A program made the position numbers and the translations under genes. The notes under the pieces were generated by a model. That model saw only the letters and a list, made by a program, of their open reading frames with translations, had not been told where the DNA came from and made no database searches. A stretch of DNA of 29,853 nt from a virus, in the IMG/VR virus record IMGVR_UViG_3300044986_000573, positions 1-29,853 of that record. One strand, 5' to 3'. Positions 1 through 29,853 of the stretch are shown piece after piece; within the stretch, counting starts at the first letter, position 1, and the number at the start of each line of letters is the position of its first letter.

Positions 1-2
1 TG

Positions 3-878
3 CCTACTCCCGCCGAGGGCCCCAATTTAATCCGCGACCTAATTGGTGATTTTAATCGCGCCGCCATGCAGCCCGAGAAGCGCGGAGGCAGTGGGCGCGG
101 GTACGAAGCCGCATACCAACAGGTGCTAAAGGCTGCGCAGGACAGCGGAGCTTTCCCACAAGAGGAGATGGACAAGCTGACGGCGGAGTACGATTACCGC
201 AAAAAGCAGGACGAGGCGACTAAGCGGCTAACCGCGGCCGGCATGGACCCCAGTGCGTACCACTACCTAATGAAACAAGAGCGTGAAGGACGAGCCGCAT
301 TTAAGCCGTTGCGGCCAGAGGAAAAGCTCTTGACTGGCGCAGATGTAACCTCATTGCCGATGTTCGGGGATCTGCAACGTGGGGATCGCGTCACAAAGCG
401 TGACACCCCATCGGGCCCAGAGTACACCATTTACGACTGGCGAGGCGTTGACAAGGCGACGGTCGGTGAGGACGGCGCTTACCGCATTCGGAGAAAGGCC
501 GGGCCAAGCAAAAAGGAGCCCGAGTATCAGGGCGCACTGTCGGCGGCCGAGGCAAGCGACCCTAACGCCACGGCAGATGCTGTGTGGCGTTCTGGCCTGG
601 CGCAGCAGCAGCAGGATTTGATGAGAAAAGCCAGCATGGCCGCTGTGGCGAACGGCTCGTTTAACAATGTGACAGGGCAGTGGACGCAGAAGGACGCACT
701 GGCGAGGGTCAGCGCCGCCAACCAGGCCGCCAGTGGCCAGCCCACTGATCAGGCCGACCAGCTTCAGAAGTCGCGAGCCGCGCATATGGCGGCAATTAAT
801 TCGCAGGCCAACAAGCAGTGGCTGGTCTCCATGTCCCCGGCCAACCGCCGCATCTACTCAATGATGCAGCAGATATAG
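3..878 (+). CDS. Unidentified phage protein, 5' end cut by window edge
   Basis: The frame is open from the first complete codon (position 3) through the first ATG at 66, and the residues before that ATG (PTPAEGPNLIRDLIGDFNRAA) look like normal coding sequence, so the true start probably lies outside the window. About 291 residues are visible. The visible part is hydrophilic and predicted mostly helical, with a charged N-terminal half (many K/E/R/D), a middle segment rich in Gly/Thr/Tyr, and a Gln/Ala-rich C-terminal third (QQQQ at about 199-202, counting from position 3). There is no signal peptide, membrane segment or catalytic motif that I recognise. The Ala/Gln-rich helical tail resembles the internal virion proteins at 13979-22550, so it could be the end of a structural or ejection protein, but that is inference. 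It is followed by a 55-base gap containing a candidate promoter. Confidence 0.75.
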   Translation, partial: PTPAEGPNLIRDLIGDFNRAAMQPEKRGGSGRGYEAAYQQVLKAAQDSGAFPQEEMDKLTAEYDYRKKQDEATKRLTAAGMDPSAYHYLMKQEREGRAAFKPLRPEEKLLTGADVTSLPMFGDLQRGDRVTKRDTPSGPEYTIYDWRGVDKATVGEDGAYRIRRKAGPSKKEPEYQGALSAAEASDPNATADAVWRSGLAQQQQDLMRKASMAAVANGSFNNVTGQWTQKDALARVSAANQAASGQPTDQADQLQKSRAAHMAAINSQANKQWLVSMSPANRRIYSMMQQI

Positions 879-907
879 TTGCATCCGGCGGCGCGCTAGT
901 GTAAACT
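879..907 (+). promoter_or_regulatory. Candidate sigma70-type promoter before the packaging block
   Basis: A TTGCAT box (879-884) and a TAAACT box (902-907) are separated by exactly 17 bases, in the 55-base gap between two genes. This is one of the longest gaps in the left half of the window. The glycosyltransferase-like gene starts 26 bases downstream, after a GAGGTG ribosome binding site (924-929). The boxes match the consensus at 4 of 6 positions each, so this is a plausible but unproven start for the packaging and structural transcript. Confidence 0.35.
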
Positions 908-933
908 TGTCTACCTATCCCCCGAGGTGACAT

Positions 934-1806
934 ATGCAGCAAAAGTTCAACGTCGGCATCGTTACTTTCTCTTACGGTGGCAACGGCGGCATCTCGTCAG
1001 AACACCCAGATGTGCGCGAATGGATGATCCCCGTAGTCCTTGACCTCTCCAAGGATGACCGCGTGGGCAGCATCCGCGTCTGGAACCTGTCAGACACGCC
1101 CATCACCATGACCCGCAACCGGGCTGTCATTCAGGCTCGGGAGTACGGCGTGGACGTTCTGGTGATGGTGGACAGCGACATGAAGCCGGACATGCTCGCC
1201 GGCCATCCTGGCTCCCGGCCGTTCTTCAAGAGCAGTCTGGACTTCCTCATCAACCACTACCACAAGGGTCCATGTTGCATTGGTGCCCCGTACTGTGGCC
1301 CGCCGCCGCAGGAGTGCGTGTATGTCTTCCGGTGGAACAACTGGGCTTCAGACAATCCGAACCCCGACTTCCAACTGGAGATGTACGACCGCCACACTGC
1401 CGTGAAGATGGCCGGCATCCAGGAGTGCGCCGCGTTGCCGACCGGGCTGATCATGTACGACATGCGATGCTTCGACCTTACGGAACCCAAGAGCGAAGCC
1501 GACAAGCCGTGGTTTTTTTACGAGTGGAAGGACAAGTATTGCGCTGAGAAGGCTTCCACTGAAGATGTGACAATGACCCGCGACCTGTCCATGGTCGGCT
1601 CCCAGAAACTTGGCTATAGCCCGGTGTACTGCAACTGGGACGCCTGGGCCGGTCATTGGAAGCCGAAGTGTGTTGGTAAGCCGCAGGTGCTGGCGGCGAA
1701 GGATATCAGCAGCAAGATGAAGGCATGCTGGGAGGCGAACGTCGATCCAGGCGTGAAGCTGGTAGACATATCGCCGCCGGCCTGGCTGAAGAGTGTCAAC
1801 GTATAA
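934..1806 (+). CDS. GT-A fold glycosyltransferase-like protein
   Basis: This 290-residue protein shows the layout of a small GT-A (family 2-like) glycosyltransferase. An N-terminal beta strand (NVGIVTFSYGG) is followed by TRNRAV at 60-65 and a strand ending in the metal-binding DxD-type motif D80-S-D82. The acceptor-side motif ALPTGLIMYDM lies near 167-177, an E-D pair (210-211) sits where the catalytic base is expected, and a late His (H241 in WAGHWKPK) could coordinate the metal. Family members transfer a sugar from a nucleotide-sugar to an acceptor; the substrate here is unknown. The start is the ATG after GAGGTG. It sits directly upstream of the packaging genes with no other sugar-metabolism gene, so it may glycosylate a virion protein or alter the host surface; both are inference. 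The 3' end overlaps the next gene by 14 bases. Confidence 0.6.
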   Translation: MQQKFNVGIVTFSYGGNGGISSEHPDVREWMIPVVLDLSKDDRVGSIRVWNLSDTPITMTRNRAVIQAREYGVDVLVMVDSDMKPDMLAGHPGSRPFFKSSLDFLINHYHKGPCCIGAPYCGPPPQECVYVFRWNNWASDNPNPDFQLEMYDRHTAVKMAGIQECAALPTGLIMYDMRCFDLTEPKSEADKPWFFYEWKDKYCAEKASTEDVTMTRDLSMVGSQKLGYSPVYCNWDAWAGHWKPKCVGKPQVLAAKDISSKMKACWEANVDPGVKLVDISPPAWLKSVNV

Positions 1807-2416
1807 GACTTGCATTCAGTGCGGGACATCGTATCCCGCCACCACCGAGAACTTTCACAAGTCCAAGGATGGGCTGCACGCGCGGTGCCGTCGCTGCCGG
1901 AACGACAAGCTCAAGGGTGAGCGTAAACAGGTCCGCAACAAGCGGCTGGCCAGGATTGAGAAGTCGGCCATCGACTCCTTCGTCAAAGCCTCTCGGCTTG
2001 GCGGTGCGAACATCCCGCACTCGTCGGAGCTCCTTGAGATCCTCATGGACTACTTCGGCGGCGTCCGTGGGTTCGCAAACGCATTCCTGAAACAATTTTA
2101 CGAAGCCCCAGTCGGCGGTGCCTTCCGCACAAAGATGCTTGACACCGTCGTTCGCTTAGTTGTGGGAAACACGGCTATGGGAGGTGCCAAGAAGCCATTG
2201 GAGTTAATGACCGAAGAGGAACTGGAAGCCGAGCTGCGACGGCAAGTCCTTGAGGCGGCCATGAGCATGCAGCATGTCAATGTGGTGGAGAGCGTGCCGG
2301 GCCTTCCCGCGCCTCAGATCCCCGCCCCCGAGCAGCAAACTGTGGTTTATGTAGACCGCGCGACCCAAACGGCGCCTGAGGATTCGGTCGGTGGAGGAGC
2401 AAACCGGGAGCCATGA
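1793..2416 (+). CDS. Probable terminase small subunit with N-terminal zinc ribbon
   Basis: This 207-residue protein starts at GTG inside the end of the preceding gene. Its N terminus has a four-cysteine zinc-ribbon pattern: C7-x2-C10 and C32-x2-C35, with an Asn-Phe-His segment between. A basic stretch (about 38-57) and a helical region (LLEILMDYFGGVRGFANAF and following, about 80-135) come next, then PLELMTEEELEAELRRQ and a Pro-rich, probably disordered tail. The helical core and the position (two genes upstream of the large terminase) fit a small terminase subunit, which binds the packaging site and loads the motor. The zinc ribbon is more typical of DNA-binding or HNH-associated proteins, so a packaging-linked DNA-binding protein is the main alternative. 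The stop overlaps the next start as ATGA. Confidence 0.45.
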   Translation: MSTYKTCIQCGTSYPATTENFHKSKDGLHARCRRCRNDKLKGERKQVRNKRLARIEKSAIDSFVKASRLGGANIPHSSELLEILMDYFGGVRGFANAFLKQFYEAPVGGAFRTKMLDTVVRLVVGNTAMGGAKKPLELMTEEELEAELRRQVLEAAMSMQHVNVVESVPGLPAPQIPAPEQQTVVYVDRATQTAPEDSVGGGANREP

Positions 2417-2892
2417 GGAAGTCTGTTAAGGAGAGGCTGGTCAGTAAGTCCGTAGTCGCAGACAGCGGTTGCTGGGAATGGCAGGGCGGGCGATTCAATA
2501 CAGGCTATGGGGCAGTAAGTGACAAGGGTCGCACTCGCTATGCGCACCGCGTGTCATACGCCGAATTTAATGGGGAGATTCCGGACGGCATGCTTGTCTG
2601 CCATCGCTGCGACAACCCGATATGCGTGAATCCAAAACACCTGTTCTTGGGGACTCCTGCCGACAACATGGCCGACAAGGCCGCTAAAGGGCGGTCCATG
2701 CGTGGAGCGCGGAGCAGCACGGTCAAGCTAACTGAGCCAGAGGTGCGGTGCATTAAGGCTTTCCTGCGGCGGAATCCTCCAGTGCGGGGCAGTCACGGCG
2801 GGCCATGCACTTTCCTGGCGAGGTGGTTCGGGGTGTCGCAAACAGCCATTTCCTTGATCCATGCCGGCCGAAACTGGGCGTGGCTGGTCTAA
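2413..2892 (+). CDS. HNH homing-type endonuclease
   Basis: This 159-residue protein is a clear HNH_3-type endonuclease. It has C20-WEW (21-23), a GYG turn (31-33), AHR (44-46), H64-R-CDN (64-68), the CVNPKHL segment (71-77) with H76, DNM (84-86) and KGR (92-94). Residues 105-155 (from KLTEPEV to AGRNWAWL) look like the helix-turn-helix DNA-binding tail that often follows this nuclease core. The enzyme would cut or nick double-stranded DNA at a specific site. It overlaps the small-terminase candidate by ATGA and lies just upstream of the large terminase. HNH proteins next to terminases are known packaging cofactors in some phages, but the WEW/AHR type is more often a free-standing homing nuclease, so its role here is open. 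Confidence 0.9.
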   Translation: MRKSVKERLVSKSVVADSGCWEWQGGRFNTGYGAVSDKGRTRYAHRVSYAEFNGEIPDGMLVCHRCDNPICVNPKHLFLGTPADNMADKAAKGRSMRGARSSTVKLTEPEVRCIKAFLRRNPPVRGSHGGPCTFLARWFGVSQTAISLIHAGRNWAWLV

Positions 2893-2907
2893 AAGTTGAG
2901 GTGATTG

Positions 2908-3108
2908 ATGGACAGAGTGTGCCGAACTTGCCGCTGGTCGGAGGTCATACCACAGACGGACTTGCTGCGATGCCATCGCATGCCCCCGGTGGTGAGCTTC
3001 CCGGCGGTAGCGCGGAATGACTACTGCGGCGAATGGTCTTCGCCAACGATCCAGCAATTGAACGAGCGTGCGAAAGCATCCGAAGATCCCGCCGCCTCCG
3101 AAGGCTGA
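2908..3108 (+). CDS. Small four-cysteine (zinc-knuckle-like) phage protein
   Basis: This is a 66-residue protein with C5-x2-C8, C22 and C40, arranged as CRTCRW, LRCHRMPPV and DYCGEW, a layout expected to bind one zinc ion. Similar short proteins with a CxxC, a CR-PP segment and a final CGEW are common in phage genomes and have no firm function. I prefer the ATG at 2908 over the TTG at 2905, because GAGG (2898-2901) is then six bases upstream. The last 41 bases overlap the large terminase start, suggesting coupled translation. It may help the packaging complex bind DNA, but that rests on position only. Confidence 0.7.
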   Translation: MDRVCRTCRWSEVIPQTDLLRCHRMPPVVSFPAVARNDYCGEWSSPTIQQLNERAKASEDPAASEG

Positions 3109-4756
3109 CGGGCCGATAGGCGGGCTCACGCAGCACGCCCTGACGCAGATGAAGGACGTTCAGACCGCGCTCACTGAGCGCCGTCTGGAGGCCCTGCGCC
3201 TTTGGGTTCCGATGCCGAAACAGGAGGCGTTCCATTCCTGCCGGGCGAGCGAGCGACTGGTCATCGGAGGCAACCGTAGCGGCAAGAGTGCATGCACATT
3301 CATTGAAGACGCCCGCGCGGCGACAGGCCAGGATCCGCACGCCAAGTACCCAAAGGAAAACGGGAACTTGGTAATCATCGGCAAGAACTGGCAGCACATC
3401 GGCATGGTGGTCTATCCCATGCTTTTCAAAGCCGGGGCGTTTCGGATTATCCGCGATGAAGTGACCGGAGCCTGGCGTGCCTTCAATCCGGCGAGCGATG
3501 GTCACCGCAAGGACGAGTCCAAGCCAGCTCCCCCATTGATCCCGCCACGGATGATCAAAGACATGGCGTGGACGCAGAAGAACGCAGGCTATCTCAATAA
3601 GGCGGACCTGACCAACGGCTGGACGATCTACTGCTTCTCTTCCGAGGGCGAGCCGCCGCAGGGCTTCCAGGCAGACCTCGTCCATATCGACGAGGACATC
3701 AACAACGAGCGGTGGGTGGGCGAAATGCAGGCCCGCCTCTCGGATCGCAAAGGTCGCTTTGTGTGGTCGGCCATGCCGTGGTCCAAGAATGATGCCTTGC
3801 TTGGCCTGTGCGAGCGGGCCGACCGCGCCGAGGAAGATGGTGTCCAAGACCCGATCATCCGGAAGTTCGTCCTGCGCTTTTTGGACAACGACCACATCGA
3901 CCAGGAAGAGAAGAAGAAGAACCTGGAGCGGTGGGCGGCCCTCGGCCAGGACGAACTGAAGATGCGAGCCGAGGGTGAGTTCACCACCGGCTCCACGCTG
4001 ATGTACCCGACGTTCAATGCGTCGGTCCACATGATGGGCCGCTCGGAACTTCCTGACGGCCAGATCCCGGCGGACTGGACGCGGTACGTGGCGATTGACC
4101 CCGGCCATGCCGTCATGGCTACGCTGTTCGCTGCGGTCCCGCCGGACGAGAAGTTCATCCTCTTCTATGACGAACTGTACATCCGCAACTGCAATGCCCT
4201 GATCTGGGGCGAGCAGTTCTTTGCCAAGGCTCAGAACCAGTACATCTACGCCGCCATCATGGACATGCACGGCGGCGCCCTCCGGGACTTGGGTTCGGGC
4301 CGCCTGCCACATGAGATGTACTCCGAGGAGCTGAAGAAACGGAACCTCCGCTTCGCCCTCACGGCCCACCAGTTCCTCCCGGGATCCGATGACATCCCGG
4401 CCCGCACGGCCATGGTGCGGCAGTACATGCACATCCGCGGTGACGGGACCACCAAGTTCAAAATCCTGGAAGGTGGCTGCCCGAACCTCGTACGGGAGCT
4501 GAAGCGGTATCGCAAGAAGACCACCACCGTCAACGGCCAGGTCTACGTGACCGACGAGCCGCAGACGCGGGGCGAGGTTCACGCCTGCCAGACCGCGGAG
4601 TACCTCTGCGCCTACGAACCCAAGTACCACCGGCCGCCGACGCAGGTTGGCCCAGAGCCGTGGTGGGTGAAGTGGCATGCCAATCGTCTGATGAGACAAC
4701 GGAAGTCCGAAGACCCGTGTATTTTCCTAGCCCCCAGTGGGAGTATTAAGCGATGA
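3068..4756 (+). CDS. terL: Terminase large subunit (packaging ATPase/nuclease)
   Basis: This 562-residue protein is the motor that pumps DNA into the prohead and cuts it. The ATPase half has a Walker A motif GGNRSGKS (67-74), a Walker B strand ending in ADLVHIDED (202-210), and an SAMPW segment (234-238) placed like the coupling motif. The nuclease half has an RNase H-like start at YVAIDPGHAV with D344, a second acidic strand IMDMHGG with D399, and further acidic residues toward the C terminus. The length is normal for the family. The GTG at 3068 gives 66 residues before Walker A; an internal ATG at 3149 is possible, so the exact start is uncertain. It overlaps the upstream mini-gene by 41 bases and the downstream gene by ATGA, and precedes portal as in most tailed phages. 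Confidence 0.95.
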   Translation: MRKHPKIPPPPKADGPIGGLTQHALTQMKDVQTALTERRLEALRLWVPMPKQEAFHSCRASERLVIGGNRSGKSACTFIEDARAATGQDPHAKYPKENGNLVIIGKNWQHIGMVVYPMLFKAGAFRIIRDEVTGAWRAFNPASDGHRKDESKPAPPLIPPRMIKDMAWTQKNAGYLNKADLTNGWTIYCFSSEGEPPQGFQADLVHIDEDINNERWVGEMQARLSDRKGRFVWSAMPWSKNDALLGLCERADRAEEDGVQDPIIRKFVLRFLDNDHIDQEEKKKNLERWAALGQDELKMRAEGEFTTGSTLMYPTFNASVHMMGRSELPDGQIPADWTRYVAIDPGHAVMATLFAAVPPDEKFILFYDELYIRNCNALIWGEQFFAKAQNQYIYAAIMDMHGGALRDLGSGRLPHEMYSEELKKRNLRFALTAHQFLPGSDDIPARTAMVRQYMHIRGDGTTKFKILEGGCPNLVRELKRYRKKTTTVNGQVYVTDEPQTRGEVHACQTAEYLCAYEPKYHRPPTQVGPEPWWVKWHANRLMRQRKSEDPCIFLAPSGSIKR

Positions 4757-5073
4757 GTTACGAGATGCCGAAGGCGGAAGTTGGTGAGATCGTCCTGTTC
4801 CAGACCCATGAAGGCGCCCCGCATGTGCCAGCCATCGTCTGCAAGGCGGCGTCCAGGACGGTGACCCTGTACGCCATGTCTGGGGAGGCTGGGGTGAGCA
4901 TCAAGCCCTCGGTCCACCATGTCACGGACGAAGGGGTGAATGAGTTCCCGGAGTGGAAGAAGTACGGCTTCTGGGAGCATCGCCCCAAGGATCCCCGGAT
5001 TTCCCTGCTTTCCGAGCGGCTGGCCCTGCTGGAGAAGAAGCTGGAGGCCCTGGAGCCCAAAAAGGCCAAGTGA
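4753..5073 (+). CDS. Small conserved-type protein between terminase and portal
   Basis: This 106-residue protein starts within the terL stop (ATGA). The first 70 residues are rich in beta-forming residues (GEIVLFQTHE, VPAIVCKA, TVTLYAM), suggesting a small barrel such as an SH3-like fold. The last 25 residues (from LLSERLALLEKKLEALE) form a short predicted coiled coil with heptad leucines, ending in a basic tail. I do not recognise the family. The position between the terminase and portal genes and the likely oligomerising tail suggest a packaging or portal-associated helper, which is inference. Confidence 0.7.
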   Translation: MSYEMPKAEVGEIVLFQTHEGAPHVPAIVCKAASRTVTLYAMSGEAGVSIKPSVHHVTDEGVNEFPEWKKYGFWEHRPKDPRISLLSERLALLEKKLEALEPKKAK

Positions 5074-5076
5074 GGG

Positions 5077-5087
5077 CATTAGTCAGT
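5077..5087 (+). repeat. Shared leader motif CATTAGTCAGT, copy 1
   Basis: The 11-base word CATTAGTCAGT lies in the 24-base gap before the portal gene and ends just before the AGGAGA ribosome binding site. An exact second copy lies at 13957-13967, in the 28-base gap before the first ejection-type gene. These are the two longest gaps in the structural block, so the word may be a promoter element or RNA-processing site. Confidence 0.5.
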
Positions 5088-5097
5088 AGGAGACGCC

Positions 5098-7092
5098 ATG
5101 TCTGACGAAAACCCTCTGCGCCCGATAGCCAAGCGCTGGCTGGAGTGCATCAAGCAGGGAGAGAAGCACAAGAAGGTCTTTTCGGACGATGCCAAGGAGG
5201 CCATGGGCTTCTACTCGTCCGACCCGAACGCCATGTGGGCCAACGAGCATGCGCGTGGCGAGCGGGGCTACAACAAGGGCATTGACCCGCCGCCGTTCCG
5301 GATGGTTGTGAACCGTGTTTTTGAGGCCGTCACGCTCTTCGGCTCGGTCATCCACCACCGGAACCCCCAGCGGACTGTGACGGCCAAGGAGTACCCGGTC
5401 ATCGGGCCGGCGCTCCTGGGCGTGCAGCCGCAGCCTCCCGTGCCGCAGATGGGCCCTGATGGCCAGCCGATCATCGGCCCAGACGGCCAGCCGGTGATGA
5501 TGCCGGACCCGATGATGATGGCCTACCAGCAGGCCGTTGAGCAGCAGGGCATGCTGTATGAGCGGCGCAAGCTCATCGCCAGGCTGCTGGAAGACTACCT
5601 GAACTACACGCCCAATGAACTGGATCTCAAGCGGCACACCCGCAAGGTGGTCGATGAGGCGTTCATCAAGGGCGCGGGCGTGTGGTGGCATGAGCTGTAC
5701 CAGCCGCCCGGCTCGGCAGTCAGGTTTGCCGGATCCTTCTACGATTCCATCGACAACCTTGTCTGGGATCCGGATGCTGATGAGTTTGAGGATATCCGCT
5801 GGGTTGCCCGTAAGCGGATCCAGCCCATCGATGAGGTGTCCGCCAAGTTCGGCTTGTCCCGAGAGGACATGAAGGGGCACATCGAATCCTACTCTTCCCG
5901 CGCCGACCAGGGCGACCGCGGCTACGAACACAAGAAGCGTACGGGCAAGACCAACGACCTCATCTGCTACTGGGAGATTTACTCCAAGACCGGCTTTGGG
6001 GATCGGCTGAAGGACGCCGAGAAGGACTTGCGTGGCAAGTTCGATGCTCTTGGCCCCAACTGCTACATCGTTGTGGCCGAAGGCGTGGACTTTCCGCTCA
6101 ACGCTCCGCCGGCCATGTTGCAGGAAGAGGTGGACGAGTCGGGTGTCCCGCAGTCCATGTTCATGTCATGCCAGTGGCCGATCCCGTTCTGGGCCGAGCC
6201 GAACGGCTGGCCGTTCACGCTTCTGGATTGGCATCGCCAGCCTGGATACTCCTGGCCGATCAGTCTGATCAAACCTGGCATCGGAGAGCTTCGCTTCATC
6301 AACTGGGCGATGTCCTTCCTAGCGACCAGGATCGCCACTTCCTCCCAGACGCTCATCGGTGTGGCGAAGGCCGCGGACCCAGATATCAAATCGAAGATCC
6401 TGGAGAAGAGCGAAGGCGGCTTTAACATCGTTGAAATCTCCGAAGCCGTGGGACGCTCGGTGAACGATGTGATCTCGGTCTTCCAGATGCCTGGTGTCAC
6501 CCAGGACATGTACAACATCATCCAGGCCGTTACGGAGATGTTCGACCGCCGCGTCGGGTTGACCGAGCTCATTTACGGTATGACCAGATCAGCCTTCAGA
6601 AGTGCAGCAGAAGCTGCCGTGAAGAGCGAGCAGATTTCGGTCAGGCCCGACGATTACGCCAATACGTTGGAGGACCGTCTGTCGGAGGTCGCCCGCAAAG
6701 AGGCCCTCATGGCCCGCTGGCTGATCTACCCGCAGGATGTCGAACCGCTCCTCGGCCCTTTGGCGGCGCAAGCCTGGGGCATGCACGTTCAGAACGAAGC
6801 CCCCGACAACATAGTCAGGGAATATTCGTACCGCGTGGAGGCCGGCTCGGCACGCAAGCCGAACATCGCCACCAAGACAGAGAACCTGAACACCTTCATG
6901 CAGATCATCGCCCCCGTCTCCCAGGGGCTGATGCAGTCCGGCAGGCCGGAAATCTTCAACGCCATGCTCACCACCTGGGGCAAGGTCAACCAGATGGACG
7001 TTGCGGAGTTCCTTGTCCCGCCGCCGCCTCCCCCGCCCCCAGGCCCGCCTCCAGGCCCAGAAGCACCTCCCGAAGCCCCTCCAGCCCAATAG
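5098..7092 (+). CDS. Portal protein
   Basis: This 664-residue protein has the size and position of a podovirus-type portal, the dodecameric ring through which DNA enters and leaves the capsid. Supporting features are an early helical clip/wing region, a beta-rich middle (FYDSIDNLVWDPDADEFED, then IRWVARKRIQPIDEV, about 212-248), the long helical stem region with DWHRQPGYSWPISLIKPG (about 378-395), and a crown-like segment ending in TELIYGMTRSAFRSAAEA (about 490-508). Two extras stand out: a low-complexity insert with two GPDGQP units near 119-134, and a proline-rich tail from about 643 to the end. The start is the ATG after AGGAGA (5088-5093). A capsid gene would normally follow closely; it does not. 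Confidence 0.85.
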   Translation: MSDENPLRPIAKRWLECIKQGEKHKKVFSDDAKEAMGFYSSDPNAMWANEHARGERGYNKGIDPPPFRMVVNRVFEAVTLFGSVIHHRNPQRTVTAKEYPVIGPALLGVQPQPPVPQMGPDGQPIIGPDGQPVMMPDPMMMAYQQAVEQQGMLYERRKLIARLLEDYLNYTPNELDLKRHTRKVVDEAFIKGAGVWWHELYQPPGSAVRFAGSFYDSIDNLVWDPDADEFEDIRWVARKRIQPIDEVSAKFGLSREDMKGHIESYSSRADQGDRGYEHKKRTGKTNDLICYWEIYSKTGFGDRLKDAEKDLRGKFDALGPNCYIVVAEGVDFPLNAPPAMLQEEVDESGVPQSMFMSCQWPIPFWAEPNGWPFTLLDWHRQPGYSWPISLIKPGIGELRFINWAMSFLATRIATSSQTLIGVAKAADPDIKSKILEKSEGGFNIVEISEAVGRSVNDVISVFQMPGVTQDMYNIIQAVTEMFDRRVGLTELIYGMTRSAFRSAAEAAVKSEQISVRPDDYANTLEDRLSEVARKEALMARWLIYPQDVEPLLGPLAAQAWGMHVQNEAPDNIVREYSYRVEAGSARKPNIATKTENLNTFMQIIAPVSQGLMQSGRPEIFNAMLTTWGKVNQMDVAEFLVPPPPPPPPGPPPGPEAPPEAPPAQ

Positions 7093-7098
7093 TCCTAT

Positions 7099-7629
7099 AT
7101 GGTCCCCAAATCCATTCTTGACCGCGGCCGAGACGCTGTCGCTACCTACGAAGCCGCCCTGCCCTACGGCGAACGCTGGGCGGAGATGTGCGCCCTCCAA
7201 TGCCCTCCCGGCACCAAGGGCACGGAGAGGGCTTTCCTGGAAGGCCGGCAGAACAACGAGCAGTTCGACAGCCTGCCAAAGCTCCAGGCCAAGTACATGA
7301 TCCGTGAGGCCAAGCAGGCCGGGATCAACCCCTCGGGCAAGTATTACTGCGCGGGCATTGCCGACAAGCGTGGCTGGCGTGATCCGGCCGCCTGGGTCAG
7401 CAGCAACGACGATGTGCTGAAGGTGGCCAAGGCCCGTCGCATGGCCGTCTCAGGCAGCGTGAACTACGACCCCGGCCCTGCCCCTCCGCAGCGCACCGTC
7501 TTGGCGGAGTCGATCATTCAGGACGCCGTCCGCAAAGAGAAGCGAAAGAACCCATCGGCCAGGGCGAGCGAGCTGCGGGCCAAGGTCATTGAGAAGCATG
7601 CATACCGAGCGAAAGGACGAGGAGTATGA
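7099..7629 (+). CDS. Unidentified conserved-type protein after portal
   Basis: This 176-residue protein begins six bases after the portal stop, with no clear Shine-Dalgarno site, so it is probably translated by coupling. It is hydrophilic and mostly helical. The N-terminal part contains GERWAEMCALQCPP (about 23-36), with two cysteines, and GTKGTERAFLEGRQ. The middle has SGKYYCAGIADKRGWRDP (about 78-95), and the C-terminal 40 residues are strongly basic (KEKRKNPSARASELRAK). I see no enzyme motif. The position suggests a scaffolding or head-assembly protein, but the sequence is not a typical Glu-rich scaffold, so the function is left open. Confidence 0.75.
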   Translation: MVPKSILDRGRDAVATYEAALPYGERWAEMCALQCPPGTKGTERAFLEGRQNNEQFDSLPKLQAKYMIREAKQAGINPSGKYYCAGIADKRGWRDPAAWVSSNDDVLKVAKARRMAVSGSVNYDPGPAPPQRTVLAESIIQDAVRKEKRKNPSARASELRAKVIEKHAYRAKGRGV

Positions 7630-7955
7630 ACGAGATTGCCAGGCACTTTAGCCCCGGGTCCGTGATCACGGCCAACAGTTCGGCCGCGACCACCTCGGGT
7701 CAGTTCCCGTTTGGCCGGTTTGGCGGGGCGTGCGTGATGATTGCCAACACCAACGGCGCCACGCAGATCAACTGGTTCGGGACCGTCGATCCTGGCGTGA
7801 CTCCACGCCAGATTTACGCAGATGGCTCGGCCCTGTCTACGGCGTTGACGGTCGGCATCCATCCCGTTCCGGACGCCTGCTTCGCCGTCAATCATGTGGT
7901 GCCAGTGGTTGTGGGTGCGACCACCTGCGCCATGACCGTGATGGCCAAGGGGTAG
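7626..7955 (+). CDS. Small beta-rich head-associated protein (decoration-like?)
   Basis: This 109-residue protein starts in the stop of the previous gene (ATGA) after a GGACGAGG-type ribosome site. It is rich in Gly, Ala, Thr and Val with alternating hydrophobic residues (ACVMIANTNGAT, TALTVGIHPVP, VVPVVVGATTCAMTVMAKG), so a compact beta sandwich is likely. It lacks charged coiled coils and membrane segments. At this position small beta proteins are often capsid decoration or head-completion proteins. It is far too short to be an HK97-fold capsid protein. The assignment rests on position and composition only. Confidence 0.65.
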   Translation: MNEIARHFSPGSVITANSSAATTSGQFPFGRFGGACVMIANTNGATQINWFGTVDPGVTPRQIYADGSALSTALTVGIHPVPDACFAVNHVVPVVVGATTCAMTVMAKG

Positions 7956-7959
7956 TCGC

Positions 7960-8826
7960 ATGCCGATGAACCCTCGCTTGTTGCGACCGCTGGCGAAGGC
8001 CAGAACTCTGTACTTCAACGGCGCGGTCGACAGCAACTGGAACACGCTCGGCAACTGGTGGACGAGCGGTGCGTTTACCACTCAGGCAACTACCCTGCCA
8101 ACCAGCAGCGATAGTGTTGTTCTCAGTGCAACGTGCGAAACTAACAGCGGCAGTGCGCCGACCGTTGTGAATCTGACGTGCAATGACCCTAATAACGACG
8201 GATTAGGGATCAATATTGCAATCACTGTCACCGGCAACGCGACGTTTAACGACATTTCGTTCAACTACGGCACCGTCACCGGCAACGCGACGTTTAACGA
8301 CAGTTCGTTCAACGGCGCCACCGTCACCGGCAACGCGACGTTCAACGACAATTCGGCCAACTACTACGGCGACAACCTCGCCACCGTCACCGGCAACGCG
8401 ACGTTTAACGACAATTCGTTCAACTACGGCACCGTCACCGGCAACGCCACGTTTAATGACGGTTCGTACAACAACGGCACCGTCACCGGCAACGCGACGT
8501 TCAACAACATTTCGTACAACTACTACGGCACCGTCACCGGAGACGCGACGTTCAATGGCAGTTCGTACAACGGCAGCGACAGCATCGTCGGCGGAGACGC
8601 GACGTTCAACAACAGTTCGGTCAACGCTGCCACCGTCACCGGCAACGCGACGTTCAATGGCAGTTCGTTTAACGACTACGGCAGCGTCACCGGAGACGCG
8701 ACTTTCAACGACGGTTCGATCAACTTTGGCGACGTCGGCGGCACGGCCACCTTCACTGGCTCGGCCTGCAACGATGGCGGCACGGCTGGAGAGTTCGTCC
8801 CCAACCCACCGCCGTCTTGCCCATAG
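7960..8826 (+). CDS. Beta-solenoid repeat protein, probable adhesin or fibre
   Basis: This 288-residue protein starts at an ATG after AAGGGG. Residues about 16-80 form a head domain with LYFNGAVDSNWNTLGNWW and LPTSSDSVVL, a layout (short strand, N-W, D-x-V) I associate with the start of surface passenger or phage adhesin domains. Residues 89-274 are eleven imperfect repeats, mostly of the form TVTGNATFND-x-S-x-N-x-G. The alternating small and hydrophobic residues (V, A, F) and turn-forming N/G fit one coil of a right- or left-handed beta solenoid per 16-18 residues. A short Pro/Cys tail (PNPPPSCP) ends the protein. Likely job: receptor binding or capsid surface spike. It sits between head proteins rather than with tail genes. 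No enzymatic motif is visible. Confidence 0.75.
   Translation: MPMNPRLLRPLAKARTLYFNGAVDSNWNTLGNWWTSGAFTTQATTLPTSSDSVVLSATCETNSGSAPTVVNLTCNDPNNDGLGINIAITVTGNATFNDISFNYGTVTGNATFNDSSFNGATVTGNATFNDNSANYYGDNLATVTGNATFNDNSFNYGTVTGNATFNDGSYNNGTVTGNATFNNISYNYYGTVTGDATFNGSSYNGSDSIVGGDATFNNSSVNAATVTGNATFNGSSFNDYGSVTGDATFNDGSINFGDVGGTATFTGSACNDGGTAGEFVPNPPPSCP
8224..8781 (+). repeat. Tandem coding repeat, about 48-base unit, 11 copies
   Basis: The DNA repeats a unit beginning ACCGTCACCGGCAACGCGAC. Six central copies of the protein unit are exactly or almost 16 residues (48 bases); others are lengthened to 17-21 residues by inserted Tyr/Gly/Asp codons, always after the conserved Ser-x-Asn. Copies 7, 8 and 10 change Asn to Asp in the TGNATF core. 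Near-identical DNA between copies suggests recent unit duplication or gene conversion. Confidence 0.9.
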
Positions 8827-8837
8827 GAGATATCACA

Positions 8838-9146
8838 ATGCAACTTCCGCAGCCCATCACCATCCAGCCGCCGACCTACACTCGCAGCAATGGCGAGGTG
8901 CGAATCCAAAAGCCGATTACGGTATCGGAACTGGACATCACCGTCATCGACAACAGCAAGCGGAAGTCTTGCGTGGCGAGGATTCGACCTTGCCCGCAGC
9001 CGGTGGCGCTCTGGAGCGAGGGAGCATACGACACGGCTGGCGACTACACGCAGGCACAGGTTGAAGCCCGCGTGCTGGAGTTGCTGGGGAGTGATGTGAA
9101 GGCGGGGCTGGAGGCTCTGTTTGTCAGGCCGCAGCCGGTGCGGTGA
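8838..9146 (+). CDS. Unidentified small protein before the adaptor gene
   Basis: This 102-residue protein is taken from the ATG at 8838, because AGGAGA (8825-8830) is seven bases upstream; an in-frame start at 8817 would overlap the preceding gene. The N-terminal half is beta-rich (ITIQPPTYTRSNGEVRIQKP, ELDITVIDNSKRK), followed by RIRPCPQPVALWSEGAYD and a helical C-terminal half (AQVEARVLELLGSDVKAGLEALF). I do not recognise the family. Position between head and connector genes suggests a small virion or assembly protein. Confidence 0.7.
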   Translation: MQLPQPITIQPPTYTRSNGEVRIQKPITVSELDITVIDNSKRKSCVARIRPCPQPVALWSEGAYDTAGDYTQAQVEARVLELLGSDVKAGLEALFVRPQPVR

Positions 9147-9168
9147 AGTTCCGGTGGAGGGGGAGTAA

Positions 9169-10308
9169 GTGGGCTACAGCACGTACTACGACCTAGTCGA
9201 ATCCCTGATCGTCTCCTCCTACGGCGGGCCGCAGGATGCCGAGCAGCGCGACATCCGCTCCGCCATTCACCGGGCGTACAACGAGCTGACAACGATCCGG
9301 GACTGGGGCTACTACTCCGTTCACGGACGCATTGTCACCAACCCGGCATATACCACCGGGACCATCGGAGTGACCTCCGGGGCCGTGACGCTCACTGGCG
9401 GGTCTTTTGCAACGGCCGGCGTGACGGCGGCGAACGCCAAGCACTGGACGATCAGAACGGGCGACCGCTCGTATCCCCTAGCCTCCTATTCCAGCGCCAC
9501 GGCGGTCACGCTGGAGTCGGCCTTCTCTGGAATCGATGTGGCCCCCGGGTCACCATTCACCCTGTTCCGCACTATCTACCCGCTGCCGTCCGACTTCAAA
9601 AACATGGACGAGCCCAGCGACGAGTTCAACTGGTGGAGCGGCTTGTATGTGACCCCCGATGAGGCGATGAAGATCGAACGGGTGAGCAACTCGTCGGGCG
9701 AGCCCTACCACTGGACGCTGATCAAAGATCCCCACGGTGCGAGCTGGGCGATCAAGTTGGTGGGCTGGCCGACTGCCAAGGAAACCATCGACTTCACCTA
9801 CCGGCGTACTGCCAGGCCGATTCGCTATTCCGGCCATGAGGCAGCCCTGCGGCAGGGGACGATCAGCCGCAGCACCACCACCGTCACCGGAACGGGAACG
9901 GCCTTCTCGTCTGCGATGGTGGGTTCGATCCTGCGAGTGGGCGATGTCACCAACATCCCGGGGCCGATTGAGTCGCTGACGCCGTGGGTGTCGGAGAGCC
10001 GCATTGCCACCGTGGGATCATCCACGGCCCTGACTACCGAGGACTCTGGGACGGTATCGGGTTCGACCAAATACCTGATCACCGATCCGATGGATGTGGC
10101 CCCGCACATGCAGGCCGCCCTGGATAGCTGCTGCGACTACTGGCTGGCCCGCATCCGCGGACAGGCGGTGGACAAGGCATTCCAGATGTACCAAAGGGAT
10201 CTCAGGTTGGCGATGGAGCAGGACCAGCTCGCTCCGCTCAGTGGTCGCAGCCGACAGATTTACCATTATGGGGGCTGGCGTAGCCCGCTCATGCCAGACC
10301 AGGGATGA
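9169..10308 (+). CDS. Head-tail adaptor-like protein with an inserted beta domain
   Basis: This 379-residue protein starts at GTG after a GGAGGGGGAG ribosome site. The N-terminal helices (YYDLVESLIVSSYGG, then EQRDIRSAIHRAYNELTTIRDWG, to about 48) and the C-terminal helices (MQAALDSCCDYWLARIRGQA, then VDKAFQMYQRDLRLAMEQDQ, about 309-352) match the way phage adaptor proteins build a helical bundle docking under the portal. Between them are beta-rich segments, including two similar Thr/Ser/Gly-rich modules (TTGTIGVTSGAVTLTGGSFA near 62-81, and RSTTTVTGTGTAFSSAMVGS near 234-253) in which a strand-turn-strand pattern recurs. The role would be to join portal to tail nozzle. It overlaps the next gene by ATGA. 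The assignment rests on architecture and gene order. Confidence 0.6.
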   Translation: MGYSTYYDLVESLIVSSYGGPQDAEQRDIRSAIHRAYNELTTIRDWGYYSVHGRIVTNPAYTTGTIGVTSGAVTLTGGSFATAGVTAANAKHWTIRTGDRSYPLASYSSATAVTLESAFSGIDVAPGSPFTLFRTIYPLPSDFKNMDEPSDEFNWWSGLYVTPDEAMKIERVSNSSGEPYHWTLIKDPHGASWAIKLVGWPTAKETIDFTYRRTARPIRYSGHEAALRQGTISRSTTTVTGTGTAFSSAMVGSILRVGDVTNIPGPIESLTPWVSESRIATVGSSTALTTEDSGTVSGSTKYLITDPMDVAPHMQAALDSCCDYWLARIRGQAVDKAFQMYQRDLRLAMEQDQLAPLSGRSRQIYHYGGWRSPLMPDQG

Positions 10309-10574
10309 TCGTTATCGACTCATGGAAGGGACTGGTCACTAACGCCAGCCCCTACTCCGTGCCTGCGACTGCGGCGGCCACGCAGGTCAATCTGCAAGCC
10401 CTGGTGCCGGGGTCTGTCGTTGTCCGCAGCGGCATGACCAACGTGTCGTTCGCCACGCACACCGGCTCCACCACAGCCGTTGTGCAGATGTTTCACTTTC
10501 AGCACAGCACCACAGGCCACTTGGTCTATCAGAACGCCGCAGGCGGGATCTATGTTGCCAAGGGGGCGGTCTAA
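10305..10574 (+). CDS. Tail nozzle protein, N-terminal fragment (separate frame)
   Basis: This 89-residue product starts in the adaptor stop (ATGA). It reads like the first blade of a podovirus tail nozzle protein: DSWKGLVTNASPYSVPATAA, a Q-V-N strand, LVPGSVVVRSG, then VVQMFHFQ and LVYQNAAGGIYVAKG. In related proteins this segment continues directly into the blade that here lies in the next frame (FFKGRHDMYGVDGHGRGFRW). The stop TAA (10572-10574) overlaps the next ATG. A run of five G at 10562-10566, just before the stop, would join the two frames if ribosomes slipped back one base or if one base was lost or gained there. It could therefore be a real separate chain, the first half of a frameshifted product, or an assembly error. 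Confidence 0.6.
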   Translation: MIVIDSWKGLVTNASPYSVPATAAATQVNLQALVPGSVVVRSGMTNVSFATHTGSTTAVVQMFHFQHSTTGHLVYQNAAGGIYVAKGAV

Positions 10575-13198
10575 TGCAGCTTGGCTCTGGGGTGGTCAAG
10601 GTGACGGTGGGCACTGGTGGCAGCGGCTACGGCTCTGCGCCGTCCGTGACCATCTCCGGTGGCGGCGGGACTGGCGCGGCGGCAGTCGCTCAGATGGCCG
10701 GCACCATGGTCCAGAGCGTGATCATCACCAACGCCGGAACGGGATACACCTCGGCCCCGGCCGTGTCGTTTTCGTCTGGCGCCGCAGCAGCCACCGCTAG
10801 CGTCCTGTCGTTTGCCGGCACCAAGCCCGTGACGTTCTTCAAAGGCCGGCATGACATGTACGGCGTGGACGGCCACGGCCGTGGGTTCCGCTGGGACGGT
10901 GAGACTCCCTACCTGGAACCGTTGGGTATCTCCAAGCCGGCGAGCTTTGCGGCCCCTGTCGGATCGACCTCGGGCCAGAAGTATTACGTTGCCGAAGTGC
11001 AGGTCATCGACCGCGGCAATGGCTACGCGAGCGTCCCGGGGGCCGCGTTTACTGGCGGCGGGGCGACAACGTCAGCGGCGGCAGTGGTGACGGTCGCCAA
11101 CGGCAGGGTCAGCGGCGTGCGGCTAACCGACCGCGGTACTGGATACACGGCCGCCCCGCAGGTGTCTTTTGTCGGCGGGCAGGGCAGCAGTGCTGCGTTT
11201 ACCTGCAACGTCCAAGGGAGCCTTGTGGGCCTGGAGTTCCTCTCTGTCGGATCTGGCTACACCGGCACACCCGTGGCCGCGTTCTACAACACCCAGGGAC
11301 TGACGGGCGCCAATGTGGTGATCGGCGTTGACACCGACGAGGGAGTGGTTGTCGGGTCCGATGTGCTATCTGGAGGTACGGGTGCTACGGCCACCGGAAT
11401 GACGGTAGCGCTGTTTGGTGGCGGCGCCGTCACGCAGGCCGAGGCATCACCCGTCCTGGAGTATTCCGTTCACTCCGTGTCGGTGGCGAACTCTGGCACG
11501 GGATACATGTCTCCGCCAGTCATCACGTTCTACCCTGATCCGCAGGACTACCTGGGTGGCGGTGCCGCAGCGACCTGCTCCATCAACTCCTCCGGGCAGA
11601 TCACTGGCGTGACGGTGTTGGCTGGAGGTCGATACTCACTCCCGCCCACGGCCGCCATCGCTGACACCAGTGCCAAGGCCCTGGCAGTGGTCGCCCCTAC
11701 TATCAAAGGGATCTATCAGTGCTGCATCCGCTACCTGGATGACACGCCCGAGTCCCAGGGCGGCCCGATCCCCAGCTCCATCTCCGAGCTGAAGGAGATC
11801 GACGCCACCAATGGACTCCAGTCGCTGACCTGGTCGCTCAACAACCATGGCATGGAAAGCCGGGTGCATGCGATTGAACTGTGGCGGACTACCGCAGACC
11901 AGGCGGTGGTGCTGTATCGGGTGGCCAGGATCGACAAGGTAGACGGCGTTTTCACCACCACCTCCTATGTAGACACCCTGACAGACCTGGACCTGCTGGA
12001 CACCGACCGCAATACGGGTGCGTCCAACGTCAGCAGCGTCTACGGCCTGATGCCGATTGTCCTTCCCAGTGGACAGGTCAACGCTCGTCGGTTCGATCCG
12101 CCTCCGCAGACCATGGCCGTTGGCTGCATGTTCCAGGACCGGGCCTGGTATGCCGTGGACACCACCGGCAGCAAGCCCAATAGCCTCTACTACTCCGAGG
12201 TGGACGAGCCCGAGTCGGTGCCCGAATCCAACGAGCTGGTGGTGCAGGAGAACGCCATCGACTCCGATGCGATAGTGGCGTTGATTCCATTCGGCGGATC
12301 CATGCTGATCGCCCAGAACCGGCACGTATACCGCTTGCAGTATGTCAGCCAGCCGATCATCGATGCGTCGATCACGCTAGTCTCGTACCGTGGGGCGATG
12401 AACTCCCGGTGCTGGGATGTGTTCGGCGGCGTGGCTTTCATCGCTGATGACTATGGGGTCTACGCCTTCGACGGGTCGCAGGAACAGGCCATTTCGGCTC
12501 CCATCGACAACTACTGGCGTGACGGCATCATCGACTTCACCAAGCGGAAATACTTCTACGTGAAGGCCAGCCCGCAGGAGCGGGTCATCCGGTTCTTTTA
12601 CTGCCAGTCCACGGATGGGATCTATCCCAAGCGGGCGCTGTGCTACTCGCTGTCCACCCAGGCATGGTGGGAAGAGACGTTCCCACAGGCTATGTCCCAT
12701 GCCGCGGCATCGGTGGCCGGTCAGCGGCAGACGGTGCTGTACGGCGGCGAGGCCGGCAAGATCCTTCAGCCTGGCGGGCGGGTAGATGCCACTACCTCCG
12801 GTAGCACTACCGCCGTGCCGTGGCTCTATCGCAGCTCGCCGCGTCCGTTGGTGGATGAGAAGGGCAACCGCTCTCTGGGCATTCTGTACACGCCGACGCC
12901 TGAGTCCATGGCGATTGGCCTGCACTACAACAACTCCACCACCGCGCGCACCAATGCCGTGGCTGCCGACCGCGGGGATGGCGTGACTGTCGTTACCGGC
13001 TCGTCAGTCGCCACGCTGAACATGGCCTCCGACCGCAGCACGCTTGGCCAGGCCACGGGATACGCCCGCGTCAGCATGTCCGGCCGGGTGGACGAGATGA
13101 GCGCCGGTGGTGATCGGCATGTGGCGATTGCCCTGTCTGGAACGCAGTCCACGGGCACCGTGCAGCTCCACTCCATGACCGTTGCGGGGGCAAGCTGA
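10574..13198 (+). CDS. Tail nozzle-like (tubular protein B type) with GxGY repeats
   Basis: This 874-residue protein carries the body of a beta-propeller tail nozzle. Propeller-type segments are FFKGRHDMYGVDGHGRGFRW (about 89-107), a long region from IKGIYQCCIRYLDDTP (about 377) through RFDPPPQTMAVGCMFQDRAW, SLYYSEVDEPESVPESNEL, LIPFGGSMLIAQNRHVYRLQ, GVAFIADDYGVYAFDG and SLSTQAWWEETFP. Seven copies of a G-x-G-Y-x2-x-P-x-V unit (near 16, 55, 148, 188, 226, 308 and a degenerate one at 351) are inserted: two before and five after the first propeller blade. Such repeats are small beta modules likely exposed outside the tail. In the tail this protein would close the channel and bind fibres. It starts at the TAATG overlap with the fragment gene and ends in TGATG with the next. 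Confidence 0.75.
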   Translation: MQLGSGVVKVTVGTGGSGYGSAPSVTISGGGGTGAAAVAQMAGTMVQSVIITNAGTGYTSAPAVSFSSGAAAATASVLSFAGTKPVTFFKGRHDMYGVDGHGRGFRWDGETPYLEPLGISKPASFAAPVGSTSGQKYYVAEVQVIDRGNGYASVPGAAFTGGGATTSAAAVVTVANGRVSGVRLTDRGTGYTAAPQVSFVGGQGSSAAFTCNVQGSLVGLEFLSVGSGYTGTPVAAFYNTQGLTGANVVIGVDTDEGVVVGSDVLSGGTGATATGMTVALFGGGAVTQAEASPVLEYSVHSVSVANSGTGYMSPPVITFYPDPQDYLGGGAAATCSINSSGQITGVTVLAGGRYSLPPTAAIADTSAKALAVVAPTIKGIYQCCIRYLDDTPESQGGPIPSSISELKEIDATNGLQSLTWSLNNHGMESRVHAIELWRTTADQAVVLYRVARIDKVDGVFTTTSYVDTLTDLDLLDTDRNTGASNVSSVYGLMPIVLPSGQVNARRFDPPPQTMAVGCMFQDRAWYAVDTTGSKPNSLYYSEVDEPESVPESNELVVQENAIDSDAIVALIPFGGSMLIAQNRHVYRLQYVSQPIIDASITLVSYRGAMNSRCWDVFGGVAFIADDYGVYAFDGSQEQAISAPIDNYWRDGIIDFTKRKYFYVKASPQERVIRFFYCQSTDGIYPKRALCYSLSTQAWWEETFPQAMSHAAASVAGQRQTVLYGGEAGKILQPGGRVDATTSGSTTAVPWLYRSSPRPLVDEKGNRSLGILYTPTPESMAIGLHYNNSTTARTNAVAADRGDGVTVVTGSSVATLNMASDRSTLGQATGYARVSMSGRVDEMSAGGDRHVAIALSGTQSTGTVQLHSMTVAGAS

Positions 13199-13950
13199 TG
13201 CTGACACGCGCGGCCCCAGCGTTTAACAGGGCGATGCAGGGGCCAGTCAGTCCTGCCCAGCAGGCACTGACGCAATCCCTGTTCAACTGCACCCAGCCGA
13301 TGGAGCATCGGGGGCCAGTGGCCTTCAGTAACGGCCTGGCTTCCCCTCCCGGTGGTCTTGTGCCAGCCGGCGGCTGGAACCCCAACGACTATCCCGACTT
13401 GTTTAAGCCGCAGGGGTTCGTTGAAGCCCCGAGCGGCGGCGGATACCAGGCCGGCGATTGGAACAGCACGTTCTACGGGTCGCCGTACTTCGATCTGCGG
13501 ACGGTTCTTCAGCAGAGCCTGAATCAGTACTACACGGCTCCTGCGGTCACGGTTCAGGGTGACACCTACACCGAGAACCTGACCACCGAAAACCATGTCG
13601 CCAACAACATCACCGTCGAAACGATCAACGGTGAGCCGGCCCCAGGGACAGACGGGGCAGATGGTCCCGCTGGCCCGCAGGGGGCCCGGGGCTTGGATGG
13701 TATTCCTGGTTTCTTGCTAAACATCAACAACATCACTCAGAGGGTAGACGCCGACCTGCGGCCCATCACCAACTGGCTCGTCAACCTGGACGGGCGAGTT
13801 CGGTTATTGGAGCGACAGATCCGGTCGCTCCGGGTTACGGGCTTGCCGCAAGGGAAGAAGATCCTGCGAAGGGCCATATTTAATGAGGAATTGTGCCGAG
13901 TAGACGAGAAGAAACTAGGGGTCAACCTGAAGGTAGTCGTTCGGCCCTGA
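13198..13950 (+). CDS. Collagen-like fibre or spike protein
   Basis: This 250-residue protein overlaps the nozzle gene by TGATG. The N-terminal 100 residues are rich in Pro/Gly/Asn with aromatic residues. A beta strand stretch follows (AVTVQGDTYTENLTTENHVA, about 114-133), then NNITVETINGEPA, and then six Gly-x-y triplets (GTDGADGPAGPQGARGLDG, about 148-166). After that comes a predicted coiled coil (VDADLRPITNWLVNLDGRVR, LLERQIRSL, about 182-212). Collagen-like triplets followed by a coiled coil are typical of trimeric phage fibres. Position right after the nozzle suggests it is attached to the tail tip or nozzle rim. Confidence 0.65.
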   Translation: MLTRAAPAFNRAMQGPVSPAQQALTQSLFNCTQPMEHRGPVAFSNGLASPPGGLVPAGGWNPNDYPDLFKPQGFVEAPSGGGYQAGDWNSTFYGSPYFDLRTVLQQSLNQYYTAPAVTVQGDTYTENLTTENHVANNITVETINGEPAPGTDGADGPAGPQGARGLDGIPGFLLNINNITQRVDADLRPITNWLVNLDGRVRLLERQIRSLRVTGLPQGKKILRRAIFNEELCRVDEKKLGVNLKVVVRP

Positions 13951-13956
13951 AACGGA

Positions 13957-13967
13957 CATTAGTCAGT
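13957..13967 (+). repeat. Shared leader motif CATTAGTCAGT, copy 2
   Basis: This is an exact copy of the word at 5077-5087, here in the 28-base gap between the fibre gene and the first Ala/Gln-rich virion gene. It is followed by GAGGG and an ATG at 13979. The flanks also resemble the first copy (G before, purines after), so the shared element may be slightly longer than eleven bases. Confidence 0.5.
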
Positions 13968-13978
13968 GAGGGAAATAC

Positions 13979-14965
13979 ATGTTTAACACCGCACAGCCGT
14001 ATATGTCCTTTAACGACGGGGCCGCCGGCCAGAGGGCTCAAGCCCAGGCTGGCCTGCTGGGCGCGCTCTACTCGCAGCCTGGGCAGTTCGCCGGCGCGGC
14101 AGGGCAGGCGTTTGGCGGCATGGCACAGGGACTGGGCAACGTCGCCGGTGCTATGGCCAACGAGCGAACCGGCTGGTACGGCGCCAATGCCATGGCAGAA
14201 GCGGCCCGTCAGAACGCCGCCTCCAACATCGGGGCTGGGGCCCTCAGTGCGTTTGGTGGGGCCAGCAATAACGCCATGCAGGCGTGGGCTGCGAACCAAG
14301 CTGCGTACCAAAAGTCAGTGGCGGACATGCAGGCCGCCAATCAGATGGCCCGTTCGCAGTACGCCACTGGCCGCAACAACAACCTGGCTGCCCTGGCTGG
14401 GGCTGGAGTGCTGTCTGGCATGAACGCTCCGGGATCAGGGTTCTCTGCGACGGGCGTGTCGGGGCCCATTTCATCGGGCTCGTTTGGCGGTTCGTCTTCC
14501 CCGGGCGGATCCATGTCGTTCCTAAACACGCTGCGGCGTGACATCCTGTCGGGCGACGGTGGCATCTCGTCGCAAGCGGACTCCGGACGGGAGCAGCTTG
14601 ACAGTGCTTACTACAGCTCGCGGTACGCCCCGCAGCAGATGCTCTCCCAGACTCTTGGTGGCCTGCACTCCCTCGCCGGCCAGGGGCTTGGTGCCTCGCA
14701 GATGGGCATGAACCAGTTCTACGCAACGCAGAACAACCCAGCGAACCGTGCCCAGTTTGGTGGAGTGCTGAACCAACTGAACTCCGGGTACAGCGGTGCG
14801 TTGGGGCAGATGAACAAGTACGGCCAGATGATGCAGGGCGCCATGGGGAAGCTGCATGACGCCTTTGGGATCACTGGACCGCAGGCGCCGAGGAAGGCAT
14901 GGCGGCCCGGTACGTCTCCTGACATTGTGCGAAGCGGACGGGGCTTCATTGGAGATATGGGCTAG
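13979..14965 (+). CDS. Ala/Gly/Gln-rich internal virion (ejection-type) protein
   Basis: This 328-residue protein starts at an ATG after GAGGG. Its composition is dominated by Ala, Gly, Gln, Ser, Met and Asn, with glycine-rich helical stretches (AGAAGQAFGGMAQGLGNVAG, about 38-57; SNIGAGALSAFGGASNNAMQ, about 82-101) and a Ser/Gly linker (GPISSGSFGGSSSPGGS, about 161-177). There is no catalytic motif or signal peptide. Small Ala/Gln-rich proteins in tandem after the tail genes are the usual form of podovirus ejection proteins, which leave the capsid and help DNA cross the cell envelope. Here three such genes (this one and the next two) stand in a row. Function is inferred from composition and order. 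Confidence 0.65.
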   Translation: MFNTAQPYMSFNDGAAGQRAQAQAGLLGALYSQPGQFAGAAGQAFGGMAQGLGNVAGAMANERTGWYGANAMAEAARQNAASNIGAGALSAFGGASNNAMQAWAANQAAYQKSVADMQAANQMARSQYATGRNNNLAALAGAGVLSGMNAPGSGFSATGVSGPISSGSFGGSSSPGGSMSFLNTLRRDILSGDGGISSQADSGREQLDSAYYSSRYAPQQMLSQTLGGLHSLAGQGLGASQMGMNQFYATQNNPANRAQFGGVLNQLNSGYSGALGQMNKYGQMMQGAMGKLHDAFGITGPQAPRKAWRPGTSPDIVRSGRGFIGDMG

Positions 14966-15288
14966 TGATTTCGTACGACACCAGGCTTGCGTACCGCCCA
15001 CCAATCTCTGATGAGATGCGTGCGGGTGCGTTGGCCGGCATGAAGAAGCAGTCGCCGGCTGGGTATGACCAGACGGCCAAGGACACCTACAACGCGGCGG
15101 CGAGCGTGCGAGCGGCCGATTACTCCCGCCAGGCCGATGACGCCAACATGCAGTACGGCGTGGCCCATCAGAAGGCCCAGCGAGGACTTGCCCTCCAGGG
15201 CTTGCAGCAGATGGCGGGCCTCCAGCAACTCCAGAACCAGTACCAGTCTTCTCTGGCTAGCAGTCTCCTTGGGGGGCTATTTCGATGA
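14965..15288 (+). CDS. Small Gln/Ala-rich ejection-type protein
   Basis: This is a 107-residue product starting at GTG, whose G is the last base of the preceding TAG; a GGAG sits a few bases upstream. The first 30 residues are polar (SYDTRLAYRPPISDEMRAG), and the rest is a long predicted helix rich in Ala and Gln (AASVRAADYSRQADDANMQY, then LQGLQQMAGLQQLQNQYQSS). It lacks any enzymatic motif. Its composition matches its two neighbours, so I group them as one set of ejection or internal core proteins. The ATGA overlap with the next gene implies coupled, perhaps stoichiometric, synthesis. Confidence 0.65.
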   Translation: MISYDTRLAYRPPISDEMRAGALAGMKKQSPAGYDQTAKDTYNAAASVRAADYSRQADDANMQYGVAHQKAQRGLALQGLQQMAGLQQLQNQYQSSLASSLLGGLFR

Positions 15289-15671
15289 ACAACGTCAACC
15301 TGGCGCAGCCGCCGCTGCCGTCCTATGACTACCGTGCCAACCCCAGCCCGTTCAACGCCGGAATGGCCCAGGCTCACGCGGCCGGGGATGTGCGCTACAA
15401 CCTCAAGCCGCTTGACCGTCCAGGCATGTCCCGCGGCGCCGGCCAGCGGCAGCATGCTGGGGCCAAAGCGGCCACGGCCATGGCTGATGGCATTGCGGAT
15501 GCCTACGGCCAGCAGGCCCAGCAGGCCAACAACGCCGCGCTGGCGGGTCTGACGGCCGAGCAGGGACAGGAACAGTTTGCTCAGGCGCTTGGCGCGCTTC
15601 AGCAGCAGAACGCTTACGCCAATGCCATGGCCCAGCTTCAGCGGGCCGGCGCTCTTTCGGGGCTTATGTAA
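15285..15671 (+). CDS. Small Ala/Gln-rich ejection-type protein
   Basis: This 128-residue protein starts in the previous stop (ATGA). A polar N-terminal half with Pro/Asn/Tyr (PPLPSYDYRANPSPFNAGMA) and a central basic Gly/Arg patch (PGMSRGAGQRQHAG) precede a long Ala/Gln helix (AYGQQAQQANNAALAGLTAE, then FAQALGALQQQNAYANAMAQ). It is the third of three tandem Ala/Gln-rich genes. No family is recognised beyond that resemblance. The stop overlaps the next ATG as TAATG. Confidence 0.65.
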   Translation: MNNVNLAQPPLPSYDYRANPSPFNAGMAQAHAAGDVRYNLKPLDRPGMSRGAGQRQHAGAKAATAMADGIADAYGQQAQQANNAALAGLTAEQGQEQFAQALGALQQQNAYANAMAQLQRAGALSGLM

Positions 15672-15928
15672 TGAAGATGGACTTCGACATCCGTGACCTC
15701 AACCGCTCGGCTCTGGAGCGCATGGTGAAGCAACTCCTGGTCGCCAAGGACGGTGACGAGAAGAAGATCCTGGACAAGCTCCAGAAGCGGGCTGAGAAGA
15801 ACGACCTGGCTGACCTGGACGAGGAGATGCACGGCAAGCCGAACACTCCCGAGGTAGCCGAAGACGATCTTCCCGGCGACGGTGAACTGGCGGACCTGCC
15901 CAAGAAGAAGGCGAAGAAGAATGGCTAA
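15671..15928 (+). CDS. Small charged protein in the internal-protein block
   Basis: This is an 85-residue, highly charged protein. The N-terminal half is a predicted helix (IRDLNRSALERMVKQLLVAK, then KKILDKLQKRAEKND), the middle is acidic (DLDEEMHGKPNTPEVAEDDL), and the end is strongly basic (PKKKAKKNG). It starts at the TAATG overlap with the preceding gene and overlaps the next by 8 bases. The split charge suggests a protein-protein or DNA-contacting role, for instance a chaperone for the neighbouring virion proteins, but nothing identifies it. Confidence 0.65.
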   Translation: MKMDFDIRDLNRSALERMVKQLLVAKDGDEKKILDKLQKRAEKNDLADLDEEMHGKPNTPEVAEDDLPGDGELADLPKKKAKKNG

Positions 15929-17402
15929 AGGCAAGGCGCGTGGCTTTGAAGCGTTGATGGGCTGGCTGTCGGGCCGGGGCGTGGATCCCGACCAGGCTGA
16001 AGCGCTGCTTCGCTCCATCCCCAACGTGGAGAACATGACGCCGGCCGACCTCTCCCGGCTCATCGATGCGATGAACTCTCCCGCCCCACGGGCACGGATG
16101 GAGAGTCCGGTGAGCGTGGAGGACCGCGTGGCGGGCAGTGCCCAGACTGGCATGCGCCCCGATCCCAATATCCGTGCCGCGCTTCAGGAGCTGGACCCCG
16201 AGTTCGCGGCTCGCATCGACACCGCTTCTCCCGAAGAGATCATGCAGGCGTACCGCAACGCCGTGAAAAAGGCCGATAAGGTTCGCCGCGGTCGCCCCAA
16301 GATGGTGATGGACACGCCCGTCGCTGGCGTTGCGCCGCCTCCTCGCCCAGCCCGGCAGATGGAACTCCCGCTCGGCCCGAGCGCCCAGGAGCCGGACATC
16401 CGTTCGCTGATCCCGCTGGGCCGTCCAGGACCGGGTGTCCCAGGACAACTGTCTGGCCCCGGTCAGATCCTGACCAGGCAACTGGACATGATCCCGGCTC
16501 CTCTCCGCGGCCTGCCTGGGCCAGGGCCGCAGTCAGTTATTGATGTGCCGTTTGAGATGGTGCAACCGACTCGCAGGCTGACCGATGCGCGGCCCCCAGT
16601 GCCCGGTATTCCCTCACGGGCCGCCATGGGCGCCGACGAACTTGCTGATGGCCCGTCGCCGGGAATGCGCCCACGCCCGGTCGATGCCCCACGGACCCCG
16701 GATGACGGCCCAAAGGTTCCGTGGAAGTCACTCGCTGGCGGCCTCGGCGCCGGCCTCGGTGTCAGCCAACTCCTGCCCGAGAACGCCTTTGATGGAAAGG
16801 GCTCCAGCACGGCGGATCTCGCTGCCGAGTCTCGCCCCGCCCCCAAGGTGGAGGCCACGCCGGCAGTTCCGCAGCCCACCGTAAAGCAAGGGCCTCCGGA
16901 CTACGCAGCCCAGGCTCGGGAACTCATCGCCCGGGCCAATGACATCCAGCGGCAGGCTGGTCGGCAGACGCCCGAGTCTATCGCTCTGATTAATCAGGCC
17001 AACAAGCTGTATGAGATGGCTGCCGAGGGCCGGCGGAATGGATCGCAGCCTGCGATCATGCCTGTCGAACAGCAGAACCAGCAGACCAGTTCCATCCAAC
17101 GGAACTCCCAGCAGCAGATCGCCCAGAACCAGGGGTCTGACTACCGCAGCCAGGCCCGCCGGATGATGGCCGAACTCAACATCCGCTCCTCGCAGGGCAA
17201 TATCTCTTCAGCGGAGTATTCGGCCGTGAAGCGGCGGATCGATGAACTCTTCGCTCTGGCTGACGCCGAGGGCCGCAACACGCCGGCGCCGCGTGGTCAG
17301 GGCATGGGCCGCACGCAACTCATCGGGAAGCCGAAGCGCGGCCCGAGCGTGATCGGCCCGACGCCTGGATACAAGAAGCGAACGTCCCCAAGCACTACGT
17401 GA
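15921..17402 (+). CDS. Pro/Ala-rich internal virion-type protein
   Basis: I take the ATG at 15921, which lies after GAAGAAGA and overlaps the previous gene by 8 bases; an in-frame start at 15882 would add an Arg-rich extension that looks like out-of-frame sequence. The 493-residue product begins with a compact helical domain (FEALMGWLSGRGVDPDQAEA, about 9-28), followed by a long Pro/Gly/Arg-rich, probably disordered middle (about 120-300). A helical segment (YAAQARELIARANDIQRQAG, about 320-340) then recurs in related form near 419 (YRSQARRMMAELNIRSSQGN), ending with a basic tail. The repeated Y-x2-QAR helix suggests internal duplication. No catalytic motif is seen. By position it is an internal or ejection protein. 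Confidence 0.65.
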   Translation: MAKGKARGFEALMGWLSGRGVDPDQAEALLRSIPNVENMTPADLSRLIDAMNSPAPRARMESPVSVEDRVAGSAQTGMRPDPNIRAALQELDPEFAARIDTASPEEIMQAYRNAVKKADKVRRGRPKMVMDTPVAGVAPPPRPARQMELPLGPSAQEPDIRSLIPLGRPGPGVPGQLSGPGQILTRQLDMIPAPLRGLPGPGPQSVIDVPFEMVQPTRRLTDARPPVPGIPSRAAMGADELADGPSPGMRPRPVDAPRTPDDGPKVPWKSLAGGLGAGLGVSQLLPENAFDGKGSSTADLAAESRPAPKVEATPAVPQPTVKQGPPDYAAQARELIARANDIQRQAGRQTPESIALINQANKLYEMAAEGRRNGSQPAIMPVEQQNQQTSSIQRNSQQQIAQNQGSDYRSQARRMMAELNIRSSQGNISSAEYSAVKRRIDELFALADAEGRNTPAPRGQGMGRTQLIGKPKRGPSVIGPTPGYKKRTSPSTT

Positions 17403-17409
17403 GGTTGGA

Positions 17410-18879
17410 ATGAGTTGGCTGGCGAATAAGAGCAACGACGAGCTTCTGGGCTACCTGAATAACGAAGATGGCACTGGCCTGTCTGAAGCCGCCAAGCAGG
17501 AACTGGCTCGCCGTGGCGCTTTGCCCGAGTGGTCGAACGAGCCGGCCAACGTCGCCGCCGACCTGGAAGCATCTGCCGCGCCGATTGCCATGGAGCCGGA
17601 AATTCGCTCTGCTGCACCGCAGCGACCGGGGCTGGAGCGTCCAGGAAGCGATCCCGCCGGCCTTGGGCCAGCCTCGCCGCAGTTGCAGGAGCAGTGGGAC
17701 AGCAGCGAGGCCCGTGCCCGTGAGGCAGGCCGCATCATTCGCTCTGGCCTGCACCCTCAGACGCCCGTCGATCCAGGAACTCCTGAACAACAGGCGCGCT
17801 GGAATCAGTTCCTGGAAGACAACCCCGACGAGATGCAGCGGTATCGCCCGCAGGAGTTTGCGGCGCGCGAGGCGGCAAAGCAGGCAGAGAGTGACAAGGC
17901 GCACGCCGCAATGCTGGAGCAGAAGTATGGGCCTGGCACCGGCGCCAAGTGGCTTGCGGCTCGCGAGCAGGGGCGAGGGGTTGGCACGGATGTCATCCCG
18001 GTTCACAAGCCAACCGATCAGGAGATTGCGGAGAGGAACGCGGCCGACGCGCGATACACCCAGAACGTCAGCCGTCCTCGGTGGGCGCGTGAGGCTGGCC
18101 TGAGCCAGGACGTTGCCACGGAAAAGAACGAAGACGGCACCGGGCCGAAGATGTCTGACAACGACTTGCGTCTTGCCGCCGCTAACCAGCGACAGGCGGA
18201 CAAGCAGGCCAGGGAACTCCAGTGGCGCGCCACGGTAATGATGCGTGCCGGAAACTACGCTGGGGCGCTGGCGCTGCCCGGCCTGGATCCGGCCATGCAG
18301 TCTGCCATCCTGAATCAGCAGAACGCAGCGCTGAATGCCAACCGGCCTGGTGGCCCGCTCAACTTCGGGCCCACGCCGCTTGGTGTTGAGGCCATGCACA
18401 ATCAGCAGCTCACGGAACTTGGCAACCGTGTTGCAACGGGCCAAGGCTTTCAGCAGGTGACTCCCGCCCAGCAGCGGCTTCTGGATCAGCAGGCGGATAC
18501 TCAATTGGCCAAGGATAATCCCGTTGCCGCTGGCTTGCGAGACATCTCAGAAGGCAATTGGGACAGTCCGTCCGGCCGCGTTGCGATTGATCGCGCGCGT
18601 GACTCGCTTGACACCACCACGGGCGGGTTCAGCTACGACAACGAACGTGCGCTGGCGCAGAGGCTAACCAAGCCACCGTACAACATGAAGCCCGCCGAGG
18701 CCGAGGCTGCGGCGTGGCAGTCCGCGAACCGCGAGCGATGGTGGTTCAATCAGACTCCTGCGCCAGCCGGCCCGCGGCCTGTTACCGTGAAGCCCGCCGC
18801 TCCTGCCGCAGGAGCTAATCCTGGAACTCCGCCTCCTGCACGCCCCGGCAGGCCGAAGTACGTTCCGATGGATTCTTAA
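17410..18879 (+). CDS. Large helical internal virion-type protein
   Basis: This 489-residue protein starts at an ATG after GAGGTTGG. The N-terminal 40 residues (SNDELLGYLNNEDGTGLSEA) form a small helical domain; the rest is Ala/Gln/Arg-rich with long predicted helices and Pro-rich linkers, including EEIAERNAADARY-like and RLAAANQRQADKQARELQWR (about 255-274) segments. The C-terminal 30 residues are Pro/Ala-rich. It has no signal peptide or recognised enzyme domain. In podoviruses the genes between fibre and early region code for successive ejection proteins of rising size, which fits here (328, 107, 128, 85, 493, 489 and 1223 residues, roughly increasing). The stop overlaps the next ATG (TAATG). 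Confidence 0.65.
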   Translation: MSWLANKSNDELLGYLNNEDGTGLSEAAKQELARRGALPEWSNEPANVAADLEASAAPIAMEPEIRSAAPQRPGLERPGSDPAGLGPASPQLQEQWDSSEARAREAGRIIRSGLHPQTPVDPGTPEQQARWNQFLEDNPDEMQRYRPQEFAAREAAKQAESDKAHAAMLEQKYGPGTGAKWLAAREQGRGVGTDVIPVHKPTDQEIAERNAADARYTQNVSRPRWAREAGLSQDVATEKNEDGTGPKMSDNDLRLAAANQRQADKQARELQWRATVMMRAGNYAGALALPGLDPAMQSAILNQQNAALNANRPGGPLNFGPTPLGVEAMHNQQLTELGNRVATGQGFQQVTPAQQRLLDQQADTQLAKDNPVAAGLRDISEGNWDSPSGRVAIDRARDSLDTTTGGFSYDNERALAQRLTKPPYNMKPAEAEAAAWQSANRERWWFNQTPAPAGPRPVTVKPAAPAAGANPGTPPPARPGRPKYVPMDS

Positions 18880-21800
18880 TGGCACAGTCGCCGCTTTTTG
18901 ACATCTATGATCCGTACGATCTCCTCAAGCAGCAGGCTGCGATGGGCCTTCTGCCTCCCGACGAGGACACGGATATACTTGGCATCGCTCCTCTTGGGCG
19001 CCAGCGAGCGACGATTGCCGACCTCATGCCGCAGGAAGAGAAGAGCGGCCTGCTCAACTCCCTGGCCAAGGTTGGGTCTTCTGGCCTAGCCACTGCCGGG
19101 TGGCTGTTCGATACGCCTGGGGCTTTGGTGCGGGGCGTGCTGGCCGGACAGCCGTTGTCGTTCCTTGGAGATTCTGAGGAGCGTGTTACCGGCCGTGAAC
19201 TGCTGCGGCAGTATGGCCTGATTGGCGACCAGGATACGTGGGGCAACTTCGCGGGCTCGCTCGCTGCCGAGGTAGTTCTAGACCCCTTCACCTGGGCCAA
19301 CCCTCTGTCCATCCTTGGACGCGGGGCCTTGACGCCAACCGGAAAGGCGCTCAAGGGGGCGGGATTCCTTCGCAACGCTGCCGAGACGGCGTACCAAGGA
19401 CTAGCACCTTCGACCGTCCAGGCGTTGCGTGGAGCGACGGCACGGAGGGCCGGAACTGGTGTTCGGGAATCCCTCCGGAACCTCACGCCCGCACAGGCCA
19501 TTGCCGAGTCGGCCGATCCGATTGCCGCCCGGGCTAGATGGGAGCAGCAGGCGATTCGGTATGGCGTTGATCCCAACGATCTGACGGGCAGCGCCGCCCG
19601 GCTCATGGATGTCCGGATCCCGGGCACCAACATCGGGTTCAGTACCGATGTCTTTGGCGAGCAGTTTGGAAACCGGCTTGCCACCGGCCTGGATGCCCTG
19701 GGCGAAGCGTCCAAGCGAAACCCCTACACCGCCCCTGTTGTCAATGCGCTGTACGCCGGATTCCACGCCCCGTCAGGCGGCACGCTGAATCCCGACCTCC
19801 AGTGGGATTCCCGCATTTCCAAGATGAACGCCTCCCGGGCGGATGAGGCGAGAGAACTACTTCGTCAGCGGCAGCTCCGCGAAGCGCTGGGTGTGGACGC
19901 CGAGGAGGTGGCGGCTGGCATGCGTGCCGCTGGGGCTGCCAATGTCCCCGCTGCGATCCCCGACTCGCTGCGTCGGTTCAACAGCACCGACGTTCAGCGT
20001 GCCCTGGTTGACTATGTCGAATCGTCTGCCGTGCCCACGGCCACAAACACGTACGGGCCCATGCCCAAAAGCAGCGGCGATGCCGTAGCCGACTGGGTGC
20101 TGGAGAACGTGCCCGAGTTCCGCGACATGCGGGACACGTACATGGATGCGGTGCAGCAGGCCAGGCAAAACGCCGTCGCCTCTGGCCTCCCCGACAGGGA
20201 TTGGCGTGGGGCATCTGGCACGGGCTTCTTCCCGCGGCAGTTGAAGTGGTTTGAGCGACTCATGGATCCCGTGCGTCCCAATGCCACGGGGCGTGTGGAG
20301 AAGCCGTGGGGACGCAGTCAGACGCTGATGGATACGGCCGACAACTTCGGTCGCAGCCGACAGGAGTACACCGACATCCCGGGCGGACAGCGAACCTTCC
20401 GCCTGCTGACGGGTGGCCGGGCGCTCCAGTCTGCACCGGGGACACCAACCGGCCTGCCGTTCGATGCGGCCGATCTCCAGCGGCGCCTGATTGCCGCTGA
20501 CCAGATCCCGGCCCGCGACCTGCTGGACGATGCCTTCGATCAACTCGGAATCGCTCGTCCGTTCCGGGATGACATCTCCAACCTCCAGGCGTCCGCTGCG
20601 TACCAAAACGCCGCTGTCCCCGCCCAGCAGCAGATGATGGCCGAGGCCACGCGGTCGCTCCAGAAGAGGCAGGACCAGCTCGTCAACTTGCTGCGCGGCT
20701 CCGACCAGCAGTTTGCGCAGACCGGGACGGGCATCTTCGACACACCGGGCTGGACGAACCTGTCTCGCTATGAGCGTGGCCAGAGCCGCGTGATAGCGAA
20801 CGCCGAGCGAATGATCCCGCGGCTGGAAGAGGCCACCGCTGTCATTGGGTCCAACGGGCTGGCAGATGGCATGGTGCAACTCACCGATGCCGCTCGTCGC
20901 CTCGGGTTCGATCCAGACAACCTGCGGCAAGTTTGGCAGCAGCGGTTCGGCGCAGACATCACCAACCTCGCCGTGCCAGAGCGGCTGGTGGAGCAGATGC
21001 TGACGGTGGTCAACTCTTCGCGGGCGGGCGATGCCGAGCGTGGAATGGTTGGCCTGCTGGATGGGTTCACCAACGCCTTTAAGGTGGGTGCCCTCGCCAG
21101 CCCAGCGTTCCACACCCGGAATACCTATTCTGGCCAGCTCAACGCAGCTACGTTCGGTGCCTTCAATCCGCTGGACTGGTGGGCCGCGCTGCGGGCGTCG
21201 ATGGGCAATACCGACGCGGTCGCTCGCCGGCTGGAGAATGCCCCGGGATTCCAGGGACTCAACCCCGCGCAGCGTGTAGCCAGATTCCAAGACCTGACCG
21301 CTGCTAATCGCATCGGCGGCGGCAACATCTTGGACGATATCAGCGGCCTGCCCGAGCAGCAGATCCGCGGCGGCTGGCTTGGGGCTGGCAATGACCAGAG
21401 CGTGGGCCGGGCGTTCTTAAATCCAAACCGCTCCTGGGGAGACTTTGCCAACGATTTCTTCAGCCTGCGTGGCGTCGGCATCACCGACCGGGCGCCGACC
21501 CGGAATCGCAATCCGTTCCTGGTACTGAACGATGCCGTTGGATCGGTGTCGGAAGATGCCCTGCGTGGCGGCGTGTTCCTGAATCAGTTGCGCAAGGGCG
21601 TCGATCCCGGAGAGGCGGCCGACTTGGTGCGTCTCAGCCAGGTGGACTATTCGCCACAGGCTTTTACATCCTTTGAGCGCAACGTCCTGAAGAGGATTCT
21701 GCCCTTCTATAGTTTCCAGAAGGGCATTGTTCCGAGCATCGTCAACAACACGCTCTATCGCCCCGGCGGTCTGATGGGGCAGTCGATCCGTGCGGTCACC

Positions 21801-22550
21801 AGAGGCACGGAGCCGAGCGAGGAAAACTTCATCCCCGAGCATCTGCGGCGGTCGGCTGCCATTCCGCTTCCGCCTGAGTGGGGCTCGGGGAATCCCAATC
21901 TGCAACGGTTCCTGACGAGCATCGACGCTCCATGGGAGGCGTTCTTCAACACCGTCACGCCCGGCGTGGGTGCCACCACCTCGTCCCGGATTGCCGACAC
22001 CATCCGCCAGACCGGCTCCAATCTGCTGGGCATGACCAGCCCGATCATCAAAGCCCCGATTGAGTATTTCACCAACCGGCAGCTCTATTCTGGACGGGAT
22101 CTCACAGACCTGTACTCGGTCTTGGAGCGGGACTTCGGTGAGATCGGCCGACCGCTGGAGCAGGTGGTCACCAACTTTGTTCCGTTCGGCACCCGTGCCC
22201 TCGGCATGTACCGACAGTTCACAGATGACCGTCTGGCCCCGGCAGACAAGTACACCAAGGCAGCGTGGAACCTCCTGGCCGGTGCCAAGCTCACCGACAT
22301 TGACCAGGATCGGGCCAAGCGGCAAGCCGCTCGGGACATGCTCAACAGCATCCTGGAGACAACGCCCGGCGTCCGGACCTATGAGAACATCACGGTCCCC
22401 GAGGATGTGCTGCGGGCAATGCCGAAGGAGCAGAAGGACTTGTACCTCTTGTACAAGATCATCCAAAGCGAAGCGGCAAAGCGGGCCAGAGAGAAGAAGA
22501 AGATGGCCGCGGATCCGCTAGAGATGCTAGGGGCTCTCAACCAGTTCTAG
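18879..22550 (+). CDS. Giant internal virion protein, 1223 residues
   Basis: This is the longest gene in the window. The N-terminal quarter has WGNFAGSLAAEVVLDPFTW (about 120-138), then Gly/Ala segments with hydrophobic character (LLNSLAKVGSSGLATAGWLF), which could contact membrane. The middle is Gln/Arg/Ala-rich helix. The last third includes FKVGALASPAFHTRNTYSGQ (about 728-747), LNQLRKGVDPGEAADLVRLS and a FERNVLKRILPFYSFQKG segment (about 930-947), a Phe-rich motif I have seen in large structural proteins of podovirus-like phages. It ends in a Lys/Arg-rich helix (EAAKRAREKKKMAADP). I find no lytic transglycosylase or peptidase motif, which many giant ejection proteins carry. It is the last gene of the structural run, and its 3' end overlaps the convergent integrase gene by 24 bases. 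Confidence 0.75.
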   Translation: MAQSPLFDIYDPYDLLKQQAAMGLLPPDEDTDILGIAPLGRQRATIADLMPQEEKSGLLNSLAKVGSSGLATAGWLFDTPGALVRGVLAGQPLSFLGDSEERVTGRELLRQYGLIGDQDTWGNFAGSLAAEVVLDPFTWANPLSILGRGALTPTGKALKGAGFLRNAAETAYQGLAPSTVQALRGATARRAGTGVRESLRNLTPAQAIAESADPIAARARWEQQAIRYGVDPNDLTGSAARLMDVRIPGTNIGFSTDVFGEQFGNRLATGLDALGEASKRNPYTAPVVNALYAGFHAPSGGTLNPDLQWDSRISKMNASRADEARELLRQRQLREALGVDAEEVAAGMRAAGAANVPAAIPDSLRRFNSTDVQRALVDYVESSAVPTATNTYGPMPKSSGDAVADWVLENVPEFRDMRDTYMDAVQQARQNAVASGLPDRDWRGASGTGFFPRQLKWFERLMDPVRPNATGRVEKPWGRSQTLMDTADNFGRSRQEYTDIPGGQRTFRLLTGGRALQSAPGTPTGLPFDAADLQRRLIAADQIPARDLLDDAFDQLGIARPFRDDISNLQASAAYQNAAVPAQQQMMAEATRSLQKRQDQLVNLLRGSDQQFAQTGTGIFDTPGWTNLSRYERGQSRVIANAERMIPRLEEATAVIGSNGLADGMVQLTDAARRLGFDPDNLRQVWQQRFGADITNLAVPERLVEQMLTVVNSSRAGDAERGMVGLLDGFTNAFKVGALASPAFHTRNTYSGQLNAATFGAFNPLDWWAALRASMGNTDAVARRLENAPGFQGLNPAQRVARFQDLTAANRIGGGNILDDISGLPEQQIRGGWLGAGNDQSVGRAFLNPNRSWGDFANDFFSLRGVGITDRAPTRNRNPFLVLNDAVGSVSEDALRGGVFLNQLRKGVDPGEAADLVRLSQVDYSPQAFTSFERNVLKRILPFYSFQKGIVPSIVNNTLYRPGGLMGQSIRAVTRGTEPSEENFIPEHLRRSAAIPLPPEWGSGNPNLQRFLTSIDAPWEAFFNTVTPGVGATTSSRIADTIRQTGSNLLGMTSPIIKAPIEYFTNRQLYSGRDLTDLYSVLERDFGEIGRPLEQVVTNFVPFGTRALGMYRQFTDDRLAPADKYTKAAWNLLAGAKLTDIDQDRAKRQAARDMLNSILETTPGVRTYENITVPEDVLRAMPKEQKDLYLLYKIIQSEAAKRAREKKKMAADPLEMLGALNQF

Positions 22551-23354
22551 CGGTGGAGCCGTAGGTTCCTGCCGCTTTTCCTCGGCCACTAGCAGCCTGT
22601 CCACGTAGTAAGCCTTCATGCCAGGGCTTCTATGTCCTAAGTGTCCAGTGGCGTCTTTCCCGGCGATCTCGCAGTAGGTCGCCCCGGATCGCCGCAGAAA
22701 CTTAGTGCTGCCAGGCAGCCCGGCTACACGGGTCAGGTGCCGCATCATGGCCATGGCCTTGTCTCGGCAGATCAAGTCGCCAAAGATACGCGGCCCAAGG
22801 ATCGGCAGTTGTCGTAAGGCTGCCAGGGCGTTGTCATCCAGCCAGCACACATGGGGCCATCCCACCTTGTGCTGGCTGGGGCAGATACGTTGGCCACGGA
22901 TTTGGTCATGCCTGATCGACAGCAAGTCATCCAGACGCAGGCCGGTGGAGTAGGCCGTCAGGATCCACGCCCTCGCCAGCTTGTTGCGCGGGCATTTGCG
23001 TCCCCCGGTCATGTTCGCAGCTACCGCCAGAAGCGAACGGATTTCCTCATGGCTCCACGCCCTCGGGTTGGGGGGGAGCTGCTTGACTCTCCGGAGGGGC
23101 CTGAGTATACTGGCGTCCACAAGTCGCTCGGAGGCGGCGAAATGCAGCAGAACCCGCAGCATTTTCCTGTGATTTCTGACGGTGGAGGGAGCCAGATGCT
23201 TCAGGGCATCAGTCAGGTAGGAATCAATCCTCTCTGGGTTGAGGTCGCTCGCCTGCCAGTCAAGGCGGCGGACGAACACCTCCAGTTGTTCCAGGTAGCC
23301 GGGGGAGCCTCCTACGCGGTTGTGGTAGATCCTGGCAAGTTGCAGCAGCGTCAT
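22527..23354 (-). CDS. int: Tyrosine recombinase (phage integrase)
   Basis: This 275-residue protein is read from the ATG at 23354, with AGAGGG about six bases upstream; an in-frame ATG at 23387 lacks a ribosome site and overlaps the candidate promoter. An N-terminal SAM-like core-binding domain (about 1-90) contains LAPSTVRNHRKMLRVLLHFA. The catalytic domain has the first Arg in TAYSTGLRLDDLL (R140), a beta-hairpin Lys candidate (K163), KFLRRSGA (218-225) with R221, GHLGH (237-241) with H241, and the nucleophile in MKAYYVDR (Y249 or Y250). Box II usually reads H-x-x-R; here it is K-x-x-R. The enzyme would insert phage DNA at a host site. It is the only gene on this strand, and it lies next to a tRNA-like sequence. 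Confidence 0.9.
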   Translation of the reverse strand: MTLLQLARIYHNRVGGSPGYLEQLEVFVRRLDWQASDLNPERIDSYLTDALKHLAPSTVRNHRKMLRVLLHFAASERLVDASILRPLRRVKQLPPNPRAWSHEEIRSLLAVAANMTGGRKCPRNKLARAWILTAYSTGLRLDDLLSIRHDQIRGQRICPSQHKVGWPHVCWLDDNALAALRQLPILGPRIFGDLICRDKAMAMMRHLTRVAGLPGSTKFLRRSGATYCEIAGKDATGHLGHRSPGMKAYYVDRLLVAEEKRQEPTAPPLELVESP

Positions 23355-23376
23355 GGGGTGCCCTCTTCTGGGGGAC

Positions 23377-23404
23377 GTTCTACCCATCTATTCAAGGTTT
23401 TCAA
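23377..23404 (-). promoter_or_regulatory. Candidate integrase promoter
   Basis: On the - strand, TTGAAA (23404-23399) and TAGAAC (23382-23377) are 16 bases apart. Transcription would begin near 23370, at the AGAAGAGGG ribosome site of the integrase ATG at 23354, leaving almost no leader. The -10 box matches 4 of 6 positions, so support is modest. Confidence 0.3.
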
Positions 23405-23435
23405 GTCCCAGGAAAATCGCCCTTTTCAGAGTTTC

Positions 23436-23462
23436 GGGCAACTAGCTCAGTTGGTTAGCAGC
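23436..23462 (+). other. attP: tRNA 5'-half-like sequence, candidate attP core
   Basis: The stretch reads GGGCAAC-TA-GCTCAGTTGGTTAG-CAGC. This has the length and order of a tRNA acceptor 5' strand, the T8-A9 linker and a D-arm; TAGCTCAGTTGGTTAG is the classic bacterial tRNA D-arm sequence. The pairing base run after the D-loop is altered (GCAGC instead of GAGC), and no matching GTTGCCC, anticodon arm or GTTCRA T-arm follows, so it is not a complete tRNA. It lies 82 bases from the integrase start. Tyrosine integrases commonly use tRNA genes, and attP then carries a tRNA fragment. That this is the 5' rather than 3' half is unusual. Confidence 0.45.
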
Positions 23463-23490
23463 CCGTCGCTCCTCGCCCTGTTTGAGCGAG

Positions 23491-23519
23491 TTGAGCCAAT
23501 CTTAGAGACGGTCTATCTG
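23491..23519 (+). promoter_or_regulatory. Weak candidate promoter for the recombination cassette
   Basis: TTGAGC (23491-23496) and TATCTG (23514-23519) are separated by 17 bases. The -10 box is poor. If used, the transcript would carry a leader of roughly 155 bases containing the hairpins and the T7 element before the exonuclease gene. No better + strand promoter was seen in this gap. Confidence 0.2.
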
Positions 23520-23547
23520 GCCGTTCTCGCAGCCCTCGTCTGGCTGC
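23505..23547 (+). other. Two adjacent hairpins in the exonuclease leader
   Basis: The first hairpin pairs GAGACGG (23505-23511) with CCGTTCTC (23521-23528), seven pairs with one bulged T and a 9-base loop. The second pairs GCAGCC (23529-23534) with GGCTGC (23542-23547), six perfect pairs with a 7-base loop. They abut without a spacer, which would allow coaxial stacking in RNA. Neither is followed by a T-run, so they are not terminators. Confidence 0.4.
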
Positions 23548-23612
23548 ACCAAATGGAACTCTGTCTCGGCCTTCTTGTCGCCGGACAGTTTGGCAAAGCG
23601 TTCAGGAGGCTC

Positions 23613-23667
23613 CGCCCACGGAAGGGCTGAAGGATCGGACGGTCGCCCACGGACGGGCTGTTTTTTT
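23613..23667 (+). terminator. Duplicated GCCC/GGGC element with T7: terminator or attenuator
   Basis: CGCCCACGGAAGGGCTG (23613-23629) recurs as CGCCCACGGACGGGCTG (23644-23660), one base different. Each copy can fold as GCCC-N6-GGGC, and the second is followed at once by seven T (23661-23667), giving a short intrinsic terminator. The GGGC of copy 1 can instead pair with the GCCC of copy 2 and break the terminator stem, an attenuator-like choice. The 4-bp stems are weak. The exonuclease ribosome site (GGAGGT) begins only five bases after the T-run. Confidence 0.4.
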
Positions 23668-23683
23668 CCTCGGAGGTGTACAT

Positions 23684-24544
23684 ATGGACATCGATGTTTC
23701 TAACGGGCCGGTGAAGGTCATCGGCATGGCGAGTAGTGCCTACCACTCGCTCAAGGCGTTCGACAGCCGGTCATTCCTGCTAGCTGTCCTCAAGGGCGGT
23801 GGCGAGGCCCAGCAGTGGCTGGACCAGGGCTATCCCCTGTTCACGGGCAACTCGGCCACCAGGCGTGGCGGGGAGTTCGATGAGATCGTCATGGGCCTGT
23901 GTGCCGGGAAGACCTTCGACTCCCTGGTCTGCATCCCGCCGGATGAGGTGCTGGGGGCCAACGGCTCCCGCAGCACCAAGGCATACCGGGAGTGGGAGGC
24001 GGCCCAGACCGGCATCTGCTGCACGGCGGATCAGGCGTGGGTCTACAGGAGGATGGTCGAAAGCCTGGAGGCCAACGGTGCCGCCAAGGCGTTGATGGAC
24101 CAGACCTCCGAGACGCAGTTGTCAGTCTTCTGGCAGGACGAGCATGGACACCTTCTCAAGGTGCGTCCGGACGGCGTGACCCCGGAACTGTGGTGGGATC
24201 TGAAGACAACATCGGCTCCTTGGGATCGGCTGTACCGCAGCGTCTTTGACTACGGCTATGCGGAGCAGCAGTGGCTGTACTGCCGCGGTGCGGAACAGGT
24301 CGGTTACCAGCCGTTCCGCATGCCGTTCGTCTTCGTTCAGACCATGCCGCCCTATGCGTGTCATGTGTTCTATCTGCCCGATGACTTGGTGGAGGAGGCT
24401 GGCCAGCGGTTGGTCAGCGTGATGGAGGAGGTTCGGCTGCGTCGTTCGACCGGCATCTACATGCCCGCTGATCACGGAGAGATCACGGAGCTTGAGATCC
24501 CGCGTTGGGCCCGCGGCAAGCAGGAGGAGGTGGTGATCATATGA
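23684..24544 (+). CDS. RecE-like PD-(D/E)XK exonuclease
   Basis: This 286-residue protein starts at an ATG after GGAGGTG. It has the core of RecB/RecE-family phage recombination exonucleases: an N-terminal Y-H-x2-K-A-F-DSRS segment (about 20-30) like the conserved start of DUF3799/exonuclease VIII proteins, an ETQLSVFW strand (143-150), K159 in the LLKVRPDGV strand with R161-P-D163, the D172-L-K174-T-T motif, and a Tyr/Gln helix (DYGYAEQQWLYC, about 189-200). Such enzymes digest one strand of a duplex from its end and hand the single strand to an annealing protein. The next gene is that partner and overlaps it by ATGA. The GGEFDE at 62-67 sits where family members have a G-x-x-x-H helix, here without the His. 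Confidence 0.8.
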   Translation: MDIDVSNGPVKVIGMASSAYHSLKAFDSRSFLLAVLKGGGEAQQWLDQGYPLFTGNSATRRGGEFDEIVMGLCAGKTFDSLVCIPPDEVLGANGSRSTKAYREWEAAQTGICCTADQAWVYRRMVESLEANGAAKALMDQTSETQLSVFWQDEHGHLLKVRPDGVTPELWWDLKTTSAPWDRLYRSVFDYGYAEQQWLYCRGAEQVGYQPFRMPFVFVQTMPPYACHVFYLPDDLVEEAGQRLVSVMEEVRLRRSTGIYMPADHGEITELEIPRWARGKQEEVVII

Positions 24545-25170
24545 ATGACAACAACGACATCTTGGGCCCGAGCAGTTCGCCTGCGACCGGCCATTTGACC
24601 AAGGCCCTGGCAGCAGCCCAGGCCGACTACCCGGTGGTGAAGTTCGACAGTGCCAACCCGCACTTTCGCAGCAAGTTCGCCTCCTACTCGGCGTGCTGCG
24701 AGGCGTTGCGGGGACCGTTGACGAAGAACGGCATCGCTCTTCCGGACTTCCGGCCGGGCGTGGTCAACGGTCAGTGGATCGTCATGGGCACGCTGCGACA
24801 CCTGTCGGGCGAGTACATCACGGGCATCGCCCCGTTGCTGATGGGCAAGAGCGACATGCAGTCCTTTGGGGCTGCCATGACCTACGCCAAGCGGACGCTG
24901 CTCATGGCCCTGGCTGGCGGGTTCAGCGGCGAGGCGGATGACGATGGGCAGAGCGTGGCGATTGCAGAGGCACAGCCTGCAAATCACGCCAAGACCATGC
25001 AGTACGAAGCCGAGGCCAAGAAGGCCATCGCAGAGGCCAAGGATGAGGCCACGGCGAAGAAGCATCTGGATACCGTCCGGCTGCGGGCCAAGGAAAAGGC
25101 CGTGGCTCCGGAGGTCTACAAGCGTTGTGAGTCGGAGTTCAACAGGGTCTGGAAGAACAAGGAGGAATGA
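24541..25170 (+). CDS. erf: ERF-family single-strand annealing protein
   Basis: This 209-residue protein starts at the ATG overlapping the exonuclease stop, after AAGGAGGAGG; an upstream in-frame TTG is less likely. The conserved ERF core is clear: FASYSACCEALRGPLTKNGI (46-65), a beta strand with WIVMGTLRHLSGEYITGIAP (79-98), and MQSFGAAMTYAKRTLLMALA (106-125) followed by the acidic EADDDG loop (131-136). The C-terminal third is a charged helix rich in Ala/Lys/Glu, which in ERF proteins is variable. The protein binds single-stranded DNA and anneals complementary strands, allowing phage recombination or genome circularisation together with the exonuclease and SSB beside it. Confidence 0.9.
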   Translation: MNDNNDILGPSSSPATGHLTKALAAAQADYPVVKFDSANPHFRSKFASYSACCEALRGPLTKNGIALPDFRPGVVNGQWIVMGTLRHLSGEYITGIAPLLMGKSDMQSFGAAMTYAKRTLLMALAGGFSGEADDDGQSVAIAEAQPANHAKTMQYEAEAKKAIAEAKDEATAKKHLDTVRLRAKEKAVAPEVYKRCESEFNRVWKNKEE

Positions 25171-25172
25171 TC

Positions 25173-25502
25173 ATGGGTTACCAGCGTTTCGTTGCTCTCG
25201 GGAATGTGACCAAGGATCCCGAGATCCGCCAGGTCGGTGAGAACGAAGTGGCCAAGTTCGGCATTGCCGTCAATGGCTACAAGGACAGCGTGGAGTTCTT
25301 TGATTGCGAGTGGTGGAAGCCCAACGGCGCCATCGGCTACGTGACCAAGGGAACGTCCGTGCTGGTGGAGGGGGAGTTCCAGACGCAGAAGTGGGAGAAG
25401 GACGGGCAGCAGCGCAGTAAGGCTGTGCTGAAGGTCCGCACGCTCCAGCTCTGCGGCAGTCGATCCAAGGCCGAGCCTGAGTACGCCGGGGATTTTGCCT
25501 GA
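25173..25502 (+). CDS. ssb: Single-stranded DNA-binding protein
   Basis: This 109-residue OB-fold protein shows the SSB order of strands: YQRFVALGNVTKDPEIRQVG (3-22), VAKFGIAVNGYKDSVEFFDC, the helix-strand AIGYVTKGTSVLVEGEFQTQ, and AVLKVRTLQLCGS. The length is close to the bare OB core, with a very short tail (EYAGDFA), which lacks the DDIPF-type tip used to recruit host proteins but still ends acidic-hydrophobic. The ATG at 25173 is chosen because AGGAGG is seven bases upstream; the ATG at 25167 would have no spacing. It closes the exonuclease-ERF-SSB cassette, protecting the single strands made and annealed by its partners. Confidence 0.9.
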   Translation: MGYQRFVALGNVTKDPEIRQVGENEVAKFGIAVNGYKDSVEFFDCEWWKPNGAIGYVTKGTSVLVEGEFQTQKWEKDGQQRSKAVLKVRTLQLCGSRSKAEPEYAGDFA

Positions 25503-25504
25503 CA

Positions 25505-25558
25505 AGAGGCGCGCCCGCCCGCGGTGGAGAACCTCCGACTCCACCGCGGGCCCTCTTT
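25505..25558 (+). terminator. Strong hairpin terminator after the recombination cassette
   Basis: CCCGCGGTGGAG (25518-25529) and CTCCACCGCGGG (25539-25550) form a perfect 12-bp stem with a 9-base loop. AGAGG (25505-25509) can also pair with CCTCT (25552-25556), enclosing it. The downstream strand reads CCCTCTTTAT, a modest T-run, so this is a probable intrinsic terminator or transcript-end stabiliser. It lies in the 65-base gap between SSB and the next gene. Confidence 0.65.
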
Positions 25559-25567
25559 ATCGGAGAC

Positions 25568-25831
25568 ATGAGGACAGGAATGGTTTGCATGGCACGCGAG
25601 TACATCGAAGACCCATTGTTTGATGCGGAAGACACGGACATCTGCCGGTCGCTGATCGAAGCGGCGTGTGCGTTTGAGTCTGCCCTGACCGAACTCCAGG
25701 CCGAGACGGGCTGGCTGTTCTCCGGGGAAGTCAGCCGTCGCATCACGGAGCTCCTGGGGGATCGCCCTCCGGAACTGCTGTCGGATTCTGAGGTGTGGTT
25801 TGTCATCGGCGGGCTTGTTGACAGGGACTGA
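25568..25831 (+). CDS. Small acidic protein before the helicase
   Basis: This is an 87-residue protein, or 80 residues if the ATG at 25589 is used, which has AGGA eight bases upstream; the ATG at 25568 is preceded by CGGAGAC. It is acidic and mostly helical (EDPLFDAEDTDICRSLIEAA, then FESALTELQAETGWLFSGEV), ending in LLSDSEVWFVIGGLVDRD. I do not recognise a family. It ends one base before the helicase start, so the two are probably co-translated. It may be a regulator or partner of the helicase, on position alone. Confidence 0.65.
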   Translation: MRTGMVCMAREYIEDPLFDAEDTDICRSLIEAACAFESALTELQAETGWLFSGEVSRRITELLGDRPPELLSDSEVWFVIGGLVDRD

Positions 25832-25832
25832 G

Positions 25833-27335
25833 ATGCAACTGCGTGATTACCAATCCGAGATCGTAGACGCTCACCTGCGTGCGCTCGCAGATGGGGTTCG
25901 CTCTACGCTAACGGGCCTGTTCACCGGAGCTGGGAAGACGGTGGTGTTCGTTGAGACGGCCAACCGCATCTCTGGCCGGACGCTCATCCTCGCCCCGCTC
26001 CGGGAACTGGTCTGGCAGGCCGTGGACAAGGTGCGCGACATCACGGGGGCCGATCCCGGGATGGAGATGGCCGAGTACCGCTCCCAGGAGGACGAGTGGT
26101 GGTCGCCAAAGGTCATCGTCGGGTGCAAGCAGACGCTGATCCGCGGTCGCTACAAGAAGTTCACCGACATCCGGCTGGTGATTGTGGACGAAGCCCACCT
26201 CCAGTTCTCACCGGCCTGCCTTGAGATGTTCCGCTGGTTCCAGGAGCGTGGGGCGATGGTCGCAGGGTTCACTGCGACTCCCTTCCGCATGGACGGGACG
26301 GCGATGCGGGACTTCTACGAGCATGAAATCTGCAACCGCGATGTTCAGTGGGCCATCGAACAGGGGTGGTCGGCTCCCTATGTGTGCAAGCTGGCTCGCG
26401 TTCAGGAATTGGATCTGTCTGGCGTCACTGTCTCGGGTGATGACTTCAACCAAAAGCAGCTCCAGCAGGCCGTGGAAAAGGAAGCCAACCTCCACCGTAT
26501 CGCCCTGATTACCCAGGAAGAGATGGAGGGGCCGACCGTTGTGTTCACGCCATCGGTCGCCTCGGCCAAGGGTGTCTGTCACTACCTGACCAACAACTAC
26601 GGCATCCCTGCGGTCTATGTGTACGGCACCCAGCCCGAGGAGGAACGGCAAGATGCTATCCGGCGATTTAAGACTGGAGAGGCGAAGGTTCTTGTCAATT
26701 GCCAAGTTGTGGCCGTTGGCTTCGATCATCCGCCGACCGCCACCCTCATCCTCGGAAGGCCCACAAAGTCCCGATCTTTCTGGTTGCAATGCGTGGGACG
26801 AGCCACTCGTCCTCTCCCCGGAGTTGTGGACTACGAAGGCTCGGATCCATCCGGCCGTATTGCACGGATCGCAGGATCTGGAAAGCCACGTTTCAAGATT
26901 GTCGATTGCACTGATGCAAGCCTGGACCACCGACTTGTCACAGCCGTGGACATGTTCTGCACGGCCGACAAGGAAGTGCGCCAGGTCATCAAGAAGGCTG
27001 CCGCTCAAGCCGCCGAGCCGCTGACCCAGGAGCAGATCGACGCCCTGGCCCAGCAGGAACTGGAGCGCCGGCTGATTGCCCAGGACATCGAAGCCCGCCG
27101 CAAGCGGATGCAGGGTCAAGCGACGGGCCGTCTGTTTTCCGAGGAGGTGCAGATCGGCTCGGGTAAGCGGTGCGTCGGAACGTATGTGAACCCGCTGAAA
27201 GGCAAGTTCGCCGGCCGCACGCTCAACACGTTGCCTGATTGGTATCTGCGTTGGGCTGCCGTTCACACCAAAGGTTGGGTGAGCAGTCTGTTTCGCAAGG
27301 AGAGGGATAGGAGACATGGCAAGCAAACGGCCTGA
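25833..27335 (+). CDS. Superfamily 2 DNA helicase with DUF3820-like C-terminal domain
   Basis: This 500-residue protein has the Q-like start LRDYQSEIVDA, Walker A TGAGKT (31-36), LILAPLREL (motif Ia, about 51-59), Walker B DEAH (119-122), TATP (motif III, 147-150), a second RecA domain with VVFTPSVASA (about 236-245), VLVNCQVVAVGFDHP (motif V, about 286-300) and QCVGRATRP (motif VI, 319-327). These define an ATP-driven SF2 helicase of the RecG/UvsW/RadD-like kind found in phage replication and recombination regions. Residues about 457-475 (GKFAGRTLNTLPDWYLRWA) match the small DUF3820 pattern (G-K-x2-G-x2-L-x2-x-P-x2-Y-L-x-W), an unusual fusion. Between them is a Lys/Arg/Gln coiled helix. It starts at the ATG right after the preceding stop. 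Confidence 0.9.
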   Translation: MQLRDYQSEIVDAHLRALADGVRSTLTGLFTGAGKTVVFVETANRISGRTLILAPLRELVWQAVDKVRDITGADPGMEMAEYRSQEDEWWSPKVIVGCKQTLIRGRYKKFTDIRLVIVDEAHLQFSPACLEMFRWFQERGAMVAGFTATPFRMDGTAMRDFYEHEICNRDVQWAIEQGWSAPYVCKLARVQELDLSGVTVSGDDFNQKQLQQAVEKEANLHRIALITQEEMEGPTVVFTPSVASAKGVCHYLTNNYGIPAVYVYGTQPEEERQDAIRRFKTGEAKVLVNCQVVAVGFDHPPTATLILGRPTKSRSFWLQCVGRATRPLPGVVDYEGSDPSGRIARIAGSGKPRFKIVDCTDASLDHRLVTAVDMFCTADKEVRQVIKKAAAQAAEPLTQEQIDALAQQELERRLIAQDIEARRKRMQGQATGRLFSEEVQIGSGKRCVGTYVNPLKGKFAGRTLNTLPDWYLRWAAVHTKGWVSSLFRKERDRRHGKQTA

Positions 27336-27642
27336 CGTTCTCCTGGATGACACGCTCCAGGAGGTCTTGGATTACTTCGATGTGGATCACGTTTTCCCCA
27401 CAACTTTCATCAAGGAGGAGAGGAAAGATGGTTGGTTTCGCAGACTACGAAGTCGAATTGCGGCATGCTTTGGCGCACGCCCCAGAGCTGAAGCGTCGGT
27501 GTCTGGTGAACGGTCAGCCAGCGGCCCATGTGGCCCGGCTCCTGGGGCTGCGGGCCCAGCAGACGCGGGGGGCAGTGCGGCTGCTGAAGCGGCTGAACTA
27601 CATGCCGTCGCCCGAGCGTCTCGCCCTGGTGGTCATGCGTGA
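27316..27642 (+). CDS. Small ORF overlapping helicase end and next gene
   Basis: An ATG with a good ribosome site (ATAGGAGAC) lies inside the helicase 3' end. The first 38 residues (ASKRPDVLLDDTLQEVLDYF, DVDHVFPTTFIKEERKD) look like real protein: acidic, amphipathic and non-repetitive. After about residue 39 it runs into Arg/Ala/Gly/Pro-rich sequence typical of the wrong frame of a GC-rich gene, and it overlaps the next gene by 215 bases. Either the true product is 108 residues with an unconstrained tail, or the N-terminal part belongs in frame with the following gene through a one-base change near 27420-27435. Confidence 0.45.
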   Translation: MASKRPDVLLDDTLQEVLDYFDVDHVFPTTFIKEERKDGWFRRLRSRIAACFGARPRAEASVSGERSASGPCGPAPGAAGPADAGGSAAAEAAELHAVARASRPGGHA

Positions 27643-27946
27643 CTGGGGCTTGGATGACGCCGACATCGCAGAGATTTTCTCCCGGTCGAAGCGTTGGGCC
27701 ACGGCCGTCCGCGACAACGCGGATGAGATAAAGGCGAACGAGCCCATCCCGGAACGCCTGGAGTTCCTGGACTGCGGGCTTCAGCGAGACGATGTGCCCC
27801 CGGAGGAGTTGTACAAGCGCGCGGCGGAGCTGCGTGCTGCGGGTGTGATCCAGGGCTGCATGGTTGGTCAGCCGCGCGTGCCGGTGGCCATGCATGTCTA
27901 CTCCTTTTGGAATAACTATGCGCTCGTTCCAGTCGGCACTCGCTAA
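27428..27946 (+). CDS. Helix-turn-helix-type protein of unknown role
   Basis: The ATG at 27428 follows AAGGAGGAGAGG and gives 172 residues; longer in-frame starts add Arg/Ser-rich sequence that looks spurious. The first 60 residues are helical with an HTH-like run (LVNGQPAAHVARLLGLRAQQ, TRGAVRLLKRLNYM, about 25-59), followed by a second one (ADIAEIFSRSKRWATAVRDN, about 79-98), where DADIAEIFSRS resembles a recognition-helix step. The C-terminal part contains PPEELYKRAAELRAAGVIQG. Two HTH-like units suggest a DNA-binding or sigma-like/regulatory protein, but I cannot name a family. It overlaps the next gene by 29 bases. Confidence 0.65.
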   Translation: MVGFADYEVELRHALAHAPELKRRCLVNGQPAAHVARLLGLRAQQTRGAVRLLKRLNYMPSPERLALVVMRDWGLDDADIAEIFSRSKRWATAVRDNADEIKANEPIPERLEFLDCGLQRDDVPPEELYKRAAELRAAGVIQGCMVGQPRVPVAMHVYSFWNNYALVPVGTR

Positions 27947-28535
27947 CGGCCAGAAGGCTGAACGCAAGTGGGTGGAGGCGATGCGGGCCAGCGGACGGTC
28001 GGTCGCTCACGGCAAGAAGATCGTTGTCAAGAAGCATTGCAGGAAAACTGGCCATGTCGAAACCCCTGACGCCCTCGGGCTGTTCTCCATTGAGATCAAG
28101 GAGCGGAGCCTGTCGTTCGATGATCCGGAGTCCTATCCCTACGACACGGTCTTTGTTGATGACCTGCGCGGCATGGGGATGGAGTCCACGCAGAACCTCA
28201 TCTACGTGTACCTGTCGAAGCCCACGGGCAAGTGGGTGTGGCTCACCATCCTGGACCGTGACGAGAGCTGGACAGAGGCCGTTACGTATGACCGCGGCCG
28301 GGGGCATGAGGTGCCGGTCCTCGTCGCTCCGAAAGCGCATCTCCGTACGGCCGACTCACTGATCAATTTGTTGTACCCGCACGCCTATCTGGACCTAGTA
28401 GATGGACCAACCGAAGCCTTCCTTGCAGGAGGAGGAGAGACTGAAGAGCGAGAACGATACGTTGCGAAGACGCATCCGGACGTTGGAGGCCGAACTGCAA
28501 AGGCTCCAGCAAAAACTCGTAAGCACATGGGGTGA
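27918..28535 (+). CDS. Probable PD-(D/E)XK nuclease
   Basis: I use the ATG at 27918, because its product begins FQSALANGQKAERKWVEAMR, typical of the first helix of this nuclease fold with a Glu (E15); longer in-frame starts overlap the preceding gene in poor sequence. The core reads ETPDALGLFSIEIKERS with P50-D51 and E59-I-K61, the classic PD-(D/E)XK layout, followed by YPYDTVFVDDL and a beta strand LIYVYLSKPTGKWVWLTIL. The product is about 205 residues. It may act as a resolvase or repair-type endonuclease in the phage DNA metabolism block. The last 45 residues (from GPTEAFLAGG) are Gly/Glu/Arg/Ala-rich and overlap the leucine-zipper gene at 28402 in another frame, so they may be under little constraint of their own. 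Confidence 0.65.
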   Translation: MRSFQSALANGQKAERKWVEAMRASGRSVAHGKKIVVKKHCRKTGHVETPDALGLFSIEIKERSLSFDDPESYPYDTVFVDDLRGMGMESTQNLIYVYLSKPTGKWVWLTILDRDESWTEAVTYDRGRGHEVPVLVAPKAHLRTADSLINLLYPHAYLDLVDGPTEAFLAGGGETEERERYVAKTHPDVGGRTAKAPAKTRKHMG

Positions 28536-28542
28536 AATGTAA
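28402..28542 (+). CDS. Overlapping 46-residue leucine-zipper mini-gene
   Basis: A short frame inside the 3' end of the nuclease gene encodes MDQPKPSLQEEERLKSENDT, then LRRRIRTLEAELQRLQQKLV, then STWGEM. Leucines fall at 14, 21, 28 and 35 (d positions), with N18, I25, L32 and L39 at the a positions, a textbook dimeric leucine zipper including the a-position Asn. Two in-frame TAG stops lie directly before the ATG, fixing the start, and the stop TAA overlaps the next ATG as TAATG, the junction style used elsewhere in this genome. No Shine-Dalgarno site is seen, so translation may be coupled to the nuclease. No signal peptide or lipobox, so not an Rz1-like lipoprotein. The protein could dimerise or bind a partner; its role is unknown. 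Confidence 0.55.
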   Translation: MDQPKPSLQEEERLKSENDTLRRRIRTLEAELQRLQQKLVSTWGEM

Positions 28543-28820
28543 TGTTTGGCAAACAAGTGATCTGGGAAAACATTCTGAAGTTCCGCACCTTCAACCATGT
28601 CATTCGGACCTGGGTGGAGCGGAAAGAGCATGGCCCGTCGCACGGCGATGACATGGCCAAGATGCAAGCCTGGGTGGCAGCCAACCGTCAGCGGCTGGAC
28701 ATGCTTCCGGGAGAGGACATTGCCAAGGAGATGGCCAAGGAGTTCCCGCGGATCTCCGCCATCGAAGTGATGAACGGCTTCGCCAATGAAGGCTGCCTCC
28801 TGTACCCGAGGTGGCCATGA
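28542..28820 (+). CDS. Small protein of unknown function
   Basis: This 92-residue protein starts at the TAATG overlap, with GGGGTGA a few bases upstream. It is helical and basic-aromatic at the N terminus (FGKQVIWENILKFRTFNHVI), then has a Met/Ala helix (DDMAKMQAWVAANRQRLDML) and a segment EDIAKEMAKEFPRISAIEVM that resembles a helix-turn-helix step (I-A-K-E-M-A-K-E...ISAIEV). It might be a small DNA-binding protein. No family is recognised. It overlaps the next gene by 4 bases. Confidence 0.7.
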   Translation: MFGKQVIWENILKFRTFNHVIRTWVERKEHGPSHGDDMAKMQAWVAANRQRLDMLPGEDIAKEMAKEFPRISAIEVMNGFANEGCLLYPRWP

Positions 28821-29044
28821 CCCTTCCCTGCGAGCGAACGCTGGCGGTCCTACGCGCCCGCAACTTCCTGGTGCGGCTCTCCAACGTCTACGTGGAGGGC
28901 GGCATCAAGGGGATCCGCCGGGAGGTACGCCAAGAGGCGAGGGCTGTGCTGCGACATTTCCCGCACTGGTTCGACATGGGACGGGCTGACTGCTTTGACG
29001 AGCAGGCCGCAATGCTGTGGGCCAACGAGGAGGACAAGACATGA
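28817..29044 (+). CDS. BPSL0761-like small phage protein
   Basis: The ATG at 28817, after GAGGTGG, gives 75 residues. The sequence MTLPCERTLAVLRARNFLVR, then a helix ending in RREVRQEARAVLRHFPHWFD and M, follows the pattern of the BPSL0761 family (M-T-x-P-x-ERT-x-A-V, E/F-L-x2-L, V-R-x-EA-R-x-LLRH-x-P), a common small protein of phages and proteobacteria with no known function. The C-terminal tail (CFDEQAAMLWANEEDKT) is acidic. It overlaps both neighbours by ATGA-type junctions, so it belongs to the accessory operon. Confidence 0.75.
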   Translation: MTLPCERTLAVLRARNFLVRLSNVYVEGGIKGIRREVRQEARAVLRHFPHWFDMGRADCFDEQAAMLWANEEDKT

Positions 29045-29595
29045 CCGACCGTGACCACTTCGCCGCTGCGGCACTGACCGGGCTGCTCTCAAACACCCAG
29101 CGCTACCAACTGTATCCGCTGACTAGGCAGGCATGGGAGATTGCCGACGCCATGCTCCGCGAGCGGGAGCGAACCGATCTAGACGCCGCGCCGGCGGCGA
29201 GAGCCCCGACAGACGCCAGCCCTCTCCGCCCTGACCAGGGCGTGACGGTTGGCATGGGCACCGGCGATACACAGGGGCCGGTGGCGTGGGCGGTGATGTA
29301 TCCGAACGGAAAGGGCGTTGAAGAGGTTTTTGAGTGCGAGGCTGATGCCCGCGATGATGCAAGCCATGACCAAGAGATCGTCCCGCTCTACCGCGCACCG
29401 CAGACCTGCCCATACGTTGTTGGCCGCACAACGCTGCACTGCTCGCTGACGCCGTTCACGCTGACCGACCAGGAGCGGGAGGCGATCCAATGGTTTTCCA
29501 GCCTGTCATACGGAGAGGGCGGGCGAGTGGCAACATACGCCGACACGCTACGGGGAATGCTGCACCGGCACGGATCAGGAGCATCGCATGAGTGA
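29041..29595 (+). CDS. Phage accessory protein, unknown function
   Basis: This 184-residue protein starts at the ATGA overlap after GAGGAGGACAAGAC. The N-terminal 50 residues (DRDHFAAAALTGLLSNTQRY, then AWEIADAMLRERERTD) form an amphipathic helical module that I remember as recurrent in small phage and metagenomic proteins, often of planctomycete association. A Pro/Asp linker follows, then a beta-rich domain (GPVAWAVMYPNGKGVEEVFE, IVPLYRAPQTCPYV). The C-terminal 40 residues (FTLTDQEREAIQWFSSLSYG) are helical. No enzyme motif is visible. The memory-based family link is weak. Confidence 0.65.
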   Translation: MTDRDHFAAAALTGLLSNTQRYQLYPLTRQAWEIADAMLRERERTDLDAAPAARAPTDASPLRPDQGVTVGMGTGDTQGPVAWAVMYPNGKGVEEVFECEADARDDASHDQEIVPLYRAPQTCPYVVGRTTLHCSLTPFTLTDQEREAIQWFSSLSYGEGGRVATYADTLRGMLHRHGSGASHE

Positions 29596-29848
29596 CGCAG
29601 AGACACCGCAGGACTCGGCAGCGACTCATGACCTGGATCGGCCGATGTGCTACGGATTCGCCGCAGACGGAGTGTGGATGGACACGCACTACGGCTGGGT
29701 GATTCCTGATGACGCCGTCGCTGATGCAGGCGAGGCGGGGCCGACGCGAGACAGCCAGCGATCAGCGGCTCCGTCCGCTGCATCGCGTGGTTCTGTGGTT
29801 TGCGGGATGAAACAACAGGAGAATCGAAATGCTCTACAACGCAATTAA
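29588..29848 (+). CDS. Small acidic protein, unknown
   Basis: This is an 86-residue product starting at an ATG after AGGAGC, overlapping the previous gene by 8 bases. The first 45 residues are acidic with aromatic residues (RPMCYGFAADGVWMDTHYGW, VIPDDAVADAGEAG); the last 40 are polar and low-complexity, and the end overlaps another start at 29829. No family is recognised. The true C terminus may be as shown, but the poor composition of the tail makes the extent uncertain. Confidence 0.5.
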   Translation: MSDAETPQDSAATHDLDRPMCYGFAADGVWMDTHYGWVIPDDAVADAGEAGPTRDSQRSAAPSAASRGSVVCGMKQQENRNALQRN

Positions 29849-29853
29849 GCGGC
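29829..29853 (+). CDS. Start of a gene cut by the window end
   Basis: An ATG at 29829 follows CAGGAG at a spacing of six bases and reads MLYNAIKR before the window ends. The good ribosome site, better than that of many genes here, suggests a real start overlapping the preceding gene by 20 bases. Nothing can be said of its product. Confidence 0.4.

Follow-up and report, generated by a model that had tools for sequence, protein, structure and literature searches.

A 46-codon frame inside the end of a nuclease gene

Does a short reading frame that runs out of frame through the end of a nuclease gene encode a protein of its own, and what would such a protein serve? The question arises in the window analyzed here, a virus record of 29,853 bases that encodes portal, structural, exonuclease VIII and helicase homologues and is therefore read as a tailed-phage genome fragment. 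The frame, which we call the zipper ORF (28402..28542; this and all other features given here are on the plus strand), comprises 46 codons plus TAA, lies in the +1 frame of the nuclease ORF and translates to MDQPKPSLQEEERLKSENDTLRRRIRTLEAELQRLQQKLVSTWGEM*. A preliminary description had claimed for it perfect heptads, stops just before its ATG and a joint with the next gene, and all of these were recovered: the eight residues are in place (L14, L21, L28 and L35 at d; N18, I25, L32 and L39 at a), TAG TAG at 28396-28401 stands in the zipper frame immediately 5' of the ATG, and at the TAATG junction (28540..28544) the zipper stop overlaps the start of the next ORF. We consider that the best explanation of the locus as a whole, with a probability of roughly 0.6, is a separately translated gene for a dimeric coiled-coil protein that serves a helicase-nuclease cassette.

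The nuclease ORF (27918..28535) encodes 205 aa and has no match in Pfam, PHROG or PADLOC. Its candidate catalytic residues, P50-D51, E59 and K61, are invariant in 22/22 aligned homologues. The AF2 model gives a weak match to the fusellovirus nuclease D212 (PDB 2w8m; E 0.01, probability 0.92, 8% identity), which is the nearest solved fold, and its best match among BFVD viral proteins has an E value of 8e-9, with one annotated endonuclease at 0.0027; residues 33-54 of the model, containing P50-D51, have pLDDT below 50. From the invariant residues and the weak predicted fold match, the protein likely belongs to the PD-(D/E)XK nucleases. The overlap (28402..28535; 134 nt) covers nuclease residues 162-205, the C-terminal tail, of which residues 172-205 are predicted to be disordered (pLDDT below 50). 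Default gene-callers would probably discard the zipper ORF, given its shortness and the 134-nt same-strand overlap.

The zipper frame is kept among diverged relatives

Relatives were gathered by searching with the nuclease, with nuclease alignments and with the zipper itself, which gave 27 distinct sequences bearing the overlap, the window and 26 further relatives. Identity to the window falls to about 54% in the nuclease and to 41% in the zipper. The preliminary description had named relatives with stops in the zipper frame as evidence against an overlapping mini-gene; none was present, and the frame is intact with an ATG or GTG start in all 27 sequences, at 41 to 49 codons. The length is 46 codons in 23/27, 45 in two, 41 in locus L033 and 49 in locus L061. 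L033 carries a 12-nt deletion that keeps both frames, shifts the heptad register and leaves a GTG start one codon on, and in L061 the original ATG is gone and an in-frame ATG upstream stands in its place.

Across relatives the heptad leucines are mostly kept and the C-terminal Trp-Gly is kept, and M1, E10, L21, L28, W43 and G44 are invariant in a 21-row alignment. The zipper ATG stems from the codon of nuclease Asp162, which is GAT in 20/21 sequences, whereas in the rest of the nuclease gene GAT accounts for 86 of 239 Asp codons. At the other end, TGGGGTGA (28528..28535) encodes zipper Trp43-Gly44, contains the nuclease stop and is Shine-Dalgarno-like for the next ORF; it is invariant in 17/17 sequences of alignment A6. 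An ATG or GTG overlaps the zipper stop in 26/27 sequences, including cases in which an unrelated gene follows.

One relative lies on a contig of a Pirellulaceae MAG, and on this one case a planctomycete host for the window phage is possible; a search of 392 Planctomycetota genomes gave nothing beyond that already known MAG. Annotated phages gave no DNA match and a single protein match, in Thermus phage MN1, and the plasmid search gave no match.

Both frames of the overlap are under purifying selection

When the nuclease protein was held fixed and its codons were shuffled synonymously, no more than 0.06% of shuffles at 20/22 loci had at least as many hydrophobic heptad residues as the natural sequence. 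The exceptions were 0.36% in L029 and 2.2% in L033, where the 12-nt deletion shifts the register. Codon shuffles ignore ancestry, and the claim of selection is therefore carried by the tree-based tests.

Parsimony changes, mapped onto a nuclease-core tree, amounted to 6.87 per nuclease third position in the core, 4.26 in the overlap and 3.50 in the overlap's last third, where nuclease first positions, the mostly silent zipper third positions, were the fastest (6.58 changes per site). Sorted by class, distances were 0.29 for changes that alter both frames (NN), 0.65 for those silent in the nuclease only (SN) and 0.77 for those silent in the zipper only (NS; NN/NS = 0.37), compared with a core dS of 1.74. 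Therefore, purifying selection acts on both frames. This comparison of synonymous change is the one that the preliminary description had put forward, and selection restricted to the nuclease frame, which it had held to speak against a mini-gene, is not what it reveals.

In simulations, the window tail was evolved along the tree under nuclease-only constraint with rates calibrated on the core. Intact zipper frames then averaged 2 to 4 with a maximum of 11/24, against 24/24 observed, and at most 3.1 of 6 hydrophobic heptad sites were retained, against 5.9 observed; even when the rate was cut to one third, no more than 22/24 zipper frames stayed intact. The mirror simulation, with zipper-only constraint at calibrated rates, left at most 15/24 nuclease frames open, against 24 observed. 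The ratio NN/NS, the slowing of third positions and the simulations agree that purifying selection in the zipper frame exceeds what the nuclease frame imposes.

The pattern might nevertheless be a by-product of nuclease codons, with their Glu/Arg-rich tail, and of base composition, with no product made from a frame that is open by chance. Such frames are common here: the +1 frame is also open in other parts of the nuclease gene, in up to 21/24 sequences, and it is therefore the heptads, the constancy of length and the pattern of substitutions that carry the weight. The near-fixed length, the start that is retained or relocated, heptads far above the synonymous-shuffle null, the slowed synonymous change in the nuclease and the simulations together make a chance frame extremely unlikely, and we regard the zipper ORF as almost certainly a real gene.

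The cassette contains a second overlap, in which orf27316 (27316..27642; 108 aa in the window) extends into orf27428 (27428..27946) in a different frame. The N-terminal core of orf27316 is conserved (FDVxHVFPxTFIKEEKKDGFWKRLWxRIAxCFGxRR), and its out-of-frame tail diverges, with end points scattered from 53 to 269 nt beyond where the orf27428 match begins. This tail is apparently an unconstrained frame and an internal contrast to the zipper; it illustrates how readily such frames occur here, but its length varies by more than 200 nt where that of the zipper is nearly fixed.

The nuclease frame is open across the overlap in every locus. Its tail keeps a GGG and an E-ER-RYVAKT-P stretch in most relatives, a retention that exceeds the zipper-imposed level in a shuffle ignoring ancestry, and nuclease first positions in this conserved part change as slowly as in the core. 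The end of the tail varies freely and differs in L026, L031, L032 and L035-L038. The constraint on the overlap is led by the nuclease in the 5' part and by the zipper in the 3' part. The suggestion that the nuclease frame in this stretch is unconstrained holds for the relaxed last third and fails for the first two thirds, which are constrained. Both zipper-less nucleases, in locus L034 and in Thermus phage MN1, stop at the point where other homologues continue into the tail; tail and zipper thus co-occur. The simplest reading of the sequences would be that one of the two frames arose on top of the other, in either order.

Translation signals and RNA structure

A weak Shine-Dalgarno-like match, GGA at 28391..28393, stands 8 nt before the zipper ATG; GGA is present there in most relatives and GGAG in some. 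No strong Shine-Dalgarno sequence was found before the zipper ATG in the window, where the duplex energy is -3.0 kcal/mol (random median, -2.6). The corresponding energies are -5.6 to -8.6 in L020, L027-L030, L032, L033 and L039, and in the window -6.0 is reached ahead of the next start at 28542. Under the proposed mechanism, ribosomes would initiate internally on the nuclease message to make the zipper.

If instead +1 ribosomal frameshifting joined the zipper to the nuclease as the C-terminal part of a fusion protein, the direction of the frame would fit, as would the lack of a stop shortly upstream of the ATG in L025, L026, L029 and L032. However, relatives keep the ATG or have a substitute close by, the window and several relatives have in-frame stops immediately ahead of the ATG, and no slippery site was recognized by eye, so that a fusion of this kind seems very improbable.

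An RNA element, or the site at which ribosomes bind for the next gene, could also account for the slow evolution of the overlap in place of a protein, and the invariance of TGGGGTGA, at a distance that suits the next start, would agree with this. But RNAalifold returned only -5.35 kcal/mol and 2 compensatory pairs in its search for conserved RNA structure, the whole overlap is constrained, its last third has the codon periodicity of the zipper frame, and the 12-nt deletion of L033 preserves both frames. We therefore give such a signal hardly any credence as the cause.

Predicted structure of the zipper protein

The 46-residue product would be almost wholly one amphipathic helix, with a short proline/serine-rich N-terminus and Trp-Gly near the C-terminus. 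AF2, run on the monomer, places the helix at residues 8-44 with a mean pLDDT of 95-98 over residues 11-40, and dimerization therefore rests on heptad rules. Parallel dimeric coiled coils have Leu at d and Ile, Leu or Asn at a. Over four heptads the d positions of the zipper are Leu, and its a positions are mostly Ile, Val, Leu or Asn. We may conclude that the protein, if made, is very probably a dimeric coiled coil, predicted to pair in parallel as two strands over about four heptads.

No convincing family was found for the zipper in Pfam, PHROG or PADLOC. The Pfam coiled-coil matches (Tropomyosin, HALZ, ZapB and YabA; E 0.002-0.09) all fall below the curated cut-offs and are read as shared composition rather than homology. 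A bZIP DNA-binding protein was considered and rejected; there is no basic region, only 13 residues precede L14 and these are Pro/Ser- and Glu-rich, and the Pfam bZIP_2 match (E 0.15) is below cut-off.

The conserved cassette and candidate partners

The zipper closes a conserved row of genes. It begins with a helicase (25800..27335; PHROG 16 DNA helicase, E 1.2e-71), syntenic in most loci, and continues with orf27316, with orf27428, which encodes a protein of 172 aa without a family match, and with the nuclease. The ORF, its conservation, selection on two frames and synteny come from the sequence, and from them we infer translation, dimerization and a partner. In the proposed mechanism, the zipper would serve this recombination-type helicase-nuclease cassette as a dimeric accessory or regulator, and would bind the nuclease, its disordered tail or another cassette protein.

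The downstream neighbour of the zipper varies. In the window it is orf28542 (28542..28820; 92 aa), which has no family match and is not constant among relatives. The zipper might be a partner or regulator of this product rather than of the upstream cassette, as the preliminary description had also allowed; the overlap of stop and start suggests coupled translation, and about half the loci have an orf28542 homologue downstream. However, no orf28542 homologue was found in L013-L015, L018-L021, L025, L026 or L031, and the zipper is kept there, which makes this an improbable account. Cassette and zipper stay together while the next gene varies, and a partner inside the cassette is therefore likelier than the next protein.

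L013, L014, L015 and L061, four loci in which no orf28542 homologue was found, share a short putative membrane protein (such as VSFHLLFIVSLIYLSVAIDQ...YAVANWGLMGMTK) encoded after the zipper.

Small phage proteins often bind host proteins, and the zipper might act on a host target in replication, transcription or defence and merely share its locus with the nuclease. In L034 the cassette survives without a zipper, a point against a role in the cassette and in line with a host target. Against it, all zipper loci are linked to the same cassette, and the zipper-only search, whose pattern required the WG end so that free copies lacking it would escape, gave neither a stand-alone zipper nor a nuclease-less locus among the loci examined; its two new contigs (L061 and L062) also bear the nuclease. 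A host target is accordingly possible but unlikely.

For a partner within the cassette, sequence and synteny would put the chances at about even. The leading single guess, a tentative one, is that the zipper may act on the nuclease itself, for example as a regulator or an oligomerization aid. It is doubtful whether the more specific version holds, in which the zipper dimer inhibits or activates the nuclease that it overlaps and the nuclease tail arose when an older zipper gene came to be read out of frame; if it were true, enzyme and regulator would be locked together by shared DNA, not by frame.

In L034, an ORF with HNH-endonuclease-like sequence, judged by eye (5498-5857 of that locus), starts at the nuclease stop and takes the position of tail and zipper. 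Possibly a mobile endonuclease replaced both there.

Relation to known systems

Lambda Rz and Rz1 are out-of-frame overlapping phage genes. Overlapping phage genes with selection in both frames are a known phenomenon (PMC8227390), and the phiX174 overlaps, as cited in that paper, likewise have a short gene in the second frame of another phage gene. The zipper and nuclease also show purifying selection in both frames, partly segregated along the overlap. They differ from phiX174 and from Rz/Rz1 in genes, fold and genome context, joining a recombination-type nuclease to a predicted coiled-coil protein. A description of such a pair was not found in the literature searched, most subscription journals being outside the search. 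The locus adds a well-supported hidden phage gene that occurs across many environmental viruses, and its more than two dozen diverged copies form a clean data set on how two frames share constraint.

In the Rpn system, a PD-(D/E)XK nuclease gene also yields a separately translated C-terminal protein, RpnS, that dimerizes by a helix and blocks the nuclease (PMC10327210). The likeness is a nuclease gene, here a likely one of this kind, that contains a small C-terminal gene, whose product is in our case predicted to be translated separately and to dimerize through a helix. RpnS is in frame with RpnL and a piece of the nuclease, whereas the zipper is in the +1 frame and is not; it is therefore not a member of Rpn/RpnS, though it could work alike, and by analogy Rpn/RpnS may be the nearest functional parallel. 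Should the zipper prove to control the nuclease, PD-(D/E)XK enzymes would have gene-within-gene regulators in out-of-frame as well as in-frame arrangements.

We know of no zipper gene at fusellovirus D212. The Thermus phage MN1 protein BDX35525.1 (L016:4950-5474) is a distant homologue of the nuclease core, with 29% identity over residues 4-152; its sequence stops short of the tail, and a zipper was not found at that locus. Its gene, annotated as a hypothetical protein, lies between DNA primase and ribonucleotide reductase, which links the nuclease to a replication module. In the window, an exonuclease VIII homologue at 23684-24544 (PHROG 412, E 9.6e-34) lies near the helicase-nuclease cassette, which suggests a recombination module.
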